A stretch of DNA of 49,646 bases from IMG/VR virus record IMGVR_UViG_3300044825_001194, positions 1 to 49,646 of that record. One strand, given 5' to 3'. Source of the DNA: a virus. This document shows positions 1-49,646 of the stretch, one piece after another (position 1 is the first letter of the stretch; every line of letters begins with the position of its first letter). The notes under the pieces are model-generated. The model did not search any database. It was not told the origin of the DNA and saw only the letters and a program-made list of their open reading frames with translations. Made by a program: the position numbers and the translations under genes.

Positions 1-1
1 C

Positions 2-2119
2 AGTGGAATCGTAGTTGGTTCTTCTTCAAGTATTACTATTGGTGATACTTTTATAAGAAGAGGTGCCGTTGGTTTAGGAACTACAACGACCACTGGACGA
101 AATGCTGGTATTAATACTTCTACTGGAACAATTATATACAATGAATCTTTAAGAGAAGTTCAGGTCTATAAAGGTGCTTCGCTTGGTTGGAGAAATATTT
201 CTGAATCCTTTATTGAAGCTACTGGTGGAGTTATTAACGAATATACTGAAGGTTCTACTGTTTATAGATCTCACGTTTTTAGGACCTCAGGAACTTTCAA
301 TGTCAGTAAAGCTCCATCTAATGCTACCATTGAATTTCTTGTAGTTGCTGGCGGAGGAGGAGGAGCTTCTGGTGGTGGAGGCGCTGGTGGTTATAGAACT
401 AATGTTCCTCCTAGCGTTGCTCCTTCAACTCATAATCCAGGAAACCCTTATCCAATTTCAAGCGGTACTTATGTAGTTGTTGTTGGTTCTGGTGGAAATG
501 GGGGACTGGCAGGACCGGGACCAGGAGCATGGGATGGCAGTGATAGTTCTTTCGGTGGTGTTATTACTGCGAATGGCGGCGGAGGCGGTGGATTTATTAA
601 CGCTAATACTGCTAGATCTGGTGGTTCTGGCGGTGGTTCTGGTAGAGCATCTGTTGCAACTTACGCCGGAGCACCAACAATACCATTACAAACAAATACT
701 GGATCTGGTGGTGGTCCTGGACCTGGACCCTTTACACAAGGTTTTCCTGGTGGTAATAATAATGCTGCTCCAGCTTACAATGGTGGCGGCGGCGGTGGAG
801 CAGGTGGTGCTGGTGGAAATGCTTCACCAGGTAGTGGTTCTGGAAACTCTCCAATTTTAGCTGGTCCTGGTGGTGTTGGTTTACGTAATACAATTGCTGG
901 ACCTGGAATTGCCGGTGTTCCTGGACCTGGTGGAACTACTGATTGGTTTGCAGGTGGCGGCGGCGCCGGTGGTGACGGTGGTGGTAGCCCATCATCTCCT
1001 GGCGGCGGTCCTGGTGGTCCATTTGCTGGTGGTGGTGATGGTACTTATGGTGCTGTTAGAGCTAATAATGGTACTCCTGGAACTGGTGGTGGCGGTGGAG
1101 GTTCTGGTGGTCCTGGTGTTGAGTCTGGTGGCAATGGTGGTTCTGGTATTGTAATTGTCCGTTACCAGATTTCAGAAGCATCAGGAACAGCAAAAGCAAC
1201 TGGTGGTGCTATAACTTATGCTGGTGGCAAGACGATTCATACATTTGTAAATTCGGGAACCTTTACAGTTACCAATCCTGGTTTAACTTCTGTTGATTAC
1301 CTTGTTGTTGGTGGTGGTGGCGGCGGCGGTGGAGATCTTGGTGGTGGCGGTGGATCTGGAGGAATGAGAACAGGAAGCGGTCTTCCCGTAAGTGCTTCTC
1401 CTGGAGTTTATCCAGTTACTGTTGGTTCTGGTGGACTTGGTGGAATATATGGACCAGCTAGAAATACTCCACAAACAACGGGTCAAAATGGAACTCCTAG
1501 TATTTTTTCATCAATAACCTCTCAAGGTGGCGGCGGCGGCGGTGTATATGGTACTAGTAGTGATTCAAATACATTAAAAGTTGGAAAGAACGGTGGATCT
1601 GGCGGAGGCGGTGGATCTGGTGAATCTGTTGCTCAGTCCGGTGGAACTGGAAGCCGAGAAGTGGGAACTACAAATCCAGCACCATCACAAGGAAATCCTG
1701 GTGGATCCAGTTCATATACTCCATACTATGGTGGCGGCGGTGGTGGTGGAGCTGGTGCTCCTGGTGGAAATGCTCCTACTAGTGCCTTTACGGCTGGTAA
1801 TGGCGGTGCTGGTCTTGCTTCCGCTATCTCGGGAACATCAATATATTATGCTGGTGGTGGAGGAGGAGGTATATATGGTCCCTCCGGCGCTAGTGTTGTT
1901 TATGGATATGGTGGAATTGGCGGTGGCGGAGATGGAGGATCTGGAAGTGGCCCAGTAGTTTTAAGACCAGGACCGGGTCAGGGACCTTCATCTGGAAAAA
2001 ATGGATTACAAAGCACTGGTGGCGGTGGAGGTGGTGGATCTTATTCTGTTCCTGAATCTGTAGGTCAATGGGGTGGTTCTGGTGGTTCCGGTATTGTCAT
2101 CATCGCCTACCCATCATAA
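2..2119 (+). CDS. Glycine-rich adhesin-like tail fibre protein (5'-truncated by window edge)
   Basis: The reading frame is open from the first bases, so the start lies outside the window. The product has an N-terminal fibre module (GDTFIRRGAVGLG, TTTTTGRNAG, a QVYKG segment) and then two tandem glycine-rich domains. Each domain opens with a strand resembling HVF.TSGTFNV followed by EFLVVAGGGGGG or DYLVVGGGGGGG, and closes with GGSGIVIVRY or GGSGIVIIAYPS. This matches the Gly_rich_2-type domain of phage fibres. Poly-glycine blocks like these form packed polyglycine-II helices in the gp38 adhesins of T-even phages, which bind the host surface. Host recognition is therefore the likely role, by inference. 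Two similar genes follow at about 3.4 and 5.6 kb. Confidence 0.85.
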   Translation, partial: SGIVVGSSSSITIGDTFIRRGAVGLGTTTTTGRNAGINTSTGTIIYNESLREVQVYKGASLGWRNISESFIEATGGVINEYTEGSTVYRSHVFRTSGTFNVSKAPSNATIEFLVVAGGGGGASGGGGAGGYRTNVPPSVAPSTHNPGNPYPISSGTYVVVVGSGGNGGLAGPGPGAWDGSDSSFGGVITANGGGGGGFINANTARSGGSGGGSGRASVATYAGAPTIPLQTNTGSGGGPGPGPFTQGFPGGNNNAAPAYNGGGGGGAGGAGGNASPGSGSGNSPILAGPGGVGLRNTIAGPGIAGVPGPGGTTDWFAGGGGAGGDGGGSPSSPGGGPGGPFAGGGDGTYGAVRANNGTPGTGGGGGGSGGPGVESGGNGGSGIVIVRYQISEASGTAKATGGAITYAGGKTIHTFVNSGTFTVTNPGLTSVDYLVVGGGGGGGGDLGGGGGSGGMRTGSGLPVSASPGVYPVTVGSGGLGGIYGPARNTPQTTGQNGTPSIFSSITSQGGGGGGVYGTSSDSNTLKVGKNGGSGGGGGSGESVAQSGGTGSREVGTTNPAPSQGNPGGSSSYTPYYGGGGGGGAGAPGGNAPTSAFTAGNGGAGLASAISGTSIYYAGGGGGGIYGPSGASVVYGYGGIGGGGDGGSGSGPVVLRPGPGQGPSSGKNGLQSTGGGGGGGSYSVPESVGQWGGSGGSGIVIIAYPS

Positions 2120-2122
2120 ATA
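2115..2122 (+). promoter_or_regulatory. Late promoter motif CATAAATA
   Basis: A T4-type late motif overlaps the TAA stop of the glycine-rich gene and lies 14 nt before the next ATG. It is followed by a CTAAAAAACCATAATGGC leader that recurs before other fibre genes. Confidence 0.6.
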
Positions 2123-2136
2123 CCTAAAAAACCATA

Positions 2137-3402
2137 ATGGCATATCTTGGTAACAAACCTGCGGCAGGCGAAAACAATAGTTTCAAGATACTAGATGATA
2201 TCTCATCATACACGCTGACGTTTAATGGGTCGTCAGCGTCCGTTGTATCTCTTACTGACGATACAATTACTTCAAATAATCACCGCTTCATCACAGGGCA
2301 GAGAGTCACTTACAGTACCACTGGAACAGCAATTGGTGGTCTGACCTCTGGAACTGCTTACTACATTATTAAGAACGATCAGAACACCGTTAAACTTGCT
2401 CTTACATTATCAGACGCAAACAACAATAACGCAATTAATTTCAATGCGTTAGGGACTGGAACGACTCATACACTCAACGTTGCTTTTGACGGTATCAACA
2501 CAAAGTTCAAAGCAACTTATGATGATGGCACCAAAGCGGCAATGTCCCGTGCTGCTCAACTAACAATTTCAATCAACGGTGTCATTCAGCAACCAAACGA
2601 TACCACAACACCAGCAAATGGTTTTGGTTTTGATATTGACTCGGTTATTATCTTCTCAACACCACCAGTCAACACTGATGTCTTCTGGGGACATCTAGTA
2701 GCAAATAACTTTCCAACTTTTGATATTACCGATAATAAGGTAGATAACTTCACGGGCACTGGATCTCAAACAGTCTTCAATCTCTCACAAGAAGTTCCAA
2801 ACAGTGAGAGTCTTTTAGTGACCATTGATGGTGTCGTTCAGTATCCTAGCGATCAAGACACTACTCGTGCTTATAGTGCTCTGTCAAATGAATTAGTCTT
2901 TACTTCTGCTCCTGGAAACGGTACAGTCATTCAGGCAAGACACATTGGTTTTGCTGGTGCCGTCACAAGTAATGTCACAGGATTCTATGGGCGCACTGGG
3001 AATGTAGTATTAAAACGTGATGACTTTATAGTAGTTGGTGGCATCAATACGACTGGTGCTGCCGTTTCAATGGGTAACGTTGGAGCAGGAATCGTTACGG
3101 CATCCAAGTTCGTTGGTGACGGTTCAATGTTGACGGGTGTTGTTTCTTCCAAGTGGAGAGCAAACACTGCTGGTATCACAACTCAAAGTTCTGTTGGAGT
3201 CAATACCGCAAGCGTTGATGTATCAGCACTCACTGGTGTTGGCAATTCTTTTCAAGGACTTTATGTTTCAAATGGTATGGTAATAATGGACAATAATCTG
3301 AACGGTAATCATTATATTGGAACAAACTTCAATGGTCTGATGGCAGGACCTGTAAATGTCAATGGGTCTCTGACGATTGATGGAGTTTGGGTCGTCGTAT
3401 AA
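2137..3402 (+). CDS. Modular tail fibre protein with duplicated beta domains and a VVV-type tip
   Basis: The protein has 421 residues. It starts MAYLGNKPAAG, like the fibre gene at 19044 (MAYIGRQLNAG). Two related segments of about 80 residues contain an 'ISINGVIQQP' or 'VTIDGVVQYP' strand followed by 'IIFSTPP' or 'LVFTSAP', which suggests a repeated beta-sandwich. The last 45 residues (HYIGTNFNGLMAGPVNV, ending DGVWVVV) match the C-terminal module of the proteins at 11157, 19044, 22547 and 22783. I read it as a structural fibre or fibre-connector protein of the virion. Receptor specificity is unknown. It is expressed from the late motif at the upstream stop codon. Confidence 0.7.
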   Translation: MAYLGNKPAAGENNSFKILDDISSYTLTFNGSSASVVSLTDDTITSNNHRFITGQRVTYSTTGTAIGGLTSGTAYYIIKNDQNTVKLALTLSDANNNNAINFNALGTGTTHTLNVAFDGINTKFKATYDDGTKAAMSRAAQLTISINGVIQQPNDTTTPANGFGFDIDSVIIFSTPPVNTDVFWGHLVANNFPTFDITDNKVDNFTGTGSQTVFNLSQEVPNSESLLVTIDGVVQYPSDQDTTRAYSALSNELVFTSAPGNGTVIQARHIGFAGAVTSNVTGFYGRTGNVVLKRDDFIVVGGINTTGAAVSMGNVGAGIVTASKFVGDGSMLTGVVSSKWRANTAGITTQSSVGVNTASVDVSALTGVGNSFQGLYVSNGMVIMDNNLNGNHYIGTNFNGLMAGPVNVNGSLTIDGVWVVV

Positions 3403-3405
3403 ATA
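3398..3405 (+). promoter_or_regulatory. Late promoter motif TATAAATA
   Basis: The motif overlaps the TAA stop of the upstream fibre gene and lies 30 nt before the ATG of the glycine-rich gene at 3436. Confidence 0.6.
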
Positions 3406-3435
3406 TTCAAAACTGGAAGTCATATTATAAGATAG

Positions 3436-5544
3436 ATGGCAATCATTAACTTCAACAGTATTTCTGGTGTTAGTACGATCTCGGTAGCGAGTTCTATTAC
3501 TGTTGGAAACAATGTATCAATCGGAACTGATAGAGTTACTGCTACGTCTTTTAGTGGGAATTTGACTGGTAATGTAACAGGAACTTTATCCGGTAGTATA
3601 TCAACAACAAGTATTACGGTCGGTGATAAGTTTATTAGTTCTTCTGGTGTTGGTTTAGGTGCTACAACAACCACTGGACGTAATGCTGGTGTTGGAACTG
3701 CGACTGGAACTCTAGTTTATAACTCTACATCAGGTCTTGTAGAAGTCTATAATGGTTCGTCGTGGCAGTCCACATCCGATAGATTTATTCAAGCATCTGG
3801 TGGAATAGTCACAACTTATTATAGTGGTGGAGTTTTGTGGGCTGCTCATAGTTTTACATCATCATCAACCTTTAACGTATTAAGTGCTCCATCTGCTAAC
3901 AATACCGTTGAATATCTCGTAGTCGCTGGTGGTGGTTCTGGTGGAGCTGAGTCTGGTGGTGGAGGTGGAGCAGGTGGTTTTAGAACTGGATATATACCAT
4001 TTACTACATCAGGAACTTTTAACGTTCAAGTAGGTGGTGGTGGTGCAGCACAACCAGGACCTCCTAGCAATTCGCCTGGAAATCCAGGAACTCCTTCATT
4101 TATATCTGGACCTGGAATATCATCAATTACTTCGGAAGGTGGTGGTTCTGGTATAGGTGGAAGTCCGTCTGGATTAATTTCTACGAATGGCGGATCTGGT
4201 GGCGGTGGAAGTTATAATACTACAACAGCAGGAACAGGAAATACTCCACCAACATCACCACCACAAGGAAATCCTGGTGGTAGCGGAATTAATAATGGAC
4301 CACAGTTTCAAGGAGGCGGCGGAGGAGGATCTGGATCTGCTGGAAATAATGCTACAAGTCCAAATGCTGGATCTGGTGGATCTGGAACAGTTTCTTCAAT
4401 TTCTGGAACATCCGTAACTTATGCTGGCGGAGGAGGTGGTGGAGCTGATAATGCACGTAGCGGTAATGCTGGATCTGGAGGACCTGGAGGCGGCGGAACT
4501 GCTACTAATAATGCTGCTGGAACTGCTGGAAGCACAAATACTGGAGGTGGCGGAGGAGGAGGATCGAATCGCCCAGTATCACAACCCGGAGGAGCAGGTG
4601 GTTCAGGCATCGTCATTGTTCGTTATCAAATAGGTCAACAGTCAGTTAAAGCCACTGGTGGAACAGTTTCTTATTCTGGCGGACAAACTATTCACACTTT
4701 TACTTCATCAGGAACCTTTACAGTTACTAATCCATCTTTAACTTCTGTTGACTACCTTGTAGTTGCTGGCGGTGGTGGTGGTGGTTCTCGTTTTGGCGGC
4801 GGTGGTGGTGCTGGTGGAATGAGAACAGGAAGTGGTTTTTCCGTATCTCCTGGTTCATATTCAATCACTGTTGGATCTGGTGGTGGTGGTGGCGCTGTAA
4901 CTGGAGGAACAGGTGCTGGTGGTGCTTCGGATGGAACTCCTGGAAGTGCTTCTATATTTTCAACAATAGCATCGCAAGGTGGTGGTGGAGGCGGAGCAGG
5001 AGATAATAACGCAGGTAAAAATGGTGGTTCTGGTGGCGGTGGTGCTGCTCGTTTCCAGAGTACTGCTGGAACTGGAAATAGAGGTGATGGAACTAATCAA
5101 CCTACGGCAACATCTGTTCCATCGCAAGGCAATAATGGTGGATTCTGTCCACCAGGAGCATCACCAGGATCATCATCACCCTCTCCATATGTTGGATCTG
5201 GAGGTGGAGGTGCTGGTGGTTCTGGAAGTAATCCACCTGCAGGTGGAACTGGTGGATCTGGTTTAGCATCTAGTATTAGTGGTTCTTCAATAACATATGC
5301 TGGTGGTGGCGGCGGAGGAGGATCTGCTGATGGTGCAAATTTCTCACCCACTAGCGGAGCTGCCGGAGGACCTGGTGGGGGTGGTGCTGGTGGTCCAACG
5401 ACTGGGGTAGCATCCAATGGAACTGTTAATCTTGGCGGTGGGGGCGGTGGAGGCGCGTATGTTGGTCCATCTATTACTCCAACAGGAAGTCAACAAGGAG
5501 CTAACGGTGGTTCTGGTATCGTCATCATCGCTTACCCATCATAA
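3436..5544 (+). CDS. Glycine-rich adhesin-like tail fibre protein, two domains
   Basis: The protein has 702 residues. Its N-terminal fibre part contains a GNLTGNVTGTLSG stretch, the TTTTGRNAGVGTATG block and VEVYNGSSW. Two glycine-rich domains follow, at roughly residues 155-395 and 415-702. Each runs from an EYLVVAGGG-type or DYLVVAGGGGGG-type strand to GGSGIVIVRY or GGSGIVIIAYPS. Inside are TYAGGGGGG and QGNPGG or QGNNGG motifs. The long open frames in other phases are shadows of the GGN-rich repeats. It is paralogous to the genes at 2 and 5565. The role is inferred to be host-surface binding, like polyglycine-II adhesins. Confidence 0.85.
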   Translation: MAIINFNSISGVSTISVASSITVGNNVSIGTDRVTATSFSGNLTGNVTGTLSGSISTTSITVGDKFISSSGVGLGATTTTGRNAGVGTATGTLVYNSTSGLVEVYNGSSWQSTSDRFIQASGGIVTTYYSGGVLWAAHSFTSSSTFNVLSAPSANNTVEYLVVAGGGSGGAESGGGGGAGGFRTGYIPFTTSGTFNVQVGGGGAAQPGPPSNSPGNPGTPSFISGPGISSITSEGGGSGIGGSPSGLISTNGGSGGGGSYNTTTAGTGNTPPTSPPQGNPGGSGINNGPQFQGGGGGGSGSAGNNATSPNAGSGGSGTVSSISGTSVTYAGGGGGGADNARSGNAGSGGPGGGGTATNNAAGTAGSTNTGGGGGGGSNRPVSQPGGAGGSGIVIVRYQIGQQSVKATGGTVSYSGGQTIHTFTSSGTFTVTNPSLTSVDYLVVAGGGGGGSRFGGGGGAGGMRTGSGFSVSPGSYSITVGSGGGGGAVTGGTGAGGASDGTPGSASIFSTIASQGGGGGGAGDNNAGKNGGSGGGGAARFQSTAGTGNRGDGTNQPTATSVPSQGNNGGFCPPGASPGSSSPSPYVGSGGGGAGGSGSNPPAGGTGGSGLASSISGSSITYAGGGGGGGSADGANFSPTSGAAGGPGGGGAGGPTTGVASNGTVNLGGGGGGGAYVGPSITPTGSQQGANGGSGIVIIAYPS

Positions 5545-5550
5545 TAAATA
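5543..5550 (+). promoter_or_regulatory. Late promoter motif AATAAATA
   Basis: The motif overlaps the stop of the gene at 3436 and lies 14 nt before the ATG at 5565. The leader CTAAAAAACCATAATGGC is identical to that at 2124-2141. Confidence 0.6.
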
Positions 5551-5564
5551 CCTAAAAAACCATA

Positions 5565-7664
5565 ATGGCTTCTGAAATTCGTGTCAATCAAATACAAAAC
5601 CGAAGTGGATTAAGCACCGTAACATTCAGTGATACTGGTGTGGTTCTTTCAGGTATCACAACGGTCGGTATTTTGAGTGCGACAGGAAACACTGTGGTTT
5701 CTGGAAACTTAACTGTAAGTGGAACCATTACTGGAAGTGCTTCTGGGATATCTACGTTTTCTGGTGGTATCAATGTCGGTGATACGTTTTTAAGAGCAAC
5801 AAGTATTGGTATTGGAACCACAAACACGACTGGTAGAAACGCTGGTGTTTCAACGGCACAAGGAACTTTAATCTTTAACAGTGATACTGGGTCAGTTCAG
5901 GTTTATAATGGTAATGCTTGGCGTGATGTCGGTAAAGAGGCAATGAATGCCACTGGTGGTCTGATTAACGAATATGTAGAAGGTGGTAGGGTTTATAGGG
6001 CTCATATCTTCACGTCTTCTGGTTTCTTTACAGTCCTTTCTGCATCTCCTACAGAAACCGTTGACTACCTTGTGGTCGCCGGTGGCGGCGGCGGCGGTGG
6101 AGGAGGAGGAGGTCAAGGAGGTGGTGGTGCTGGTGGGTTTAAAACTGGAACTGGACTACCTGTAAGTGCAACTCCTGGTTCTTATCAAGTTACTGTTGGT
6201 GCTGGTGGTAATGGAGGTCCAATAGCACCTCCTGCTCCAGGAAATAGAGGTTCAACTGGTAGTGATTCAATATTTTCAACCATAACTTCTGCTGGCGGTG
6301 GAGGTGGTGGATATTATAGTGGTGGAGCTCCTGGAGGTCCAGGTGCTGCTGGAGGATCTGGTGGTGGTGGTGGCGATGATGCAACAACACCTGGTGTTGC
6401 TGGGTTTCCTGGTGGACCAGCAACACCATCAGGACAAGGAAATCCTGGCGGTCAAGGATCTGGATTGACTCCTGGTGGAGGATATATTGGTGCTGGCGGC
6501 GGCGGTGGTGGAGCAGGTGCCGCTGGTGGAATTGGAGGTGCTCCAAACGGAACAACACTTCCTCCCGGAAACGCTGGAGATGGAGGATCTGGAACATCAT
6601 CCGCTATTACTGGAATAACAACAACTTATGCTGGTGGCGGAGGAGGAGGTAAGTATTTAAATCCACCTGCTCCAATAGCAGGAAATGCGGGAGCAGGTGG
6701 TCCTGGTGGTGGCGCTGCTGGCGGAAAAGGTGCTGCCGGAAGTAATGCAACTTTTGCTACTGGAGGCGGTGGAGGTGGTAGTGGTCGTACTGCTGCTGTC
6801 TCAAATTATGATGGAGGCGCCGGTGGTTCCGGTATCGTAGTCGTCCGTTATGAGATCGGACAAGTCGGAGGAACTGCCAAAGCCACTGGTGGTGCGATTT
6901 CTTATACCCCAACCACGACCGTTCATACCTTCTATTCATCAGGAACCTTTACGGTCACTAATCCTGCTTTGACTTCTGCCAATGTTTTAATTGTTGGTGG
7001 TGGCGGAGGAGGAGGATCGTTCCCCGGTAACGGTGCTGGCGGCGGTGGAGCTGGTGGATTATTAGAAGGTTCAATACCTTTAAGCACAAGTCCTGGTAAC
7101 TATGTTATTACTGTTGGTTCTGGTGGACCAATGGGAAATCCTAGTGGAAATGGAATTTCTGGATCAAATTCATCTTTACAAAATCCAAATATTGGAACTG
7201 CTACTGCTACTGGTGGAGGTGGTGGTTCTGGCGCTAATGGTGCTGGGCTTTCTGGTGGTAGTGGTGGTGGTGCCGGTGGAAATAATTTAACAAATGCGTC
7301 TGGAACACAAGCACCATTTAACTATTCAGTTGGAACCACAGCAGGAACTTTATTTGGTTTTGGTAATCCAGGTGGTACTGCAAGTCCTGGTGGTTCTGGA
7401 GGTGGCGGTGGTGGTGCAGGTGGCGCAGGAAATAATGGAACAGCACCAGTTAATCCTGGACTAGGAGGAGTAGGAAGAGTTAATACTTATAGTGGTCAGG
7501 CACTAATTTATGCTGCTGGTGGTTCTTCTAATGGAGGTTTTACACCAGGAGTAAATTTAGTACCAGCTGCAGCAAATACTGGAAATGGTGGTGATGGTAA
7601 AGGAAATCCAGGTCTTGGTGGTTCCGGTGGTTCCGGTATCGTCATCATCGCTTACCCATCATAA
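5565..7664 (+). CDS. Glycine-rich adhesin-like tail fibre protein, two domains
   Basis: The protein has 699 residues and starts MASEIRVNQIQNRSG. A fibre module comes first (VSGNLTVSGTITGS, GGINVGDTFLRATSIGIG, TTGRNAGVSTAQG). Glycine-rich domain 1 begins at VDYLVVAGGGGG and ends GGSGIVVVRY. Domain 2 begins at ANVLIVGGGGGGG and ends GGSGIVIIAYPS. The final 50 bases, with the following late motif, nearly repeat the ends of the genes at 2 and 3436. Segments between the conserved glycine blocks vary strongly among paralogues, as expected for loops that contact the host. It is followed by a terminator and a homing-endonuclease gene. Confidence 0.85.
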   Translation: MASEIRVNQIQNRSGLSTVTFSDTGVVLSGITTVGILSATGNTVVSGNLTVSGTITGSASGISTFSGGINVGDTFLRATSIGIGTTNTTGRNAGVSTAQGTLIFNSDTGSVQVYNGNAWRDVGKEAMNATGGLINEYVEGGRVYRAHIFTSSGFFTVLSASPTETVDYLVVAGGGGGGGGGGGQGGGGAGGFKTGTGLPVSATPGSYQVTVGAGGNGGPIAPPAPGNRGSTGSDSIFSTITSAGGGGGGYYSGGAPGGPGAAGGSGGGGGDDATTPGVAGFPGGPATPSGQGNPGGQGSGLTPGGGYIGAGGGGGGAGAAGGIGGAPNGTTLPPGNAGDGGSGTSSAITGITTTYAGGGGGGKYLNPPAPIAGNAGAGGPGGGAAGGKGAAGSNATFATGGGGGGSGRTAAVSNYDGGAGGSGIVVVRYEIGQVGGTAKATGGAISYTPTTTVHTFYSSGTFTVTNPALTSANVLIVGGGGGGGSFPGNGAGGGGAGGLLEGSIPLSTSPGNYVITVGSGGPMGNPSGNGISGSNSSLQNPNIGTATATGGGGGSGANGAGLSGGSGGGAGGNNLTNASGTQAPFNYSVGTTAGTLFGFGNPGGTASPGGSGGGGGGAGGAGNNGTAPVNPGLGGVGRVNTYSGQALIYAAGGSSNGGFTPGVNLVPAAANTGNGGDGKGNPGLGGSGGSGIVIIAYPS

Positions 7665-7667
7665 ATA
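7660..7667 (+). promoter_or_regulatory. Late promoter motif CATAAATA
   Basis: The motif overlaps the stop of the glycine-rich gene at 5565. Any transcript from it would soon meet the terminator at 7698. Confidence 0.4.
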
Positions 7668-7697
7668 ACAATACCTGTTGAACCGCAATTCGCAGGA

Positions 7698-7721
7698 GGA
7701 GGGTGAAATTCCCTCCTTTTT
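7698..7721 (+). terminator. Rho-independent terminator
   Basis: The stem is GGAGGG (7698-7703) with CCCTCC (7711-7716), a 7-nt loop and then a run of five T. It separates the fibre gene from the GIY-YIG gene. Confidence 0.8.
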
Positions 7722-7723
7722 AA

Positions 7724-7731
7724 TATAAATA
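7724..7731 (+). promoter_or_regulatory. Late promoter TATAAATA for the GIY-YIG gene
   Basis: This is an exact T4 late consensus directly after the terminator. The expected transcription start falls just upstream of, or within, the right arm of the inverted repeat. The ATG at 7735 would then be unusable, which supports the start at 7756. Confidence 0.65.
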
Positions 7732-7755
7732 CATATGCGGTTCAATAGAGTAGAA

Positions 7756-8382
7756 ATGTATTACATTTATTCCTACTTACGGGAAGATAATAGTCCCTAT
7801 TATATTGGGAAAGGTAAGGAACAAAGAGCATATACAAAAGGTCGTAATGAAGTCCGACCACCAAAAGATAAAAGTCGGGTCAGAATACTTAAAGATAATC
7901 TAACCGAACAAGAAGCGTTTGAGGTAGAGAAACTTTATATTCTTATGTTTGGTAGAAAAGATAATGGAACCGGAATATTAAGAAACAAGACGGATGGTGG
8001 TGAAGGTCCTTCTGGAAGAATTGATAGTGAAGAAACAAGAAGAAGAAAAAGTCAGTCTCTTACTGGAAGAAAAATTCGTAAAGAGACTGGTGAAAAAATT
8101 AGTAGAGTTTTAAGAGCAAAAAATATGAAGCATAGTGAAGAACATAAAAAATATTTGAGTGAGAAGTTAAAGGGTAAAAAACCAACCGAATATAATATTT
8201 TAGTCAGTAAGTCAAAAGCAAAACCTCATAAAATAACTTTTAGAAATGGTGAAAGTATTGTGGTGAATAATATTATGGATTGGTGTAAAGAAAATGGATA
8301 CTTACACAGTGGTGTTTATGGAGTAAAAAGGCGGGTTAGAAACTTTCATAGGGACATCATTGCCGTAGAACTTGCGGTTTGA
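7756..8382 (+). CDS. GIY-YIG homing endonuclease with NUMOD3 motifs
   Basis: The preferred start is the ATG at 7756 (208 residues), because the late promoter lies on top of an earlier ATG at 7735. The N-terminus MYYIYSYLRE ... YYIGKG is the GIY-YIG nuclease core. Next come NUMOD3-type DNA-binding repeats (SEETRRRKSQSLTGRK, KETGEKISR, HSEEHKKYLSEKLKGKK). A C-terminal segment NGESIVVNNIMDWCKENG resembles the end of the HNH protein at 9870 (GELITINNLTKFCDENN). It is a free-standing selfish endonuclease that would cut a cognate site in phages lacking it. It is inserted between a fibre gene and an oxygenase gene. The site it cuts cannot be seen here. Confidence 0.85.
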   Translation: MYYIYSYLREDNSPYYIGKGKEQRAYTKGRNEVRPPKDKSRVRILKDNLTEQEAFEVEKLYILMFGRKDNGTGILRNKTDGGEGPSGRIDSEETRRRKSQSLTGRKIRKETGEKISRVLRAKNMKHSEEHKKYLSEKLKGKKPTEYNILVSKSKAKPHKITFRNGESIVVNNIMDWCKENGYLHSGVYGVKRRVRNFHRDIIAVELAV

Positions 8383-8407
8383 CGCTCTTTGTAGTAGAAT
8401 ATATAAT
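8379..8407 (+). promoter_or_regulatory. Sigma-70-type (early) promoter before the oxygenase pair
   Basis: The -35 box is TTGACG (8379-8384), followed by a 17-bp spacer and -10 TATAAT (8402-8407). The -35 box overlaps the stop of the homing-endonuclease gene. It would drive the two oxygenase genes up to the terminator at 9807. Confidence 0.65.
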
Positions 8408-8436
8408 AAGACTGAAAAATATTATAGGAGTTTAAT

Positions 8437-9054
8437 TTGAGCTACCTTACTACGTGGTATAGCAGCGAGCTTCCCAAAGATATTATAGAAATTCTTGAGG
8501 AAGATATCAAGAAGTTTGACCCCATCGCACAAGAGTCCAGACTTCACGGAGACGCAGTAGATAAAGTCATCCGTGATAGCAAGAATGCTTGGATTCCAAC
8601 TTCCCACTGGGTCGGTGGTTTTATCTGGCATTATATTCAGAGAACCAACAGAGAAAACTTTCTGTATGACCTGACTGCGATTGACGGAGAAAATATTCAA
8701 TACACTCAATATGGTGCTGGGCAGTTTTATGACTGGCACATTGATGCTGGTATTGATACTGCTTATAAACCTCAACAGATCGTCAGTTCTGGCACTAATA
8801 TCGCACAAGATCTTCTCACGGTTCAAGGTGAGTATGTAAGAAAACTTTCCTTCTCACTTCAACTCTCAGACCCAGAAGACTATACTGGTGGCGAAGTTCA
8901 GTTTATGGATAATGGACGGAAGACATATTTTGCCCCCAAGCAGAGAGGCACTTTGATTATGTTTGACTCACGCACTCCTCACCGAGTTCGTAAGGTCAAG
9001 TCTGGTATGCGTAAGAGTCTTGTCGGTTGGGTGGTTGGTCCCCGTTGGAGGTGA
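8437..9054 (+). CDS. 2OG-Fe(II) oxygenase, PKHD/prolyl-4-hydroxylase-like
   Basis: The protein has 205 residues. TTG is chosen as start because AGGAG lies 6 nt upstream (8426-8430) and the protein then begins MSYLTTWYSSELP. Iron ligands are visible as H101-x-D103 in WHIDAG and H182 in PHRV. R192 in MRKSLVGW is the usual 2-oxoglutarate-binding arginine. Family members hydroxylate protein prolyl or other residues, using O2 and 2-oxoglutarate. The substrate here is unknown. It is the first gene of a two-gene unit with its own early-type promoter and downstream terminator, inside an otherwise late fibre cluster. Confidence 0.88.
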   Translation: MSYLTTWYSSELPKDIIEILEEDIKKFDPIAQESRLHGDAVDKVIRDSKNAWIPTSHWVGGFIWHYIQRTNRENFLYDLTAIDGENIQYTQYGAGQFYDWHIDAGIDTAYKPQQIVSSGTNIAQDLLTVQGEYVRKLSFSLQLSDPEDYTGGEVQFMDNGRKTYFAPKQRGTLIMFDSRTPHRVRKVKSGMRKSLVGWVVGPRWR

Positions 9055-9057
9055 GTT

Positions 9058-9768
9058 ATGAGTAAAGAATATAAGTCCACAGGTGGAGTCTATGAGGAAG
9101 GGTATCAGCGTTGTGCGATGCCCCCCAGAAAAATGTCTAAGAATGAGTCCTTTGAGAAGAATGGATACTTATTCATTCCAGGTCTCATTGCCGACCCACA
9201 AAACTTGAAGGTTGATGTGCCGACTGAAAGAGGGCAGATAACTTATTATAATAACAGAATGGACAAGTATGATTACTGTCCCGATGAGAAGCAAGTCAAT
9301 GGTTCACTTGCCCGTTATAATATTCCAACCTATCGTGAACTACATTTTCTGGTCAAGAAAGAAATAGAGAAGCGTCTTGAAATGGACCTCCACCCAACTT
9401 ATTTTTATGACCGTTTTTATTTTGTTGGTCAACAGTTGAAGCGCCATAGTGACCGTCCTGCTTGTGAGGTCAGTGTGACGCTTCAAATCAGTTCTAATCA
9501 TCCTAATGATCCTTGGCCCATTTGGTTTGAGCGTCCTGATGGTAGCGAGTCTTTTGTGCTAATGAACGATGGTGATGCTGCCGTTTATAAAGGATGTGAA
9601 AGAGAGCACTGGCGTGACCCACTTCCTTCACGATACAATAAGGCACAAAGGTTATGGAGAAAGGTGAGGAGGTTGCCTGATGATACTTACCACCACCAAA
9701 TATTTTTACATTATGTAAATGCCAACGGACCATTCGTACATTGTAGTTTTGATGCAGTTCGTCCTTAA
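9058..9768 (+). CDS. 2OG-Fe(II) oxygenase-like protein
   Basis: The protein has 236 residues and starts 3 nt after the previous stop, so the two genes are probably co-translated. A double-stranded beta-helix core is suggested by H130-x-D132 in LKRHSDRP, the strand EVSVTLQISS, GDAAVYKGCEREHW (candidate distal H184) and the closing strand HQIFLHYVNANGP. This arrangement is common in marine phage and bacterial oxygenases. Residues 191-210 (SRYNKAQRLWRKVRR region) form a basic insert before the last strand. The substrate is unknown; one possibility is fibre proteins of the same cluster. Confidence 0.75.
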   Translation: MSKEYKSTGGVYEEGYQRCAMPPRKMSKNESFEKNGYLFIPGLIADPQNLKVDVPTERGQITYYNNRMDKYDYCPDEKQVNGSLARYNIPTYRELHFLVKKEIEKRLEMDLHPTYFYDRFYFVGQQLKRHSDRPACEVSVTLQISSNHPNDPWPIWFERPDGSESFVLMNDGDAAVYKGCEREHWRDPLPSRYNKAQRLWRKVRRLPDDTYHHQIFLHYVNANGPFVHCSFDAVRP

Positions 9769-9774
9769 TAAATA
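9767..9774 (+). promoter_or_regulatory. Late promoter motif AATAAATA
   Basis: The motif overlaps the stop of the second oxygenase gene and is quickly followed by a terminator. Confidence 0.4.
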
Positions 9775-9806
9775 CCTGTGCCTGACTGGTTGGCGCTTTT
9801 CAGGTG

Positions 9807-9834
9807 GAGAAGGAGCAGAAATGCTCCTTTTCTC
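9807..9834 (+). terminator. Rho-independent terminator
   Basis: The stem is AAGGAGCA (9810-9817) with TGCTCCTT (9822-9829), closed by a GAAA loop, extended by flanking GAGA/TCTC and followed by T-rich sequence. It ends the oxygenase unit. Confidence 0.8.
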
Positions 9835-9835
9835 A

Positions 9836-9843
9836 TATAAATA
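9836..9843 (+). promoter_or_regulatory. Late promoter TATAAATA for the HNH gene
   Basis: Exact late consensus immediately after the terminator and 26 nt before the ATG at 9870. Confidence 0.65.
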
Positions 9844-9869
9844 CTTAAGCCAACCAGTTTAAGAGCAGT

Positions 9870-10607
9870 ATGAACTATTTAAAAGTTTATTGTAACCTCA
9901 TAAGAAAGGCACAACAGCGTCAAGTTGTGGAAGGTTACACAGAAAAACATCACATTTTTCCAGTAAGTATCTTTGGAAAGAATAATAAAATTGTTGTATT
10001 GACTGGTAGGGAGCATTATATCGCTCATATTTTATTGGAAAAAGTTTATTTAAAAAGATATGGTTTGAGCGACCAAAGAACATATAAAATGATATGCGCT
10101 CATATGATGATGGGTGGAAGAGATGTATATTGTAACTCTCATCTATATGAGGCATCAAGACAAAGATTAAGTGAAAGTTTAATGGGACATCCTGTAAGTG
10201 AAGAAACTAGGGCAAAAATAAGTTATTATAGTAGCAACCGTAGTGAAGAAACTTTAAGAAAAATTGGGGAAGCAAGTAAGGGTAGAAAGCATACAGAAGA
10301 ATGTAAAAAATACATAAGTCAAATATTAAAAGGTCGCAAAAAAAGTGAAGAAACTAGAAGAAAAATGAGTGAGTCCTGGAAAGGTCGCCCAAGTCCTCTT
10401 CGTGGTAGAGTTATGCCCGAAGGACATAAAAGAAAAATAGGTGACTCAAACGCTAAAACTTATCAACTTTTAAATCCGGAGGGAGAACTTATAACTATTA
10501 ATAACTTAACCAAGTTTTGTGATGAAAATAATATGGATAGGTCTGGTTTTTATAAGTTACTCAATGGAACATATAAGCAAAATAATGGTTGGAGGATTCC
10601 TCAATGA
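9870..10607 (+). CDS. HNH homing endonuclease with NUMOD3 repeats
   Basis: The protein has 245 residues. The HNH core is EKHHIFP (H27, H28), KNNK and TGREHYIAH (H49, H53). NUMOD3-type DNA-binding repeats fill about residues 105-195 (VSEETRAKIS, HTEECKKYISQILKGR, KSEETRRKMSESWKGR). The C-terminal domain NPEGELITINNLTKF is shared with the GIY-YIG protein at 7756. So two different nuclease cores are joined to the same DNA-binding tail. AAGAG upstream serves as a weak ribosome site. The last codons carry the ribosome site of the next oxygenase gene, whose ATG overlaps this TGA. Confidence 0.85.
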   Translation: MNYLKVYCNLIRKAQQRQVVEGYTEKHHIFPVSIFGKNNKIVVLTGREHYIAHILLEKVYLKRYGLSDQRTYKMICAHMMMGGRDVYCNSHLYEASRQRLSESLMGHPVSEETRAKISYYSSNRSEETLRKIGEASKGRKHTEECKKYISQILKGRKKSEETRRKMSESWKGRPSPLRGRVMPEGHKRKIGDSNAKTYQLLNPEGELITINNLTKFCDENNMDRSGFYKLLNGTYKQNNGWRIPQ

Positions 10608-11134
10608 TACATCCACTGTTTTTTGTACCCATCTACCGTTATGAGGTAGAAGACTGGTCCAGAAAAAAGGCGGCACTGTATAAAAAGATTGAAAGAAAGA
10701 ACTTTGAAAAGAAGGGTCTTCAACACTTTTATACAGACCGCCAGAAGGACGGTAAAAGTTATGCTCTGGACTTTGATATGCTCTTCAATGAAGAACTAAA
10801 AAAGTTCTGTGAGGAGTCAGGAGTTTCAGAATATCAAATCACCGACATCTGGACCATCAAATATAAAAAAGAAGACTATCAGACCGTACACAACCATCGT
10901 AGTCACGGTTACAGTGGTATCTTATATGTTGAGTACGATGAGAAAGTTCATAAACCAACGGTATTCGTTGGTCCTTGGAACGATCCAGTAAGCGATACCA
11001 CACAACTTGCTTTTGCTCCTGATGCCAAAGAAGGTGTGATGTATATCGTTCCAAGTGTGCTTTTACACTACGCACAGTCAAACGCAAGCAACAAAGAGCG
11101 TGTTGTGACTTCTTGGGATATGTTAGTGCGATAA
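10604..11134 (+). CDS. 2OG-Fe(II) oxygenase (PF13759-like)
   Basis: The ATG at 10604 is preferred. It overlaps the upstream stop as ATGA and has GGAGGA about 10 nt upstream. An earlier ATG at 10589 lies inside the ribosome-site region. The protein has 176 residues and starts MIHPLFFVPIYRYEV. Motifs are H96-x-H98 in TVHNHRS, the strand YSGILYVEY, EGVMYIVPSVLLHYAQ (H155), and R166 in ERVVTSW. This is typical of the putative 2OG-Fe(II) oxygenase family found repeatedly in cyanophage structural regions. It is the third oxygenase here, now coupled translationally to the inserted HNH gene. The substrate is unknown. Confidence 0.8.
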   Translation: MIHPLFFVPIYRYEVEDWSRKKAALYKKIERKNFEKKGLQHFYTDRQKDGKSYALDFDMLFNEELKKFCEESGVSEYQITDIWTIKYKKEDYQTVHNHRSHGYSGILYVEYDEKVHKPTVFVGPWNDPVSDTTQLAFAPDAKEGVMYIVPSVLLHYAQSNASNKERVVTSWDMLVR

Positions 11135-11137
11135 ATA
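11130..11137 (+). promoter_or_regulatory. Late promoter motif GATAAATA
   Basis: The motif overlaps the TAA of the oxygenase gene and lies 19 nt before the ATG at 11157. Confidence 0.5.
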
Positions 11138-11156
11138 AAAGAAAAACATCATATAG

Positions 11157-11657
11157 ATGGCTTTTACCAAGATTGCCGCCGCTGGTATTGGAAGCACAGG
11201 AACGGTAACATTAGACAACCTAAACATTACAGGTGTTCTAAATGTTCCTATCATTACTGGTGCGGCATCAACTGCAAATGTAAGAACCAATAGTTTAGTC
11301 GTTAGTGGAGTTAGCACAGTCGGTGTTCTTACCGTTACTGGAAACGCTGGTTTCACGACGACTTCTCATATTTTAATTGCGAAAGGAACATCATCAGAGA
11401 GACCTGGTACTCCTGTTCCTGGAATGATTCGTTATAATACCGAGAACCAACAGTTTGAAGGTTATGCCGCTGCTTGGGGTGGTTTTGGTGGCGCTGCTGG
11501 GGCAAGTGGTAATGCCGTGTTTTATGAGAACGATACGAGTGTGACTGCCTCGTATCAGATCACGTCAGGAAAGAATGCGATGAGTGCCGGACCGATCACT
11601 TTGGACGCAGGAGTCGTGGTCACGATACCATCAGGTTCCGTTTGGACCGTAGTATAA
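11157..11657 (+). CDS. Short tail-fibre protein with VVV-type tip
   Basis: The protein has 166 residues and starts MAFTKIAAAGIGSTG. A beta-rich shaft includes TANVRTNSLVVSGVST, a block found almost identically in the fibre at 16029. An SSERPGTPVPGMIRYNTE segment is typical of phage fibre proteins. The C-terminal tip module (QITSGKNAMSAGPITLDAG, ending SGSVWTVV) is shared with the proteins at 2137, 19044, 22547 and 22783. It is probably a minor virion fibre component. Confidence 0.65.
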   Translation: MAFTKIAAAGIGSTGTVTLDNLNITGVLNVPIITGAASTANVRTNSLVVSGVSTVGVLTVTGNAGFTTTSHILIAKGTSSERPGTPVPGMIRYNTENQQFEGYAAAWGGFGGAAGASGNAVFYENDTSVTASYQITSGKNAMSAGPITLDAGVVVTIPSGSVWTVV

Positions 11658-11669
11658 GGAGATAAACAA

Positions 11670-12641
11670 ATGTCTGTATCTATCAGCGGAGACGGTTCAG
11701 TAACTGGCATTGACCAAGGATTTAATATTGTTGGTGTTGTAACTGCCTCTGGTGGTTTTAATGGTAACTTGACTGGTAATGTTACTGGTAATCTTAATAG
11801 TAGTGGGGTTTCTACATTTACTAACGGTCCTGTCCTGATTGGTTCTGGAACTTCAACAGGAACCGCATCGCAAAGATTACAGGTCACTGGTGGTGCTTAT
11901 GTGAGTGGTAGAATTGGCGTAGGATCAACGAATCCAACGGATAGTTTAACTGTTAATGGAACAATTCTTTCTATAGATGAGTTACGCTCTGATAATCATC
12001 TTAACTTAAGAAAAACAACCTTAAATAATATCTATTTTGCTGATGCTCTTGCTTTTGCTATGACTGGCACAGGTGAACGAGCTCGCATAGATAATTCTGG
12101 TAACTTACAACTTTCAACTGCCAACACATCAATCTTAAATAGTTCTGGAAGGAAAATACTAAATCAAACTGGAGGTATTCTTCAGGTTGTACAAACTATA
12201 AAAACCGATACTTTTACTTCAAGTAGTACTTCACCTACTGCTATTACTGGATTGTCTGCTTCTATAACTCCATCAAGCACTTCAAGTAGGATACTTGTAA
12301 TGTATTCTGTTAATTATGATAGTAATAGAGGCAACAGTGGTGGTGGATTTAGAATTTATAGAGATGGATCACATATAACTGCTGCTTCTGGAGCAGCTGC
12401 TGGTAGTAGATATACTGTAACTGGCGATTTCGGATCAAATAATGATGCTGACCAGTCGGGAATGCATCGCTCTTTTACCTATATAGATTCTCCAAGTTCA
12501 ACAAGCTCTTTAACTTATCAAATTTACATCGTTCAAGATAGTACTTTTACAACCTATATTAATAGATCTAGAGCAGACGCAGATCAAGGTGACGACCCTA
12601 GAATGTCCTCAACAATTACTTTAATGGAGATTTCAGGATAA
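11670..12641 (+). CDS. Modular tail fibre with jelly-roll tip (LMEISG class)
   Basis: The protein has 323 residues with a strong AAGGAGA site before the ATG. The shaft contains GNLTGNVTGNLNSSGVSTF and a 'PVLIGSGTSTGTASQ' block shared with the gene at 12966. NLQLSTANTSILNSSGRK is shared nearly identically with the gene at 19839. The C-terminal domain of about 140 residues (TGLSASITPSSTSSRILV through STITLMEISG) is a beta-sandwich tip also found at 19839 and 23022. All three members of this class are followed by an overlapping small gene of one family. The receptor is unknown. Confidence 0.7.
   Translation: MSVSISGDGSVTGIDQGFNIVGVVTASGGFNGNLTGNVTGNLNSSGVSTFTNGPVLIGSGTSTGTASQRLQVTGGAYVSGRIGVGSTNPTDSLTVNGTILSIDELRSDNHLNLRKTTLNNIYFADALAFAMTGTGERARIDNSGNLQLSTANTSILNSSGRKILNQTGGILQVVQTIKTDTFTSSSTSPTAITGLSASITPSSTSSRILVMYSVNYDSNRGNSGGGFRIYRDGSHITAASGAAAGSRYTVTGDFGSNNDADQSGMHRSFTYIDSPSSTSSLTYQIYIVQDSTFTTYINRSRADADQGDDPRMSSTITLMEISG
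12103..12197 (+). repeat. Direct repeat block A (copy 1), shared fibre module
   Basis: About 95 bp nearly identical to 20420-20514. It encodes NLQLSTANTSILNSSGRK and the residues after it. Differences are few and mostly silent, which points to recent exchange or duplication between two fibre genes. Confidence 0.75.
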
Positions 12642-12943
12642 TGGATGTAACAGCAGCACTTCAATCACTAAGACCTGGTGCAGAATGGTTTGTTAATGGA
12701 GAAACTTATGAGGGTTTAACTTGGTTGGATAAAATCCAAACTAAACCAACAGAAGAAGAAATTAATCAAGAAATAGAAAGGCTCATAGTAGAACATCAAC
12801 GTATTCAATATCAAAGAGATAGGAAACCGGAATATCCATCAATCGGTGATCAACTTGATGCTCTGTTTCACGCTGGAGTTTTTCCACCAGAGATGGCAGC
12901 ACAAATACAAGCGGTAAAAGATAAGTACCCTAAACCACAATAA
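12641..12943 (+). CDS. Small fibre-associated protein (XkdW-like family, copy 1)
   Basis: The protein has 100 residues. Its ATG overlaps the fibre stop as TAATG. The N-terminus contains LRPGAEWFVNGETYEGLTW and a charged helix (EEEINQEIERL). The C-terminus has YQRDRKPEYPSIGDQLDALF and ends VKDKYPKP. Four paralogues lie at 15682, 18191, 20960 and 23720. Proteins with this layout occur directly behind fibre genes in many phages and are thought to be fibre-associated or assembly factors. The name XkdW-like rests on general resemblance only. A fibre-specific chaperone role is inferred from the strict pairing. Confidence 0.6.
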   Translation: MDVTAALQSLRPGAEWFVNGETYEGLTWLDKIQTKPTEEEINQEIERLIVEHQRIQYQRDRKPEYPSIGDQLDALFHAGVFPPEMAAQIQAVKDKYPKPQ

Positions 12944-12946
12944 ATA
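12939..12946 (+). promoter_or_regulatory. Late promoter motif AATAAATA
   Basis: The motif overlaps the stop of the small gene and lies 19 nt before the ATG at 12966. Confidence 0.55.
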
Positions 12947-12965
12947 TTTAAAAAGATAATATCTA

Positions 12966-13961
12966 ATGGCTAAGATACGTATTGTCGGTGATTCAAGTGG
13001 ATATGTTGAAATTGCTGCTCCAAATGCAGCAGGAAACAACACGCTTGAATTACCTTCAAGCGGTACAAGACTTGTAGGTTCTGATAATTCTGGAAACGTA
13101 AGTATCAGTGGTATTACTACTTTTTCAAGTGGTCCTGTTCTGATAGGTAGTGGAACAAGTACAGGAACAGCATCACAACCACTTCAAGTTACTGGTAGTT
13201 CTTATTTTAATGGTTTGGTTGGAATGGGAACCACAAACCCAACAGTTTCACTACAACTTTCTCCAAATGCTTCTATTTCTAATGTTGGAACTGGAATAAC
13301 TTTACCAAATACTGTAGGTTCTGCATTTACAGTGGGACAATTTACCCATTCTACTGGAGATAATACAAATCATATAAGAATTAAAGCAACAAGGTTTTCC
13401 TCTGGAGGTACTTGGACCACCGCATCAACTAAAATAGTTAATGTAACTGACGTAACTGAGCAAGGTTATATTGAATTTAATCCAAATGGGGCTAATTATG
13501 GATTAGCATTTGGAACCGGTAATACAGAAATTATGAGAATGGATAGTGCTGGTAGAGTCACAAGACCTTATCAACCAGCATTTAACGCATCGGGAGCAGC
13601 AGGAAATGTAAGTTATTCTGCTGGTAACATTTTTCAATTTAACACCGCCGATTTAAATGTTGGAAGTCACTTCAATACTTCAACATATAGATTTACAGCA
13701 CCAGTTGCTGGTGTCTATTTGTTTGGTGTTTCAATATACGTAAATGGAAATTTAAGTGGATGTTTTACAGTAAATGGAACACAGACATACGGTGGATCTG
13801 ATGTACAACCATTAGTTTATGGTGATCTTACAAGATCCTATTCTGCTCAATTACTTGTATCTTTATCTGCCAACGATATTGTAGATTTTAGAAGTAGAGA
13901 TGCTACAGCAAGTTCATCAATATATATGGGACATAGTAATTTTTGGGGATATTTGATGTGA
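12966..13961 (+). CDS. Tail fibre with C1q-like C-terminal domain
   Basis: The protein has 331 residues. The N-terminus MAKIRIVGDSSGYVEIAAP suits a short beta fold. The shaft shares 'GPVLIGSGTSTGTASQ' with the gene at 11670 and has GMGTTNPTVSLQ. The last 130 residues (VGSHFNTSTYRFTAPVAGVY, ending HSNFWGYLM) have the spacing of a C1q/TNF-like jelly roll. That fold trimerises and is used as a receptor-binding tip in phage fibres. Related C1q-like tips lie at 24346 and 25223. None of the three is paired with a small XkdW-like gene. Confidence 0.72.
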   Translation: MAKIRIVGDSSGYVEIAAPNAAGNNTLELPSSGTRLVGSDNSGNVSISGITTFSSGPVLIGSGTSTGTASQPLQVTGSSYFNGLVGMGTTNPTVSLQLSPNASISNVGTGITLPNTVGSAFTVGQFTHSTGDNTNHIRIKATRFSSGGTWTTASTKIVNVTDVTEQGYIEFNPNGANYGLAFGTGNTEIMRMDSAGRVTRPYQPAFNASGAAGNVSYSAGNIFQFNTADLNVGSHFNTSTYRFTAPVAGVYLFGVSIYVNGNLSGCFTVNGTQTYGGSDVQPLVYGDLTRSYSAQLLVSLSANDIVDFRSRDATASSSIYMGHSNFWGYLM

Positions 13962-13962
13962 T

Positions 13963-13970
13963 AATAAATA
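13963..13970 (+). promoter_or_regulatory. Late promoter motif AATAAATA
   Basis: The motif starts 2 nt after the upstream coding region ends and lies 18 nt before the ATG at 13989. Confidence 0.55.
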
Positions 13971-13988
13971 TTTAAAAAGATTTAGATA

Positions 13989-15200
13989 ATGTCAATACTC
14001 CGCACATATAACGTCCAAAATCCAGACTCCGCAGCGACAAACATTCAATTGTCTGCGAATGGTGGAATTGCGGTTGCGGGTATTGTAACGGCAACTGGTG
14101 GACTTACGGTTGGTGCTGGTGCTTCTGTTGTTGGAGTTATCACAGCAACTGGTGGGTTTAGTGGAAACTTAACTGGAACGGTAAATGCTACTGGTGTCTC
14201 TACGTTTTCTGGTGGTATCAATGTCGGTGATAGTTTTATAAGAAGTAATCAAATTGGTCTAGGCTCTACAACAACTACTGGACGCAATGCTGGTGTAGGC
14301 ACTGCTATCGGAGCTTTAATTTATAATATCACAAATTTAAAAATAGAATTTTACAATGGTTCATCTTGGATTCCATTAAAAAGTAATTTTGATGCTACTG
14401 GCGGAACAATTACTTTTTCTGGTGGTAAAACTATTCACACCTTTACAAGTTCTGGTACATTTACTGTTAATTTTGGAGCTGGTGACGTTGAATATCTTGT
14501 GGTCGCCGGTGGAGGAGGTGGGGGTCATAATGCTGGCGCTGGTGGTGGTGCTGGTGGTTTTAGAACTGGAACTGGATTACCTGTAGTTCCCGGACCTTAT
14601 TCAGTCACTGTAGGTGCTGGTGGAAATGGCAGCACAAGTGACTCGCCACAAAATGCTACGAATGGAAATCCTTCTATATTTTCATCTATAACTTCTGCGG
14701 GTGGTGGATATGGATGTAGTAGTAATGGATCTGGAAATCCTGGTGGATCTGGAGGAGGATCTAGTGTAAACAATCCTGCTGGAACTGGAAACACTCCACC
14801 AGTATCACCACCACAAGGAAACCCTGGCGGAGTTGGAAATAGTGGTGATGGATCTAGTAGAGCAGCCGGTGGAGGTGGAGGAGCTGGAGGTGCTGGTGGT
14901 GGAACTACCAATGCAAATTTGGGAGGAACTGGTGGATCTGGACAATCTTCTACAATTTCTGGATCGTCAGTAACTTATGCTGGTGGTGGAGGTGGGTCTA
15001 GTCACACTGGGGGACCAACATCTATAGCTCCTGGTGGACCAGGTGGTGGAGGTGCTGGCGGCGCAGGAACTTGGCCATCTCCTAGCCCAGGAACTGCCGG
15101 AACAACAAACAGAGGAGGTGGCGGCGGTGCTGGATCTGGTGGTGGTGGAAACGGAGGTGCTGGTGGATCTGGTATCGTCATCATCTCCTATCCTTCATAA
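13989..15200 (+). CDS. Glycine-rich adhesin-like tail fibre protein, one domain
   Basis: The protein has 403 residues. The fibre module (GGFSGNLTGTVNATG, GGINVGDSFIRSNQIGLG, TTTTGRNAGVGTA, KIEFYNGSSW) leads into a single glycine-rich domain. That domain runs from HTFTSSGTFTVNFGAG and EYLVVAGGGGGG to GGSGIVIISYPS. It carries the family's internal signature, with an RTGTGLPV edge, PSIFSSITSAGGG, QGNPGG and TYAGGGGGS. It is a shorter paralogue of the two-domain genes at 2, 3436 and 5565. A role as a host-binding adhesin is inferred from resemblance to polyglycine-II adhesins. Confidence 0.82.
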   Translation: MSILRTYNVQNPDSAATNIQLSANGGIAVAGIVTATGGLTVGAGASVVGVITATGGFSGNLTGTVNATGVSTFSGGINVGDSFIRSNQIGLGSTTTTGRNAGVGTAIGALIYNITNLKIEFYNGSSWIPLKSNFDATGGTITFSGGKTIHTFTSSGTFTVNFGAGDVEYLVVAGGGGGGHNAGAGGGAGGFRTGTGLPVVPGPYSVTVGAGGNGSTSDSPQNATNGNPSIFSSITSAGGGYGCSSNGSGNPGGSGGGSSVNNPAGTGNTPPVSPPQGNPGGVGNSGDGSSRAAGGGGGAGGAGGGTTNANLGGTGGSGQSSTISGSSVTYAGGGGGSSHTGGPTSIAPGGPGGGGAGGAGTWPSPSPGTAGTTNRGGGGGAGSGGGGNGGAGGSGIVIISYPS

Positions 15201-15202
15201 AG

Positions 15203-15210
15203 CATAAATA
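15203..15210 (+). promoter_or_regulatory. Late promoter motif CATAAATA
   Basis: The motif lies 3 nt after the stop of the glycine-rich gene and 41 nt before the ATG at 15252. Confidence 0.5.
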
Positions 15211-15251
15211 AAAACATACCATTCATTTATTATATTCACGAATAAAGACTT

Positions 15252-15656
15252 ATGGCACACTTTGCTCAACTCGACGAGAACAACGTCGTCACACAAGTTA
15301 TCGTAGTAGACAACAAAGATATTACCGATCCTCATACAGGTCAAGAGGATGAGATTCTAGGCATTGCTTTCTGTAAGAAGCTTCTAGGTGGTAAGTGGGT
15401 CCAGACCTCTTACAACAGCAATATGAGAGTTCGTTATGCTGGCATTGGTTACTCATACAATGCTGGACTAGATGCTTTCGTTCCACCAAAGCCTTTTGAG
15501 TCTTGGGTACTCAATAACGAAACTGCTGATTGGGAATCACCTGTTGGTCCCGCACCTGAACTGACCGAAGCAGAAGTCGCTGCTGGTTCACGTTATCAGT
15601 GGGATGAAGAGAACGGAGCGTGGGATCTTGTTACCCCTGAGACTGCTGCTGAATAA
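15252..15656 (+). CDS. Conserved cyanophage 'MAHFA' protein, copy 1
   Basis: The protein has 134 residues and starts MAHFAQLDENNVVTQVIVVDN. Shared landmarks with the paralogue at 18562 are a conserved SYNS segment, a 'YAGIGYSYN' block (YPGIGWYYN there), 'FESWVLNN' (HDSWILNT there) and a C-terminal YQWDEENGAWDLV. It is rich in aromatic residues and beta strands, with no signal peptide. Proteins of this kind are common among cyanophage structural genes but have no proven role. Each copy here sits beside a small XkdW-like gene, which suggests the two act together on the fibre or virion surface. Confidence 0.6.
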   Translation: MAHFAQLDENNVVTQVIVVDNKDITDPHTGQEDEILGIAFCKKLLGGKWVQTSYNSNMRVRYAGIGYSYNAGLDAFVPPKPFESWVLNNETADWESPVGPAPELTEAEVAAGSRYQWDEENGAWDLVTPETAAE

Positions 15657-15681
15657 TACCTTATATTAGGAGATTACTGAA

Positions 15682-16023
15682 ATGAATATTCGTTTGCCTG
15701 GTGTTGACACTGCTATTAAATATCTTCGTCCTGATGCTAAGTTTGACTTATATAATCGGACCTTTACAAGGTGGGAATGTCCAAACGGATCTGAACCACC
15801 TGAATGGGAAGAAGTAGAAGCACAAATTCAAAAGGATGTAGAAACTTATAATTATTATCTCTATGCCCGTAATCGTGAAACGGAGTATGGAGATTGGAAA
15901 GACCAACTGAACCTTCTCTATGATGATATCAAGTCTGGTAATTTGGAGAATGGTAAATGGGTTCAGATGGTAGAAGCAGTAAAAGCAAGACATCCAAAAC
16001 CAGAAGGACAACCACCGCAGTAA
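15682..16023 (+). CDS. Small fibre-associated protein (XkdW-like family, copy 2)
   Basis: The protein has 113 residues. TTAGGAGAT upstream is a good ribosome site. It contains VDTAIKYLRPDAKFDLYNRT, PEWEEVEAQIQKDVE, YARNRETEYGDWKDQLNLLY and ends VKARHPKPEGQPPQ. Copies 2 and 3 (18191) share the 'PGVDTAI' start and a KxGNL insertion before the last helix. They are thus a subfamily that goes with the MAHFA genes, unlike copies 1, 4 and 5, which go with LMEVAG-type fibres. Confidence 0.58.
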   Translation: MNIRLPGVDTAIKYLRPDAKFDLYNRTFTRWECPNGSEPPEWEEVEAQIQKDVETYNYYLYARNRETEYGDWKDQLNLLYDDIKSGNLENGKWVQMVEAVKARHPKPEGQPPQ

Positions 16024-16028
16024 CATAA

Positions 16029-17597
16029 ATGGCACTTGACCGTCTTACACAAATCACCAGTTCTGGTATTTCAAGCACCGCACCTTTGACGGGCATTAAT
16101 ATCAGTGGTGTAATAACGGCAACTTCTATTACCGCACCAAACTACGGGGATGTTAATTCCACAGCACTAAATGTATCAGGCGTCTCCACATTCCAGTCAT
16201 CGTCTTTCTGGGGTGATGGAGACATTGCCTATTTTGGAGACGGTCAAGACCTTTTAATTTGGCATAACAGCACCGATAGTATTATCCGTGATAATGGAAC
16301 TGGTAATCTATTGATTGAAGGTGGTAATCGCATTAAGATGACCAACCCGACTGGTATTGAAACTTATGCGGTTTTCAATCAAGATGGTGCCGTAGAGTTG
16401 TGGTATGATAATAGTAAGAAGATAGAGACCACTGGTTCTGGTGTAACGGTTACTGGAACAGCATATGCTACGGCTTTTTCTGGTGATGGTAGTGCTCTGA
16501 CAGGTATTGCTGGAACTGCAAATGTAAGAACAAATAGTCTTGTAGTATCCGGAATGACCACTGCTACTGGTGGTATTCAAGTCGGTGCTACGACAAGTAT
16601 TATTGTCGGTAGTGCGTTTATAAGAAATAATATTGTTGGTTTAGGAACAACTTCAACCACAGGACGTGATGCTGGTATAGGAACTGCAACTGGAAGTTTA
16701 ATATTTAATTCATCAACAGGCACAGGTCAAGTATACACTGGAACAGCATGGGTTGATTTTGGAAATAGTACTTTCTTTTCTGCTTCTGGAGGAAGCGAAA
16801 GTATAGTATCTAGACCTGGATATAAAGTTCACACCTTTACTGGTCCAGGACCTTTTACAGTATCAGCTGGGCAAAAATCTGCGGAATATCTTGTGATTGC
16901 TGGCGGTGGATCTGGTGGTTATTATATTGGTGGAGGCGGCGGCGCCGGAGGAATGAGAACAGGAACGGTAAACTTTACACCAGGTCCTTACACCATTGAA
17001 GTTGGTGGAGGAGGATCTGGACCTAGTAACGCCGCCACTAGGGGAACTAATGGAAATCCTTCCTATATAAGTGGACCAGGAGTATTTGCTACAATTACTT
17101 CAACTGGTGGTGGTGCTGGCGGAGCTGGAGAACCTCCTGGTGGTGGAGGTGGAGCACCCGGTGGTTCTGGTGGAGGTGGGGCAAGATCTGGTCAACAAGC
17201 ATCCATGGGAACACCTGGAACTGGTACACCAGGTCAAGGGAATGATGGTGGAGCAGGTTCTAGCACTGGTAGCAGTGACAATTTAGGTGCAGGTGGCGGC
17301 GGAGGAGGTGCCGGAGGTCCTGGAACAGCAGCAAGTGGTGGAACTGCTGGACCCGGCGGAAATGGATTAACTTCCTCTATCAATGGAACATTATCAACTT
17401 ATGCTGGTGGTGGTGGCGGTGGCGCTTATGGAGGAACACGAGGAAATGCAGGACCTGGTGGTGGTGGAATAGGTGGTAGTTATCCATCAACTTCAGGAGC
17501 TACTGGAAATACAAATACCGGTGGCGGTGGTGGTTCCGGTCCATCTCCCGGAAATGGTGGTTCTGGTATTGTAATTATTGCGTATTCTATAACTTAA
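16029..17597 (+). CDS. Glycine-rich adhesin-like tail fibre protein, long shaft and one domain
   Basis: The protein has 522 residues and its ATG is 5 nt after the previous stop, with no visible ribosome site. The N-terminal 190 residues form a fibre shaft: ALDRLTQITSSGIS, GDIAYFGDGQDLLIWHNSTD, ELWYDNSKKIETTGSG and TANVRTNSLVVSGMTT. The last block is shared with the gene at 11157. TTSTTGRDAGIGTATG follows, then one glycine-rich domain from EYLVIAGGGSGG to GGSGIVIIAYSIT. The closing residues differ from the AYPS ending of the other copies. It is probably a host-binding adhesin. Confidence 0.8.
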   Translation: MALDRLTQITSSGISSTAPLTGINISGVITATSITAPNYGDVNSTALNVSGVSTFQSSSFWGDGDIAYFGDGQDLLIWHNSTDSIIRDNGTGNLLIEGGNRIKMTNPTGIETYAVFNQDGAVELWYDNSKKIETTGSGVTVTGTAYATAFSGDGSALTGIAGTANVRTNSLVVSGMTTATGGIQVGATTSIIVGSAFIRNNIVGLGTTSTTGRDAGIGTATGSLIFNSSTGTGQVYTGTAWVDFGNSTFFSASGGSESIVSRPGYKVHTFTGPGPFTVSAGQKSAEYLVIAGGGSGGYYIGGGGGAGGMRTGTVNFTPGPYTIEVGGGGSGPSNAATRGTNGNPSYISGPGVFATITSTGGGAGGAGEPPGGGGGAPGGSGGGGARSGQQASMGTPGTGTPGQGNDGGAGSSTGSSDNLGAGGGGGGAGGPGTAASGGTAGPGGNGLTSSINGTLSTYAGGGGGGAYGGTRGNAGPGGGGIGGSYPSTSGATGNTNTGGGGGSGPSPGNGGSGIVIIAYSIT

Positions 17598-17613
17598 TTT
17601 TTGCATTTTTATT

Positions 17614-18153
17614 ATGGAAACAAAATCTTTTCATATTGTAGAAAAAATTGAAGTAGGAATTTTTAATCACCCATATGCCTCAAAAATTAATTTTATTATT
17701 GAAAATGAAATAAGAAAAGTAGGATTTAGTAAACAAACAAATAATAATAATTTAAACGCATTTTCAACTGTTGATATTAAATCGTTAGCATTCATTCAAG
17801 ATTTTAAAACATATGTATTAGAATGTGTTGAAGTTTACAATAAAAAAATTACCGGTGGATGTATAAAAAATCCATCCATAACTTCTATGTGGGCAGCTTT
17901 ATATCAAAAAAATGATTCTACAAGATCACATAAACATATTCCAAACACGTATTCATTTGTTTATTTTGTAAGATCTGAAAAAAATCACTCTCCACTTAAA
18001 TTTGATAACTCTCTATTTTCCTTTAACGGAAACCCAGGAAATCTTATTATTTTTCCTTCATATTTGTGGCATAGTGTTTCAAAACAAAAATTACAATCTC
18101 CAAGAATTACTTTAATTGGCAATATAATCTATGACCATTTTATACACAGTTAA
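17614..18153 (+). CDS. 2OG-Fe(II) oxygenase (PF13759-like), A/T-rich
   Basis: The protein has 179 residues. The C-terminal half carries H106-x-H108 in RSHKHIPNTYSFVYFV, NPGNLIIFPSYLWHSV (H153) and R164 in SPRITLIGN. These match the iron ligands and 2-oxoglutarate-binding arginine of the putative 2OG-Fe(II) oxygenase family. The N-terminal half is a helical extension. The coding sequence is visibly richer in A/T than its neighbours, with AAT and AAA runs and A/T-ending codons, which suggests separate and fairly recent acquisition. It is the fourth oxygenase in the fibre array. No late or early promoter is evident directly upstream. The substrate is unknown. Confidence 0.75.
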   Translation: METKSFHIVEKIEVGIFNHPYASKINFIIENEIRKVGFSKQTNNNNLNAFSTVDIKSLAFIQDFKTYVLECVEVYNKKITGGCIKNPSITSMWAALYQKNDSTRSHKHIPNTYSFVYFVRSEKNHSPLKFDNSLFSFNGNPGNLIIFPSYLWHSVSKQKLQSPRITLIGNIIYDHFIHS

Positions 18154-18154
18154 C

Positions 18155-18162
18155 AATAAATA
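18155..18162 (+). promoter_or_regulatory. Late promoter motif AATAAATA
   Basis: The motif lies 1 nt after the oxygenase stop and 28 nt before the ATG at 18191. Confidence 0.5.
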
Positions 18163-18190
18163 CTCCCGTATATTACTTATTTGATACTTT

Positions 18191-18559
18191 ATGGCTTACA
18201 GAAAGTTCAAGGGTATTCAGTATCCTGTTCCTGGTGTAGATACCGCTATCAATACTCTTCGTCCTGGTGCCCGTTGGGATTTATCAAATACCACTTTTGT
18301 TGGGTGGGAAGATGATGAAGGAAGAGAACCACCAACCTGGGAAGAAATTCAAGAGGAAGTTGTAAGAGAAGTGGAGATTTATAATTACTATCTCTATGAA
18401 AGAAATCGTGAAAAAGAATATCCAAGTGTAAAAGATCAATTGGATATGCTCTATCACGATTTAAAAGCAGGGAACCTAAATAGTGGAACCTGGATGACTG
18501 CGATTGAAGCAGTCAAAACAAATTACCCTAAACCAGAAGGACCAGAACCAAAGTTATAA
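18191..18559 (+). CDS. Small fibre-associated protein (XkdW-like family, copy 3)
   Basis: The protein has 122 residues, with an N-terminal MAYRKFKGIQYPVPGVDTAI extension. It then has LRPGARWDLSNTTFVGWED, PPTWEEIQEEVVREVEIYNY, RNREKEYPSVKDQLDMLY and ends VKTNYPKPEG. It is closest to copy 2 at 15682. It lies 2 nt before a MAHFA-family gene, whereas at 15252-16023 the order is reversed. The pairing is therefore kept while the order is not. Confidence 0.58.
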   Translation: MAYRKFKGIQYPVPGVDTAINTLRPGARWDLSNTTFVGWEDDEGREPPTWEEIQEEVVREVEIYNYYLYERNREKEYPSVKDQLDMLYHDLKAGNLNSGTWMTAIEAVKTNYPKPEGPEPKL

Positions 18560-18561
18560 AG

Positions 18562-19026
18562 ATGGCACATTTCGCAAAAATAGGAATTGATAATATTGTT
18601 CTTGCTGTTTTGGCAGTGGATACTGTTGACACTATGACTCGTGGTGGTATTGAAAAAGAAGAGATTGGTGTAGCACATCTTGTAAAAAATCACGGACACG
18701 AATGTTGGAAACAGTGTTCTTATAATAGTCGTGCGGGTGTTCACTACGATTCTGAAACGGGTGAACCAAATGGAAAACCAGCTTTCCGTGCTAATTACCC
18801 TGGTATCGGTTGGTATTATAATTCCGAGCACGATATCTTCCATCCAGCAAAACCAGAGGGTCATGATTCTTGGATTTTGAATACTACAACTGGTATGTGG
18901 GATCCTCCAATCCCTAAACCAGATGAAACACTAGAACAAATTAGAGCAGCAAATTATTATACTTGGGATGAGGCAGCATACCAAGCAGATAATACCACTG
19001 GTTGGGTTTTAGTAGAACCATCATAA
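18562..19026 (+). CDS. Conserved cyanophage 'MAHFA' protein, copy 2
   Basis: The protein has 154 residues and starts MAHFAKIGIDNIVLAVLAVD. It shares with copy 1 (15252) the conserved SYNS and GIGWYYN blocks, the WILNTTTGMWDPP block and the C-terminal YYTWDEAAYQ. It carries an insertion of about 20 residues (VHYDSETGEPNGKP region). Function is unknown; it is probably virion-associated, judging from location and late expression. Confidence 0.6.
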   Translation: MAHFAKIGIDNIVLAVLAVDTVDTMTRGGIEKEEIGVAHLVKNHGHECWKQCSYNSRAGVHYDSETGEPNGKPAFRANYPGIGWYYNSEHDIFHPAKPEGHDSWILNTTTGMWDPPIPKPDETLEQIRAANYYTWDEAAYQADNTTGWVLVEPS

Positions 19027-19029
19027 ATA
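19022..19029 (+). promoter_or_regulatory. Late promoter motif CATAAATA
   Basis: The motif overlaps the stop of the MAHFA gene and lies 14 nt before the ATG at 19044. The leader CTAAAAAACCATAATGGC recurs here. Confidence 0.6.
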
Positions 19030-19043
19030 TCTAAAAAACCATA

Positions 19044-19814
19044 ATGGCATATATTGGTAGACAACTAAATGCTGGAAATTATCTCAAACTGGATGATATT
19101 TCATCACAGTTTAATGGGTCTACCGTAAGATTCAACTTAACTTCTGGTGGAAATCCTCATTATCCAGGTTCACCATTTTCAATTCTAGTATCTCTTGGTG
19201 GTGTTATACAAGAACCATCATCAGCATATGAGATTGATGAAAACCAAATCATCTTCGCAGCAGCACCACAATCAACTGACGACTTCTTCTGCATTTCTCT
19301 TGGAGAAGCACTAGCGATTGGAGTTCCTGGTGAAGGAACTGTTTCAACGAATAAGATACAATATGAATCTGTAACTTATGAGAAACTTGATCCATTAGCA
19401 AGAGGTGTCGGTATTCAGTCTGGCGGTGTTTCAATCGCTGGTGCTGGTGTTACTCAACTGAACTTTATTGGAACTGGAAACACATTCACTTATAATGTTT
19501 CTACCAAAACAGTTGACATTAGCATTCAGAGTGGATCGGCAAACACAATCTTTGCTGTCAACTCTGTAGGTTTGAGTACCACAAAGAGTCTTGGAATCAA
19601 TACGACGACCATTGCTGGTGCTGCCAATTCAGAAGGAGCAATTCAGGCAGTTGGTAACATTGCTCTTGTAGATGGTGCCATTTTAACAGATCAAAATATT
19701 GATTCAAATCTTTTTATCCCATCAGGTAAAAACGGTCTTGTAATTGGTCCTGTAACAGTTGGATTGGGAGTCACGATTGATGTGGCTTCTGGTTCCGTTT
19801 TAGTCGTAGTCTAA
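19044..19814 (+). CDS. Tail fibre protein, MAYIG type, with VVV-type tip
   Basis: The protein has 256 residues. The start MAYIGRQLNAGNYLKLDDIS parallels the gene at 2137. One copy of the beta domain is present (ILVSLGGVIQEPSSAYEIDE, IIFAAAPQSTDD), where the 2137 protein has two. The shaft continues through GGVSIAGAGVTQLNFIGTG. The C-terminal module FIPSGKNGLVIGPVTVG, ending SGSVLVVV, is the shared tip. It is a likely minor fibre or fibre adaptor of the virion and appears to be a shortened relative of the 2137 product. Confidence 0.68.
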   Translation: MAYIGRQLNAGNYLKLDDISSQFNGSTVRFNLTSGGNPHYPGSPFSILVSLGGVIQEPSSAYEIDENQIIFAAAPQSTDDFFCISLGEALAIGVPGEGTVSTNKIQYESVTYEKLDPLARGVGIQSGGVSIAGAGVTQLNFIGTGNTFTYNVSTKTVDISIQSGSANTIFAVNSVGLSTTKSLGINTTTIAGAANSEGAIQAVGNIALVDGAILTDQNIDSNLFIPSGKNGLVIGPVTVGLGVTIDVASGSVLVVV

Positions 19815-19817
19815 ATA
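19810..19817 (+). promoter_or_regulatory. Late promoter motif TCTAAATA
   Basis: The motif overlaps the stop of the fibre gene and lies 21 nt before the ATG at 19839. Confidence 0.5.
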
Positions 19818-19838
19818 TTCAAAAGGTGATATAAAGGA

Positions 19839-20960
19839 ATGAGTACTCTCCGCGTTAGTAATATAGAAGCAAAGGCAGACGCTTCAAGTCCTACTATTGA
19901 TGAGAAGGTTAAAGTTACCAACTCGCAGGGAAGAGTTCTGGTACAGATTGATGGTAAGACTGCTGGTATTACAAGTATTGGTATTAATACAACAAGCACT
20001 TCATTTACGATTGATGGAAATCAGAATGTTCAGTTTGTAGGTGTCATTACTGCTGCGAACGTTAATACTACTGGTGTTTCTACTTTTAGTAGATTAAATG
20101 TCGGAACTGGTGGAACTATAATTACCACAACTACTGGTGGTTTGGTTGGCATAGGGACCACAAATCCTACCCAAAGATTAGAAGTATTAGGACAAATAAT
20201 TCATAAAAACAATCCGGGAAGCATAATCTTAAGAGATAGTACTTCTAATATCGTAGAGTTGAATATTCGTCCAAATTCTGGAAATAGTGGTTTTCTTTCT
20301 TTTACTGAAGATTCGGTTGATGATAGATGGGTAGTAGGTATTGAGTCTGGTAGTAATTCGTTGTTGTTTAAAACAGGAAATCCAGTAACAAATACAGAAA
20401 GACTTCGTGCTGATAGTTCTGGGAACTTACAACTTTCAACTGCCAACACATCAATTTTAAATAGTTCTGGAAGAAAAATACTCAATCAAACTGGTGGTAT
20501 TCTTCAAGTAGTTTCAACAACAAAAACGAATACATTTTCAACCACATCTGGTACTATGGTAGATGTGACTGGATTGAGTGCTTCCATAACTCCAACAAGT
20601 ACGAGCAATAAAATACTTGTTCACTATAGTGTTCATATGGGACAAAATGCACAATATTATCTTTCTGCTGGTGATATAACTCGTAATGGAACTGCTATCG
20701 CTTTGGCGGATGCTGATGGAAGTAGACAAAGAGCAACATTTGGTACACAAGATGGAGGGGGTATCCATGGTTCAACATATTGTTATGCGGGGTCATATTT
20801 AGATTCGCCATCTTCAACTTCTTCTCTAACATATCAAATTAGAATTAGATCAGAAGGTGGAAACACTGTTTGGGTAAATAGAGGAAATGAAGCAGACGGT
20901 GATGCTAATTATACTCAAAGATTAATTTCAATGATTACTCTAATGGAGGTAGCAGGATAA
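19839..20960 (+). CDS. Modular tail fibre with jelly-roll tip (LMEVAG class)
   Basis: The protein has 373 residues, with AAAGGA before the ATG. The shaft includes KVTNSQGRVLVQIDGKTAG and GIGTTNPTQRLEVLG. NLQLSTANTSILNSSGRK lies inside a block nearly identical in DNA to the gene at 11670. The tip begins TGLSASITPTSTSNKILVHY and ends SMITLMEVAG. It is homologous to the 11670 and 23022 tips, but its surface segments (DADGSRQRATFGTQDGGG) are unrelated, as expected for receptor-contact loops. It overlaps the small gene at 20960 as TAATG. Confidence 0.7.
   Translation: MSTLRVSNIEAKADASSPTIDEKVKVTNSQGRVLVQIDGKTAGITSIGINTTSTSFTIDGNQNVQFVGVITAANVNTTGVSTFSRLNVGTGGTIITTTTGGLVGIGTTNPTQRLEVLGQIIHKNNPGSIILRDSTSNIVELNIRPNSGNSGFLSFTEDSVDDRWVVGIESGSNSLLFKTGNPVTNTERLRADSSGNLQLSTANTSILNSSGRKILNQTGGILQVVSTTKTNTFSTTSGTMVDVTGLSASITPTSTSNKILVHYSVHMGQNAQYYLSAGDITRNGTAIALADADGSRQRATFGTQDGGGIHGSTYCYAGSYLDSPSSTSSLTYQIRIRSEGGNTVWVNRGNEADGDANYTQRLISMITLMEVAG
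20420..20514 (+). repeat. Direct repeat block A (copy 2), shared fibre module
   Basis: Near-identical to 12103-12197. It joins different upstream shafts to different downstream tips. Confidence 0.75.
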
Positions 20961-21274
20961 TGGACATTACAAAAGCATTAGTAAATTTAAGACCAGGAGC
21001 ACAATGGTCGTTAAATGGTGATGAATATGAAGGTCTTGTGTGGTTGGATGAAACTCAATCAAAACCAACTAAAAAACAAGTAGAAACAGAAGTAGCAAGA
21101 CTTCAAACAGAATATAATCAGCAAGAATACCAAAGATTAAGAGCACCAGAGTATCCAGACTTGAAAGAACTTGCTGATGCTTTGTATTGGTCTTCAAAAG
21201 GCGATAATACAAAACTTGATGAGTATTATGCTAAATGCGAAGCAGTAAAATTAAAGTATCCTAAACAAGGATAA
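20960..21274 (+). CDS. Small fibre-associated protein (XkdW-like family, copy 4)
   Basis: The protein has 104 residues. The ATG overlaps the fibre stop as TAATG, exactly as in copy 1. It contains LRPGAQWSLNGDEYEGLVWL, SKPTKKQVETEVARL and YQRLRAPEYPDLKELADALY, and ends VKLKYPKQG. It is closest to copy 1 (12641), just as the two upstream fibres are closest to each other. Fibre and partner therefore appear to move and evolve as a pair. Confidence 0.6.
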   Translation: MDITKALVNLRPGAQWSLNGDEYEGLVWLDETQSKPTKKQVETEVARLQTEYNQQEYQRLRAPEYPDLKELADALYWSSKGDNTKLDEYYAKCEAVKLKYPKQG

Positions 21275-21280
21275 TAAATA
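21273..21280 (+). promoter_or_regulatory. Late promoter motif AATAAATA
   Basis: The motif overlaps the stop of the small gene and lies 14 nt before the ATG at 21295. The leader begins CCTAAAAAAC as at other copies. Confidence 0.55.
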
Positions 21281-21294
21281 CCTAAAAAACTCCT

Positions 21295-22530
21295 ATGAGT
21301 ATTCTGAATGTTAATACAATACAACCAGTTGGAAGCGGTCAGACGGTTACGGTAAGTGCCAATTCGCTAAAAATAGGAGTCACTTCAATTACTTCTGGTT
21401 CTATAAACCTAGGAAGCTCTGGTTCTATAACAATTGGAAATGCTGTTGTAAGTTCTACAAATACTGGAATTATAAATTCACCAACATCTACAAGAGTTTC
21501 AACAGCATCTACCGCAACAGGAGCATTAATTTTTAATTCTACTGTTGGAGCATTACAAGTTTATGATGGAACTCAATGGTTAACGTTAACATCAACTGTT
21601 GCTGCCCAATCTTCATTTACCGCAACAGGTGGAACTGCTTTAACTCCTGGAAATGGATTTAAATATCACGTTTACACATCTACAAACCCATTTGTAGTTT
21701 CTTCTGGTTCAATTACAGCAGAAGTATTAGTTGTTGGTGCTGGTGGAGGAGGTGGAACTGGTGGTGGAGGTGCTGGTGGCATCATTTATAGTGCGGAAGT
21801 TCCACTTGCACCAGGAACTTATGTAGCAACTGTTGGGTCAGCAGGAGCAGCTTCTGGTGCGCAACCATCTTCTGGTGGTGATGGTGGAAATAGTTCTTTT
21901 GCCAATCCAGGTGGTCCATGGACAATGACTGGATATGGTGGTGGCGGCGGTGGTGGTCGTACCGTTCCTGGTAGACCAGGAGGTTCTGGTGGTGGTGATG
22001 GTGCCGATGATGATGCTGGATATTTCGGTAATTCTTCGGGAACTCAACCATCACATCCAGCATTACCATTTACCATCGCAAATTATGGTCACGATGGTGG
22101 TGGAGCAACTCCTGGAGTTACTTATAATGGAGGAGGTGGTGGTGGAGGTGCTGGTGAAGTAGGTCGCACTGCTGATCTTCCAGGAGAACCTGGTAATGGT
22201 GGTAATGGTGGTATGGGAGCAGCATTTCCAAATTTCAACAGACTTACTCTTTCTCCTGCTGTTCCTTCACCATTTGCTAATGCTATGGGAGACGCTGGTT
22301 ACTATGGTGGTGGAGGGGGTGGAGGCACTAATCTAGACGCCGGAACAGGTCAGGCAACTCCACAAGGTGGTTTAGGTAATATTGGAGGTTTTGGAGCAAG
22401 AACTGGAAACGCAAACGGAACTGCTGCCATTGGATATGGTGGCGGCGGTGGTGGAGCAGATTATCAAGGTGGACCAGGAAGCACCGCAACTGGTGGTCCT
22501 GGAATAGTTATTATTCGCTATAAACTCTAA
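21295..22530 (+). CDS. Glycine-rich adhesin-like tail fibre protein, divergent single domain
   Basis: The protein has 411 residues. The shaft MSILNVNTIQPVGSGQTVTV is followed by GALIFNSTVGALQVYDGTQW. One glycine-rich domain runs from AEVLVVGAGGGGGTGGGGAG to GGPGIVIIRYKL. This copy is the most divergent: internal signatures such as QGNPGG and TYAGGGGG are missing or changed (GGFGARTGNANGTAAIGYGG). It may have been acquired independently. Host-surface binding is inferred as for its relatives. Confidence 0.8.
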   Translation: MSILNVNTIQPVGSGQTVTVSANSLKIGVTSITSGSINLGSSGSITIGNAVVSSTNTGIINSPTSTRVSTASTATGALIFNSTVGALQVYDGTQWLTLTSTVAAQSSFTATGGTALTPGNGFKYHVYTSTNPFVVSSGSITAEVLVVGAGGGGGTGGGGAGGIIYSAEVPLAPGTYVATVGSAGAASGAQPSSGGDGGNSSFANPGGPWTMTGYGGGGGGGRTVPGRPGGSGGGDGADDDAGYFGNSSGTQPSHPALPFTIANYGHDGGGATPGVTYNGGGGGGGAGEVGRTADLPGEPGNGGNGGMGAAFPNFNRLTLSPAVPSPFANAMGDAGYYGGGGGGGTNLDAGTGQATPQGGLGNIGGFGARTGNANGTAAIGYGGGGGGADYQGGPGSTATGGPGIVIIRYKL

Positions 22531-22533
22531 ATA
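22526..22533 (+). promoter_or_regulatory. Late promoter motif TCTAAATA
   Basis: The motif overlaps the stop of the glycine-rich gene and lies 13 nt before the ATG at 22547. Confidence 0.5.
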
Positions 22534-22546
22534 GTTAGAAACTTCA

Positions 22547-22786
22547 ATGAGCACACTCAAAGCTAATATCATTGATTCAACTTCCGCAACAACGGAGTTT
22601 AAAGAAACCATCACCGCAAATGGTGATAAGCAATGGGTGGATACTTATGGAGTGATTAAAACCAATCGTGATACCATTGCTGAAAACGTGACTATTCCAG
22701 TAGGAACCAATGGTCTTTCTTCTGGTCCCATTACAGTTCAACCAGGTTATGAAGTCACCGTGAATGGGGAGTGGGTAATCGTATGA
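22547..22786 (+). CDS. Minimal fibre-tip protein, tandem copy 1
   Basis: The protein has 79 residues. It starts MSTLKANIIDSTSATTEFKE and ends with the tip module VTIPVGTNGLSSGPITVQPG ... GEWVIV. It is essentially the C-terminal module of the larger fibres at 2137, 11157 and 19044, with a short leader. The next gene is a diverged duplicate. It may be a stand-alone tip or a decoration protein; the function is not established. Confidence 0.62.
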   Translation: MSTLKANIIDSTSATTEFKETITANGDKQWVDTYGVIKTNRDTIAENVTIPVGTNGLSSGPITVQPGYEVTVNGEWVIV

Positions 22787-23025
22787 CTCGTATCTACGTT
22801 AACACTATTCGCTCACAAACTGGAACGACTGTTGACTTTAAAGATTCAATTAGTGCCAATGGTGCTTCACAATGGGTTGATAGTTATGGAGTCATCAAAA
22901 CAAATAAAAATACTATTGATGAGAGTGTGACGATACCATTAGGAACTAACGGAGTCACTGCCGGAACAGTGACAGTCGGTGCTGGTTACACCGTCACAGT
23001 ACAAGGAGTTTGGACAATCGTATGA
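22783..23025 (+). CDS. Minimal fibre-tip protein, tandem copy 2
   Basis: The ATG at 22783 overlaps the upstream TGA (ATGA) and is preferred over the GTG at 22771. The protein has 80 residues and starts MTRIYVNTIRSQTGTTVDFK. ASQWVDSYGVIKTNKNTIDE aligns with KQWVDTYGVIKTNRDTIAE of copy 1. The end VTIPLGTNGVTAGTVTVGAG ... GVWTIV is the same tip module. The overlap also continues into the next fibre gene, so three genes form a translationally coupled run. Confidence 0.62.
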   Translation: MTRIYVNTIRSQTGTTVDFKDSISANGASQWVDSYGVIKTNKNTIDESVTIPLGTNGVTAGTVTVGAGYTVTVQGVWTIV

Positions 23026-23723
23026 CTAGCAAAATAATTGTTAATAATATAGAAGCAGATGTTGGTGTTTCTACTGTTACCTTTGCAAGTAATGTTCGTG
23101 GTAATTTAATTGGTAATGTAACTGGTAATGTAACTGGTAATGTAACTGGGAACATTACTGGTAACGTTAATTCTAGTGGCGTTTCTACTATAACTACATT
23201 ACAAACATCAGCAATTCAAACAACTAGTGGAGTTGATATTTCAAATAAAATACTTCAAGTTCAAAGTATTATCAAACAAGATACATTTATAACTAATTCA
23301 ACTAGTCATGTAGTAGTAACTGGTCTTTCCGTTTCAATTACACCAAAGTTTCAGAGTAGCAAATTTTTAATTATTGTATCAATAAATGGAAATTGTTTAA
23401 ATAGGGGTGGACTTATTGAACTCAGAAGAGATGGATCAAGAGTAACAGAATTAATGCCTACTAGTTATGGTAGTAGAAACCCGACCAACATTGGTGGTCT
23501 TTGGACTGGTGATGGAAGTGGTGATATTGGTATGCTATTTGGAAGCACAATAAACTTATATGATACGCCAAATACAACATCTTCTATTACTTATGCTGTT
23601 TATGCCAAAACTCTTGATCCAAACAGTGTTGGTACACGTATAAATTACACGGCAGATGATACTGATGGTTCTGATTATATCAGAGGTGTTTCTACATTAA
23701 CAGTTATGGAGGTTGCACAATGA
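23022..23723 (+). CDS. Modular tail fibre with jelly-roll tip (LMEVAQ/VMEVAQ class)
   Basis: The ATG at 23022 overlaps the previous TGA and replaces a TTG at 23010. The protein has 233 residues. A (GNVT)n stretch encoded by 12-bp tandem repeats is followed by NSSGVSTITTLQ and the tip domain from TGLSVSITPKFQSSKFLI to STLTVMEVAQ. It is the shortest of the three tips in this class. Its stop overlaps the ATG of the small gene at 23720. Confidence 0.68.
   Translation: MTSKIIVNNIEADVGVSTVTFASNVRGNLIGNVTGNVTGNVTGNITGNVNSSGVSTITTLQTSAIQTTSGVDISNKILQVQSIIKQDTFITNSTSHVVVTGLSVSITPKFQSSKFLIIVSINGNCLNRGGLIELRRDGSRVTELMPTSYGSRNPTNIGGLWTGDGSGDIGMLFGSTINLYDTPNTTSSITYAVYAKTLDPNSVGTRINYTADDTDGSDYIRGVSTLTVMEVAQ
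23100..23171 (+). repeat. 12-bp tandem repeat (GGTAATGTAACT)n
   Basis: Six 12-bp units occur, of which the three central ones (23112-23147) are identical. They encode GN(V/L/I)T/I repeats in the fibre shaft. Being multiples of three, copy-number slips would keep frame and change shaft length. Confidence 0.85.
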
Positions 23724-24013
23724 ATATTAGTAAAGCTCTCTTTTCCAAATATAAAGGTTGTGAATGGAGTATGAATAATGAAGACTACTCTACTTTACAA
23801 TGGTTTTCTACCGACATTCCAAAACCAACAGAAGAAGAATTGGTAGAAGAATGTGAAAGACTTCAAACAGAATATGAATATAACCAGTATCAAAGAGATC
23901 GTGCCTCTGCTTACCCTTCCATTCAGGATCAACTAGATACATTATATCATCAAGGTTATGATGGTTGGAAAGAAATGATTGGTGAAGTAAAAAATAAATA
24001 TCCTAAACCATAA
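23720..24013 (+). CDS. Small fibre-associated protein (XkdW-like family, copy 5)
   Basis: The protein has 97 residues and overlaps the fibre stop as ATGA. It contains KYKGCEWSMNNEDYSTLQWF, KPTEEELVEECERLQTEYE and YQRDRASAYPSIQDQLDTLY, and ends VKNKYPKP. It is the third case of an LMEVAG-type fibre with an overlapping family member. Assembly-partner function is inferred only. Confidence 0.6.
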   Translation: MNISKALFSKYKGCEWSMNNEDYSTLQWFSTDIPKPTEEELVEECERLQTEYEYNQYQRDRASAYPSIQDQLDTLYHQGYDGWKEMIGEVKNKYPKP

Positions 24014-24019
24014 TAAATA
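24012..24019 (+). promoter_or_regulatory. Late promoter motif AATAAATA
   Basis: The motif overlaps the stop of the small gene and lies 24 nt before the ATG at 24044. Confidence 0.55.
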
Positions 24020-24043
24020 CTTCAAAACAATTTACATATAAGT

Positions 24044-24325
24044 ATGGACTACACAGTTACTTTAACCGAAGCAGAAGACCTAGCACTTCAATACGTCGCT
24101 GCTGATCCACAAGACTGGATTGATAACGCAGCAACCAATCGTGCCCGTATTGCGATTGACGAAATCTGCGACCTCTACGTCAAGCATAAGTTAGACAACA
24201 ACGAAGCAATTACTGCGACCAACAAACCAGATATGGTTCTGGCAGCATACGAAGAAGGTCTAGTCAAAACAGCAGCACAAAGAAACGAAGAGGCAGCAGC
24301 AGCGTCAGCAGCACTCGCTGGTTGA
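24044..24325 (+). CDS. Conserved cyanophage protein, small acidic helical
   Basis: The protein has 93 residues and starts MDYTVTLTEAEDLALQYVAA. WIDNAATNRARIAIDEICDL follows and the C-terminus is alanine-rich. It is predicted to be mostly helical and acidic. Similar proteins occur near structural genes in cyanomyoviruses, but I know of no established function. It has C-ending codons and looks better adapted than neighbouring fibre genes, hinting at higher expression. Confidence 0.6.
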   Translation: MDYTVTLTEAEDLALQYVAADPQDWIDNAATNRARIAIDEICDLYVKHKLDNNEAITATNKPDMVLAAYEEGLVKTAAQRNEEAAAASAALAG

Positions 24326-24345
24326 TAATACAAAGGAGTTTATAA

Positions 24346-25203
24346 ATGGCTAGCAGTCTCAGAGTTAATGCTATTGTTCCAGCAAGTGGAACTAACGTCG
24401 CTATTGGGACTGCTGGCGGAACTATTACTTATACTGCGAATGTCTCTGGGGTCTCTACGTTTTCTAGTGGTGTAGTAATTGGTACTGGTGCTTCTATTGC
24501 CTCTCCTGCGACTAATATACTGACCATAGGTACTAATAATACCGAAAGAATAAGAGTAGGTGCTGCTGGATCTATTGGTATAGGAACTGATAATCCGACT
24601 AAATTTATTGATATAACTGGTGTTCATTCGGGAATTAATACCACCGGAAGATTTGTAATGAGTCCTCATTCATCTGGATGGGACACTGGTGTAACTTCTG
24701 GAAGCATACATCACCATTATACTGATGGTTTTAGATTATATTCCGGGCAGATTGGATCAGGAATACTGCGATGGAATATTGACAATTCAGGTAGAGTGAC
24801 AATGCCTTATCAACCATCTTTTTGTGCTTCTAAAACTGTTACAGAACAAACTACTGGTGGAACTATTGTTTTTAACAGCGATAGTGGTGCTGGTAGACAC
24901 AATGTAGGAAGTCATTATAGCACTTCAACTGGAACGTTTACCTGTCCAGTCGCCGGAAGATATGTTTTTATGTGTTCCATACACTCTACAAATGGAACTA
25001 ATAAAGTTGATGTACGATTGAGAGTTAATGGAAGTGATTCTCCTGGTGGTTTCGCTTTAAATAATGTAGATTCTTATACTCAAGCAACAGGATGTGCGGT
25101 TTTAAATCTTGCTGCAAACGATGCTGTCACCATTTATAATGCTAATGGTGGTGTATGGCCAGATGCCGGTCTAACGTATTTCAGTGGTTATCTTGTTGGA
25201 TAA
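24346..25203 (+). CDS. Tail fibre with C1q-like C-terminal domain
   Basis: The protein has 285 residues, with AAGGAG before the ATG. It starts MASSLRVNAIVPASGTNVAI. The shaft has GVSTFSSGVVIGTGAS and GSIGIGTDNPTKFIDITG. The C-terminal domain (VGSHYSTSTGTFTCPVAGRY, ending LTYFSGYLVG) matches the jelly roll at the end of the 12966 product (VGSHFNTSTYRFTAPVAGVY). It is probably a trimeric receptor-binding fibre. The receptor is unknown. Confidence 0.72.
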   Translation: MASSLRVNAIVPASGTNVAIGTAGGTITYTANVSGVSTFSSGVVIGTGASIASPATNILTIGTNNTERIRVGAAGSIGIGTDNPTKFIDITGVHSGINTTGRFVMSPHSSGWDTGVTSGSIHHHYTDGFRLYSGQIGSGILRWNIDNSGRVTMPYQPSFCASKTVTEQTTGGTIVFNSDSGAGRHNVGSHYSTSTGTFTCPVAGRYVFMCSIHSTNGTNKVDVRLRVNGSDSPGGFALNNVDSYTQATGCAVLNLAANDAVTIYNANGGVWPDAGLTYFSGYLVG

Positions 25204-25209
25204 TAAATA
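25202..25209 (+). promoter_or_regulatory. Late promoter motif AATAAATA
   Basis: The motif overlaps the stop of the upstream fibre gene and lies 13 nt before the ATG at 25223. Confidence 0.55.
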
Positions 25210-25222
25210 CAAATAAAAAAGA

Positions 25223-26227
25223 ATGTCTGATATAAGATTCAATCGTTGGTTACATCAATCTGGTACTGGCGGAGTCTATCAGGATTCCACTGGTAGAGTC
25301 GGTATCGGAACCTCTGTACCAACGAGTGCCTTGGATGTTCAGTCAGGAACAATTAAGATTGGTAATAATACTTTAAGTTCTTCTGGAGTTTCTACTTTTA
25401 CAACAGTTAGTGCCACTACCGTAAACACTACAAGTATTACAGTTTCCTCGGGAACTACTGCGGCACCATCAATAAGTCCAAGTGGAGACTCAAACACCGG
25501 AATCTTTTTTCCTGCTGCCGATACCATTGCTTTTGGTGAAGGTGGTGTTGAGGTAGGTAGGTTTGATAGTAGTGGTCGTTTGGGTATAGGGACCGCAAAC
25601 CCATCACAAAAATTTGAAGTTGTTGGTGGAGAAATCAAGGCAGGTAGAAATGATACATCTAGTGAGGGTGGTCAGGTAAGTTTTGGTAGAGCAAGTGATA
25701 ACAATACTGGTTGGTACATTGATGTTTATGGAAGCACCTCAACACCAAGTCTTCGTTTCGTTGATGTTAGCAATGCGGCAGTAAGAGCAACTATTGATAA
25801 TAATGGTAATGTGCTAAAACCATACCAAAGTTTTTGTGACACAGGAGACACAACTTCTTATAATGGGGCAGGAAGTTTAACAGTAATTGGTGCATCTTCT
25901 GCTAAAGGAAACTGGTCTTCTACGGTTACAAATATTGGAAATAACTTTAGCACTTCCACAGACTTATATACTTGCCCAGCTTCTGGTGCTTATGCTATTT
26001 CTTGTACTTGCTCTATTGATAACTTAACCCCAGCACCATATAGAACTATTTTTGTTCTTTCAATCAATGGTGGATATGAAGAAATTACTGAAGTATTTGA
26101 TACTTATGAAAACCAAAGTCCTTGTGTGATACGTTATTGTTCTGCGAATGATACAATAGGTCTTGGTATAAATGGAACTGGTGGGTCTAGTTTTCACGTA
26201 AGACTTCAAGTTTATTTTCTAGGATAA
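25223..26227 (+). CDS. Tail fibre with C1q-like C-terminal domain
   Basis: The protein has 334 residues and starts MSDIRFNRWLHQSGTGGVYQ. The shaft contains GRVGIGTSVPTSALDVQSG, SPSGDSNTGIFFPAADTIAF and GIGTANPSQKFEVVGGEIKA, which are typical fibre repeats preceding C1q-like or S74 tips. The tip begins NIGNNFSTSTDLYTCPASGA and ends VRLQVYFLG. It is the last gene of the fibre array; the next feature downstream is an early-type promoter. Confidence 0.7.
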   Translation: MSDIRFNRWLHQSGTGGVYQDSTGRVGIGTSVPTSALDVQSGTIKIGNNTLSSSGVSTFTTVSATTVNTTSITVSSGTTAAPSISPSGDSNTGIFFPAADTIAFGEGGVEVGRFDSSGRLGIGTANPSQKFEVVGGEIKAGRNDTSSEGGQVSFGRASDNNTGWYIDVYGSTSTPSLRFVDVSNAAVRATIDNNGNVLKPYQSFCDTGDTTSYNGAGSLTVIGASSAKGNWSSTVTNIGNNFSTSTDLYTCPASGAYAISCTCSIDNLTPAPYRTIFVLSINGGYEEITEVFDTYENQSPCVIRYCSANDTIGLGINGTGGSSFHVRLQVYFLG

Positions 26228-26297
26228 TAAAGATCTATAACTTCTCTTCAACGGCAACAAACCGAGTCTACTGATAAACTCATACTTTGTCAACCCC

Positions 26298-26326
26298 TTG
26301 ACACTTGATTCAAAATTCCGTATAAT
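26298..26326 (+). promoter_or_regulatory. Perfect sigma-70 (early) promoter
   Basis: TTGACA (26298-26303), a 17-bp spacer and TATAAT (26321-26326) are both exact consensus. The 11 bases CCCCTTGACAC (26294-26304) recur at 49623-49633, at the far end of the window. Confidence 0.85.
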
Positions 26327-26331
26327 ATCAA

Positions 26332-26431
26332 GGTCTTCAACATCCTTGTAACTTTGGGAATGAAGACCCTCTCTGTGGTGGGAGAGGTGAGTTGGTGGTA
26401 TAATGAGGAGGGTTTTATACCCTCCTTTTTT
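26332..26431 (+). ncRNA. Candidate structured small RNA or leader with three hairpins
   Basis: The region begins about 6 nt after the -10 box of the perfect promoter and ends at a strong terminator, giving an RNA of about 100 nt. Hairpin 1 is GGTCTTCA (26332-26339) with TGAAGACC (26361-26368), an exact 8-bp stem. Hairpin 2 is CCTCTC (26368-26373) with GAGAGG (26382-26387). Hairpin 3 is the terminator. No convincing open reading frame is present. It could be a regulatory RNA or an attenuating leader for the glutaredoxin operon. Confidence 0.5.
26405..26431 (+). terminator. Rho-independent terminator
   Basis: GGAGGG (26407-26412) pairs with CCCTCC (26420-26425) around a 7-nt loop, followed by six T. 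It lies between the early promoter and the glutaredoxin gene. Confidence 0.8.
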
Positions 26432-26464
26432 CTATTATAAATTAATATAAAATCATAACAAATT

Positions 26465-26707
26465 ATGAACTTTACTGTATATTCAAAAGAAGACTGCCCA
26501 TACTGCTACAAAGTCAAACAAGTTCTTGAGTTGACAAACAGTAATTTTGTGGTTTATAATCTCAATGAACATTTTACAAAAGATGAGTTTTATGCCGAGT
26601 TTGGCGAAGGCTCTACTTTCCCACAAGTTATCTGTGATGATAAGAAATTAGGAGGATCCGTTGACACAATCAAATTCCTCAAGGAACAACAAATCATCAA
26701 ATCCTGA
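26465..26707 (+). CDS. Glutaredoxin
   Basis: The protein has 80 residues. The dithiol active site CPYC is at residues 11-14 after MNFTVYSKED. FPQVICDDKKLGGSVD contains the cis-proline and the glycine pair that bind glutathione in the family. Phage glutaredoxins donate electrons to ribonucleotide reductase and similar enzymes in the cytoplasm. The coding region begins 34 nt after a terminator, so expression needs read-through from the early promoter or a start in the A/T-rich gap. Confidence 0.9.
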   Translation: MNFTVYSKEDCPYCYKVKQVLELTNSNFVVYNLNEHFTKDEFYAEFGEGSTFPQVICDDKKLGGSVDTIKFLKEQQIIKS

Positions 26708-26912
26708 CCTAAATAAAAGGGAAGACCACTTTAATCGTGGTGTTGAACTTATACTTAATGGAGGAAAAAGAAAGCAGACTCAACCGTTCCACATCATCTT
26801 TGAGAAGATGGTTTGCTTTCTAAATCGGGAAGTAACCGTCTATTTTGAATTTTCCTTTAAGTCAAGGAAAAGAAAAGTAGTTTCCCGAGGTAAAAGAAAT
26901 GTTAGCAGTTAG
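26661..26912 (+). CDS. Doubtful small ORF, possibly a frameshifted gene
   Basis: An open frame of up to 83 codons from a TTG inside the glutaredoxin gene contains CFLNREVTVYFEFSFKSRKR near its end. A second frame, ATG 26758 to stop 26823 with GGAGG nearby, encodes MEEKESRLNRSTSSLRRWFA plus F. Joining the two by a -1 shift near 26818 would give a continuous basic protein (SLRRWFAFLNREVTVYFEF). This may be a decayed gene, a frameshift or two tiny genes. I cannot decide, and record the region so that it is not lost. Confidence 0.3.
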   Translation: MTQSNSSRNNKSSNPDLNKREDHFNRGVELILNGGKRKQTQPFHIIFEKMVCFLNREVTVYFEFSFKSRKRKVVSRGKRNVSS

Positions 26913-27129
26913 TTTAGTCTTTGGTTCCTTTCTAACCGTTTTGTTTCTAATAGTGGGAGTAATGGCAGGTTGGGTAGCAAGAGAATATATGATGAACTAT
27001 CGGGAGATTCCAAGACCACATCCTGAGATGTTTGATAATCAGGGCAATTTAATTCCAGATGAAGTAATCGCATTTAACTTTGAAAACTATTATGACAACG
27101 ACGACGCAGAAGAAGACCACGACGACTAA
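26899..27129 (+). CDS. Small membrane protein, conserved in cyanophages
   Basis: The protein has 76 residues. Residues 1-27 (MLAVSLVFGSFLTVLFLIVG and following) form one membrane helix. A soluble acidic tail follows, including REIPRPHPEMFDNQGN and a closing DNDDAEEDHDD stretch. It is probably anchored in the inner membrane with an acidic cytoplasmic domain. The function is unknown. Its 3' end overlaps the next gene by 38 nt. Confidence 0.65.
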   Translation: MLAVSLVFGSFLTVLFLIVGVMAGWVAREYMMNYREIPRPHPEMFDNQGNLIPDEVIAFNFENYYDNDDAEEDHDD

Positions 27130-27697
27130 GGCACAACCAAAAACAGTCAAGGTCACTCCAATTCCAGAATTACCTAATAATCCTTTTTCATTTGAAGTAT
27201 TAGATCTTGTATCAAAACAGAAATCTAATGCCAAGAAGGTAGAAGTTCTCAAAAAGTATGAGCATATCTCTCTGAAAGCCATATTTGTTTGGAACTTTGA
27301 CGAGTCTATCATTTCCGTTCTTCCAGAAGGTGCTGTTCCTTATTCTGGATACGCAGATCAGACTTCTTATAATGGATCTCTCTCCACAAAGATCACTGAA
27401 GAAGTTCGTAAAATGCACGAGACTGGATCATTCTCCTTGGGAGCAAGTGATAAGCAAGGGCACACCACGATTCGTAGAGAGTATGTGAACTTCTATCACT
27501 TCATTAAAGGTGGTAATGATTCATTGAATAACATTCGTCGTGAGACAATGTTCATCAATATTCTTGAAGGACTTCATCCTCTTGAGGCGGAGATTGTTTG
27601 CCTCTGTAAGGACAAGAAACTTTCTGAGAAGTATAATATTACCAAAGAAGTCGTAGCGGAGGCATATCCCGACATTCAGTGGGGAGGTCGTTCGTGA
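27092..27697 (+). CDS. Conserved T4-like/cyanophage protein (DUF6433-like)
   Basis: ATG 27092 (201 residues) is preferred to the upstream TTG at 27080. A Thr/Lys-rich disordered leader (MTTTTQKKTTTTKAQPKTVK) precedes a helical domain with NPFSFEVLDLVSKQKSNAKK and a C-terminal part GLHPLEAEIVCLCKDKKLSE. It is widely conserved in T4-like phages without a proven role. The DUF6433 assignment is from memory and needs a profile search. It is coupled to the next gene by a GTGA overlap. Confidence 0.6.
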   Translation: MTTTTQKKTTTTKAQPKTVKVTPIPELPNNPFSFEVLDLVSKQKSNAKKVEVLKKYEHISLKAIFVWNFDESIISVLPEGAVPYSGYADQTSYNGSLSTKITEEVRKMHETGSFSLGASDKQGHTTIRREYVNFYHFIKGGNDSLNNIRRETMFINILEGLHPLEAEIVCLCKDKKLSEKYNITKEVVAEAYPDIQWGGRS

Positions 27698-28032
27698 GTC
27701 AGGTTGTTGATAAAGCACAGGAAAAGCATATGGACCATTGGACATCAGCAGAAAAAGAAACTTGTAAGTCACGTTACGGTTGTGACATCATCGTTGAAAA
27801 TGGTTCGTATGCCGAAGTCTGCACCAAAGAAGCACCTAGAGATGCTTATATCGTTAAGTACCTTGTGGATGATAGAGTTTGTTTTGATCTGACCAAAGGT
27901 AGCAGAAGCAAATTGTTTGATATGTATTGGGATAAGTTTCGTGAGAACCTGAAGAGCATTGACTTTGGACACGGAACAATCAATCCAAAGACCTGGGGTT
28001 ATCAGGCACCCAAAACCAAAAAGCGGAAGTAA
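27694..28032 (+). CDS. Conserved hypothetical protein
   Basis: GTG 27694 overlaps the upstream TGA (GTGA) and has GGGAGG 8 nt upstream, so it is preferred to GTG 27679. The product has 112 residues. It starts MSQVVDKAQEKHMDHWTSAE and has four cysteines (CKSRYGCD, EVC, RVCFD). It ends in a basic tail, APKTKKRK. The paired cysteines and basic tail suggest a compact nucleic-acid-associated protein, but I do not recognise the family. Confidence 0.55.
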   Translation: MSQVVDKAQEKHMDHWTSAEKETCKSRYGCDIIVENGSYAEVCTKEAPRDAYIVKYLVDDRVCFDLTKGSRSKLFDMYWDKFRENLKSIDFGHGTINPKTWGYQAPKTKKRK

Positions 28033-28075
28033 TTTCCCATATCGCGGGAAAATTTCCCGGCAAAATTTTTCCGCG
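28033..28075 (+). repeat. Overlapping inverted repeats downstream of the 27694 gene
   Basis: TTTCCC (28033-28038) can pair with GGGAAA (28046-28051). The same middle arm can instead pair with TTTCCCG (28053-28059), or within a longer imperfect dyad reaching TTTTTCCGCG (28066-28075). It may act as a terminator or a switchable structure. The rest of the gap to 28114 shows nothing more. Confidence 0.4.
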
Positions 28076-28114
28076 TGAAGGTTTTTAAAATTGTATCAGG
28101 AAATACACACATAC

Positions 28115-28144
28115 TTGACTATATAGAATGAATAGGGGTATAAT
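28115..28144 (+). promoter_or_regulatory. Sigma-70 promoter with -10 inside a dyad
   Basis: TTGACT (28115-28120), an 18-bp spacer and TATAAT (28139-28144). The -10 box is enclosed by TAGGGG (28133-28138) and CCCCTA (28148-28153), an exact 6-bp inverted repeat that could be an operator. It drives the cluster of tiny genes up to the terminator at 28934. Confidence 0.7.
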
Positions 28145-28164
28145 AATCCCCTAACGTTCATCCT

Positions 28165-28371
28165 ATGACTAAGGCACTTTTGCTCTTGGCATGGGTTCCA
28201 CTTCTTTCTATTTCTACGCCACAACTTGCTAAATCCAATCAAGTGACAATAAGTTGCGACGCAGCGTGGGAACTAATGGACATCGTTAAAAACGACGATG
28301 TAGTAGACCAAAGAAAAGAAGACCGATTGCTATCAGAACTCCGAAAGGATGTTGTGAGACTTAAGTGCTAA
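28165..28371 (+). CDS. Small exported protein with signal peptide
   Basis: The protein has 68 residues. Residues 1-22 (MTKALLLLAWVPLLSISTPQ, then LA) look like a secretion signal. The mature part contains two cysteines (ISCDAAWELMDIV and a final RLKC) that could form a disulfide, with charged helices between. It is likely periplasmic and may act on the host envelope. The family is conserved in cyanophages without an assigned role. It is the first gene after the early promoter at 28115. Confidence 0.6.
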   Translation: MTKALLLLAWVPLLSISTPQLAKSNQVTISCDAAWELMDIVKNDDVVDQRKEDRLLSELRKDVVRLKC

Positions 28372-28388
28372 ACTGAATAGGACGGAAG

Positions 28389-28405
28389 TAAGCCGACTCG
28401 GAACG
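28389..28405 (+). repeat. AAGCCGACT direct repeat, copy 1
   Basis: TAAGCCGACTCGGAACG lies upstream of the 50-aa gene. It is matched by AAGCCGACTGAAGGAACG at 28559-28576. Confidence 0.5.
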
Positions 28406-28417
28406 GATCGTTCATCT

Positions 28418-28570
28418 ATGGAAACACTCTTATTAACTTGTTTACAAGCACAGTTAATGGTTGGGAGAGTTTATAAAGTTGATATTCCAAAACAAGCAAA
28501 AAATGATTTGATTTGGGAAATCAAACAGATTACTCCAAAGGAGTGTAAAATAGACGCAAAAGCCGACTGA
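28418..28570 (+). CDS. Small protein, possibly exported (50 aa)
   Basis: The protein starts METLLLTCLQAQLMVGRVYK and ends KECKIDAKAD. A short hydrophobic start with a cysteine and a second cysteine near the end resemble the neighbour at 28165. There is no strong ribosome site. The stop lies within the second copy of an AAGCCGACT repeat whose first copy lies just upstream of the gene. Confidence 0.5.
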   Translation: METLLLTCLQAQLMVGRVYKVDIPKQAKNDLIWEIKQITPKECKIDAKAD

Positions 28571-28576
28571 AGGAAC
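28559..28576 (+). repeat. AAGCCGACT direct repeat, copy 2
   Basis: AAGCCGACTGAAGGAACG spans the stop codon of the 50-aa gene, so the gene is bracketed by the repeat. Confidence 0.5.
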
Positions 28577-28609
28577 GCTCTTTAGCCTCAAAATTAAGGA
28601 GAAAACCTA

Positions 28610-28747
28610 ATGTCTAAAGTCGTTTACAGAGGTGTTGAATACGATACGCAAAAGCGTATTGAATACCAACAGCAAATGCAACAACAAGCCCAACAATACA
28701 ACGAAACCTATCGTGGTGTTAAGTTTGTAAAGGAGGGACACAAGTGA
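28610..28747 (+). CDS. DUF4278-like small protein (45 aa)
   Basis: AAGGAG lies 8 nt before the ATG. The protein starts MSKVVYRGVEYDTQKRIEYQ and has a Gln-rich middle and a second YRGVKF motif. The YRG-x-x-Y pattern resembles the short cyanobacterial DUF4278 family. This supports a cyanobacterial host but says little on function. The stop overlaps the next start (TGATG). Confidence 0.55.
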   Translation: MSKVVYRGVEYDTQKRIEYQQQMQQQAQQYNETYRGVKFVKEGHK

Positions 28748-28845
28748 TGCAAAAGCTAAACTTCCTACAACTCATCAAAGAACAAAAACAAAAAGAAGAG
28801 CGTCGTCACCAGGCACAATTAGCACAACTAGTTGGAGCAAAGTGA
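28747..28845 (+). CDS. Tiny helical protein (32 aa)
   Basis: The ATG shares a base with the previous TGA, and GGAGG lies a few bases upstream. It encodes MQKLNFLQLIKEQKQKEERR followed by HQAQLAQLVGAK, an amphipathic helix with a strongly charged middle. It is coupled on both sides by TGATG overlaps, which argues that it is translated. Function unknown. Confidence 0.5.
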   Translation: MQKLNFLQLIKEQKQKEERRHQAQLAQLVGAK

Positions 28846-28928
28846 TGTTCGCAGTATTACAAATTACCGCAGGTTGTGCGGTTGTAATTACTTTATTGTC
28901 GCTTTATATTCAATTTTTATTCAAATAG
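28845..28928 (+). CDS. Tiny membrane peptide (27 aa)
   Basis: The ATG shares a base with the previous TGA. The product MFAVLQITAGCAVVITLLSL plus YIQFLFK is one membrane helix ending in lysine. GGAGC upstream may serve as ribosome site. It is followed within 6 nt by a terminator, so it closes the operon. Possible roles include membrane modulation; this is inference. Confidence 0.5.
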   Translation: MFAVLQITAGCAVVITLLSLYIQFLFK

Positions 28929-28933
28929 AATTG

Positions 28934-28959
28934 GGAGGGGTTGATCCCCTCCTTTTTTT
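28934..28959 (+). terminator. Rho-independent terminator
   Basis: GGAGGGG (28934-28940) pairs with CCCCTCC (28946-28952) around a 5-nt loop, followed by seven T. Confidence 0.88.
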
Positions 28960-28990
28960 ATGGTAAAATTGCTCAAGAGAGCATTATCTT

Positions 28991-29161
28991 ATGGACAAAG
29001 ACAAACTAAAACTGATTGTTCGTAATCTTGAACTCCTGGTTGATAATCTAAAGGCAGAGGTGTATTCTGACACTGCTGCTTACACCAATCCAGATGTAAG
29101 GAAGAGACCAGTTTTTGATTACGACGAAATTTTTGAGGACGACGATGGATACGCAGACTAA
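28991..29161 (+). CDS. Small acidic conserved protein (56 aa)
   Basis: The protein starts MDKDKLKLIVRNLELLVDNL and ends FEDDDGYAD. An N-terminal helix is followed by an acidic tail. Similar proteins precede thyX in cyanophages. It overlaps the next gene by 17 nt in another frame. Function unknown. Confidence 0.55.
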   Translation: MDKDKLKLIVRNLELLVDNLKAEVYSDTAAYTNPDVRKRPVFDYDEIFEDDDGYAD

Positions 29162-29321
29162 AAAAGCAAAAGAACTCTTGAAATTGATGAAGAGATTAGT
29201 CGCTCAAAATCATATGTATAGTGAAGAAGAACTTCACGAAATGAAAAAACGACTTCGTGACGCAGAAGAAGAAGTCGCAAAATTAGAAGCACATACATCA
29301 AAAGGATTTGGAAAGAAATGA
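29145..29321 (+). CDS. Small coiled-coil conserved protein (58 aa)
   Basis: The ATG at 29145 is preferred, giving MDTQTKKAKELLKLMKRLVA. The remainder (EEELHEMKKRLRDAEEEVAK) is a long charged helix, probably a coiled coil. The stop overlaps the thyX start (ATGA), so it is translationally coupled to thyX. Confidence 0.58.
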   Translation: MDTQTKKAKELLKLMKRLVAQNHMYSEEELHEMKKRLRDAEEEVAKLEAHTSKGFGKK

Positions 29322-29968
29322 CTGTAAAACTTATCAGTGTGACTCCCGATGCAGAACAAACAATGGCATATATTGCTAGAGTTTCTAATCCAGCGAATCA
29401 AGATTCTGAAAACTATGCGGGTTTGCTACGTTATTGTATTAAGCACAATCATTGGTCTGTTTTTGAGCAGAGCACTATGAGTCTTGAAATTGAGACTAAT
29501 CGTGGCATCGCAGCACAAATTCTCCGCCACCGTAGTTTCACATTTCAAGAGTTTTCTCAGCGGTATGCCGATTCTTCTTTGCTGAGTGATTATATCCCTG
29601 TTCCTGACCTTCGCCGTCAGGATACCAAGAATCGTCAGAACTCTATTGATGATATTTCTGATTATGAAAAACTGAGTCTTCAGAGTAAGATTCAAGAGCA
29701 TTTTGCACACTCTATGCAACTCTATAAGGAACTTCTTGCTCATGGGGTAGCAAAGGAGTGTGCTCGCTTTGTACTGCCCTTAGCGACGCCTACACGCATC
29801 TATATGACGGGATCTTGCCGTAGTTGGATAACATATATTGCTCTTCGTGAAAAATCAGGAACACAAAAAGAACATATGGATATTGCAAAAGCGTGTAAAG
29901 CAGTTTTTGCTGAACAGTTTCCTGTTTGTTATGAAGCATTGGGTGGTGAAATAGAGTGGGTTTTATAA
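29318..29968 (+). CDS. thyX: Flavin-dependent thymidylate synthase ThyX
   Basis: The protein has 216 residues. The signature RHR-x7-S is seen as R70-H71-R72 ... S80, in RHRSFTFQEFSQRYAD. The enzyme makes dTMP from dUMP with FAD, NADPH and methylene-tetrahydrofolate, supplying thymidine for phage DNA synthesis. The conserved C-terminal part (TGSCRSWITYIALR) matches the nucleotide-binding arginine region. Length is usual for the family. An HNH gene lies 40 nt downstream. Confidence 0.95.
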   Translation: MTVKLISVTPDAEQTMAYIARVSNPANQDSENYAGLLRYCIKHNHWSVFEQSTMSLEIETNRGIAAQILRHRSFTFQEFSQRYADSSLLSDYIPVPDLRRQDTKNRQNSIDDISDYEKLSLQSKIQEHFAHSMQLYKELLAHGVAKECARFVLPLATPTRIYMTGSCRSWITYIALREKSGTQKEHMDIAKACKAVFAEQFPVCYEALGGEIEWVL

Positions 29969-29979
29969 TGTAGTGAATG

Positions 29980-29987
29980 TATAAATA
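29980..29987 (+). promoter_or_regulatory. Late promoter TATAAATA for the HNH gene
   Basis: An exact late consensus lies in the gap after thyX and 21 nt before the ATG at 30009. It is flanked by a direct repeat, ATGTAGTGAATGT and ATGTAGTGTATGT. Confidence 0.6.
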
Positions 29988-30008
29988 GATGTAGTGTATG
30001 TTATATCT

Positions 30009-30575
30009 ATGAAATCAAATACATTTAACATAGGAGAAAAGTATAATAGATGGGTAGTTGTAAATAACTCCCATCAAACTCAATATTTTGGTAAAAATAA
30101 TCGTCCTGTTAGATGCTTTCTATGTAAATGTGAATGTGGAAAAGAACAATTAGTCAGAGGTGATTATTTAATACAAGGTAGAAGTAAAAGTTGTGGTTGT
30201 CTTCGTTCCGATAAAGCAAAAATAAAGGGTAAAAAACAAAAAACCAAAGATTCATATCACAACAAAGTATATGGTGATGCGAAGCGTTCGGCAAAACATA
30301 GAGGAAAAGAATGGTCTTTATCAAAACAGGAGCACTTTGACATAATTACAAAACCTTGTTATTATTGTGGTGAAAATCCAATATTAAGGGAAAGTAATGT
30401 TGGTATTCCTTTTTCACACTGGGGTATTGATAGGAAAGACAATGGTATAGGTTATACACTTGATAATTCTGTTTCTTGCTGCCCTATATGTAATACTATG
30501 AAAATGGATTTATCAATTAAAAATTTTTCACAGCATATAAAAAAACTTTCTAGCAGATTCCTTGAGTGGGTCTAA
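30009..30575 (+). CDS. Free-standing HNH endonuclease next to thyX
   Basis: The ATG at 30009 is preferred over GTG 29994, which lies too close to the late promoter. The protein has 188 residues. An N-terminal zinc-type segment (CLCKCECGKEQLV ... SKSCGCLR; actual letters FLCKCECGKEQLVRGDYLIQ) is followed by a basic linker. The C-terminal HNH part has PCYYCGE, WGIDRKDNGIGYTLDN and CPICNTMK, so four cysteines frame the DRKDN core. It is a likely homing endonuclease that targets the nearby thyX region in other phages, by analogy with phage thymidylate synthase genes that are frequent homing sites. Confidence 0.8.
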   Translation: MKSNTFNIGEKYNRWVVVNNSHQTQYFGKNNRPVRCFLCKCECGKEQLVRGDYLIQGRSKSCGCLRSDKAKIKGKKQKTKDSYHNKVYGDAKRSAKHRGKEWSLSKQEHFDIITKPCYYCGENPILRESNVGIPFSHWGIDRKDNGIGYTLDNSVSCCPICNTMKMDLSIKNFSQHIKKLSSRFLEWV

Positions 30576-30578
30576 ATA
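30571..30578 (+). promoter_or_regulatory. Late promoter motif TCTAAATA
   Basis: The motif overlaps the HNH stop and lies 21 nt before the ATG at 30600. Confidence 0.45.
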
Positions 30579-30599
30579 AATTATCTTGAAATTATAACA

Positions 30600-30848
30600 A
30601 TGCCAACGTACCCCGTAGTGAATACAAAAACTGGTGAACAGAAAGAAGTGGAAATGAGTATCCACGACTGGGACCAGTGGAAAAATGATAACCCAGACTG
30701 GACTCGTGACTGGTCTGATCCTTCTACTTGCCCTTCTCCTGGAGAAGTCGGTGAGTGGAAAGATAAACTTATCAACCGTAACCCTGGATGGAATGATGTG
30801 CTCGCAAAAGCACAGAAGGCACCAGGATCAACCGTAAAAAAACTCTAA
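30600..30848 (+). CDS. Conserved phage protein upstream of phoH
   Basis: The protein has 82 residues and starts MPTYPVVNTKTGEQKEVEMS. Tryptophan-rich SIHDWDQWKNDNPDWTRDWS follows, then the C-terminal NPGWNDVLAKAQKAPGSTVK and KL. Homologues are frequent in T4-like marine phages. The N-terminus resembles FmdB-like zinc-ribbon proteins, but only one cysteine remains, so no zinc site is expected. It ends 1 nt before phoH. Confidence 0.6.
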   Translation: MPTYPVVNTKTGEQKEVEMSIHDWDQWKNDNPDWTRDWSDPSTCPSPGEVGEWKDKLINRNPGWNDVLAKAQKAPGSTVKKL

Positions 30849-30849
30849 T

Positions 30850-31608
30850 ATGGCAAGAAGAAAAAGAGGCAACGTAGAACAACCCATCGGAGTTGGTCTG
30901 ACCGCGAAACAAATGAAGAGGAGAAAACCATTAAGCTCCGATTATTTGGTTGACATTGATCCCTTGACAGATAATCAAAAGAGATTGTTTGAATCCTATG
31001 CCGCTGGTAAACATATTGTTGCCTATGGTTGTGCTGGAACTGGTAAGACCTTTATCACTCTTTATAATGCTCTTCAGGATGTTCTGGACGAATCAACTCC
31101 TTATGAGAAAATCTATCTGGTTCGTTCACTAGTTGCCACCCGTGAGATCGGATTTCTTCCTGGAACGCACGATGACAAGGCAGATATTTACCAGATTCCT
31201 TATAAGAATATGGTCAAGTATATGTTCCAACTCTCAAGCGATGTTGAATTTGAGATGCTCTACGGAAATCTCAAGTCACAGGAAACGATTAAGTTCTGGT
31301 CCACTTCTTTTCTTCGTGGAACGACGCTTGATAATTCAATCGTCATTGTTGATGAATTCCAAAACCTAAATTTCCACGAACTTGATTCCATCATTACTCG
31401 TGTGGGTGAGAATACCAAGATTTGTTTCTGTGGTGATGCTTCTCAATCAGACTTACAGAAAACTAATGAGCGTAATGGTATTGTAGATTTTATGTCAGTA
31501 TTGCGTAAAATGCCATCTTTTGATATAATTGAATTTGGTGTAGACGATATTGTTCGTTCTGGACTTGTTAAAGAATACATCATTGCGAAAATGGAAGCAG
31601 GTTTTTAA
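30850..31608 (+). CDS. phoH: PhoH-like P-loop ATPase
   Basis: The protein has 252 residues. Walker A is GCAGTGKT (residues 60-67) and Walker B is SIVIVDEFQN (D168, E169). The KIYLVRSLVATREIGFLPG and RGTTLDNS segments are typical of the family. PhoH proteins are ATPases with proposed RNA-helicase-type roles. In cyanophages they were named for the phosphate regulon, yet their real role is unsettled. The basic N-terminus (MARRKRGN) may bind nucleic acid. The stop overlaps the next start (TAATG). Confidence 0.93.
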   Translation: MARRKRGNVEQPIGVGLTAKQMKRRKPLSSDYLVDIDPLTDNQKRLFESYAAGKHIVAYGCAGTGKTFITLYNALQDVLDESTPYEKIYLVRSLVATREIGFLPGTHDDKADIYQIPYKNMVKYMFQLSSDVEFEMLYGNLKSQETIKFWSTSFLRGTTLDNSIVIVDEFQNLNFHELDSIITRVGENTKICFCGDASQSDLQKTNERNGIVDFMSVLRKMPSFDIIEFGVDDIVRSGLVKEYIIAKMEAGF

Positions 31609-32288
31609 TGTTTAATCATATTGATATTGAACTCCCCCAGTTGGAGCGTGAAACCATTGATGGTGTAAGATATTACTCTGTGCCTGATGAAGAAGAACTA
31701 CTTAGACTAGTTTCCATTACTTCCATTACGAGTCATTTTAATCGTGAAATCTTTATCAATTGGCGTAAAAAGGTCGGTGAAGAGGAAGCTGATAAGGTTA
31801 CTAAGGCGGCTACTTCTCGCGGCACAGATATGCACTCTCTTGTGGAAAATTATCTTTATAATAAGGACCTGCCGCCTGTTGCGCCGATTGCGGATTTTCT
31901 TTTTAAGATTGCGAAAGCGGAGATAAATCGCATAAATAATATTTACGCCCTTGAAGGGTCCCTATATAGTAAGCAACTGGGTATTGCTGGGACAGTTGAT
32001 TGTATCGCTGAATATAACGGCGAGTTAGCAATAATTGACTTTAAGACTTCTAAAAAACCAAAACCACGTGAGTGGATTGAACACTATTTTGTTCAGTGTA
32101 TGGCATATGGTTGTATGCTATACGAACTGACTGGTATTTCAGTCAAAAAACTTGTAATCATTATGGCTTGTGAAAATGGAGAATGCGTCGTCTATGAAGA
32201 ATATGACAAATCAAAATACATCAAACTCCTCGGCAAATACATTAGAAAGTTTGTTGGAGATAAATTGGAACTCTATGGAACCAAATAA
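31608..32288 (+). CDS. PD-(D/E)XK nuclease (RecB/Cas4-like)
   Basis: The protein has 226 residues. Nuclease motifs are RGTDMHSLVE (H76), GIAGTVDCIAEYNGELAIID (D131, D144) and DFKTSKK (K146), then the FVQCMAYGCMLYELTG motif with Q, as in RecB-family exonucleases. It probably acts in phage DNA recombination or host DNA breakdown. It sits between phoH and gp33 and overlaps gp33 by 14 nt. Confidence 0.82.
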   Translation: MFNHIDIELPQLERETIDGVRYYSVPDEEELLRLVSITSITSHFNREIFINWRKKVGEEEADKVTKAATSRGTDMHSLVENYLYNKDLPPVAPIADFLFKIAKAEINRINNIYALEGSLYSKQLGIAGTVDCIAEYNGELAIIDFKTSKKPKPREWIEHYFVQCMAYGCMLYELTGISVKKLVIIMACENGECVVYEEYDKSKYIKLLGKYIRKFVGDKLELYGTK

Positions 32289-32535
32289 AGAACTAGAACA
32301 GGCAATAGAAAGTAAGTTTTTAACGCCGTCTAAATTTGCTCTTGAGATTGAAAAAATCGTAGCAGAAGAAAATCTGAACTACATTGATGCCATCTGCCAC
32401 TATTGCGAATCCAATAGTCTTGAGGTAGAATCGGTAGTGAAACTCATTTCAAAACCTTTGAAAGAGAGATTAAAGTGGGACGCAACTCGTCTTAACTTTA
32501 TGAAGAAAACTTCTCGCGCACGTTTGCCTTTGTAA
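32275..32535 (+). CDS. gp33: Late-promoter transcription accessory protein gp33
   Basis: ATG 32275 is chosen, giving MEPNKELEQAIESKFLTPSK (86 residues). An earlier in-frame ATG would extend far into the nuclease gene. The C-terminus KPLKERLKWDATRLNFMKKT, ending SRARLPL, is the conserved sliding-clamp-binding part of T4 gp33. gp33 bridges RNA polymerase to the sliding clamp and co-activates late transcription, which fits the many late motifs in this window. It is shorter than T4 gp33 (112 residues). Confidence 0.85.
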   Translation: MEPNKELEQAIESKFLTPSKFALEIEKIVAEENLNYIDAICHYCESNSLEVESVVKLISKPLKERLKWDATRLNFMKKTSRARLPL

Positions 32536-33125
32536 TGTCACCCTTTGAATGTTATACTCAATACTTGGGATTGAAGAATCACTTCACCAATCCCAAGTAT
32601 GATTATTTTAGGTATCATCAAAAAACAAGAGCATCACTAACTTCGTTTAATAAACGTAAGGACAAATATTTCTTTGAGAAATCTTCTAGGAAGTATTCTG
32701 ACAAAGAAATAGTAGACTTTTTTGTATCAAACTTTGTAGAAGCAGACAACCCACAGAACCTATGGATTGGCGAAATTATCAATTCTGGCGAAAGAACATA
32801 CGCAGAATGGATGAGACGACAACAGAGTTTGACCTACTTGTTCAAAGAGCAAAGCAGCGAATTGTTCTTGGAAACAAAATTAGAGGATGCCTTGAACTGT
32901 TCCAAAGGTCATCCACCCGTTCTAAAAAGATTCCTGAGCGGGAAGATTTCTATTGAAACCCTAGTCATCTATGATAAAATATTCCTGTTCGGGAAAAAGT
33001 TTGATAAGAAACTTCTGGACCCGGTGTGGGAAACCGTCAGTTTAAAAATCAAAAAATATAATCCATTTCTAAATATTGATGTGTTCCAATTCAAGAAGAT
33101 TTTAAGGGAAATCATAGATGAGTAA
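32535..33125 (+). CDS. gp59: Helicase loader gp59
   Basis: The protein has 196 residues; T4 gp59 has 217. It starts MSPFECYTQYLGLKNHFTNP with KYDYFRYHQKTRASLTSFNK, which are the conserved N-terminal blocks. The family loads the gp41 replicative helicase on gp32-coated forks. Its start overlaps the gp33 stop by one base, and its end overlaps the next gene by 8 nt. The sequence is strongly basic, as expected for a fork-DNA-binding protein. Confidence 0.88.
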   Translation: MSPFECYTQYLGLKNHFTNPKYDYFRYHQKTRASLTSFNKRKDKYFFEKSSRKYSDKEIVDFFVSNFVEADNPQNLWIGEIINSGERTYAEWMRRQQSLTYLFKEQSSELFLETKLEDALNCSKGHPPVLKRFLSGKISIETLVIYDKIFLFGKKFDKKLLDPVWETVSLKIKKYNPFLNIDVFQFKKILREIIDE

Positions 33126-33450
33126 CTTTTTTGACTCCGATATTATTCAAGACGAACTGAAAGAAATCAATAAGTTACAAGAGGAGATTTACGGAAGTAT
33201 TCTCACTTTTGGTATGATGTCCCGTGAGACCAAACTGGAGCACATTGAGAAACTTGAACTCTTGCTAGAAAAGCAGAGAGTGATGTATACTAGGTTATCT
33301 CTTTCAGACGACCCTGAAGCGGTTGAGATGAAAGAGAACCTACGCAAATCAGTGGCACTGATGGGATTCCCACCAGAAACTGATATGAACATATTATTCA
33401 GTAGTATGAACAAAACTATTGAGTCCCTCAAGCAGTACATTGACCGCTGA
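33118..33450 (+). CDS. DUF1825-like protein
   Basis: The protein has 110 residues and starts MSNFFDSDIIQDELKEINKL. The spacing FFDSDIIQ ... HIEKLELLLEKQRVMYTRLS ... LSDDPEA resembles cyanobacterial DUF1825 proteins. It is mainly helical. Its function is unknown in both hosts and phages. Its stop codon is part of the spacer of the gp32 promoter, and its location suggests a link to replication. Confidence 0.65.
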   Translation: MSNFFDSDIIQDELKEINKLQEEIYGSILTFGMMSRETKLEHIEKLELLLEKQRVMYTRLSLSDDPEAVEMKENLRKSVALMGFPPETDMNILFSSMNKTIESLKQYIDR

Positions 33451-33468
33451 GGCAATTTCTGTTATACT
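33440..33468 (+). promoter_or_regulatory. Sigma-70 promoter for gp32
   Basis: TTGACC (33440-33445), a 17-bp spacer and TATACT (33463-33468). It gives a 5' leader of about 35 nt that contains ACTATCCGAG at 33466 and again at 33493. Confidence 0.75.
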
Positions 33469-33510
33469 ATCCGAGTAATCCCCCGAATCCAAACTATCCG
33501 AGGTATCCAA

Positions 33511-34434
33511 ATGTCTTTTGCTGACCTTAAGAAGCAATCTAAACTTGGCAATCTTACTGCCAAACTGGTTAAAGAAGTTGAAAAAATGAATACAAGCAGC
33601 GGTTCTAGTGATGACCGTCTGTGGAAACTGGATGTAGATAAGAGCGGCAATGGTTATGCCGTGATCCGTTTCCTTCCTGCTCCGAACGGTGAGGACCTTC
33701 CGTTCGTGAAACTCTACAGTCACGCATTCCAAGGTCCTGGTGGTTGGTATATTGAGAACTCTCTGACTACTCTGGGTCAGAAGGATCCTGTGTCGGAACT
33801 GAACTCTGAACTGTGGAACAACGGCACCGATGCTGGTAAGGAACTGGCACGTAAGCAGAAGCGTAAACTGACTTATGTGAGCAACATCTACGTTGTGAAA
33901 GATCCTGCTAACCCCGCTAACGAAGGTAAAGTCTTCCTGTTCAAGTTTGGTAAGAAGATCTTTGACAAACTGACTGCTGCGATGCAACCTGAGTTTGAAG
34001 ATGAGGAAGCGATTGATCCGTTTGACTTCTGGCAAGGTGCCAACTTCAAACTGAAGGCAAAGAACGTTGCTGGTTATCGTAACTATGATTCTAGTGAGTT
34101 TGCTGCTCCTTCGCCTCTTCTGGATGATGATGACGCAATGGAAGCAGTCTGGAAGAAGCAGTATTCTCTTGCTGAACTCGTTGCTGCCGACCAGTTCAAG
34201 ACCTATGATGAACTGAAGAAGCGTCTTGACTACGTGCTGGGTTCCAAAGGTTCCCGTCGTGTGGATGAAGAAGTTGCCGAAGAGGAGACCTATTCTCGTG
34301 GTCCTGTGAAGGATCTTGATGAAGATCTTCGCACCGAACTCAATAATCTCCAACCGACTCGTCGTGCTGCTGCGGTTGAGGAAGATGAGGATGATGATGC
34401 TCTGTCCTACTTTGCCCGTCTTGCCGAAGAGTGA
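33511..34434 (+). CDS. gp32: Single-stranded DNA-binding protein gp32
   Basis: The protein has 307 residues and starts MSFADLKKQSKLGNLTAKLV, the basic LAST-type N-terminus used for cooperative binding. The core contains WKLDVDKSGNGYAVIRFLPA and an acidic C-tail (VEEDEDDDALSYFARLAEE) for partner proteins such as gp59. It coats single-stranded DNA in replication, recombination and repair. Unlike T4 gp32 it contains no cysteine, so the zinc site is absent. Codons are strongly biased to C/G endings, fitting very high expression. GTGA overlap with the next gene. Confidence 0.95.
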   Translation: MSFADLKKQSKLGNLTAKLVKEVEKMNTSSGSSDDRLWKLDVDKSGNGYAVIRFLPAPNGEDLPFVKLYSHAFQGPGGWYIENSLTTLGQKDPVSELNSELWNNGTDAGKELARKQKRKLTYVSNIYVVKDPANPANEGKVFLFKFGKKIFDKLTAAMQPEFEDEEAIDPFDFWQGANFKLKAKNVAGYRNYDSSEFAAPSPLLDDDDAMEAVWKKQYSLAELVAADQFKTYDELKKRLDYVLGSKGSRRVDEEVAEEETYSRGPVKDLDEDLRTELNNLQPTRRAAAVEEDEDDDALSYFARLAEE

Positions 34435-35018
34435 AGTCTGATTACACCATTGATCGTGTAAGTAAGTCCGAAGCCGCAGAGTTACTTCTGCGGTTTCATT
34501 ATCTTAAGGACTTTTCAAAGGGTTTTAAATCTGGGTATAACTATGGTCTTTATAAGAATAATGACTTTTGCCCATTGAATATTGGTGGTATTCAGGGAGT
34601 CTGTGTCTTTACTGGACTCCCTGTTCCCGAAGTCGCACAAGGAGCATTTGGATTAGAACGAAATGAGCAAGAAGGACTCTTTGAACTTTCAAGACTTTGC
34701 ATACATCCTGACACCCAACAGGGAGAGCATAATATCACTTCTTGGTTCGTTTCAAGAGCGATTAAACAGTTACGAAAGGATACTGAAGTTAAAGCAATCA
34801 TCTCTTACGCTGATAGTGATTTCCATAATGGTACAATCTATCGCGCTTGTAATTTTAAATATTGCGGACTCACAGACCCAAAGAAAGATTTCTACTATGC
34901 AGACGGAACTAAACACTCTAGAGGCAAAATTAAAGGTGCTGAAGGAGAATGGAAAGACCGCTCCCGCAAACACCGATATGTGATGATTTTTGATAAGAAA
35001 CTAGAGTTATTGTGGTAA
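34431..35018 (+). CDS. Mom-like DNA-modification protein (GNAT fold)
   Basis: The GTG start overlaps the gp32 TGA (GTGA). The protein has 195 residues. Blocks RFHYLKDFSKG, FELSRLCIHPDTQQGEHNIT, AIISYADSDFHNGTIYRACN and FKYCGLT have the order seen in Mu Mom-type adenine-modifying proteins and related GNAT enzymes. Mom modifies adenines in phage DNA, protecting it from restriction. Another GNAT-type acyl transfer cannot be excluded. The last 12 bases overlap the convergent gp53 gene. Confidence 0.7.
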   Translation: MKSDYTIDRVSKSEAAELLLRFHYLKDFSKGFKSGYNYGLYKNNDFCPLNIGGIQGVCVFTGLPVPEVAQGAFGLERNEQEGLFELSRLCIHPDTQQGEHNITSWFVSRAIKQLRKDTEVKAIISYADSDFHNGTIYRACNFKYCGLTDPKKDFYYADGTKHSRGKIKGAEGEWKDRSRKHRYVMIFDKKLELLW

Positions 35019-35657
35019 AGTTATATTCGTATTTTCGGTAGCAATCAAATAATCATCAACATATTCTGAAGATTCAGTATAAATCATTTCATTTCTCATA
35101 TCATTCAAGAATTGTTGTAGATAAATTGGTTTTAAGATATAAATTGTTCTCTTCTCGTCGTTTTTTCTAGTTTCATATTCATAGTTCGTGATCCCAGTCA
35201 CAGGATTTAAAGTTGCTGTAGGATCTGTTGGATTTGGAATCGTAAAGTTTTGAGCGACAACTTTACCTGCTGGAAGAATTAAACGATTTGAGGAATCTTT
35301 GACTTCTGTGGTCTCATAAAATCTGATTTTGGTCAGATCATTTCCATATTTGTTCTCGGCATAATTATAAAGTTGATAATCTGATAAGGGCCACTGATCT
35401 CTGACACTTGTAATATTTGCGGTGACTAGAACAACCCAATCTAATTCTGGACTTCCATAGATCTCGTCAGCAACTGTATCTGGACGAGCACCATCCTTGA
35501 TCTCATACTTATTAAAGACTGTAAATACATTATATAAATCATCACGAAGTTTAACCCTTCTAAAAAGATTCTTCGCAATGACATAATCCTGCGAAGAGTT
35601 TTTGTTTGGTAAAAATGATTGATATGCTAGATTTGGTAGTTCTCTAAAGTATCCCAT
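35007..35657 (-). CDS. gp53: Baseplate wedge subunit gp53
   Basis: The protein has 216 residues and starts MGYFRELPNLAYQSFLPNKN. The central WVVLVTANITSVRDQWPLSD ... YNYAENKYG block is conserved among gp53 proteins. In T4, gp53 joins the six wedges around the hub. It is the last gene of the minus-strand operon gp4, unknown, gp48, gp53, and lies 1 nt after gp48. Its 3' end overlaps the Mom-like gene from the other strand. Confidence 0.88.
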   Translation of the reverse strand: MGYFRELPNLAYQSFLPNKNSSQDYVIAKNLFRRVKLRDDLYNVFTVFNKYEIKDGARPDTVADEIYGSPELDWVVLVTANITSVRDQWPLSDYQLYNYAENKYGNDLTKIRFYETTEVKDSSNRLILPAGKVVAQNFTIPNPTDPTATLNPVTGITNYEYETRKNDEKRTIYILKPIYLQQFLNDMRNEMIYTESSEYVDDYLIATENTNITLPQ

Positions 35658-35658
35658 T

Positions 35659-36636
35659 TTAGTATCCTACTCCTCCTACTCCTTCGTAATCAATATCATA
35701 AATTGGTTCAAGTTCTTTAAAGGTTAGATCCATAATGATAGAAACTGGTGTTCCATCGGCATATGTTGCGTAAATGTTTTCACCAGTATAATTGACGGTA
35801 ATATCAGTTAGAGCACATTGTTTGAACCTGTGTAAAAACTTATGGTTGGATGCTCTGCCAGTATCTTTATCTGTTTCAACGTATCTTAATTCAAAGATAT
35901 TTGGAGCACCTAAAAAGAATTGATCACTTGCTTTGGGTGCCATATTCTGTTTAAATGTTCTAATAATATTTTTTACTTCAGAAGATTCTTTTTCATCTCT
36001 AGGTGTCATTTTAAAAGAAAATCTAAAATTACGAATCGTTGGACCATTAAAAAGCAACTCCATATTTGGATTTAGAATTTGATTTTCACCTCTCGCAAGA
36101 ATTTGATTTAGAGTAACATTACCAACTCCTGGAAGTTGAGCAGCAGAAGCAGCAAGTTGACCAAGAAAAATAGATTTTAAATTACCTGAACTTTGACCAA
36201 TCGTATCTACAAAATCGGTCACTTTATTTGTTATATCTTGAGCCGAACCAGATCTCATTAAATTTCCAGCAAATCCAGCAACTTCGGCAGTTACTGCGTC
36301 TAAACTATCATCAGAATAAGTGACCTGATTAGAATCACTTATATTTGATGGCATTGGTAAAATAATTGTTGAGATTATAGTCTCAGCGGTAGCTTTGTTT
36401 TTTGCAAATCCTGGTTCTTCTAGAAGAACATTTCTTGTTGTTGTTAATTGTTTTTGATAAAGACCTCCAGGTCCAGTTCCACTAGGATTTTTTTGCCCGC
36501 TATTACGAAGAACTGTTCCTGTTGATGTATTTGTTTTTGTAATATTTGTTCCAAATTCAGTTTTAATCACCTGAATTTGAAGGTAATCTATACCTGCTTT
36601 TATATTTTCTCTTGGATACCTATAATTTGTTGCCAT
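35659..36636 (-). CDS. gp48: Baseplate tail-tube cap gp48
   Basis: The protein has 325 residues; T4 gp48 has 364. It starts MATNYRYPRENIKAGIDYLQ. The MELLFNGPTIRNFRFSFKMT segment with PRDEKES and a tube-like beta sheet (FELRYVETDKDTG, TDITVNYTGENIYATYADGT) fit the gp48 family. gp48 caps the baseplate and with gp54 starts tail-tube assembly. A late motif CTAAATAG on the minus strand precedes it. Confidence 0.85.
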   Translation of the reverse strand: MATNYRYPRENIKAGIDYLQIQVIKTEFGTNITKTNTSTGTVLRNSGQKNPSGTGPGGLYQKQLTTTRNVLLEEPGFAKNKATAETIISTIILPMPSNISDSNQVTYSDDSLDAVTAEVAGFAGNLMRSGSAQDITNKVTDFVDTIGQSSGNLKSIFLGQLAASAAQLPGVGNVTLNQILARGENQILNPNMELLFNGPTIRNFRFSFKMTPRDEKESSEVKNIIRTFKQNMAPKASDQFFLGAPNIFELRYVETDKDTGRASNHKFLHRFKQCALTDITVNYTGENIYATYADGTPVSIIMDLTFKELEPIYDIDYEGVGGVGY

Positions 36637-36648
36637 TTTGGCTATTTT

Positions 36649-37050
36649 TTAACTATTTAGACGGATATTGGCAAAAGGTATCTCTCTCAAATCGGCAAGT
36701 TCATCAGGATAAACCTCATACAATTGCCCAGCAACTTCACTCCAGGTATATTGTCTTAATTCACCCCAATGAAAGTTAATTGCTTTAAATCCCCACTTAT
36801 AAACTTCAGTCACTGCGACTAGAGGATTTTGATCGTAAGATATATTTGGTGTTTTTGGGGAATAAACGAATGTATAATACTTTCCTGCCTGTGGAACTCG
36901 TCCACTTTCTTGTAAAACATCTAAAATTTCAAGCATTAAATCGTCAGGATCTTCATTACCAATTACATTGTCAATAATAGAACGAACCCGATTTTGATTA
37001 TCATCAGTCGGATTTCCTTCTTGTCTTTGCTTGAGCGTCTTTCTAGGCAT
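36649..37050 (-). CDS. Conserved T4-like phage protein in baseplate operon
   Basis: The protein has 133 residues and starts MPRKTLKQRQEGNPTDDNQN. A domain with LEILDVLQESGRVPQAGKYY, then TFVYSPKTPNISYDQNPLVA and HWGELRQYTWSEVAGQLYEV follows. It is conserved between gp4 and gp48 in cyanophages. The role is unknown; a structural or baseplate-assembly function is inferred from location. It ends 12 nt before gp48. Confidence 0.6.
   Translation of the reverse strand: MPRKTLKQRQEGNPTDDNQNRVRSIIDNVIGNEDPDDLMLEILDVLQESGRVPQAGKYYTFVYSPKTPNISYDQNPLVAVTEVYKWGFKAINFHWGELRQYTWSEVAGQLYEVYPDELADLREIPFANIRLNS
36653..36660 (-). promoter_or_regulatory. Late promoter motif CTAAATAG (minus strand)
   Basis: Read on the minus strand it lies at the stop of the 133-residue gene and 16 nt before the gp48 start. 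Confidence 0.45.
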
Positions 37051-37051
37051 C

Positions 37052-37486
37052 TTAAATACCTAATTCGTTTTCTGTGAGAACTTTGAATTCATATCCACGA
37101 TCAGCACACCATTCTTTTGCTGCTTCCCACTTTGCCTGATTCTTGGCATATTCGTATGCCTCATAGAGATACTTTTTAGTCTGTCTCTGTTGTTTGGGAG
37201 GAGGAGTCGTTTGTCTTTTTGGTTTAATCTCAATCAAATACTTTTTAACTTGACCACTAGATTCTTGAACTTTGATATAAAAATCAGGGAAGTATCTATG
37301 TGGTTTACTGTCTATTGGTGATCTATACCATACAAACATTTCTTCTGATCCCCATTCCAACACTTTCTCATTGAGGTCACAATAGACCATAAACTTTCTT
37401 TCCCACAATGATCGGTATATGATATTTGTCGGATCTCCCTTATATTTTTTGGGGAACGATGGTTGGTATTTTCCCTTATATGACAT
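37052..37486 (-). CDS. gp4: Head completion protein gp4
   Basis: The protein has 144 residues and starts MSYKGKYQPSFPKKYKGDPT. NIIYRSLWERKFMVYCDLNE, WGSEE and RYFPDFYIKV are the diagnostic blocks. D68 with E86-x-K88 (LIEIKPK) forms a PD-(D/E)XK-like nuclease site. gp4 finishes the DNA-filled head before tail joining, perhaps trimming DNA ends. It is the first gene of the minus-strand operon, driven by a divergent late promoter. Confidence 0.92.
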   Translation of the reverse strand: MSYKGKYQPSFPKKYKGDPTNIIYRSLWERKFMVYCDLNEKVLEWGSEEMFVWYRSPIDSKPHRYFPDFYIKVQESSGQVKKYLIEIKPKRQTTPPPKQQRQTKKYLYEAYEYAKNQAKWEAAKEWCADRGYEFKVLTENELGI

Positions 37487-37494
37487 CTAAATAC
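37487..37494 (+). promoter_or_regulatory. Late promoter CTAAATAC (plus strand)
   Basis: It lies 32 nt before the ATG at 37527, in the divergent gp4/gp54-like gap. Confidence 0.6.
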
Positions 37495-37518
37495 TTTATA
37501 ATGTAAGGTTCGCACAAG

Positions 37519-37526
37519 GTATTTAG
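37519..37526 (-). promoter_or_regulatory. Late promoter CTAAATAC (minus strand)
   Basis: Mirror copy of the plus-strand motif, 32 nt before the gp4 start at 37486. Confidence 0.6.
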
Positions 37527-38315
37527 ATGCCGGTCCCAGCAATTACTGACATTACAATGCGTAATGCCAAAGCATATTTTGGCAATATGGCAACGACCAA
37601 TTTATATCAGGTCTTTATTGGTGATGGGTGGCAAGGAACATTTAAATCTCAATTGTTGAATAAGGAAGGTGTAGATTTTAGTTCTTTTGGAACTACTTTA
37701 GGATTAATGTGTAGTGATGCTTCTCTTCCTTCATCAACCTATGCGACTGCTGAGGTTAAAGATAATTTTATGGGAGTAACTCAAGAGTTCGCTCATACTA
37801 GAATCTATACTGACATTGATTTTACTTTTTATATTGATCACGACTATCAGGTTTTAAAATTTTTTGAATTCTGGATGAACTTTGTTTCTGGGGGTGGACC
37901 AGCACAAACTGCGGAGTTAAATTCATTCAGAAGATTTAACTATCCAAAGTACTATAAAAACTCTCAAGTTTATATTAAAAAGTTTGAAAGAGACTATCTA
38001 CAGGGTGGAAAGTCAAGTATTAATTATCAATTTATTAATGCTTTCCCAAAGTCCATAACAAGTATTCCAGTAAGTTATGGTCCAACAGATTTAATGAAAA
38101 TTACCGTAACGATGAATTATGATCGTTACTTGTATAATACCGAAGTTTCAAACGCTTCATCAAAAGAAAATCAAGGAACTCAACAAACTACGGAAAAACC
38201 AGTTCCTCCGACTCCTCCACAACCAACGACAGCACCATCAAATAGAGAACTAACACCGACAGAAATTCGTCAAGGTGTAAGAAGAGACCCAACAACTGGA
38301 CGTTTAATACGCTGA
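37527..38315 (+). CDS. gp54-like baseplate tail-tube initiator
   Basis: The protein has 262 residues. It has a tube-like beta fold: NLYQVFIGDGWQGTFKSQLL, LGLMCSDASLPSSTYATAEV, TQEFAHTRIYTDIDFTFYID and ITVTMNYDRYLYNTEVSN. A disordered Pro/Thr-rich tail follows (about residues 210-250). Tail tube (gp19) and tube initiator (gp54) share this fold. Position beside gp48/gp53 and ahead of gp26 favours gp54, which sits on the baseplate to start tube growth. gp19 remains an alternative. Confidence 0.68.
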   Translation: MPVPAITDITMRNAKAYFGNMATTNLYQVFIGDGWQGTFKSQLLNKEGVDFSSFGTTLGLMCSDASLPSSTYATAEVKDNFMGVTQEFAHTRIYTDIDFTFYIDHDYQVLKFFEFWMNFVSGGGPAQTAELNSFRRFNYPKYYKNSQVYIKKFERDYLQGGKSSINYQFINAFPKSITSIPVSYGPTDLMKITVTMNYDRYLYNTEVSNASSKENQGTQQTTEKPVPPTPPQPTTAPSNRELTPTEIRQGVRRDPTTGRLIR

Positions 38316-38321
38316 TAAATA
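38314..38321 (+). promoter_or_regulatory. Late promoter motif GATAAATA
   Basis: The motif overlaps the stop of the gp54-like gene and lies 27 nt before the ATG at 38349. Confidence 0.5.
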
Positions 38322-38348
38322 ATCACAACTGAATTTCTATAGGTCATT

Positions 38349-39071
38349 ATGCCTTTACCAAAGATCTCTACGCCAACGTATGAGTTGGAATTGCCTTCTA
38401 CTGGAAAGAAAATTAGATACAGACCATTTCTAGTCAGAGAAGAAAAAATTCTAATTATGGCACTGGAATCTGAAGATACGAAGCAGATTTCAAATGCGAT
38501 TGTTCAAATTCTTTCCGACTGTATTGCTACAAAAACAGTAAAAGTTTCTGAACTTTCCACGTTTGATATTGAATATTTGTTTTTGAATGTTCGTGCCAAG
38601 TCTGTTGGTGAAACTGTTGAAGTGAATGTCACTTGTCCTGATGATGGTGAGACACAGGTTCAGATGGAACTCAACATTGATGACATTAAAGTTCAAAAAG
38701 ATCCAAATCACTCCAATATTATTAAATTGGATGAGAATCTTTCAATGAAACTTAAGTATCCATCACTGGAACAATTTGTTGAAAATAACTTTGAAGTTAA
38801 CGAGTCTGATTCAGATGTAAATAAGTCTTTGTCAATGATTATTTCTTGTATTGATATGGTTTATGATCAAGAAGAGTCTTGGAGTGCTGCTGATTGTAGC
38901 AAAAAAGAACTTGAAGAATTTGTGGAGCAAATGAATACAAAACAGTTTAAAGAAATTGAAAACTTCTTTGTGACGATGCCAAAACTATCTCACACAATCA
39001 AAGTCAAGAATCCAAATACTAAAGTTGAAAGTGAAGTTATCCTGGAGGGTCTGGCAAGTTTTTTCACCTGA
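38349..39071 (+). CDS. gp26: Baseplate hub assembly protein gp26
   Basis: The protein has 240 residues. It starts MPLPKISTPTYELELPSTGK and continues RYRPFLVREEKILIMALESE, the typical start of the T4 baseplate family containing gp26. EYLFLNVRAKSVGETVEVNV and a C-P-D segment follow. gp26 is a chaperone-like factor for hub assembly, not a major virion part, in T4. It is followed 2 nt later by the gp51-like gene. Confidence 0.85.
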   Translation: MPLPKISTPTYELELPSTGKKIRYRPFLVREEKILIMALESEDTKQISNAIVQILSDCIATKTVKVSELSTFDIEYLFLNVRAKSVGETVEVNVTCPDDGETQVQMELNIDDIKVQKDPNHSNIIKLDENLSMKLKYPSLEQFVENNFEVNESDSDVNKSLSMIISCIDMVYDQEESWSAADCSKKELEEFVEQMNTKQFKEIENFFVTMPKLSHTIKVKNPNTKVESEVILEGLASFFT

Positions 39072-39073
39072 GT

Positions 39074-39250
39074 ATGGCTCATACTAATCTTGAGTCATAC
39101 TACCAAACAAACTTTGCCCTCATGCAGCACCATAAATATTCATTGACTGAACTTGAAAATATGATGCCTTGGGAGCGTGAAGTTTATGTTGGATTGCTTC
39201 AAAATTACATAGAAGAAGAAAACTTAAAAGCACAACAGAGTGGAATTTAA
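39074..39250 (+). CDS. gp51-like baseplate hub assembly catalyst (58 aa)
   Basis: The protein starts MAHTNLESYYQTNFALMQHH and continues KYSLTELENMMPWEREVYVG, ending QQSGI. Small proteins of this kind, with a conserved MPWER motif, lie directly behind gp26 in cyanophages and are annotated as gp51. T4 gp51 is needed for hub formation. Its stop region overlaps the GTG start of the next gene by 11 nt. The name rests on position and motif. Confidence 0.65.
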   Translation: MAHTNLESYYQTNFALMQHHKYSLTELENMMPWEREVYVGLLQNYIEEENLKAQQSGI

Positions 39251-41126
39251 CAGTCCAATTTATAGAGCACCATCAGTACCAAAGATCAGTAGAAGAAATA
39301 TTTCTTCTTCGGTAATGACTGGTGCTCAAATTGCGTCCACTCCTAAACTTAAAAAATCCGTATTTAGTTTTGTAAAACCATCTGAAACTAGAGCAACATT
39401 AAAAACAGAATCTACACAACTAGAAGCATTAGTAGAGACAAATAGAATTCTCGTTGAGATTCAAAAGCAATTATCACTAGATTTTGCGAATAGAATTGTT
39501 GAGAAACGACAAGAACTTCGTGGTTACAAACAAAGAGTCAGTAGAGAAAGAGCATCAAAGAAAGAACAGGCAATTGAATCTATTGGTAAGTTTGGATCAA
39601 ATATTGTCAAAGCATTTGATAAAGTAGCGGCACCAGCGAAAGGAATCTTCCAAAGAATATTAGATTTCTTTAGTATTATTGTTACTGGATTAGTTGTCAA
39701 TAATGCATTTAACTGGATTTCTAAAAAAGAAAATAGAGAAAAATTAGCAAAGTTTTTTGGATTTCTAGCAAATCACTGGAAAGAATTACTCGTAGTTTTT
39801 GGAACTTATAAACTTTTAAGATTAGTTCTTAAGATTAGAAAAATCTTAGATCTATTTAAAAGAAGACCACCTAGACCTCCTGGTGGTGGAGGAAGAGGTG
39901 GTGGTGGACCATCTGGTGGTGGCGGTCCTACTGGTGGTGGATGTGGTCCTGTCTTTAGTTGTATCGCTGGTATTGGTGGAGCGACAGCAGAATTATTAGC
40001 ACAACAATTAAAGAAAACAAGAACTTTTAGACCTCTATTTGCTCCACCAGTAGTAAGACCTCCTACCATTACACCACCGACTCCAACTGGACAACCAACA
40101 CAACAACCAACACAAAAACCACAAGGTAAACCTTGGTGGCAGAGTGGTTTGGATATTGTTGATATAGCAGCAGATATTGCCACTATAGTAGCAATTATTG
40201 CTTTACTTATACCAGCTCTTCCTGGAGATGAACCTGTAGCTATACCTCTTATTGGAAGACTGGCAGCAAAGTATGGAATTAAAACTGGTATAGGGCGAGG
40301 CGTAACGGCAGCAGCAAAAAATCCAATATCTAAAAAATCAGTCGGAACCACATCAGGACAATTTACTAATACTACCAGAATTCAATTAACAAAAATAGCT
40401 AAAAATAACCCAGATGATTTAATTCAATACTTGAATAGTAGTGATAAAACCGCCAGAGACATAGCAAGACAATTATGGCAAAAAAGTGGTAGAGAATTGC
40501 CACAAGGTTTTGTGCTTAAGTCTACTGGAGGGACAATTCCTGGATTCTCTTTAGGTGGAACGGTCGGCGGCACAGGACCAGGAAATGTTGATAGTGTTCC
40601 AGTAAAACTATCTCCTGGTGAAGAAGTTATTCGTACATCGGCAGCAAACTTATTCAGACCTCTTCTAAAGGACATCAATAACAATGCTGGCAGAATGTGG
40701 TTATCATTTAGTGCAGCAGTGAAGCAACTTGTCTCATCAAATGAGACAATGAGATATTCATTAAATGAATTAAGCAATAATTTACAACTTTTCAAGCAAC
40801 AATTAGATCAATTTGTCAATAAAGAAAAAGACAAAAAGTTAAAAGGTGGACAAGGTGGTGGAACTTTTATACCCAAAGAAGTATCACCGAATCAAGCAGT
40901 TACAAATATTGTGATGCCAAGATCTGTCTCTAGATCTGATCTAAAGGCGACTAGAAGAGCACCAGCAAAAATGATTGTTCCCATAAATCTTCCAGAAGAA
41001 ACAATCGTGGGCAATATGCCAGCGATAGATGGTGGAGTTGCTACTGAAGAACCATATAGGGACAGTATTAATATGTCAAATCCTTGGCGTAAAATTTCTA
41101 CCGAAATGTACGGTATTTTTGTATAA
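39240..41126 (+). CDS. Candidate tail tape-measure protein (gp29-like role)
   Basis: The protein has 628 residues from a GTG that overlaps the gp51-like gene. Residues 55-115 are a charged coiled coil. A hydrophobic segment near 138-160 (ILDFFSIIVTGLVVNNAFNW) and another near 305-327 look membrane-active. Gly/Pro-rich linkers lie at 209-300. GGTVGGTGPGNVDSVPVKLS and PGEEVIRTSAA (about 440-470) form a motif common in phage tape-measure proteins. These set tail length and reach the host membrane. The family link to T4 gp29 is inferred from role and position. Confidence 0.6.
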   Translation: MEFNSPIYRAPSVPKISRRNISSSVMTGAQIASTPKLKKSVFSFVKPSETRATLKTESTQLEALVETNRILVEIQKQLSLDFANRIVEKRQELRGYKQRVSRERASKKEQAIESIGKFGSNIVKAFDKVAAPAKGIFQRILDFFSIIVTGLVVNNAFNWISKKENREKLAKFFGFLANHWKELLVVFGTYKLLRLVLKIRKILDLFKRRPPRPPGGGGRGGGGPSGGGGPTGGGCGPVFSCIAGIGGATAELLAQQLKKTRTFRPLFAPPVVRPPTITPPTPTGQPTQQPTQKPQGKPWWQSGLDIVDIAADIATIVAIIALLIPALPGDEPVAIPLIGRLAAKYGIKTGIGRGVTAAAKNPISKKSVGTTSGQFTNTTRIQLTKIAKNNPDDLIQYLNSSDKTARDIARQLWQKSGRELPQGFVLKSTGGTIPGFSLGGTVGGTGPGNVDSVPVKLSPGEEVIRTSAANLFRPLLKDINNNAGRMWLSFSAAVKQLVSSNETMRYSLNELSNNLQLFKQQLDQFVNKEKDKKLKGGQGGGTFIPKEVSPNQAVTNIVMPRSVSRSDLKATRRAPAKMIVPINLPEETIVGNMPAIDGGVATEEPYRDSINMSNPWRKISTEMYGIFV

Positions 41127-41129
41127 GGT

Positions 41130-42794
41130 ATGGAACAAATACAAGTACAAAAATTAAAGATTAACGCGACAAATATAAAAAATTCTCTTGTGAGTTATAA
41201 TAAGCAACTCATCAAGTTAAGAAAAGACGAAGCTAGATTTTTATTTACAGAGACAGAAAGACAACAAGCAGAACAAAAAGAAAACAAGATAGAAAGAGGA
41301 TCCATATCAAAATCTGTAGAATCAATCAAATCAAAAATTCTTTCTGGTCCCCTAGGATTTTTTGATAAGGTAAAAGAGTTTTTTGGAATTGTATTACTTG
41401 GATTACTAATAAACAATCTACCAAAGATTATAGAAAGTCTAAAGAAATTTTTCTCTGAAAATAAGTGGATCATTGATGCCACCAAGTTTACATTGAAAAT
41501 TATTGGTGATGGTATAATGGGAATCATATGGTTAGTTGACAAATATCCAAAAGCAGTAATGCAAAATATTGATAAAGAAAGAGAAAAATTAAAAACAGAG
41601 GTGGATAAGTTAGTAAATGTCGCTGATGGTGTTTATAATTTTTGGAATAATCTTTTTGGATTTAATAATCCCCAACAAACTTCAAGCACAGCATCACCTC
41701 AGTCACAACCCAGTGGACCATCTTCCACACTACCTTCACCTACTGTTGTTGGATCAATACCAGTTACAAAACCTTCAACTAACACAACACCACAAACAGG
41801 AACTCCTTCTAGAAATACACCAGTTCAAAAATTTGCCAAAGGTGGTACAGTCAAACCTCAGGCGACAAAAACAACAGTTGCTGGTGGATTTAGAGGCACA
41901 ACTCCATCGCCATTAGGTAGAAGAGCGATTGAAAGTGTTGATTCGTTTGAGGGGTTCAATCAAGTTGCTTCTGGCGTCAAACTTAACTCTATTTTGCTTG
42001 GTGAAAAAGATGGAGTTAATGATACTTTTTCTAGAGTGAATGAAAGTTTCCGACAGTTTTTAGATTTATTCGCCAATGCCGAAAAAGGAAAGCCATTTCC
42101 GACTCCAACTCCTCCAGGAACACCAAGAGTTGATGATCCATTTTCATCACCAACTGCTATTAAACTTGATCCATCTGACGTAATTGGAACAGTTGGATAT
42201 ACTGGAAGAGTGATTCCTGCTGGACCTGGGGGATCACACATACACATTGAAGATTATAGCACTCCAGGTGGCGGGATTCCAACAAGTGTAAAATCTAATA
42301 TTTTGGTTAATGGTAAACCAATGACATCGGCACTAAGATTTAGTTCTGGAATTGGTATGAGAGAAGGTAAATTACACGCAGGTGAAGACTATGCTGGTAA
42401 TCCTGGACAATCTATTACTCTTACTGGTGGATTAAAATTTGTAAGATTTGTCCCCCAAGGGTCCGATTCTTCTTTTGCTGGATATGGTAATGTTGTTGTT
42501 ATACAGGATGCGAATGGTAAAAAGTATTTCCTTGGACACTTAAATTCTGGTCCAACTCCAGAATTGATTAAAAAAATTAAAGATCAACAAAAGAAAGTAG
42601 ATGTTGTTGCTCCAGCAGTGAGAGGACTTGTTGATCAATTATTAAGACCAGAATATCGTGAATCAGAACCAGAAGTTTCTTTCGTCTTTACCAGAACAAG
42701 AACCAAAGTGATGCCATTTCCCGTCATAAAAGAGGTAAATAAGACTATAGCATCTAACAATAATTATTCAGAATCATCAGCACTCTGGGGATAA
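41130..42794 (+). CDS. Hub/tape-measure-associated protein with circularly permuted M23-like domain
   Basis: The protein has 554 residues. An N-terminal coiled coil (to about 70) and hydrophobic FFDKVKEFFGIVLLGLLINN (77-96) resemble the N-terminal third of the previous gene. A Pro/Ser/Thr linker spans 180-260. The C-terminal part has M23 peptidase zinc motifs. First, GTVGYTGR ... SHIHIED gives H370-x-H372. Then LHAGEDYAG gives H416-x3-D420, and GKKYFLGHLNSG gives H470. In ordinary M23 enzymes the HxH motif comes last, so the order here is permuted. It would cut peptidoglycan peptides during injection, if active. Confidence 0.68.
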   Translation: MEQIQVQKLKINATNIKNSLVSYNKQLIKLRKDEARFLFTETERQQAEQKENKIERGSISKSVESIKSKILSGPLGFFDKVKEFFGIVLLGLLINNLPKIIESLKKFFSENKWIIDATKFTLKIIGDGIMGIIWLVDKYPKAVMQNIDKEREKLKTEVDKLVNVADGVYNFWNNLFGFNNPQQTSSTASPQSQPSGPSSTLPSPTVVGSIPVTKPSTNTTPQTGTPSRNTPVQKFAKGGTVKPQATKTTVAGGFRGTTPSPLGRRAIESVDSFEGFNQVASGVKLNSILLGEKDGVNDTFSRVNESFRQFLDLFANAEKGKPFPTPTPPGTPRVDDPFSSPTAIKLDPSDVIGTVGYTGRVIPAGPGGSHIHIEDYSTPGGGIPTSVKSNILVNGKPMTSALRFSSGIGMREGKLHAGEDYAGNPGQSITLTGGLKFVRFVPQGSDSSFAGYGNVVVIQDANGKKYFLGHLNSGPTPELIKKIKDQQKKVDVVAPAVRGLVDQLLRPEYRESEPEVSFVFTRTRTKVMPFPVIKEVNKTIASNNNYSESSALWG

Positions 42795-42799
42795 AGTAA

Positions 42800-44107
42800 A
42801 TGTCAAGATCAGCATCAGCATCATCACTATATGAATCTTTATACATTGAGAAGAATGGTGTCAAAGTAGATCTATCTGGAAAAACAATCAATTTTTCATA
42901 TTATGAGAGTTTATTATCTCCTATCATCACAGCAAGTATGGTGATTGTTGATACTGGATCATCTCTTCAGGCATCAAAAGAGCAGGATTCTTCTGAGCGA
43001 ACAGGAACAATTGTAAGTTCATTACCAATCGTAGGAAATGAAGCGGTTTCTTTTAAAATTAAATCAAAATTAGGAACACTTAATTTTGAAAGAACTCCAC
43101 TATATGTTAACGGTGCTCCTGTAGCAAAACAAGAGGGTAGCAGAGAAGTTGTCGCAATTAATCTTATATCTAAAGCTGCTAAAGACAATGAAACTTCTAT
43201 TGTGAATAAAAAATATAAGGGAAATATTGCTGACAGTGTATTTAAAATATTGACTGAGATTTTGAAAGTTCCATCAAATAGAATTTTTATTGATCCTACT
43301 TTTAAAAATTACAACTTCTTTGGTGGAAATAAAGATCCATTTACTGTATTGATTAGTTTAGCATCCAAGTCTATTCCAAATGATAACAGTGATCCTGGAT
43401 ATTTCATTTATGAAAATCAAAATGGAATAAACTTTAAGTCCATAAGCAAGTTAATATCTGCGGAACCAGTAAATAAAAATAACCCATACAAAAAGTTCTC
43501 TGTTTTAAGAAAAGATGATGAGGAAAATGATTATAAAATTTTATCTATGTCCCAGTCTAGAAATCAAAGTTTATTGAATGTTTTGAGAAGTGGTGTTTAC
43601 TCCTCAAGAAATATATTTTTCAATCCAAGAACGTTTGAATATAAAGAAGTCATTGTAAAATTGGGTGAAAAAGGACTTAAAGCACATCTTGGAAAAGATG
43701 TACAGGTCCCTCAAGAATTTGGCAATTATCATAGAACTCATTTTCATATTTTAGACATTGGTTGTTTAGAAGATGGCATTGACATTGAAACTAACAATAG
43801 TCCAGAATTATGGCAGGCATTATCAACTGTAAGATACAATTTACTGTTTACTCAAGTATTAAATATTACAGTCCCCTGTAATCCAAATTTAAAAGCTGGT
43901 GATGTAATTGAGTGTTTATTTGAAAAAAGAACCACAGATAATAGAAATCTAGGAGCATATGATGATCAGCAAAGTGGTAGATATTTGATCCTAGATCTGA
44001 GTCACAATTTTGATCCGACTCGTTCTTTTACTTCCTTAACATTAGTTAGAGATACTTATGGTAGATATAGTAAAAATAGCAAATCTAGAGGAGGTCTTGT
44101 AGGATGA
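42800..44107 (+). CDS. Baseplate hub protein, gp27/gpD-like
   Basis: The protein has 435 residues. It has the general layout of hub proteins: a first tube-like barrel (VDLSGKTINFSYYESLLSPI), a middle domain (NIADSVFKILTEILKVPSNR), then a second barrel region with VPCNPNLKAGDVIECLFEKR and GRYLILDLSHNFDPTRSFTS. T4 gp27 (391 residues) forms the trimeric hub under the tube and carries gp5. The next gene supplies a gp5-type OB domain, supporting this call. ATGA overlap with it. Confidence 0.68.
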   Translation: MSRSASASSLYESLYIEKNGVKVDLSGKTINFSYYESLLSPIITASMVIVDTGSSLQASKEQDSSERTGTIVSSLPIVGNEAVSFKIKSKLGTLNFERTPLYVNGAPVAKQEGSREVVAINLISKAAKDNETSIVNKKYKGNIADSVFKILTEILKVPSNRIFIDPTFKNYNFFGGNKDPFTVLISLASKSIPNDNSDPGYFIYENQNGINFKSISKLISAEPVNKNNPYKKFSVLRKDDEENDYKILSMSQSRNQSLLNVLRSGVYSSRNIFFNPRTFEYKEVIVKLGEKGLKAHLGKDVQVPQEFGNYHRTHFHILDIGCLEDGIDIETNNSPELWQALSTVRYNLLFTQVLNITVPCNPNLKAGDVIECLFEKRTTDNRNLGAYDDQQSGRYLILDLSHNFDPTRSFTSLTLVRDTYGRYSKNSKSRGGLVG

Positions 44108-44862
44108 CGGCAAATATTGGATTTGCTGGAATTAACTATCAGTGGTTTATTGGGCAAGTTCCACCAAATCAAACTCTAGATAAAACTGATCCCGATGGTT
44201 GGGGAGATAGAGTTAAAGTAAGAATTGTAGGTATTCACGATAAGTCTGGAACTGTAACTCCAAACGATCAATTACCTTGGGCAATTGTGGAGAGACCAAC
44301 AACTCAAGGAAACGCAAGTCGTGGATCAACAGGTCTTACTGGTGGAGAATGGGTAAGAGGATACTTTTTAGATCCTTTCAATCAAGTTCCAGTCATTACT
44401 GCTGTTCTAGGCAGAGGAACTTATGAGAACAATATTTCATTAGAAGAAGTAAAAACCCAAAAGTCAACAGAATTTAAAAACATCACAAGATATAATGCCT
44501 CTCAACCTCATAGTGGTCAAGTAATTGGTAGTGATAAGCCAACCGAAGCAGCGCAACCAACAAAACAAGATTTTGATAGGGCAAAAGAAATACCAAAAGA
44601 TCAGAAAGATATTCAAAATAATAAAGAAAAAATATCATCAACACCAACAACAACCTCAACTGGAATACCAAGTGAACCAACAGTTAGACAAACCGCAGAT
44701 GGTAAGTGGGAAGTTACGACTTATAAAAATGTAGATGGAGAACGAGAAGGATTTACTAGAGTTACAAATGAACCACCATCACAATCTGTAATTAATGCTG
44801 CTAGATTTGAACAATCCCAATATTACCAAAACGAGACAAATAGATTAAGTGTCACTCAATAA
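44104..44862 (+). CDS. gp5-like hub protein, OB-fold only
   Basis: The protein has 252 residues. Residues 1-120 fit the OB domain of gp5/VgrG spikes: WGDRVKVRIVGIHDKSGTV, PNDQLPWAIVERPTTQG, GGEWVRGYFLDPFNQVPVIT and AVLGRG. The rest is a low-complexity charged/Thr-rich tail. Neither the T4-type lysozyme domain nor the triple beta-helix of gp5 is present. Those functions seem to be carried by neighbours: wall-active domains at 41130 and 44893, beta-helix at 47301. Confidence 0.72.
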   Translation: MTANIGFAGINYQWFIGQVPPNQTLDKTDPDGWGDRVKVRIVGIHDKSGTVTPNDQLPWAIVERPTTQGNASRGSTGLTGGEWVRGYFLDPFNQVPVITAVLGRGTYENNISLEEVKTQKSTEFKNITRYNASQPHSGQVIGSDKPTEAAQPTKQDFDRAKEIPKDQKDIQNNKEKISSTPTTTSTGIPSEPTVRQTADGKWEVTTYKNVDGEREGFTRVTNEPPSQSVINAARFEQSQYYQNETNRLSVTQ

Positions 44863-44868
44863 TAAATA
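44861..44868 (+). promoter_or_regulatory. Late promoter motif AATAAATA
   Basis: The motif overlaps the stop of the OB-fold gene and lies 24 nt before the ATG at 44893, which has AAGGAGG. Confidence 0.55.
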
Positions 44869-44892
44869 TCAGAACAAGGAGGTAAGTTTATA

Positions 44893-47301
44893 ATGTCAGG
44901 TTTTGTAAAGGGACAAGCGAGTTATTATGGTCCTGGTTTTCAGGGCAATAGAACTTCGCAAGGTGATCGTTTTGATACGGAAGAATATAGCGCAGCAATT
45001 CAAATAGACATTAGAAATCAGTTTGGTGTTCCTTCTGGAACTGGAAAAAAAGGATATGCTCGTGTTACTAATTTAGACACTGGAAAATCTATTCTGGTAA
45101 AAATTAATGATGTTGGACCACTTACTTCTGAGAGAGTAATTGATTTAAGTCAAGCATCTTTTAGATCATTATCACCAACAGGAACATTGGGTCCTGGTGT
45201 TTTAAGAAATATTAAAGTAGAATATCTTGGAGAATTTAAAAAAGGCAATCCTGTCGGTCCTACAACAACCCCAAGAAGAACACCAACTCCACCACCTCCA
45301 AGACCTACACAAGCAGAATTAGAAGTAGAACAATATCAAGAAACTCAAATAGAAATTCCACAATTACAAGAATCACCAGCAGAACAAGAACCATTAAGTC
45401 CATTCTATACTGATAAGGGAGTTAATAAGCTTAAAGAGGATGTTTCCACACTTACGGCACTTATTCAGAGCGAAGCAGTACAGTTAGATAATATTATCAT
45501 TTCTGCTGGTCCACCACAACAAAGTTTATTAGATCGTATTGACGAATCTGGAATTACTCCAGAGTTGCTTAATGAATTTCCACAATATGCGGATCTGATT
45601 AACTCTTATAGTGATAAACAAAATGCACTTCAAGGATTAGAAGAAATACTTGAAAACTTTTTAAAGGACGTTGAAAAAACTTGTCCCGTTGCTTCTGAAT
45701 TATCAACTTCTTGGTCCAATGAAGAGAGAAAATGTAGAGATGGATTCAACTATTCTGCGTTAAGAGCATTAGAAGCAGATATTGAGAAGCAATTAAATGA
45801 ACTTCCCGATCCTTGTGGAAAGAGTACTCTTGCTGGAATTAATAATGCTCTACTAAACTTCTTTGATTTTCTCAAAGGAATTAAGAAATATTATAATCTC
45901 TATGTTCAGGGAACAATCAATAGAATTCAAAATTTAACTTCTATTATTGCCAGAACCGCCGACATTATAGCATCAATCTTAAAGTTACTCATTCAAAGAG
46001 TTCGTAATTATATTTTAAATCTCTTAAGAAAATTAATTGAAAAAACCATTGATCGCATTTTAACATCTTTATCTAAAAATCTTAAGAATGCTGTCATTAA
46101 AGCAATTGTTGATTCTTTAATCTGTAAGTTCAATGAAATTATTAAAGGATTAAGAAATCTCGTCGTAGATTTCCTATTTGCTCTCATTGGAAACGTAATC
46201 AATGCTCCTATTTGTGCCGTGGAGCAATTTACCAATGCTTTAATTAATAATATCGCAGTTCAAACAGACAGAGCACTCGCACCAATTCTTGCTGGAATTA
46301 ATGATGTTCTTGGTGGAGTCGCTAAAATTGCGGGTAACGTCTTTCAGGCAATTGACTTTATTCTTGGATTTGAATCTTTCTTGTGTGCTAAACCAAAGTG
46401 CCCTCAAATTAAGTCGTGGAAAGCGTCTGCTGGAGCGGGACCAACTCCAGCAATGGAAGAATCATTCAAGAATTTCTTACCAATTCCTAACGCAGATCAA
46501 ATTGAAGATGCTGTATTGGGTAAGGTGGATGAATTTATTGGAAATGCTCTTCCTGGTGTTTCAATTTTTGGTGATGAGAGACTTGAAGGAAACGTTCTTG
46601 CGAGTGGAACTCCACCTCCAGGAGTACAATGTTTCCCAGGTGCCTTCCGTTGTGGTCCACCTAACGTAGTGTTCTTTGGTGGTGGTGGAGTAGGAGCAAT
46701 CGGAAATGCTGTTGTGAATTCACTTGGTGAAGTTGTGGGTGTTGATCTAACTTATGGTGGTGCTGGATATACGGCTCCCCCATTTGTCACATTCCAAGAT
46801 AACTGTGGAAATGGAAATTATGCTTCAGGATACACGGTGATCAATAATGTTGGAGAAGTCACTGAAGTTGTTATGATTAATAGTGGTTCTAGTTATCTAA
46901 ATTATGTTTCAGGAACTACAGAATTTGAAGAAATCCCACAAGAACTAATCACACCTGTAGAAACCACAACGAGAGAATATGTGACTTGTTTAGATCGTAT
47001 TGAAATCATAAGCACTGGGATTGGATATCTACCTACAGATAGTGTTTCTATTACACCAGATCTACCAGGACTACAAGTTAAAGTTCAAATTACAGAGGTT
47101 GGTCAGATTGTATCAATGGAAGTTTTAAACTCTGGATGTGGGTTTGCCGAGATCCCAGAGATCACAATAAATAGTGATACTGGATCTGGATTACAAGTTC
47201 GTCCTGTGATGAGATTTGTGAATCGGCAGCAATATCTTAATGAACAACCAGATTTTGTTCCGTCCAGACTCATTAAAGTTATTGATTGTGTTACCAAGTA
47301 A
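44893..47301 (+). CDS. Large baseplate/tail protein with N-terminal RlpA-like domain
   Basis: The protein has 802 residues. Residues 5-115 match the double-psi barrel of RlpA lytic transglycosylases: GQASYYGPGFQGNRTSQGDR, YARVTNLDTGKSILVKINDV and GP with D73. The usual glutamate is D25 and the usual histidine of AAH is I36, so activity is uncertain. A Pro-rich linker follows. A helical, partly hydrophobic region spans about 310-500. Then come beta repeats with GAGYTAPPFVTF, GIGYLPTDSVSIT and GCGFAEIPEITI patterns. It probably binds or opens peptidoglycan as part of the tail tip. Confidence 0.68.
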   Translation: MSGFVKGQASYYGPGFQGNRTSQGDRFDTEEYSAAIQIDIRNQFGVPSGTGKKGYARVTNLDTGKSILVKINDVGPLTSERVIDLSQASFRSLSPTGTLGPGVLRNIKVEYLGEFKKGNPVGPTTTPRRTPTPPPPRPTQAELEVEQYQETQIEIPQLQESPAEQEPLSPFYTDKGVNKLKEDVSTLTALIQSEAVQLDNIIISAGPPQQSLLDRIDESGITPELLNEFPQYADLINSYSDKQNALQGLEEILENFLKDVEKTCPVASELSTSWSNEERKCRDGFNYSALRALEADIEKQLNELPDPCGKSTLAGINNALLNFFDFLKGIKKYYNLYVQGTINRIQNLTSIIARTADIIASILKLLIQRVRNYILNLLRKLIEKTIDRILTSLSKNLKNAVIKAIVDSLICKFNEIIKGLRNLVVDFLFALIGNVINAPICAVEQFTNALINNIAVQTDRALAPILAGINDVLGGVAKIAGNVFQAIDFILGFESFLCAKPKCPQIKSWKASAGAGPTPAMEESFKNFLPIPNADQIEDAVLGKVDEFIGNALPGVSIFGDERLEGNVLASGTPPPGVQCFPGAFRCGPPNVVFFGGGGVGAIGNAVVNSLGEVVGVDLTYGGAGYTAPPFVTFQDNCGNGNYASGYTVINNVGEVTEVVMINSGSSYLNYVSGTTEFEEIPQELITPVETTTREYVTCLDRIEIISTGIGYLPTDSVSITPDLPGLQVKVQITEVGQIVSMEVLNSGCGFAEIPEITINSDTGSGLQVRPVMRFVNRQQYLNEQPDFVPSRLIKVIDCVTK

Positions 47302-47897
47302 TGGCAAAAAAGAGATCACCGGAATATATTGTTACTGATAATGCTCACGGCACAATGTTCTTTGGTCCTGGTGGTCCCAAAGAAGCAGACGATGGCACCG
47401 AGTTTAGATTTTCAGTTGCTTCTAACTCAACGTTAAAGTATACGAATGACGGTGGCAAAACTGAGCACGTTCAAGGAAGGAATGTTATTACTTGTGGGCA
47501 CAATCTAGCGCAAGGAAGAGACAAGGCAGAAGAAGAAGATATCGCCTATGGTGTTTACTGTGAGAATGGAGACATTGTTTTCTCGGCACCTTCTGGAAAT
47601 GTAAAGATACTTGCGAAAAACATTTATCTTGAATCTCGTGGTCCCGACACTGATAATGGTGCCTTTCTGCTGAAAGCCAATGGTGGAATCACAATTGATA
47701 GTGGAGAACAACTGACTTTATCTGGAACCAAAGTTTGTGTCAGAGGAGAAGCAGAGGTCAACATTGTCACGGATCACTTTATCAATATGGTAGGTGAAAT
47801 TATTCAAGGTGGATCACCATTCAGTCCACTACTAAATTCAATTCTACCATCGGTCATTACTGATTTATTAAACGGAGTCTCTGCGAGTTGTAAGTAA
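47301..47897 (+). CDS. Candidate tail spike/needle beta-helix protein (gp5 C-terminus-like)
   Basis: ATG 47301 overlaps the previous stop (TAATG) and is preferred to TTG 47286. The protein has 198 residues. Short strand repeats at about 85-150 (GDIVFSAPSGNVKILAKNIY, GAFLLKANGGITIDSGEQLT, LSGTKVCVRGEAEVNIV) fit the triple-stranded beta-helix of gp5/VgrG needles. The first domain is compact and glycine-rich. It may replace the missing beta-helix of the OB-only gp5-like protein. Late genes on both sides place it in the hub module. Confidence 0.58.
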   Translation: MAKKRSPEYIVTDNAHGTMFFGPGGPKEADDGTEFRFSVASNSTLKYTNDGGKTEHVQGRNVITCGHNLAQGRDKAEEEDIAYGVYCENGDIVFSAPSGNVKILAKNIYLESRGPDTDNGAFLLKANGGITIDSGEQLTLSGTKVCVRGEAEVNIVTDHFINMVGEIIQGGSPFSPLLNSILPSVITDLLNGVSASCK

Positions 47898-47898
47898 T

Positions 47899-48765
47899 AT
47901 GGCATTTTCTTTTAGTGAATCTTTTAATCTCAATGTAACGCACCCTATCTTTGATACTGCGTTAATCATTCCAAATGAAATTCGTGGATTATTTCCAGGA
48001 ACGGCATCCATTTATGCTGGATATTTTGGTACAGGATCTTTATTTACATTAGGAACCACTGTCATTGGTGCTGGACCAGCGCCAGACAAACCACTGACAA
48101 TGAATACTCTTGGACTGAATTTACACGATGGAATCACAACACAACTTGGAGTTCACGCTACAGTTGGAGAAAACATTACAACTGGAATTGAATTAAGAAG
48201 TTCCGTTGTATCTAACTCACTAACTGCTAAAGAAAGTTCTATCGTCGGAAAAGAAACAAACATTGTTGGAAAAAATGTCAATATTGGTGGTAAGGACATC
48301 TACATTGGGGGACCAACAATCAATATTGATGCCTTTGCTGGAAACATCACTGTAGGTAATCATACTTTATCGGCAAAGAAAGATTTTGATATTCCTCATC
48401 CAACAAAAGATGGGTGGAGATTAAGACACGTCTGTATAGAAGGACCATCCGCAGACGTTTATTATAGAGGAAAACTATCAGGAAATATTATTGAACTACC
48501 AGAATATTGGAAAGGTTTGGTAGATGAAGATACGATTACGGTATCTTTGACTCCAATTGGTGAGTATCAGCAACTATCTGTTGAAGTGATTCAAGATAAC
48601 CGAATATATATTAAAAATCATTTGAATACAACATCTCATTGCTATTATCTCATCTGTGCTGAAAGAAAAGACGTTGAGCAAAACATTCCAGAATATCAAG
48701 GCGGATATGACGACTATCCAGGCAACAATACAGACTATATGAACTATCAAATTAACAGATTATGA
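47899..48765 (+). CDS. Structural protein with beta-helix part and conserved C-terminal domain
   Basis: The protein has 288 residues. Strand repeats with a five-to-six-residue rhythm (SSIVGKETNIVGKNVNIGGK, DIYIGGPTINIDAFAGNITV) suggest a needle-like beta-helix. The last 120 residues (FDIPHPTKDGWRLRHVCIEG, DVYYRGKLSGN, IIELPEYWKGLVDEDTITVS) form a domain that recurs at the C-terminus of many cyanophage fibre and structural proteins. It could be a spike-tip adaptor. It overlaps the next gene by 4 nt (ATGA). Confidence 0.62.
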   Translation: MAFSFSESFNLNVTHPIFDTALIIPNEIRGLFPGTASIYAGYFGTGSLFTLGTTVIGAGPAPDKPLTMNTLGLNLHDGITTQLGVHATVGENITTGIELRSSVVSNSLTAKESSIVGKETNIVGKNVNIGGKDIYIGGPTINIDAFAGNITVGNHTLSAKKDFDIPHPTKDGWRLRHVCIEGPSADVYYRGKLSGNIIELPEYWKGLVDEDTITVSLTPIGEYQQLSVEVIQDNRIYIKNHLNTTSHCYYLICAERKDVEQNIPEYQGGYDDYPGNNTDYMNYQINRL

Positions 48766-49622
48766 CAACTGGAGCACCAAAGGCAGCGATTGGATATTTA
48801 CAGGAAGATTTAGATTCCTTGAATGAATACGGCACAAATCAAGTCAACGAAACTCCCACAGAGTCTCTGACATATAAGGATATAAATCAAAATCCTGATG
48901 GAACTTGGAATCAAAATGATAATATCGTTGAAAACCCAGTTAAACTTCCCACAACAATAAAGCAAAACGAATATCAAAAACTTGAAAATAAGATAGAAAG
49001 TCTACAAGAAAGTGCCGCGATTTTAGATCAAAAAATTCTAGACCTGAATAATCAGATTAATTTTAAGAAATCGCAGATCGTAAGTTTAGTATCTTCTGCT
49101 GTTGGTCTTGGATGTTCTGTCGGACTGACTACTACAAGTTCTGCCGCTCTGATTGTAAATAGTGTTCAGATTGGTTTTGGAAGCACTGTCTATCAGGATC
49201 AGGCAAAGAACAAAGTTTATAATGAACTTACGGATTACACTGCTAGAAATCCATTTATTACAGATTCTACAGTTACACTCTCATCATCAAATCTTGGAAA
49301 TGGATATCAATCTGTAACGTCAAATAATGATGGATCCAATGTAGGAACTTATAGAACGGTATTTACAGTTGGTCACCCAGTACCAGTTAGTGCCACTTGT
49401 GTCGGATTTGCGAATTCTATTACTAGTATTGCTGCTGAATTAACATCATTAAGATCTCAAAGGGATTCGTATCTTACCAATGTCAATCTCGTAAAAGATG
49501 GAAAATTGGATGAAGAAATTATTTTATGGGGTAACAAATCTGCCGATGGACGAGTAGAAACCTTAAAGACGAATACACAATCATTAATGAATTCTATCAA
49601 TTCCGTACCCGAGTTCCAGTGA
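48762..49622 (+). CDS. Conserved cyanophage structural protein with coiled coil
   Basis: The protein has 286 residues and starts MTTGAPKAAIGYLQEDLDSL. A coiled coil lies at about 70-110 (QKLENKIESLQESAAILDQK). A Gly/Ser/Thr-rich region containing two cysteines (LGCSVGLTTTSS, SATCVGFANS) and a second helix near 235 (LRSQRDSYLTNVNLV) follow. It looks like a virion component at the end of the hub operon. No specific T4 counterpart is recognised. Confidence 0.58.
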   Translation: MTTGAPKAAIGYLQEDLDSLNEYGTNQVNETPTESLTYKDINQNPDGTWNQNDNIVENPVKLPTTIKQNEYQKLENKIESLQESAAILDQKILDLNNQINFKKSQIVSLVSSAVGLGCSVGLTTTSSAALIVNSVQIGFGSTVYQDQAKNKVYNELTDYTARNPFITDSTVTLSSSNLGNGYQSVTSNNDGSNVGTYRTVFTVGHPVPVSATCVGFANSITSIAAELTSLRSQRDSYLTNVNLVKDGKLDEEIILWGNKSADGRVETLKTNTQSLMNSINSVPEFQ

Positions 49623-49646
49623 CCCCTTGACACCTGCCCCCATCTG
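49623..49646 (+). promoter_or_regulatory. Probable -35 half of an early promoter cut by the window end
   Basis: CCCCTTGACAC (49623-49633) repeats the 11 bases around the -35 box of the perfect promoter at 26294. The matching -10 box would lie just outside the window. Confidence 0.4.

Follow-up and report, generated by a model that had tools for sequence, protein, structure and literature searches.

The window analysed here is the 49,646-base fragment of IMG/VR virus record IMGVR_UViG_3300044825_001194, which derives from a T4-like phage related to cyanophages. Inserted among its late structural genes, both on the plus strand, are two genes for homing endonucleases: a GIY-YIG/NUMOD3 gene at 7756–8382 (phrog_314 homing endonuclease, E = 2.5e-14) and a MobE-like HNH/NUMOD3 gene at 9870–10607 (phrog_655 homing endonuclease, E = 7.3e-33). 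In the GIY-YIG gene, an in-frame ATG at 7735 would fall upstream of the predicted start of the late transcript (7737). At a related locus (L244), another GIY-YIG-type gene, whose simple leader resembles a promoter-in-hairpin, lies upstream of a relative of the window gene at 9058–9768; the insertion of this gene beside the same neighbour as the window HNH gene suggests an insertion hot spot.

Each of the two genes is preceded by a compound element, again on the plus strand. In copy 1, a late-type promoter hexamer with its preceding base (ATAAATA, 7661–7667; hereafter P1) overlaps the stop of the tail-fibre gene. It is followed by hairpin A (7674–7696), which is supported by sequence, fold and stem covariation and in which CCTG (7674–7677) pairs with CAGG (7693–7696) around a loop that holds the arm TTGAACCGCA (7678–7687). 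A terminator-like hairpin with a T-tract (7697–7721), recognised from sequence and fold, and the late promoter TATAAATA (7724–7731; P2) then lead to the complementary arm TGCGGTTCAA (7736–7745) and a TAG (ending at 7748), which together form the predicted 5′ end of the GIY-YIG mRNA. In copy 2, ATAAATA (9768–9774) lies at the stop of the upstream gene, and hairpin A (9780–9805; stem GCCTGA/TCAGGT) comprises CCTG (9781–9784), the loop arm ACTGGTTGGC (9785–9794), GCTTTT and CAGG (9801–9804). A terminator-like hairpin at about 9807–9834, likewise identified from sequence and fold, precedes P2 (TATAAATA, 9836–9843), the bases CTTAA and the arm GCCAACCAGT (9849–9858), with the predicted +1 at 9849 and the ATG of the gene at 9870. 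In both copies the arms are exact 10-bp complements flanking the late promoter. The sequence thus bears out the layout that the first-pass annotation had read for copy 2 and matched to the copy at 7674; that annotation overlooked the second late-type promoter, P1, ahead of each hairpin. A 10-bp arm pair occurs at only 2 of the 47 plus-strand TAAATA sites in the window, which are the two copies; the other sites reach 3–8 bp. Shuffled flanks yielded 10 bp in 1 of 2,000 and 2 of 2,000 trials.

Protein searches of IMG/VR provided 80 HNH and 80 GIY-YIG relatives, and the layout is present in nearly all of the former and a large part of the latter. From these relatives and from DNA-pattern matches we parsed 121 distinct candidate copies of this type (type 1), a few of which are chance (for example, L230, L239 and L088). 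Throughout the roughly 120 copies the order is P1 ([A/C]TAAATA), a hairpin with an arm in its loop, a terminator-like hairpin, P2 (TATAAATA), the complementary arm at the predicted mRNA 5′ end and the start codon, so that a pair of complementary arms flanks a late promoter upstream of the homing endonuclease gene. A covariance model (R1) was built from the metagenomic copies (alignment A1), with no S-SRM01 sequence included. It identified six copies in S-SRM01, an isolated phage of 240 kb, all of which precede GIY-YIG, HNH or EndoVII-like genes (one GIY-YIG assignment was made by eye only). The model also found at least three copies in Synechococcus phage B23 and one in S-B68, a phage of WH7803; the arms of every one of these copies are complementary and new. 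In S-SRM01, B23 and S-B68, the scan suggested in the first-pass annotation therefore turned up additional copies of the element, which stand before homing genes and have new, compensating arms. A megablast search of the region against phage records gave no match, and BLASTN searches of phage records with single elements recovered S-SRM01, a weak match in B23 and otherwise only short, mostly terminator-like matches in Staphylococcus, Listeria and Fusobacterium phages, which were taken as chance. Inspection by eye of relatives from Sinorhizobium, Vibrio, Aeromonas and Escherichia phages revealed no such element.

The same layout precedes GIY-YIG, HNH and EndoVII-like nucleases, and there is close similarity between the L083 copy, before a GIY-YIG gene, and the copies before HNH genes in L044 and its relatives, which points to exchange of the element between nuclease families. 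The earlier suggestion that the element is mobile and is used by unrelated nucleases accordingly stands, whereas the convergent origin offered alongside it is unnecessary, because near-identical elements are found before genes of both kinds, GIY-YIG and HNH, and are brought in with the gene. Two GIY-YIG-type genes, S-SRM01 QPX48079 (L238, 13015–13773) and B23 b23_0045 (L314), carry the annotation ‘translation initiation factor 2’, which is apparently wrong. At four loci (L225, L226, L235 and L140), type-1 elements are followed by short ORFs in which no nuclease domain was recognised; the one that was tested had NUMOD3 only, and such ORFs are perhaps decayed homing genes.

To avoid circularity, the set used for covariation (73 copies) was picked by protein homology and the two promoter hexamers, and was aligned with MAFFT without structure. 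Counted over 14 arm pairs, 93% of 995 cells are paired, and 220 cells, distributed over 11 of the 14 pairs, carry two-sided changes. Shuffles gave 70.5% paired and 70.8 two-sided cells, and slid registers 29–38% paired. Swapping arms between copies reduced the longest perfect stem from mostly 10–14 bp to mostly 5–6 bp; the predicted duplex energy is −22.8 kcal/mol with a copy's own arm and −14.2 kcal/mol with the arms of other copies. The clearest case is a pair of orthologues, window copy 1 (TTGAACCGCA/TGCGGTTCAA) versus L083/L084 (TTTGACCGCA/TGCGGTCAAA), which occupy the same insertion site and encode proteins that are 84% identical. In most copies the duplex is lengthened to about 14 bp by helix 1, in which CTG and the next base pair with YAG and the preceding base. 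Because the 5′ strand of helix 1 also builds hairpin A, the stem of which shows compensating variants (CCTGA/TCAGG, ATCTGT/ACAGAT, ACCTAT/ATAGGT, GCTTGA/TCAAGT and CTCTA/TAGAG), three strands are predicted to compete, first in a hairpin that carries the arm in its loop and then in a pseudoknot or strand exchange with the downstream arm. Both the covariation signal that had been noticed in the two window copies and the proposed hairpin whose loop pairs downstream are thus upheld in the larger set.

The distribution of the arms bears on whether they act as RNA at all. The same arm (for example, TTAAGACGGCA) occurs with different nuclease families, and close homologues carry different arms. The inverted repeats could instead work at the DNA level, either as an operator through which the nuclease represses itself or in the movement of the element; I-TevI does bind an operator over its own late promoter (PMC2988022), and the element moves with its gene. 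However, arms distributed in this way do not track protein specificity, and the presence of an arm-in-loop hairpin and a terminator-like hairpin points to RNA, so we regard a DNA-level role as very improbable. Cross-pairing within genomes was not significantly lower than between genomes (permutation p about 0.17–0.33), and selection for orthogonal arms inside one genome is therefore unsupported.

In 116 of the 120 type-1 copies, P1 lies no more than 24 nt from the 5′ arm, against 0–2 of 120 in four control windows. Its hexamer follows A in 85 cases and C in 32, and in no case G or T; in S-SRM01, TAAATA sites upstream of ORFs are preceded by A (54), C (5), T (3) or G (1), and those inside ORFs mostly by T or G. 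The late start expected from T4 lies 5 nt after the hexamer, and a purine is located at exactly this distance from TAAATA in 73 of 73 copies, at P1 and at P2. The sequence NATAAATA is a described cyanophage late promoter (PMC2984593). Empty sites reveal where P1 comes from: relatives without the HNH gene (L242–L249) read GCAGTTCGC-TGAATGATACATCC, with no TAAATA, where the window reads GCAGTTCGTCCTTAATAAATACCTG...HNH...CTCAATGATACATCC, and the GIY-YIG empty site in L243 is also without P1. P1 therefore arrives with the insert and travels with the element. A pre-existing promoter of the target is ruled out by these sites, and a stop-codon cassette is disfavoured, as only A or C precedes the hexamer.

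The structure between the arms needs a more cautious description. A strict terminator scan called neither window hairpin, so that of the ‘terminator’ in the first-pass annotation the hairpin and T-tract are present, and the function is a reading of them; a few type-1 copies have weak T-tracts. The read-through RNAs of the window fold with a z-score of about −6. In predictions for the start region (−15 to +3), the mean unpaired probability is 0.36 in read-through RNA and 0.62 in late RNA, but 0.52 in a chimera with its upstream part taken from another copy, which indicates that part of the predicted closure is non-specific.

Given the layout, its covariation, the arrival of P1 with the insertion and the association with homing nucleases, we propose that the element is an RNA-based repressor cassette, mobile together with homing endonuclease genes, that acts through pairing in cis and through the P1 RNA in trans, a reading to which we assign a probability of about 0.55. 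For this cassette we infer promoter activity, termination and a translation block. The first 10–14 nt of the late nuclease mRNA made from P2 would be complementary to the sequence displayed in the loop of hairpin A. RNA reading in from neighbouring genes would hold both arms, and their pairing in cis would bury the region where translation starts. From P1, which lies 5 nt ahead of hairpin A, a separate RNA of 50–70 nt would be made that ends at the terminator-like hairpin, and the loop of this RNA could bind the P2 mRNA in trans and throttle nuclease output, such that the nuclease would be made only from P2 mRNA that escapes pairing. Repression in cis on read-through RNA is the most likely part of the model, by analogy with the homing genes of T4 and Aeh1, for which such silencing is known (PMC2988022), and arm pairing most likely prevents nuclease production except from the gene's own late promoter. 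The late genes around the window copies have their own late promoters, and insulation from neighbours may therefore outweigh early/late timing for these copies.

Trans action of the P1 RNA is the least certain part. Taken as a unit, the conserved P1, hairpin A and terminator-like hairpin resemble a small RNA gene with a loop antisense to the P2 mRNA, and the short RNA perhaps also represses in trans. In its strongest form, this would mean that cyanophage homing endonucleases carry their own antisense RNA gene, the 50–70-nt loop-plus-terminator product of which pairs in trans with the nuclease mRNA at its 5′ end, forming a portable self-restraint module with a matching key for each copy that is exchanged between families. 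We hold this version tentatively, at somewhat less than even odds, because the lack of significant within-genome orthogonality and the negative strict terminator scan weaken a role in trans. The opposite effect would be activation: by covering the nuclease mRNA at its 5′ end, the upstream RNA would shield it from decay. Such protection would suit the position of the arm, at the extreme 5′ end of the late mRNA as predicted; yet the duplex fills most of the roughly 20-nt leader before the start codon, abuts the AUG in type-2 copies (below) and is expected to hinder initiation, which makes activation highly unlikely.

Other leaders share the arrangement in cis. In type 2, a GTGGGCAGCAAC/GTTGCGTAAGTCCCAC hairpin with an arm in its loop is followed by a late promoter and a complementary arm adjoining the AUG; 95.3% of pairs are kept in 38 copies, compared with 30–47% in slid registers. 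This is the same logic as in type 1 with a different hairpin. In S-SRM01, simple hairpins of 9–20 bp with TAAATA in the loop, the classic T4 form, precede EndoVII/HNH genes. Neither type-2 nor simple-hairpin copies have a consistent P1, and the common denominator is thus the cis arrangement. Such leaders, together with the precedent of T4 I-TevI and Aeh1 mobE (PMC2988022), favour control in cis alone: the arms would pair only in read-through RNA and hide the start region, P2 RNA without the first arm would be translated, and P1 would be a leftover or would supply a stop codon to the upstream gene. This account does not explain why P1 is so widely kept in type-1 copies, with fixed purine spacing and arrival with the insert; stop-codon duty leaves the restriction to A or C unexplained, and hairpin A would impede pairing in cis, yet its stem covaries. 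We therefore judge cis-only control a serious alternative, but one less probable than the repressor-cassette model.

Further features of these leaders were observed. In the type-2 alignment (A2, columns 4–9 and 38–47), an asymmetric internal loop (GGCA/GUAAGUCC) is almost unchanged and looks like a binding or tertiary-contact motif. In L090, L094 and L096, a sigma70-like TTGAC-N17/18-TATTAT, absent in other type-2 copies, lies just before GGGCAGC, and transcription from it would begin at the type-2 hairpin. A third leader type, at the GIY-YIG starts of L116–L162 (for example, L146, L121, L117 and L162), consists of one compact hairpin, GUAGnUCRCGG..CCC-AnCUAC-UCUAA, placed right after TAAATA at the predicted mRNA 5′ end and followed by AGGAG and ATG; it had no Rfam match.

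If the repressor-cassette model is correct, selfish nuclease genes bring with them a standard, portable RNA cassette for their control; it insulates them from transcription of the neighbour at their landing site and retains its pairing as its sequence changes. The covariance model and dozens of natural covariants provide material for testing self-restraint of homing genes. The element is also an annotation marker, as every gene that follows a match of the model in S-SRM01 is of the homing endonuclease type, and at least one of these genes is misannotated.

A search of Rfam release 15 with the window and ten loci yielded no family, only sub-threshold, chance-level matches. Among known systems, the c4 antisense RNA of phages P1 and P7 is a short RNA encoded just upstream on the same strand and complementary to the leader of the gene it represses; it arises by processing of a shared transcript and regulates an antirepressor. 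The cassette likewise has, upstream of the target leader and on its strand, a short stretch complementary to it, but it has a separate late-type promoter and a homing nuclease, and its action in trans is putative. c4 is listed in PMC12197685, as is CfrI of cyanophage S-PM2, an RNA of about 225 nt antisense to psbA and a nuclease gene (PMC2984593, PMC12197685). CfrI, too, is linked to a cyanophage homing endonuclease gene; unlike the cassette, it is not described with covarying arms around a late promoter (PMC2984593, PMC12197685). The closest parallel is the late promoter within a structure that sequesters the ribosome-binding site, known for T4 I-TevI, I-TevII, I-TevIII and segB and for Aeh1 mobE (reviewed in PMC2988022). 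The first-pass annotation knew of no described element of this form; our literature search found the principle of a late promoter in a homing-gene structure already described and did not find the compound form. Shared with T4 and Aeh1 are the homing endonuclease genes, the late promoter between complementary arms and, as predicted here, a structure possible only in read-through RNA. Whereas the T4 and Aeh1 structures are local hairpins, the arms of type-1 copies do not form a single local hairpin: the loop of a separate hairpin, itself covarying, holds the 5′ arm, and a terminator-like hairpin separates this arm from its partner. The cassette also has an additional late-type promoter ahead of it, and covariation of its arms extends across many families. 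Taken together, the principle is that of T4 and Aeh1; the compound form, with its loop arm, terminator and own upstream promoter, is new, as are its spread and mobility.

Follow-up and report, generated by a model that had tools for sequence, protein, structure and literature searches.

We describe a predicted small structured RNA, about 100 nt long, whose stems covary while its loops stay nearly invariant. One named phage has a homologue, as do over 60 distinct sequences taken from contigs of uncultivated cyanophages. The RNA was identified in a window of 49,646 bases (the whole stretch of viral DNA that was analyzed) from an uncultivated virus, which is closest to Synechococcus phage S-SRM01, a T4-like freshwater cyanophage (Kyanoviridae, Serangoonvirus). 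In the window, the locus sits between a tail-fibre gene (25223-26227, phrog_18345) and a glutaredoxin gene (26465-26707, plus strand; PF00462 E = 1.1e-11, phrog_22), a neighbour that lies outside the small RNA. We think it probable that 26332-26431 is an independent early gene for a stable small RNA, one that most likely acts in trans through exposed loops. An initial annotation of this DNA had proposed that a strong early promoter makes a short structured RNA here, and covariation, together with the promoter and the terminator being kept in homologues, gives this proposal strong support. The conservation signal is unusually clear. For lytic phages, only a small number of trans-acting small RNAs are known, and for cyanophages, a group with an influence on the primary production of lakes and oceans, the number is smaller still. 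The one named phage that carries the RNA, S-SRM01, is an isolate with a named host, Synechococcus SR-C6, so that expression, partner, and effect of the RNA can be tested directly.

The elements of the locus all lie on the plus strand. The promoter (26298-26326) is of the sigma-70 type (early), with boxes TTGACA at 26298-26303 and TATAAT at 26321-26326 separated by 17 bp; the initial annotation called it perfect, and it does score 12 of 12 against the consensus. The 49.6 kb window contains a single 12/12 promoter with this spacer, versus 0.05 in dinucleotide shuffles. From the promoter and the terminator, we predict that the RNA would start at 26332-26334 and end at the U tract 26426-26431. The segment 26332-26431 has a folding energy of -38.3 kcal/mol (z = -3.36 vs. 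shuffles), and it matches the covariance model of the family with 102.6 bits, the sole significant match within the window.

Hairpin 1 (H1, 26332-26368) consists of an outer stem of exactly 8 bp, in which GGTCTTCA (26332-26339) pairs with TGAAGACC (26361-26368), an inner stem of 4 bp (26343-26346 with 26356-26359), and an apical loop of 9 nt, UGUAACUUU (26347-26355); compensatory changes are found in both stems. The exact 8-bp hairpin of the initial annotation is this outer stem, and what it treated as the loop contains the inner stem, which went unmentioned. Hairpin 2 (H2, 26368-26387), noted there as a 6-bp hairpin, indeed has 6 bp, plus a U.G pair closing the hexaloop GUGGUG (26375-26380). 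Its arms are 26368-26374 and 26381-26387, and double changes occur in five of the seven pairs, the closing pair being variable. C26368 is able to pair in either hairpin. There follows a linker (26388-26404), unpaired in the predicted fold, which carries a second GGUGGU (UGAGUUGGUGGUAUAAU), and then an intrinsic terminator (26405-26431) with a nine-pair stem at 26405-26427 followed by U6 to 26431. This terminator, and the extent 26298-26431 originally given to the whole unit, agree with the sequence, and the arrangement goes far beyond what chance would give.

How widespread is this RNA? Our survey of homologues began from the best 80 viral-contig loci by closeness of glutaredoxin. Directly upstream of glutaredoxin and on the same strand, the RNA is present at 41 of these 80 nearest loci, and at three further loci (L033, L056, and L057) it lies about 0.7 kb upstream. 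A scan with a pattern for the conserved core, which detects only relatives having the conserved loop, matched at least 119 stretches, at least one of which (L100) is a chance match. The covariance model, which describes the first 73 nt of the RNA (73 positions, 18 pairs), recovered 80 of 80 test loci, the weakest with E = 5.6e-8. When we looked at 20 chosen contigs in which glutaredoxin has no adjacent RNA, one only had the RNA, namely the contig of L057 already mentioned. One of the copies, in L041 (2875-2946), is decayed: the promoter is lost, the loops are altered, and the stems are partly broken, and it is still found upstream of glutaredoxin.

Among 50,697 phage records, a BLASTN search with the RNA and its divergent variants finds S-SRM01 only, the remaining hits being to the terminator alone or unrelated. 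The covariance model reports nothing credible in S-PM2, P-SSM2, P-HM2, S-T4, S-SKS1, DSL-LC02, DSL-LC03, P-TIM68, S-PRM1, S-H34, ACG-2014d, ACG-2014f, Sf-CH8, Sf-FS3, or S-8S53; a weak match in Sf-FS3 (19.5 bits) was dropped, as it has no recognisable H1/H2 loop and falls in coding-looking sequence. Judging from these comparisons, only some of the T4-like cyanophages carry the small RNA. Lack of the RNA in a given relative is weak evidence, because most homologues are contig fragments. As for the hosts, a scan of 84,980 bacterial and archaeal genomes, using the core pattern instead of the full model, gives no match in cyanobacterial genomes: there are 15 matches in total, none titled cyanobacterial, with about eight expected by a rough estimate. 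As far as the core pattern can tell, these matches are at chance level and non-cyanobacterial, and we reject a host origin of the RNA.

The initial annotation suggested a covariance search in related phages, and that search finds conserved pairing with compensatory changes. In the alignment fitted to the model, with 64 distinct rows, 98.6% of the cells are paired, and 9 of the 18 model pairs show double changes. We count 64 doubly changed cells, versus 12.0 +- 2.8 in shuffled alignments and 0-4 when the pairing partners are slid. Because an alignment that was fitted to the model could owe some of this signal to the fit, we repeated the count on the ungapped starting alignment, which was not fitted. 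There, 99.7% of the cells are paired, and 11 cells are doubly changed versus 3.5 +- 1.8 shuffled and 0-3 slid. In the fitted alignment, even the pair closing the GUGGUG loop appears as U.G, C-G, U-A, A-U, or G.U. We take the structure of the RNA to be under selection, as the pattern of substitutions indicates.

The loops behave in the opposite way to the stems. The hairpin 1 loop UG[UC]A[AU]CUUU, together with the U..G that closes it, is found in 61 of 63 distinct sequences, the hairpin 2 hexaloop is exactly GUGGUG in 59, and the linker UGGUGGU is present in 49 of the same 63. Near-invariant loops on covarying stems suggest that the RNA offers these loops to a partner.

Promoter and terminator are conserved along with the structure. 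We scored 72 distinct upstream regions, and the promoter reaches 12/12 in 59 of them and 11/12 in 11; in all 70 of these well-scoring promoters the spacer is 17 and the -10 box ends exactly 3 nt ahead of the start of the model. The spacers themselves are 61 distinct 17-bp sequences with 47% mean pairwise identity. The two exceptions are the decayed RNA of L041 and the L108-type copy discussed below. At the other end, of 65 distinct homologues, 61 show a recognised U run where the terminator lies, and almost all of these runs follow a stable stem. The zero terminator energy of three homologues comes from the script, which mishandles a U-rich loop. The terminator stems vary between sequences while the terminators are kept. 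Both promoter and terminator thus look to be under selection. What we have is a short, non-coding, structured, and conserved RNA enclosed by its own promoter and its own terminator, which is what characterizes a stand-alone small RNA.

The RNA is not tied to one position. It lies about 6.7 kb upstream of glutaredoxin in contigs G004, G005, G007, and G015-G019, and 3-4 kb from it in G008 and G014. A second copy, at a distance of about 42 kb, is found in four of these contigs (G004, G005, G016, and G018). It has a good promoter in G004 and G005, where we read the sequence; the copy nearer to glutaredoxin in the two-copy phages has no recognisable promoter. Copies of this latter kind (L108/L115-type) are found between a small gene and a collagen-like fibre gene, and in L115 (3440-3550) the collagen-like fibre gene comes directly after the RNA. 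The well-promoted copy in L105 (7020-7160) precedes a small gene and then a gene that, from our reading of its sequence, we take to be a Phd/YefM-type antitoxin. In L090, a second promoter with hairpin 1, probably the copy at 1501-1522 (minus strand) rather than the one at 12618-12639, runs into a glycine-rich fibre-type gene at a GTGGTGG motif; this second copy is either a recombination product or an assembly chimera.

These positions bear on a different interpretation, also put forward in the initial annotation, namely that the RNA is the leader of the glutaredoxin operon and an attenuator of it: the promoter would drive glutaredoxin, and the hairpins would choose between termination at 26431 and read-through. 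The 41 of 80 nearest loci with the RNA directly upstream of glutaredoxin on the same strand speak for it, as does the lack of any other perfect promoter just before the glutaredoxin start. An attenuator would be expected always to lie directly upstream of the gene it controls, but in several phages this RNA is 0.7-7 kb from glutaredoxin, and second copies occur elsewhere. Glutaredoxin has a conserved leader element of its own, TATAAATTA (26436-26444, plus strand), which has one mismatch to the late motif TATAAATA. The form ATAAATTA is found within 60 nt of the glutaredoxin start at 41 of 41 loci with an adjacent RNA, and also at 14 of the 39 loci without one. Moreover, the genes downstream have a probable promoter inside glutaredoxin. 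At 26531-26560 (plus strand), the coding sequence contains a promoter-like TTGACA-18-TATAAT. Of 107 distinct glutaredoxin genes, 99 have it at this position (0-based offset 66), and the Leu codon there is TTG in 97 of 100, versus 29% overall. We regard it as a conserved intragenic element that probably serves as an early promoter of the genes beyond glutaredoxin. Finally, the terminator stems change while hairpin 2 is constant, and we therefore see no conserved antiterminator pairing in the alignment, read by eye. Given the distance, the two copies, the separate leader, and the probable intragenic promoter, the RNA is independent of glutaredoxin, and an attenuator of its operon is unlikely.

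The leader element deserves a comment. Of 858 genes in these phages, 77 have the late motif TATAAATA upstream, versus 3 in control positions, whereas TATAAATT shows no enrichment upstream of genes, genome-wide in the same phages. Since only TATAAATA is enriched genome-wide, we rejected TATAAATTA as a late promoter; we call it late-promoter-like and go no further, because TATAAATT itself shows no enrichment. As to a cis role of the RNA in general, most copies sit just upstream of glutaredoxin and may have a role there, and the promoterless L108/L115-type copy is open to such a reading at its own location. Against a cis element, the two-copy phages also carry the RNA elsewhere, and the second copies in G004 and G005 are well promoted.

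Could the locus matter as DNA, with the RNA itself inactive? It might be a transcriptional insulator or a recombination anchor at the border of an exchangeable tail-fibre cassette. Its location between fibre genes and glutaredoxin fits this, and so does the second copy in L090, which runs straight into a fibre-type gene as it would after recombination. But an anchor would need sequence identity, not compensatory base-pair changes, and it would not need a promoter of fixed geometry around a spacer that has diverged, and we rate this explanation slightly below the attenuator.

The initial annotation saw no open frame here, which is not quite correct, as an ATG at 26360 opens 26 codons (MKTLSVVGEVSWWYNEEGFIPSFFLL). 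That this is the gene of a tiny protein is nevertheless hardly credible. In its favour, the frame is open in the window, and 52 of the 65 distinct homologues have an ATG there. Against it, the homologues would give 52 different peptides (10-65 codons), close relatives differ in both frame and stop, the other 13 homologues start with TTG, CTG, GTG, or ACG, the changes track pairing rather than codons, and no peptide is conserved among the 65.

We return to a small RNA acting in trans. In T4-like phages, a promoter of the sigma-70 type points to transcription early in infection and by the polymerase of the host. Host RNA polymerase would then transcribe this RNA early from its near-perfect promoter, with the intrinsic terminator expected to stop it before glutaredoxin. 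The transcript should fold into the two covarying hairpins and the terminator. An RNA whose 5' end is paired in a stem should be protected from RNase E, and with its own 5' end locked in the first stem the present RNA is presumably stable. Its action in trans would involve the G-rich linker and the near-invariant loops UG[UC]A[AU]CUUU and GUGGUG. The partner would be conserved among hosts, either a host RNA that it would base-pair with or an RNA-binding protein that it would occupy. Our preferred reading is such a host-shared partner, and we make no choice between the two.

A regulatory RNA acting on host or phage RNAs had been suggested from the start. We infer that the RNA is regulatory, in agreement with this, and its phage half, an mRNA target in the phage, is unsupported: comparing mean pairing energies with those of shuffled loops, in S-SRM01, three large contigs, and the window, we find for conserved phage mRNAs (149 ortholog groups) no pairing better than that of the shuffled loops. 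By eye, pairing with Yfr1-type or anti-Shine-Dalgarno sequences looks possible in some variants but not conserved, and we dropped it. A more specific proposal, which we offer as speculative and consider unlikely to be right, is that of a counter-defence or takeover RNA, stable, with invariant loops that mimic a ligand and switch the partner off early in infection. The partner would in that case be a conserved cyanobacterial RNA-binding protein or an RNA-controlled defence system.

In kind this is a phage-encoded small RNA, and the family appears to be new. Comparison with Rfam 15 (4227 families) gives no match at the gathering cut-off in the whole window, and around the RNA, allowing E-values up to 10, only chance-like ones (RsaF, rpsL_ricks, and STnc50, with 21-23 bits vs. 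cut-offs of 55-60). Trans-acting small RNAs of phages include the lambda sRNA of about 88 nt, AgvB of prophage Sp5, and IpeX (reviewed in PMC12197685). The present RNA is, like them, a short stand-alone phage RNA that may act on host RNAs or regulators. Those come from phages and prophages of E. coli and other bacteria, and some of their targets are known, whereas the present RNA is found in T4-like cyanophages and we find no sequence relation to them.

Some cyanophage RNAs have been described before. PMC12197685 describes CfrI of cyanophage S-PM2, attributed to Millard et al. 2010, as a cis-antisense RNA of about 225 nt adjoining psbA and tied to a homing endonuclease. Going by that account, both are non-coding RNAs of T4-like cyanophages, but the present RNA, of about 100 nt, is intergenic and not antisense to an annotated gene, S-PM2 is without it, and its place between a tail-fibre gene and glutaredoxin is neither antisense to psbA nor next to a homing endonuclease. 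The conserved structured RNAs wcaG, manA, glnA, and PhotoRC-II of cyanophages and marine metagenomes (Weinberg et al. 2010, PMC2864571; PMC9964418) are described as cis-regulatory in the case of the first three and as psbA-associated in the case of PhotoRC-II. Our RNA shares with them a conserved structure in cyanophages; it differs in having no Rfam match and a downstream gene that varies. An abiF RNA (Rfam) has been reported in S-CREM1, a cyanophage of Synechococcus (PMC9964418), and as a small RNA of such a phage it is comparable, but the present RNA has no match to abiF, even at E-values up to 10. None of these RNAs, which are the cyanophage RNAs in the literature within our reach, is the present one. 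The paper on S-SRM01 (PMC8557907) lists tRNA genes, and a search of its text turned up nothing on non-coding or small RNA.

Two other stretches of the window caught our attention. Just 3' of the fibre gene (26227-26297), a stretch CTTCTCTTCAACGGCAACAAACCGAGTCTACTGAT resembles TTCTCTTCAACCCTGACAAAGCAGACTCTACTCAT in L077, a locus in which no RNA was found adjoining glutaredoxin. And at 28377-28425, an element of about 50 bp recurs with 90-96% identity in marine cyanophages that are only distantly related (S-PM2, P-SSM2, P-SSM5, and single-cell contigs). This element has no match in Rfam; its counterpart in S-PM2 is intergenic, after speD, and it is perhaps a conserved regulatory element.
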